From a bacterium (GTDB lineage Bacteria > ARS69), in contig JALGZO010000654.1 in assembly GCA_025774865.1 (NCBI GenBank), forward strand, positions 1 to 5,952: a stretch of 5,952 nucleotides of DNA, written 5' to 3'. Made by a program: the position numbers and the translations under genes. The notes below the pieces were generated by a model. It was not told where the DNA came from. It searched no databases and saw only the letters and a list, made by a program, of their open reading frames with translations. Positions 1-5,952 of this stretch are shown piece after piece. Numbering within the stretch: the first letter of the stretch is position 1; every line of letters starts with the position of its first letter.

Positions 1-260
1 CCGAAGCCCGGGGTGAGCCCGGGGTGAGGATCCTTCCGGCGATCGCGGGCGACGCCGGGTTTGAGACGTCGATCACGTCGATCCCCGACACTGTAGCGAC
101 GTAGGCGAATCGTCCACGTACGTCACGCTCTGGGCCAAACCCGTGTCGAAGCGCCGGTCACGACGTAGGCGAGGCCTCCCCGCACAGCGGCCGTCGGAGG
201 GGCCCCTTGCAGGCGGACTGTGAAGGCATCTATTGTGCGGAGGTGGTCGAGAGGGCAGGG
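1..260 (-). pseudogene. Decayed LVIVD-repeat beta-propeller gene (fragment, frameshifted, runs off the left edge)
   Basis: No single frame is intact, but two minus-strand frames together spell two consecutive LVIVD-type repeats. The upstream part (about 260 down to 126) contains TAAVRGGLAYVVTG and then hits TGA at 125-123. A second frame, open from 157 down to 1, contains RDVRGRFAYVATVSG followed by IDVIDVSNPASPAIAG. The pattern (V-x-G-x-A-Y-V, then a short link, then G-x-x-V-I-D-V-S-N-P) is the LVIVD repeat, which forms secreted or surface beta-propellers of mostly unknown role. The switch between frames lies at about 157-126. A second disruption is an 11-bp tandem duplication at 6-27. The upstream frame is closed by TGA at 263-261, and I see no start codon or signal peptide. 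It could instead be an intact gene with sequencing errors. Because it leaves the window, total length is unknown. The repeat identity is fairly secure; the pseudogene status is inferred. Confidence 0.62.
6..27. repeat. Perfect 11-bp tandem duplication
   Basis: GCCCGGGGTGA occurs twice back to back (6-16 and 17-27). On the minus strand it lies inside the LVIVD-repeat remnant. Eleven is not a multiple of three, so the extra copy shifts the frame. With one copy removed, the minus strand reads ...GRILTPGF, which resembles the usual start of an LVIVD repeat. Confidence 0.85.
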
Positions 261-356
261 TCATCGGCACCGGGATGAAGGTCGCGACGACCCAACTCGC
301 CTCCGATCGGACGGGATCCTCGTCAGTGGGTGTGCTGAGCCAAGGGGGGGACTCAA

Positions 357-956
357 GTGATGCGTTTCGCGGCAGTCCCGTCCGCACTCTCGGTCGTGCT
401 GTTGCTGGCACCGATCGCCAGCGCGGAGATAGGTTTCCACTACGGCTGGACGATCAGTAGCAGCGATTCCGATCCGTTCTCGAACATCGGTGCCCCGGCC
501 GGTGGAATGGCCACTCTCTACCTGTGGCTTCAGTGCGTCACGAAGGACGGCATGGCGTCCGCCGAGCTCGATCTTGCCGTCGTTGGGGATGGAAGCCGGA
601 TCGTATCCTTCGGTCCCGCTCCCGGATTTCTGAATGCGGGGGGACCTACGAACCTCCTCCTCGCTGCGACTGGATGCCCGGGTGACGGAGATCCGGCAAT
701 CCCGATTGTCGTCGGCGCGATCTTGGTGATCGATTTCGGAGCCGAGTACTGCATCGTGCCATCGGCGGTCAACCGCCGAAACGGGACAGTCAACTGCGAC
801 GTGGCCAGTCCACAGGCTCATCCGAACAGCACCATCGGATACTCGTCCGCCGGTGGTCCGCCATCGTGCGACGACTCGCAGGACGGCATGCTCTGCGCTC
901 CCCCACGTTCGGGAGATGCGACGAACTGGGGCAGAATCAGGAGCACGTATCACTAG
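357..956 (+). CDS. Secreted Cys-containing protein of unknown function with WGRIR-x-x-Y C-terminus
   Basis: 199 residues, and I do not recognise the family. The N-terminus is a clear Sec signal peptide: a short basic start, a hydrophobic core at about residues 9-20, and a probable cleavage after A-S-A at 21-23. The mature part has six cysteines (60, 107, 132, 147, 171, 180), enough for three disulfides, so it probably folds outside the cytoplasm. The middle alternates hydrophobic residues (LYLWLQC at 54-60, IVVGAILVIDFG at 117-128), suggesting a beta-rich domain. The tail from about 150 is rich in Ser, Pro and Gly and ends in NWGRIRSTYH, closely matching the end of the protein at 5191-5817. 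The start is GTG 357 or the adjacent ATG 360; both follow a purine-rich, G-run ribosome site at 342-351 and differ by one residue. The DUF1579-like gene follows after 39 bp, probably cotranscribed. A lipoprotein is excluded because no Cys follows the signal peptide. Confidence 0.8.
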   Translation: MMRFAAVPSALSVVLLLAPIASAEIGFHYGWTISSSDSDPFSNIGAPAGGMATLYLWLQCVTKDGMASAELDLAVVGDGSRIVSFGPAPGFLNAGGPTNLLLAATGCPGDGDPAIPIVVGAILVIDFGAEYCIVPSAVNRRNGTVNCDVASPQAHPNSTIGYSSAGGPPSCDDSQDGMLCAPPRSGDATNWGRIRSTYH

Positions 957-975
957 GCGAGCAAGGTCCACTCCA

Positions 976-999
976 GAGGAGCCGAGAATGGGCTCATGA
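976..999 (+). promoter_or_regulatory. Ribosome site with four-codon mini-ORF overlapping the next start codon
   Basis: GAGGAG at 976-981 lies 6 nt before an out-of-frame ATG at 988 that reads Met-Gly-Ser-stop (988-999). Its TGA overlaps the ATG at 996 in an ATGA junction. The same site is 14 nt from ATG 996, which is long for direct initiation. No other in-frame start lies between the upstream TAG (954-956) and 996. Translation of the downstream gene may therefore depend on termination and restart at ATGA, or on a weaker direct start. Confidence 0.4.
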
Positions 1000-1511
1000 T
1001 CGAGAAGCCGAGTCTCGCCGGAGGTCTTTGTGCGGTCGCCTTGTTCGCCTTCATCGTCAACGGTGTCGACGCTCAGACCGAGAGTCCGTGCTCGCACGAG
1101 AAGTCACGCGAGTTCAACTTCTGGATCGGCGAGTGGGACGTCTATTCGAATGGGGATCTCGCCGGCACCAACAGCATCCGGCCGATTCTCGACGGCTGTG
1201 TGCTGCTGGAGAGCTGGAGCGGCGCCCGGGGCAGCGCGGGATCGAGCTTCAACTTCTACAATCCGCAGAGCGGCAAGTGGCAGCAGTTCTGGGTGTGGAG
1301 AAACGGCACAACGCTGGAGCTGGAGGGAGAGTACGGCGACGGCAAGATGATCCTGGAAGGCGTGTCCGTCGGCCGCGAGGGCAACGAGGTACACAACCGC
1401 ATCACCTGGTACGACAACGAAGACGGCACCGTGCGCCAGCACTGGGAGACCCGGAACCGCGGCGAGACCTGGGAAACGGCCTTTGACGGCCTTTACCGCA
1501 AGCACCAGTGA
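996..1511 (+). CDS. Secreted DUF1579-like protein
   Basis: 171 residues with an N-terminal signal peptide (basic K4, hydrophobic core about 9-21, likely cleavage after V-D-A near 26). The mature part fits the small DUF1579-like group in pattern: FNFWIGEWDV at 40-49, a conserved Cys-containing strand (DGCVLLESW at 66-74), SFNFYNPQSGKWQQFWV at 84-100, a LELEG strand at 107-111, and a terminal TWETAFDGLYRK at 158-169. Alternating aromatic and acidic strands suggest an up-and-down beta-barrel of lipocalin type that could bind a small hydrophobic ligand. No function has been established that I can name. Cysteines 12 (in the signal peptide), 32 and 68 are present; 32 and 68 could pair. The gene follows the 357-956 gene by 39 bp on the same strand and ends in TGA, facing the propeller gene across 108 bp. 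Family assignment is by pattern recognition; the substrate is unknown. Confidence 0.8.
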   Translation: MIEKPSLAGGLCAVALFAFIVNGVDAQTESPCSHEKSREFNFWIGEWDVYSNGDLAGTNSIRPILDGCVLLESWSGARGSAGSSFNFYNPQSGKWQQFWVWRNGTTLELEGEYGDGKMILEGVSVGREGNEVHNRITWYDNEDGTVRQHWETRNRGETWETAFDGLYRKHQ

Positions 1512-1619
1512 TGATGAACGCTGGTCCACTACACTACGGGCCGACGTTTCTGGCTTCTAAGATCATTTCATGTTCGGATTCGTGAGGTACCGTCCGATCA
1601 GTTCCGGCCCGCGGCGCCT

Positions 1620-3881
1620 TCATCGCGCGAGAATCACCTTCCGGGACGTCCAGTCGTCGCCGATCCGGAGTCGGGCGAAGTAGACACCAGATGGGTTCGC
1701 GCCCCCCCAGGACACCTGGTGGCTTCCCGCGTCGAGGCGGCGATCGAGGAGAACCGTCACGAGTCGCCCGCGCACATCGAAGACGGAAAGGGAGACCCCG
1801 GCGCCGGGCGCCGGGACCCGAAACCGGAACGTGACGCCGGAGCTCGTGGGGACCGGCGTCGCAGTGAAGTCCGGCACGCTCACCGGTCCCCCCGATTCGC
1901 TGTCGATGCCCACGGCCGCACCCGCAACCTGGTGGAAAAGCCCCGCGGCGCTCGTACCCACGAGGAGAACGTCCTGGAGCGACGAGCAGTGCACAGAGAC
2001 CGCGCGTCCCGGAAGGCCGCCGGCCGCGTAGTCGGGGTGAGAAGTCACCAGCTGCCCGTCGAATCGTACGAGGAACACGTCTCGCGTGGAGAAATCCCAG
2101 GATACGTCCACGATTGACGATCCCTCGAGGTCGAGCGATTCCTGCAAAGTCCAGCTCAACGCGGCGTCCACGGTCTCGTAGACCCGACCATCGGAATACA
2201 CCGTCACCAGCAGGTTCGGGCTGACGGGTGAGATGAAGAGCTCTTCGATCGAAAGATCGCCTCCCACCGGCGGCAGACCGCTGTTTCTCGGCACGGAGGA
2301 GGCTCCCGCGTCGACGCTTCGCTCCACCGTGTGAGGCCCGTTCGCGATGAAGATCTCGAGACTGTTCGCAGGATGGAGCGCGAGCCGCACATCCGTGAAG
2401 CTCGGGTTCGTGAGGGCATAGGGAAGCTCGCCCGTAGCGACGAAGAGACCCGAGTTCGTCGCCATGTAATCGACTCCCATCCAGTCGGTTGCTGCGTCGT
2501 ACACCCTTGCCCACTCGGGGAGACCTTCCGGATCCACCCCTCCGGACCAGCTCGTCCCCCCGTCGGAGCTCTCGAGAGCGAATGACGCCTGCACGTCGCC
2601 GTCGACCGCATCCCCGGCGAGAAACACCCGATTCGCGTTCGAGAAAGGAACCTCGAGCGCGGTTCGCTGGAGGAAGAAGATCACGTCGAAGACTTCCCCT
2701 CGATCGGTCCAGGTCCCCACGGATCCGCTCGAACGAAGGATCCGTCGAGTCAAGCGGACGTAGTTCGTGGAGAGATGATCGCCACCGATCTGGTGGACCC
2801 AGTGATTGCGGATTCCGTCGACTCGAACCGACCACGTCGCCCCGCCGTCGCTCGAGTGACGGAAGCCGGTTCCTCCGTAAGAGGACTCCGCGAGGTAGAC
2901 GTGGGTCGGATCTCCCGCATCGTACGCGAGCGTCCGGATGTCCCCCTCGTCGCACTCCGTGGCCAAGACGTCTGACCAGCTCGCACCGCCGTCCGTGGTC
3001 CTCCACGCTTGACCCCGCCCCGGGCCGAAACCGCAGAAATCACCTTCGCCGCCGGCCAGCGCGCCGTCGGGGTCGGTCGGGTGGGTCACTGCGTGCAGGG
3101 CGAGGGGAAAGTCGCCCGGGAGGTCGCCGACCGGCGTGAACGTCGCCCCCCCGTCCGAGCTTCGCTGGGGTTGAATGCCAAACCAACCGCCCTCCCCGAG
3201 GAACGCGTAGACACGGTTCGGATCGGGTTCGCTAAACGCGAATCCGTGGTAGTTGTCGGCGAGGGATGTCCAGGTGAATCCCCCGTCGGTCGAACGGAAG
3301 CTGCCGCTCTCGAACGGACCGCGCGCGACGAGCATGATGTTCGGGCTCGCCGGGTGGATCGCCAGGTAGTTCATCCCGGAGCCGTCCGGTGAGCCGAGAA
3401 ACGACCACGTGTCTCCAGCGTCCGTCGTGCGGTGAAGCCCGGTCTCGGCCCCGGGCGGCGAGGTCCCGGCGAAAGCGACAGCGGAACTGCTCGGATGAAA
3501 CGCGAGAACCTCGATCGATCCGTGGGGCAGGATGTCGAGCACCGCGACTTGCTCCCATCCGGCTCCGCCGTTCGTCGTTCGATAGAGGCTGGCGCCGCTG
3601 GCGCCCAGCATGAGGTTCGCGTCGTGCGGCGACGCTTCGAGAACGTCCAGGGTCGGACTGTCCACGATCAAGGCCCAGGTGAGTCCGGCATCCACGGTTC
3701 TGTACACGCCGCCCGTGGTCGCGAGAAACACCCGGCCGGACTCCGTTGGGGACACGGCGAGATCACGGGCGTTCGCGTTGAAGAAAGGAAGCTCGGTCTG
3801 GTTCCAGAGCGTGCCGGGCGCCTCGGTCGCCGGGACCACGACCAGAGAAAGGGAGAGAACGGCAAATCGGAAGGAGCGCAT
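1620..3881 (-). CDS. Secreted Asp-box (BNR/sortilin-like) beta-propeller protein with FlgD-like/T9SS-type C-terminal domain
   Basis: 753 residues from ATG 3881. A signal peptide (MRSFRFAVLSLSLVVVPATEA) precedes a long run of Asp-box motifs, S/T-x-D-x-G-x-T-W. Clear copies are at about residues 62-69, 102-109 (Asn in place of Asp), 152-159, 197-204, 241-248, 295-302, 343-350 and 438-445, with weak copies near 522 and 570-577. Repeats of this spacing build one or two beta-propellers, as in sortilin/Vps10-type and photosystem-assembly-like proteins; catalysis is not implied, since I see no sialidase Arg triad arrangement. The last ~80 residues (VPDFTATPVPTS through VFDVRGRLV, NPSGVYFARL and the final RKVILAR) match the FlgD Ig-like/type A C-terminal sorting domain of FCB-group secreted proteins. 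It is probably exported and held at or released from the cell surface. Ligand unknown. A GTG start at 3887 would add two residues but sits inside the ribosome site. Confidence 0.88.
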   Translation of the reverse strand: MRSFRFAVLSLSLVVVPATEAPGTLWNQTELPFFNANARDLAVSPTESGRVFLATTGGVYRTVDAGLTWALIVDSPTLDVLEASPHDANLMLGASGASLYRTTNGGAGWEQVAVLDILPHGSIEVLAFHPSSSAVAFAGTSPPGAETGLHRTTDAGDTWSFLGSPDGSGMNYLAIHPASPNIMLVARGPFESGSFRSTDGGFTWTSLADNYHGFAFSEPDPNRVYAFLGEGGWFGIQPQRSSDGGATFTPVGDLPGDFPLALHAVTHPTDPDGALAGGEGDFCGFGPGRGQAWRTTDGGASWSDVLATECDEGDIRTLAYDAGDPTHVYLAESSYGGTGFRHSSDGGATWSVRVDGIRNHWVHQIGGDHLSTNYVRLTRRILRSSGSVGTWTDRGEVFDVIFFLQRTALEVPFSNANRVFLAGDAVDGDVQASFALESSDGGTSWSGGVDPEGLPEWARVYDAATDWMGVDYMATNSGLFVATGELPYALTNPSFTDVRLALHPANSLEIFIANGPHTVERSVDAGASSVPRNSGLPPVGGDLSIEELFISPVSPNLLVTVYSDGRVYETVDAALSWTLQESLDLEGSSIVDVSWDFSTRDVFLVRFDGQLVTSHPDYAAGGLPGRAVSVHCSSLQDVLLVGTSAAGLFHQVAGAAVGIDSESGGPVSVPDFTATPVPTSSGVTFRFRVPAPGAGVSLSVFDVRGRLVTVLLDRRLDAGSHQVSWGGANPSGVYFARLRIGDDWTSRKVILAR

Positions 3882-3883
3882 CT

Positions 3884-3891
3884 TCACCTCC
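3884..3891 (-). promoter_or_regulatory. Strong Shine-Dalgarno deciding the start of the Asp-box gene
   Basis: Read on the minus strand, GGAGGTGA is fully complementary to the 16S rRNA 3' end. The GGAGG core is 5 nt before ATG 3881. The alternative in-frame GTG at 3887-3885 lies within the site itself and cannot use it, so ATG 3881 is the likely start. Confidence 0.75.
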
Positions 3892-4099
3892 GATCCTGGC
3901 GCCCCCGTCGTAGAAGCGGCTCGATCTTAGCACGGCGAGGGCGTAGTGCCCGAAGACTCGATCGCACTGGGGAGTGGGCGCGGCGGCCCATTGCGAAGCG
4001 CAGGCGTCGAGGAAGCCGAGCCGTGGCTTGCCCAGATGGCTCGTGACCCTGCAACCGGCCGGGCGGCGAGACTGGGCAGGTCAGGCTTGCCCCACGCTG

Positions 4100-4861
4100 T
4101 TACAGCTTTCTCTCCGACTTGATCCTGGCGTAGGCGTCATTGGCCGCCTGCATCTTCTCGGTGGCGAATCTCGTGAAATCCTCGGGCAACCCCTTCGACT
4201 GGATCGTGTCGGGGTGATAGTCGCGGGCGATCTGACGGTACGCCTGCTTGACCTCGTCATCGGTCGCCTCTGATGTCAGACCCAGGACCTCGTAAGCCGA
4301 GGAATTCGCCAGACCGGTGGCCGCTCCAAACAGCGCCTTGCAGGATGCGTAGTCTTGGGACGACAGCCCCATCTCCAGTGCGAGACCCTGGATCAACGTC
4401 TCCTCGGCCGGGTGCAGCTGCCCATCGGCGTGTGCGATCTCGAGTAGCAACGTCACGATGTCCCGGATTCGGTCTGGCTGGTTGGCCATGATCTGCCGGA
4501 CCTGATGGGCGAACTCGGCGGCAGGAATCGCACTTTCGCGTGCCCGGTTGAAGATACGCCCCGCCATGCGCCGATCGTCGACGCCCATGCCCAGGCGCTG
4601 GAGGAAGGCATCGAAGGTCCGCACCTCCTCGGCGGTCACCCTGCCGTCCGCCTTGGCGGTCTTGGCGGCCAGACTGATTACCGCGATCAGGAACGTCGAT
4701 TGAAGTTCCTGGGCGGAATAGCCGCCGGCGCGCGACCGATACGCCGTAGCACGGTCTGCGAGGCCAACCTGCGCACCGACACTGCCGCCGATCATCGCAC
4801 CAAGTGGACCGCCCAGCATGAAACCAACTGTGCCGCCCAACAGGGCGCCGAGAAGACCCAT
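4100..4861 (-). CDS. djlA: DjlA-type membrane-anchored J-domain co-chaperone (TerB-like domain plus J domain)
   Basis: 253 residues, close to the ~270 of E. coli DjlA, with the same order of parts. Residues 1-34 are a glycine-rich hydrophobic segment with repeated G-G and G-x-x-x-G spacing, serving as membrane anchor and probable dimer interface. Residues ~48-178 form a TerB-like helical domain with two acidic motifs, KADGRVTAEE (70-79) and HADGQLHPAEE (144-154). Residues ~188-250 are the J domain: AYEVLGL, then the diagnostic HPD at 216-218 within ARDYHPDTIQSKG, then an alanine-rich last helix. The family stimulates the ATPase of DnaK at the inner membrane through HPD, which is intact here. 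A GGAG ribosome site at 4870-4873 is 8 nt before ATG 4861. No dnaK or grpE lies in the window, so it appears to be a lone gene. It is 218 bp from the Asp-box gene and probably transcribed separately. The symbol rests on architecture; a related TerB/J-domain protein is possible. Confidence 0.88.
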   Translation of the reverse strand: MGLLGALLGGTVGFMLGGPLGAMIGGSVGAQVGLADRATAYRSRAGGYSAQELQSTFLIAVISLAAKTAKADGRVTAEEVRTFDAFLQRLGMGVDDRRMAGRIFNRARESAIPAAEFAHQVRQIMANQPDRIRDIVTLLLEIAHADGQLHPAEETLIQGLALEMGLSSQDYASCKALFGAATGLANSSAYEVLGLTSEATDDEVKQAYRQIARDYHPDTIQSKGLPEDFTRFATEKMQAANDAYARIKSERKL

Positions 4862-5190
4862 CGTTGATTCTCCAGAACTGATGCGCGTGTCGGGTCGGTG
4901 GCCATCCTGCCCTCGTACCGGTCGCCGTCATCACCAGGAAGTACCTTATCATCCCTGACTGTCCCGAGAACTCCATATCACGCGGCCCGCCGCTCGTAGT
5001 GGTGAGGTAGACCACCGACTTCCTGCGTCTGGATGATCTCGCGAAGCACGTGCCCCTGGAACCGGGGCGGCGAGGCTGGCAGGCTATCGGCCGCCCAGAA
5101 ACACCACCTCCCTCGTCCGCGTGACGTCGCAAGCCGATGCCTGACGGTGATTGGCGCCAAGAAGGTACAGCGAACTGTCGAGTCCGGACA
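4862..5190. other. Gene-poor 329-bp stretch upstream of the DjlA-type gene
   Basis: I find no convincing gene, RNA or mobile element here. It should hold the promoter of the DjlA-type gene, but I see no clear -35/-10 pair. On the minus strand a 60-codon ORF (5160-4978) ends in VGGLPHHYERRAA. It has no evident ribosome site, hydrophobic core or family I know. The adjacent minus frame is also open through the same bases, as expected by chance in GC-rich DNA. It may be non-coding, or the worn end of an older gene. Confidence 0.5.
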
Positions 5191-5817
5191 CTAGCGATAG
5201 ACTGCCTTGATTCGGCCCCAAGTTGTGGGCGGTACGGCCGTGCTCATGGTGCGGATCCTCATCCTGGTTCTGGACTCGTCACCCGGCTGGTAGTTGCAGT
5301 CGAAGCAATCGATGCGAAACTCGACATACGGGTACGCCATGTCTTCACAGTCGTAGTCCACGCCAATCCGAGAAAACTCCTGGGTCCCGAACGGATGGTA
5401 TCCAAGTTGGAGAGGCGAGGAGACGGCGGCTGTGTACCAACGGCCAGCTTCACACTGGCATATGAACATCAAGCACGTATGCTCCTCGATATTCGAGAAG
5501 GGGCCGCTGCTCGGCGGCAGCTGCCAATCGTCAAGGATGCTCCCGTGCGGCGTCGTGTACTTGCAGCCGTCTTCTTCGCAGTCCCATTCGAGCGTGAACA
5601 GAATCGTTGAGATCCCTGCATCAAGAGAATCGAACTCAACGACAAAAGTGATAGGGGCTGAAAGGGGCCCTACGACCTCGTTGGTGAACGTCGTCAAATC
5701 GTTGTCCGTATCATGATCGAGGAACACACGATATGCGGTAGCCGGCGTGGCCAGGAAAGCAGCGGCGGGAACTGCGGTGAGCATGACAACGAAGAGTCTC
5801 CCAAGCAATGGAATCAT
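5191..5817 (-). CDS. Secreted Cys-rich protein of unknown function with WGRIK-x-x-Y C-terminus
   Basis: 208 residues, and I do not recognise the family. There is a Sec signal peptide with Arg at 7, a hydrophobic core at ~8-22 and probable cleavage after A-T-A at 26-28. The mature protein has eight cysteines (80, 85, 115, 120, 122, 157, 171, 174) in close pairs: C-x4-C, C-x-C and C-x2-C. This suggests several disulfides or a bound metal. The first half contains a strand pattern (APITFVVEFDSLDAGISTIL, 54-73) of a secreted beta-sandwich, and acidic DHDTDND at 34-40 could bind calcium; both are inferences. The end, PPTTWGRIKAVYR, matches the end of the 357-956 protein, although I can find no convincing similarity elsewhere between them. 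AGGAG at 5826-5830 lies 8 nt before ATG 5817, supporting this start. Base composition looks somewhat richer in A/T by eye than the Asp-box gene. No neighbour within the window appears to share its transcript. Confidence 0.8.
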   Translation of the reverse strand: MIPLLGRLFVVMLTAVPAAAFLATPATAYRVFLDHDTDNDLTTFTNEVVGPLSAPITFVVEFDSLDAGISTILFTLEWDCEEDGCKYTTPHGSILDDWQLPPSSGPFSNIEEHTCLMFICQCEAGRWYTAAVSSPLQLGYHPFGTQEFSRIGVDYDCEDMAYPYVEFRIDCFDCNYQPGDESRTRMRIRTMSTAVPPTTWGRIKAVYR

Positions 5818-5825
5818 CTCTCACG

Positions 5826-5830
5826 CTCCT
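5826..5830 (-). promoter_or_regulatory. Ribosome binding site of the Cys-rich secreted gene
   Basis: AGGAG on the minus strand, 8 nt before ATG 5817. It fixes the start and places the signal peptide at the very N-terminus. Confidence 0.65.
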
Positions 5831-5952
5831 TCGTCAGGAGTCAGTTGGCTCTGAGGACCGTCACTTCATCTTGCGGTTGGCGGCTCATCGGGCGCGCCGC
5901 GGCGTGGGCGCCGAAATCAGCCCAGGCTCAGTGGACGCCCCGAGGTGGGGGA

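Follow-up and report, generated by a model that had tools for sequence, protein, structure and literature searches.

A short C-terminal tag on many unrelated secreted proteins of uncultured bacteria, a candidate alternative type IX sorting signal

Introduction

C-terminal sorting tags are well known as a kind, and those of type IX secretion (T9SS) are among the closest to the one described here. The type A signal (TIGR04183/PF18962) is an Ig-like domain of about 75 residues found at the C terminus of Sec-exported, otherwise unrelated proteins. Its last 13 residues, lysines included, are needed for function, and for the export of GFP the 22 C-terminal residues of the HBP35 signal are enough (PMC10202324); in Porphyromonas, it is important that the signal has its folded, Ig-like architecture (PMC11285876). 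The type B (TIGR04131/PF13585) and type C signals are alternative classes, regions of about 100 residues. PorP/SprF proteins, which are specialised shuttle barrels, read type B, and this is a precedent for an additional signal class (PMC10202324, PMC12618676), and distinct T9SS signals are served by distinct shuttle barrels (PMC12618676). A different group, comprising LPXTG, PEP-CTERM, GlyGly-CTERM and MYXO-CTERM, consists of short C-terminal signals that are carried many-to-one by unrelated surface proteins, in each of which a motif is combined with a transmembrane helix and a basic cluster.

Here we describe a tag of about 15 residues that ends two proteins encoded in a 5,952-nucleotide stretch of bacterial DNA (the window). 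The tag, a candidate signal, sits like type A at the C terminus of Sec-exported proteins that are otherwise unrelated; the two coexist in the genomes and occur on homologous domains. Their basic-hydrophobic ends, with a conserved lysine and a terminal arginine, are similar in chemistry but not in spacing, and the T-x-V lead-in may be similar too. The tag differs from type A in forming no domain, in its invariant W-G and in its lysine, which stands at −5 rather than −6, and it matches no T9SS signal model in Pfam or NCBIfam profile searches. Its proposed role likens it to types B and C, although it is far shorter, and the type B models found no match among the tagged proteins. It was discovered in the same way as the LPXTG-like tags and, like them, is short and carried many-to-one by unrelated proteins, but it lacks the transmembrane helix. 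No Pfam or NCBIfam model covers it; in the openly accessible literature, we found neither its sequences in print nor a link between Eisenbacteria or Krumholzibacteria and type IX secretion. This short variant, with neither membrane helix nor folded domain, appears to be new.

Results

The two tails of the window end proteins that have no other convincing sequence similarity. Nucleotides 918–953 (+) translate to ATNWGRIRSTYH and are followed by a TAG stop (tag with stop, 918–956), and minus-strand positions 5229–5194 translate to PTTWGRIKAVYR, also followed by TAG (tag with stop, 5191–5229). The core codons, TGGGGCAGAATCAGG and TGGGGCCGAATCAAG, are identical at 13 of 15 bases. The copy in the first protein, WGRIRSTYH, is a degenerate one, the usual residues being K at −5 and R at −1. 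The proteins themselves, at 357–956 (+) and 5191–5817 (−), have 199 and 208 residues and 6 and 8 cysteines, respectively, and both start with a Sec-type signal peptide, as read from the sequence. In BLASTP of the pair, the best alignment is the tail, with 6 of 11 residues identical, and no convincing similarity appears outside it; in the clustering of tagged proteins described below, the two fall into separate clusters. The preliminary description had reported the shared tails, their positions and the codon match, all of which were exact on retranslation, and its picture of two exported, Cys-rich proteins of about 200 residues that resemble one another only at the tail was borne out as well. 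The 5191–5817 protein is an orphan by similarity and profile searches, with no other protein-level match in the source genome and no match in Pfam or NCBIfam; AlphaFold on this protein alone reached a pLDDT of 40 and gave no usable model.

The 357–956 protein, in contrast to the orphan, could be modelled, and its cluster holds 24 tagged members. A signal peptide, MRFAAVPSALSVVLLLAPIASA (357–428; cleavage site inferred by eye), precedes a predicted cohesin-like β-sandwich that occupies mature residues 1–143 (429–857; pLDDT mostly 55–87). The AlphaFold2 model, built on six sequences, has a whole-chain mean pLDDT of 69 and a pTM of 0.75. In it, the sandwich runs from residue 1 to about 143–149, disorder sets in at about residue 150, and the tag forms a separate, detached helix of low confidence (residues 164–174) beyond a disordered linker (876–917; pLDDT < 50). 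The sandwich resembles cohesins with Z of about 10 (up to 10.3), in alignments that reach residue 142–143, and it is complete at mature residue 143, which leaves the tag outside the predicted fold.

The order of modules in this family points the same way. A Cys-containing module of about 35 residues, CIVPSxxNNxxVTVDCDPxNPQxHxN..GYS, follows the sandwich in the window protein and precedes it in the relatives L045 (832–2696) and L205 (1320–2177), a circular permutation with respect to the cohesin-like domain, and in both orders the tag remains C-terminal. Because the module is permuted while the tag stays last, the tag can hardly be part of the fold; it is modular and hard to reconcile with membership in the sandwich. 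The preliminary description had allowed that the two proteins are distant members of one family whose tail is the last strand of a common fold. As the sandwich closes before the tag, the module order is permuted and the clusters are separate, we reject that idea.

Three further genes of the window deserve mention. The secreted BNR/Vps10-like protein at 1620–3887 (−) serves as a comparator, as it has a classical T9SS type A signal and no tag; the TIGR04183 match, above cut-off, covers residues 678–752 (about window 1632–1856). Directly 3′ of the first tagged gene, 996–1511 (+) encodes an exported, untagged protein of 171 residues with no significant family match. The product of 4100–4861 (−), a TerB plus DnaJ protein, has at its N terminus a segment resembling a glycine zipper; the protein is close to the co-chaperone DjlA (NF006948, 161 bits against a cut-off of 162).

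The tail recurs throughout the lineage. The source assembly (4.7 Mb in 785 contigs) and four others represent five genera of one family in the window's phylum. In the source assembly, a degenerate DNA pattern for the tail plus stop finds 25 sites, all at the ends of open frames, versus 1 for the reversed pattern. The tail-plus-stop pattern is present in all five genomes, at 17–33 sites each with none for the control. The other proteins with the same end that the preliminary description had proposed to look for number about 29 in the source genome and 17–37 in each relative. When no stop was required, a stricter and slightly different pattern, W-G-x-[IV]-K-x-x-Y-R, gave 136 matches in the five genomes and none for its reversed control. 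Directly at a stop stand 106 of the 136 (two match lists compared by eye). Of the other 30, 28 lie 1–10 codons before a stop, one runs off a contig end and only one, G000:C31:5140, is non-terminal, so that 134 of 136 matches lie at a stop or within 10 codons of one. Against an expected 3/64, the 106 matches at a stop correspond to a binomial log10 P of about −111, a figure to be read as overwhelming rather than exact because the matches are partly related. A motif search blind to the tag covered 500 ORFs of a 779-kb portion of the relative G001; at the head of its ranked list stood W(−9) G(−8) K(−5) Y(−2), and the list also held type A T9SS tails and a tail with the motif LGY. The W-G-x-[IV]-K-x-x-Y-R tail is a lineage-wide C-terminal tag.

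Beyond the family, the tag apparently is restricted to one group of uncultured lineages, as far as sequence patterns tell. A stricter DNA pattern was scanned over 84,980 genomes, and the matches listed all bear the names Candidatus Eisenbacteria, Krumholzibacteriia/Krumholzibacteriota, Gemmatimonadetes/Gemmatimonadota (HKST-UBA01, DHS20C21) or only "bacterium"; this pattern is GC-biased, and absence outside the listed groups is not proven by it. Of the 47 genomes in the phylum to which one Eisenbacteria genome belongs, 43 are tagged, and control matches number 0.

The sequence of the tag is conserved beyond what the searches imposed. The consensus of 198 tails is [VTS]-[PAS]-V-[ED]-x-x-[ST]-W-G-x-[IV]-K-[ASG]-[LMI]-Y-R, then stop, in which W, G, I/V, K, Y and R are partly imposed by the search patterns and L/M/I at −3 partly so, by the genome-collection pattern only. 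The patterns left free the lead-in (−16 to −13), position −10 (S/T) and position −4 (a small residue), and conservation extends to such free positions, V(−14) and E(−13) among them. Between clusters, the tails are 67% identical, a value inflated by the selection pattern, versus 7% for the 26 residues upstream of the lead-in. Synonymous codons vary freely among copies (TAC/TAT; CGN and AGG; ATC/ATA/ATT and GTN; all three stops), which argues that selection acts on the peptide. We do not favour a β-strand signal for outer-membrane insertion, since the positions of the hydrophobic residues (−9, −6, −3 and −2) would suit a helix, but hydrophobic-moment values for helix and strand (0.52 versus 0.58; shuffled, 0.40) do not separate the two. 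Close relatives of tagged proteins carry degenerate tags, including TWSAIKGLYGSR, SWGEVKALFGRED and NWGRLKRLYDY, that indicate tolerated changes (L109:1057–1740, L111:3008–3676, L064:6765–7565 and L106:267–1289).

The carriers are diverse and mostly exported. Single linkage at E < 1e-4 sorted 233 tagged proteins into 73 sequence clusters, some singletons of which may be fragments or undetected relatives. Pfam matches of the 73 representatives include lamin-tail, PD40, X25, CHRD, FG-GAP, PKD, β-helix, CBM20, cohesin and CBM96 domains, as well as caspase, cleaved adhesin and pectate lyase. NCBIfam adds the choice-of-anchor J and W domains; choice-of-anchor-type domains pair with whichever anchoring signal their lineage uses. 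The enrichment of signal peptides suggested in the preliminary description is strong: by a simple home-made rule, 139 of 157 tagged proteins (∼89%) have a signal-peptide-like start, compared with 195 of 639 neighbouring ORFs (31%; P about 1e-41), and the same rule in the tag-blind sample was positive for 5 of 7 tagged and 93 of 493 other ORFs (P = 0.004). A membrane-spanning stretch, sought as 18 hydrophobic residues within the last 50, was found in 0 of 73 representatives. In each genome, dozens of secreted proteins that are unrelated to one another bear the tag.

T9SS machinery, as represented by SprA_N, the PorV family and Peptidase_C25, is present in all five genomes. PorV-family matches number 9–11 per genome, many above the curated cut-off, and these multiple proteins are possible specialised shuttles. 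In each genome, the best C25 match and a strong PorV-family match share a contig and are at most about 2 kb apart, a porU–porV arrangement, and the C25 protein of the pair ends in a type A-like domain. Classical type A signals (TIGR04183) number at least about 95–150 per genome. We had considered SprA co-occurrence as proof of a link between tag and T9SS but dropped it; nearly all of these bacteria have SprA, and its co-occurrence with the tag therefore says little. It is found in two of four tag-less genomes and was not found in the tagged MAGs G011, G026, G040 and G055, perhaps owing to incompleteness.

A closer connection comes from interchange of the two signals on homologous domains. L115 and L093, 43% identical over 171 residues, end one in the tag and the other in a type A-like domain, as do the adjoining cohesin genes L133:4478–5413 and L133:3387–4445 and the further pairs L105/L145 and L100/L080; weaker cases involve PKD and NHL-like domains, which are mobile. 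Among other candidates, L160 and L106 proved to have degenerate tags, and L144–L259 and L144–L238 failed pairwise BLAST. The two signals were never found together on one protein, whether by motif among 233 proteins or by Pfam among 73, and a TIGR04183/PF18962 domain was found on none of the 73 representatives. A V-E lead-in common to the tag and type A linkers did not hold up (27/38 linkers versus 104/149). T-G-[VI], a variant chosen after looking, occurs in type A linkers at 36% versus 7% (92 linkers), which is only suggestive of a similar lead-in.

Discussion

The tag is fixed at the C terminus, is carried by many unrelated secreted proteins, is conserved against a diverged remainder and is modular. 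The preliminary description had proposed a sorting, anchoring or processing signal, and the many unrelated exported carriers support a signal of this sort; which of the three it is, and that export of tagged proteins depends on T9SS, we infer. Homologous domains end in either signal and never in both, and this, together with the published data on short signals and shuttles, favors a short T9SS signal. Counting against it are the role of the folded architecture in Porphyromonas, the lack of a match between the tag and any T9SS signal model, the lysine at −5 rather than −6, the low diagnostic value of SprA and the mobile domains in several of the interchange cases. We thus consider it probable, at roughly 0.6, that the tag is a C-terminal sorting signal that acts as a short alternative to the known T9SS classes.

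A tag of this kind could also operate without T9SS, in sorting, processing or anchoring by a dedicated protease, transpeptidase or outer-membrane receptor of the lineage, in the manner of exosortase or rhombosortase. The many-to-one distribution on unrelated secreted proteins and the apparent restriction to one lineage would fit such a system, the sequence is unlike the T9SS models, and SprA co-occurrence is not diagnostic. However, substrates of exosortase, rhombosortase and myxosortase have a C-terminal membrane span, which none of the 73 representatives shows, and on this ground we reject a transmembrane sortase-type tag; that type A signals take the place of the tag on homologous domains also speaks for T9SS. 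We regard action outside T9SS as rather unlikely, if worth keeping in mind. The tail might instead be a docking peptide that binds a surface receptor or a neighbour's cohesin-like domain and so helps to build a complex on the surface, apart from the main route of secretion, as in dockerin–cohesin pairs or pilin strand exchange. One large tagged family is cohesin-like, cohesin domains occur on other tagged proteins, and the model shows the tail as a helix on its own, all of which would suit docking. Yet the tail occurs on 73 clusters, most of which are not cohesins, the Pfam matches of the representatives include no dockerin family, and dockerins, at about 60–70 residues, are far from the size of the tag. 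Docking is, in our judgment, improbable.

Two alternatives remain. That the two window proteins are distant full-length homologues, with the tail as the last strand of a common fold, draws on their similar length, cysteine content and export and on the poor model of the 5191–5817 protein. It is countered by similarity confined to the tail, by a sandwich that closes at residue 143 without the tag, by the permutation that leaves the tag in place and by the presence of the same tail on β-helices, propellers and caspase-like domains. We consider homology of this pair very improbable, and as an explanation of the tag as a whole it is refuted. A DNA-level repeat inserted at gene ends, encoding the tail by chance, would account for the 13 of 15 matching core-codon bases in the two window genes, but synonymous and x positions vary freely among copies and the matches are in phase with the open frames whose ends they occupy. 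On the codon variation we reject this explanation, to which we give almost no credence.

If the tag is indeed a short T9SS signal, tagged proteins would cross the inner membrane by Sec, after which the tag peptide, with its hydrophobic W, I, L and Y, would be recognised by a reader protein, for which a PorV-family barrel, of the roughly ten in each genome, is the probable candidate. The tag would thereby replace the Ig-like type A domain, and its mostly small carriers would reach the outer surface or the medium. More speculatively, a PorU-type peptidase (C25) may cut off or exchange the tail at a site marked by the V-[ED] lead-in. The full version of this proposal, an unfolded signal class of about 15 residues with a dedicated PorV-family barrel, used beside type A in uncultured lineages on the Eisenbacteria/Krumholzibacteriota side, seems to us an even bet.

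Should this be true, about 15 residues suffice for what takes a folded domain of about 75 in type A cargo, which would make a minimal export signal directly testable, and T9SS-type sorting extends beyond Bacteroidota, where a 2023 review places it. The tag would also allow the surface and secreted proteome to be listed for bacteria that have no cultured model, and it can be converted at once into an annotation model.

The LGY tail in the ranked list of the tag-blind search represents a second C-terminal motif, (E)xLRxLGY[VIL]x-stop. It is found on several G001 proteins of 450–800 residues (e.g. L238:9923–11395 and L258:13327–15636), which are possibly of sulfatase type.
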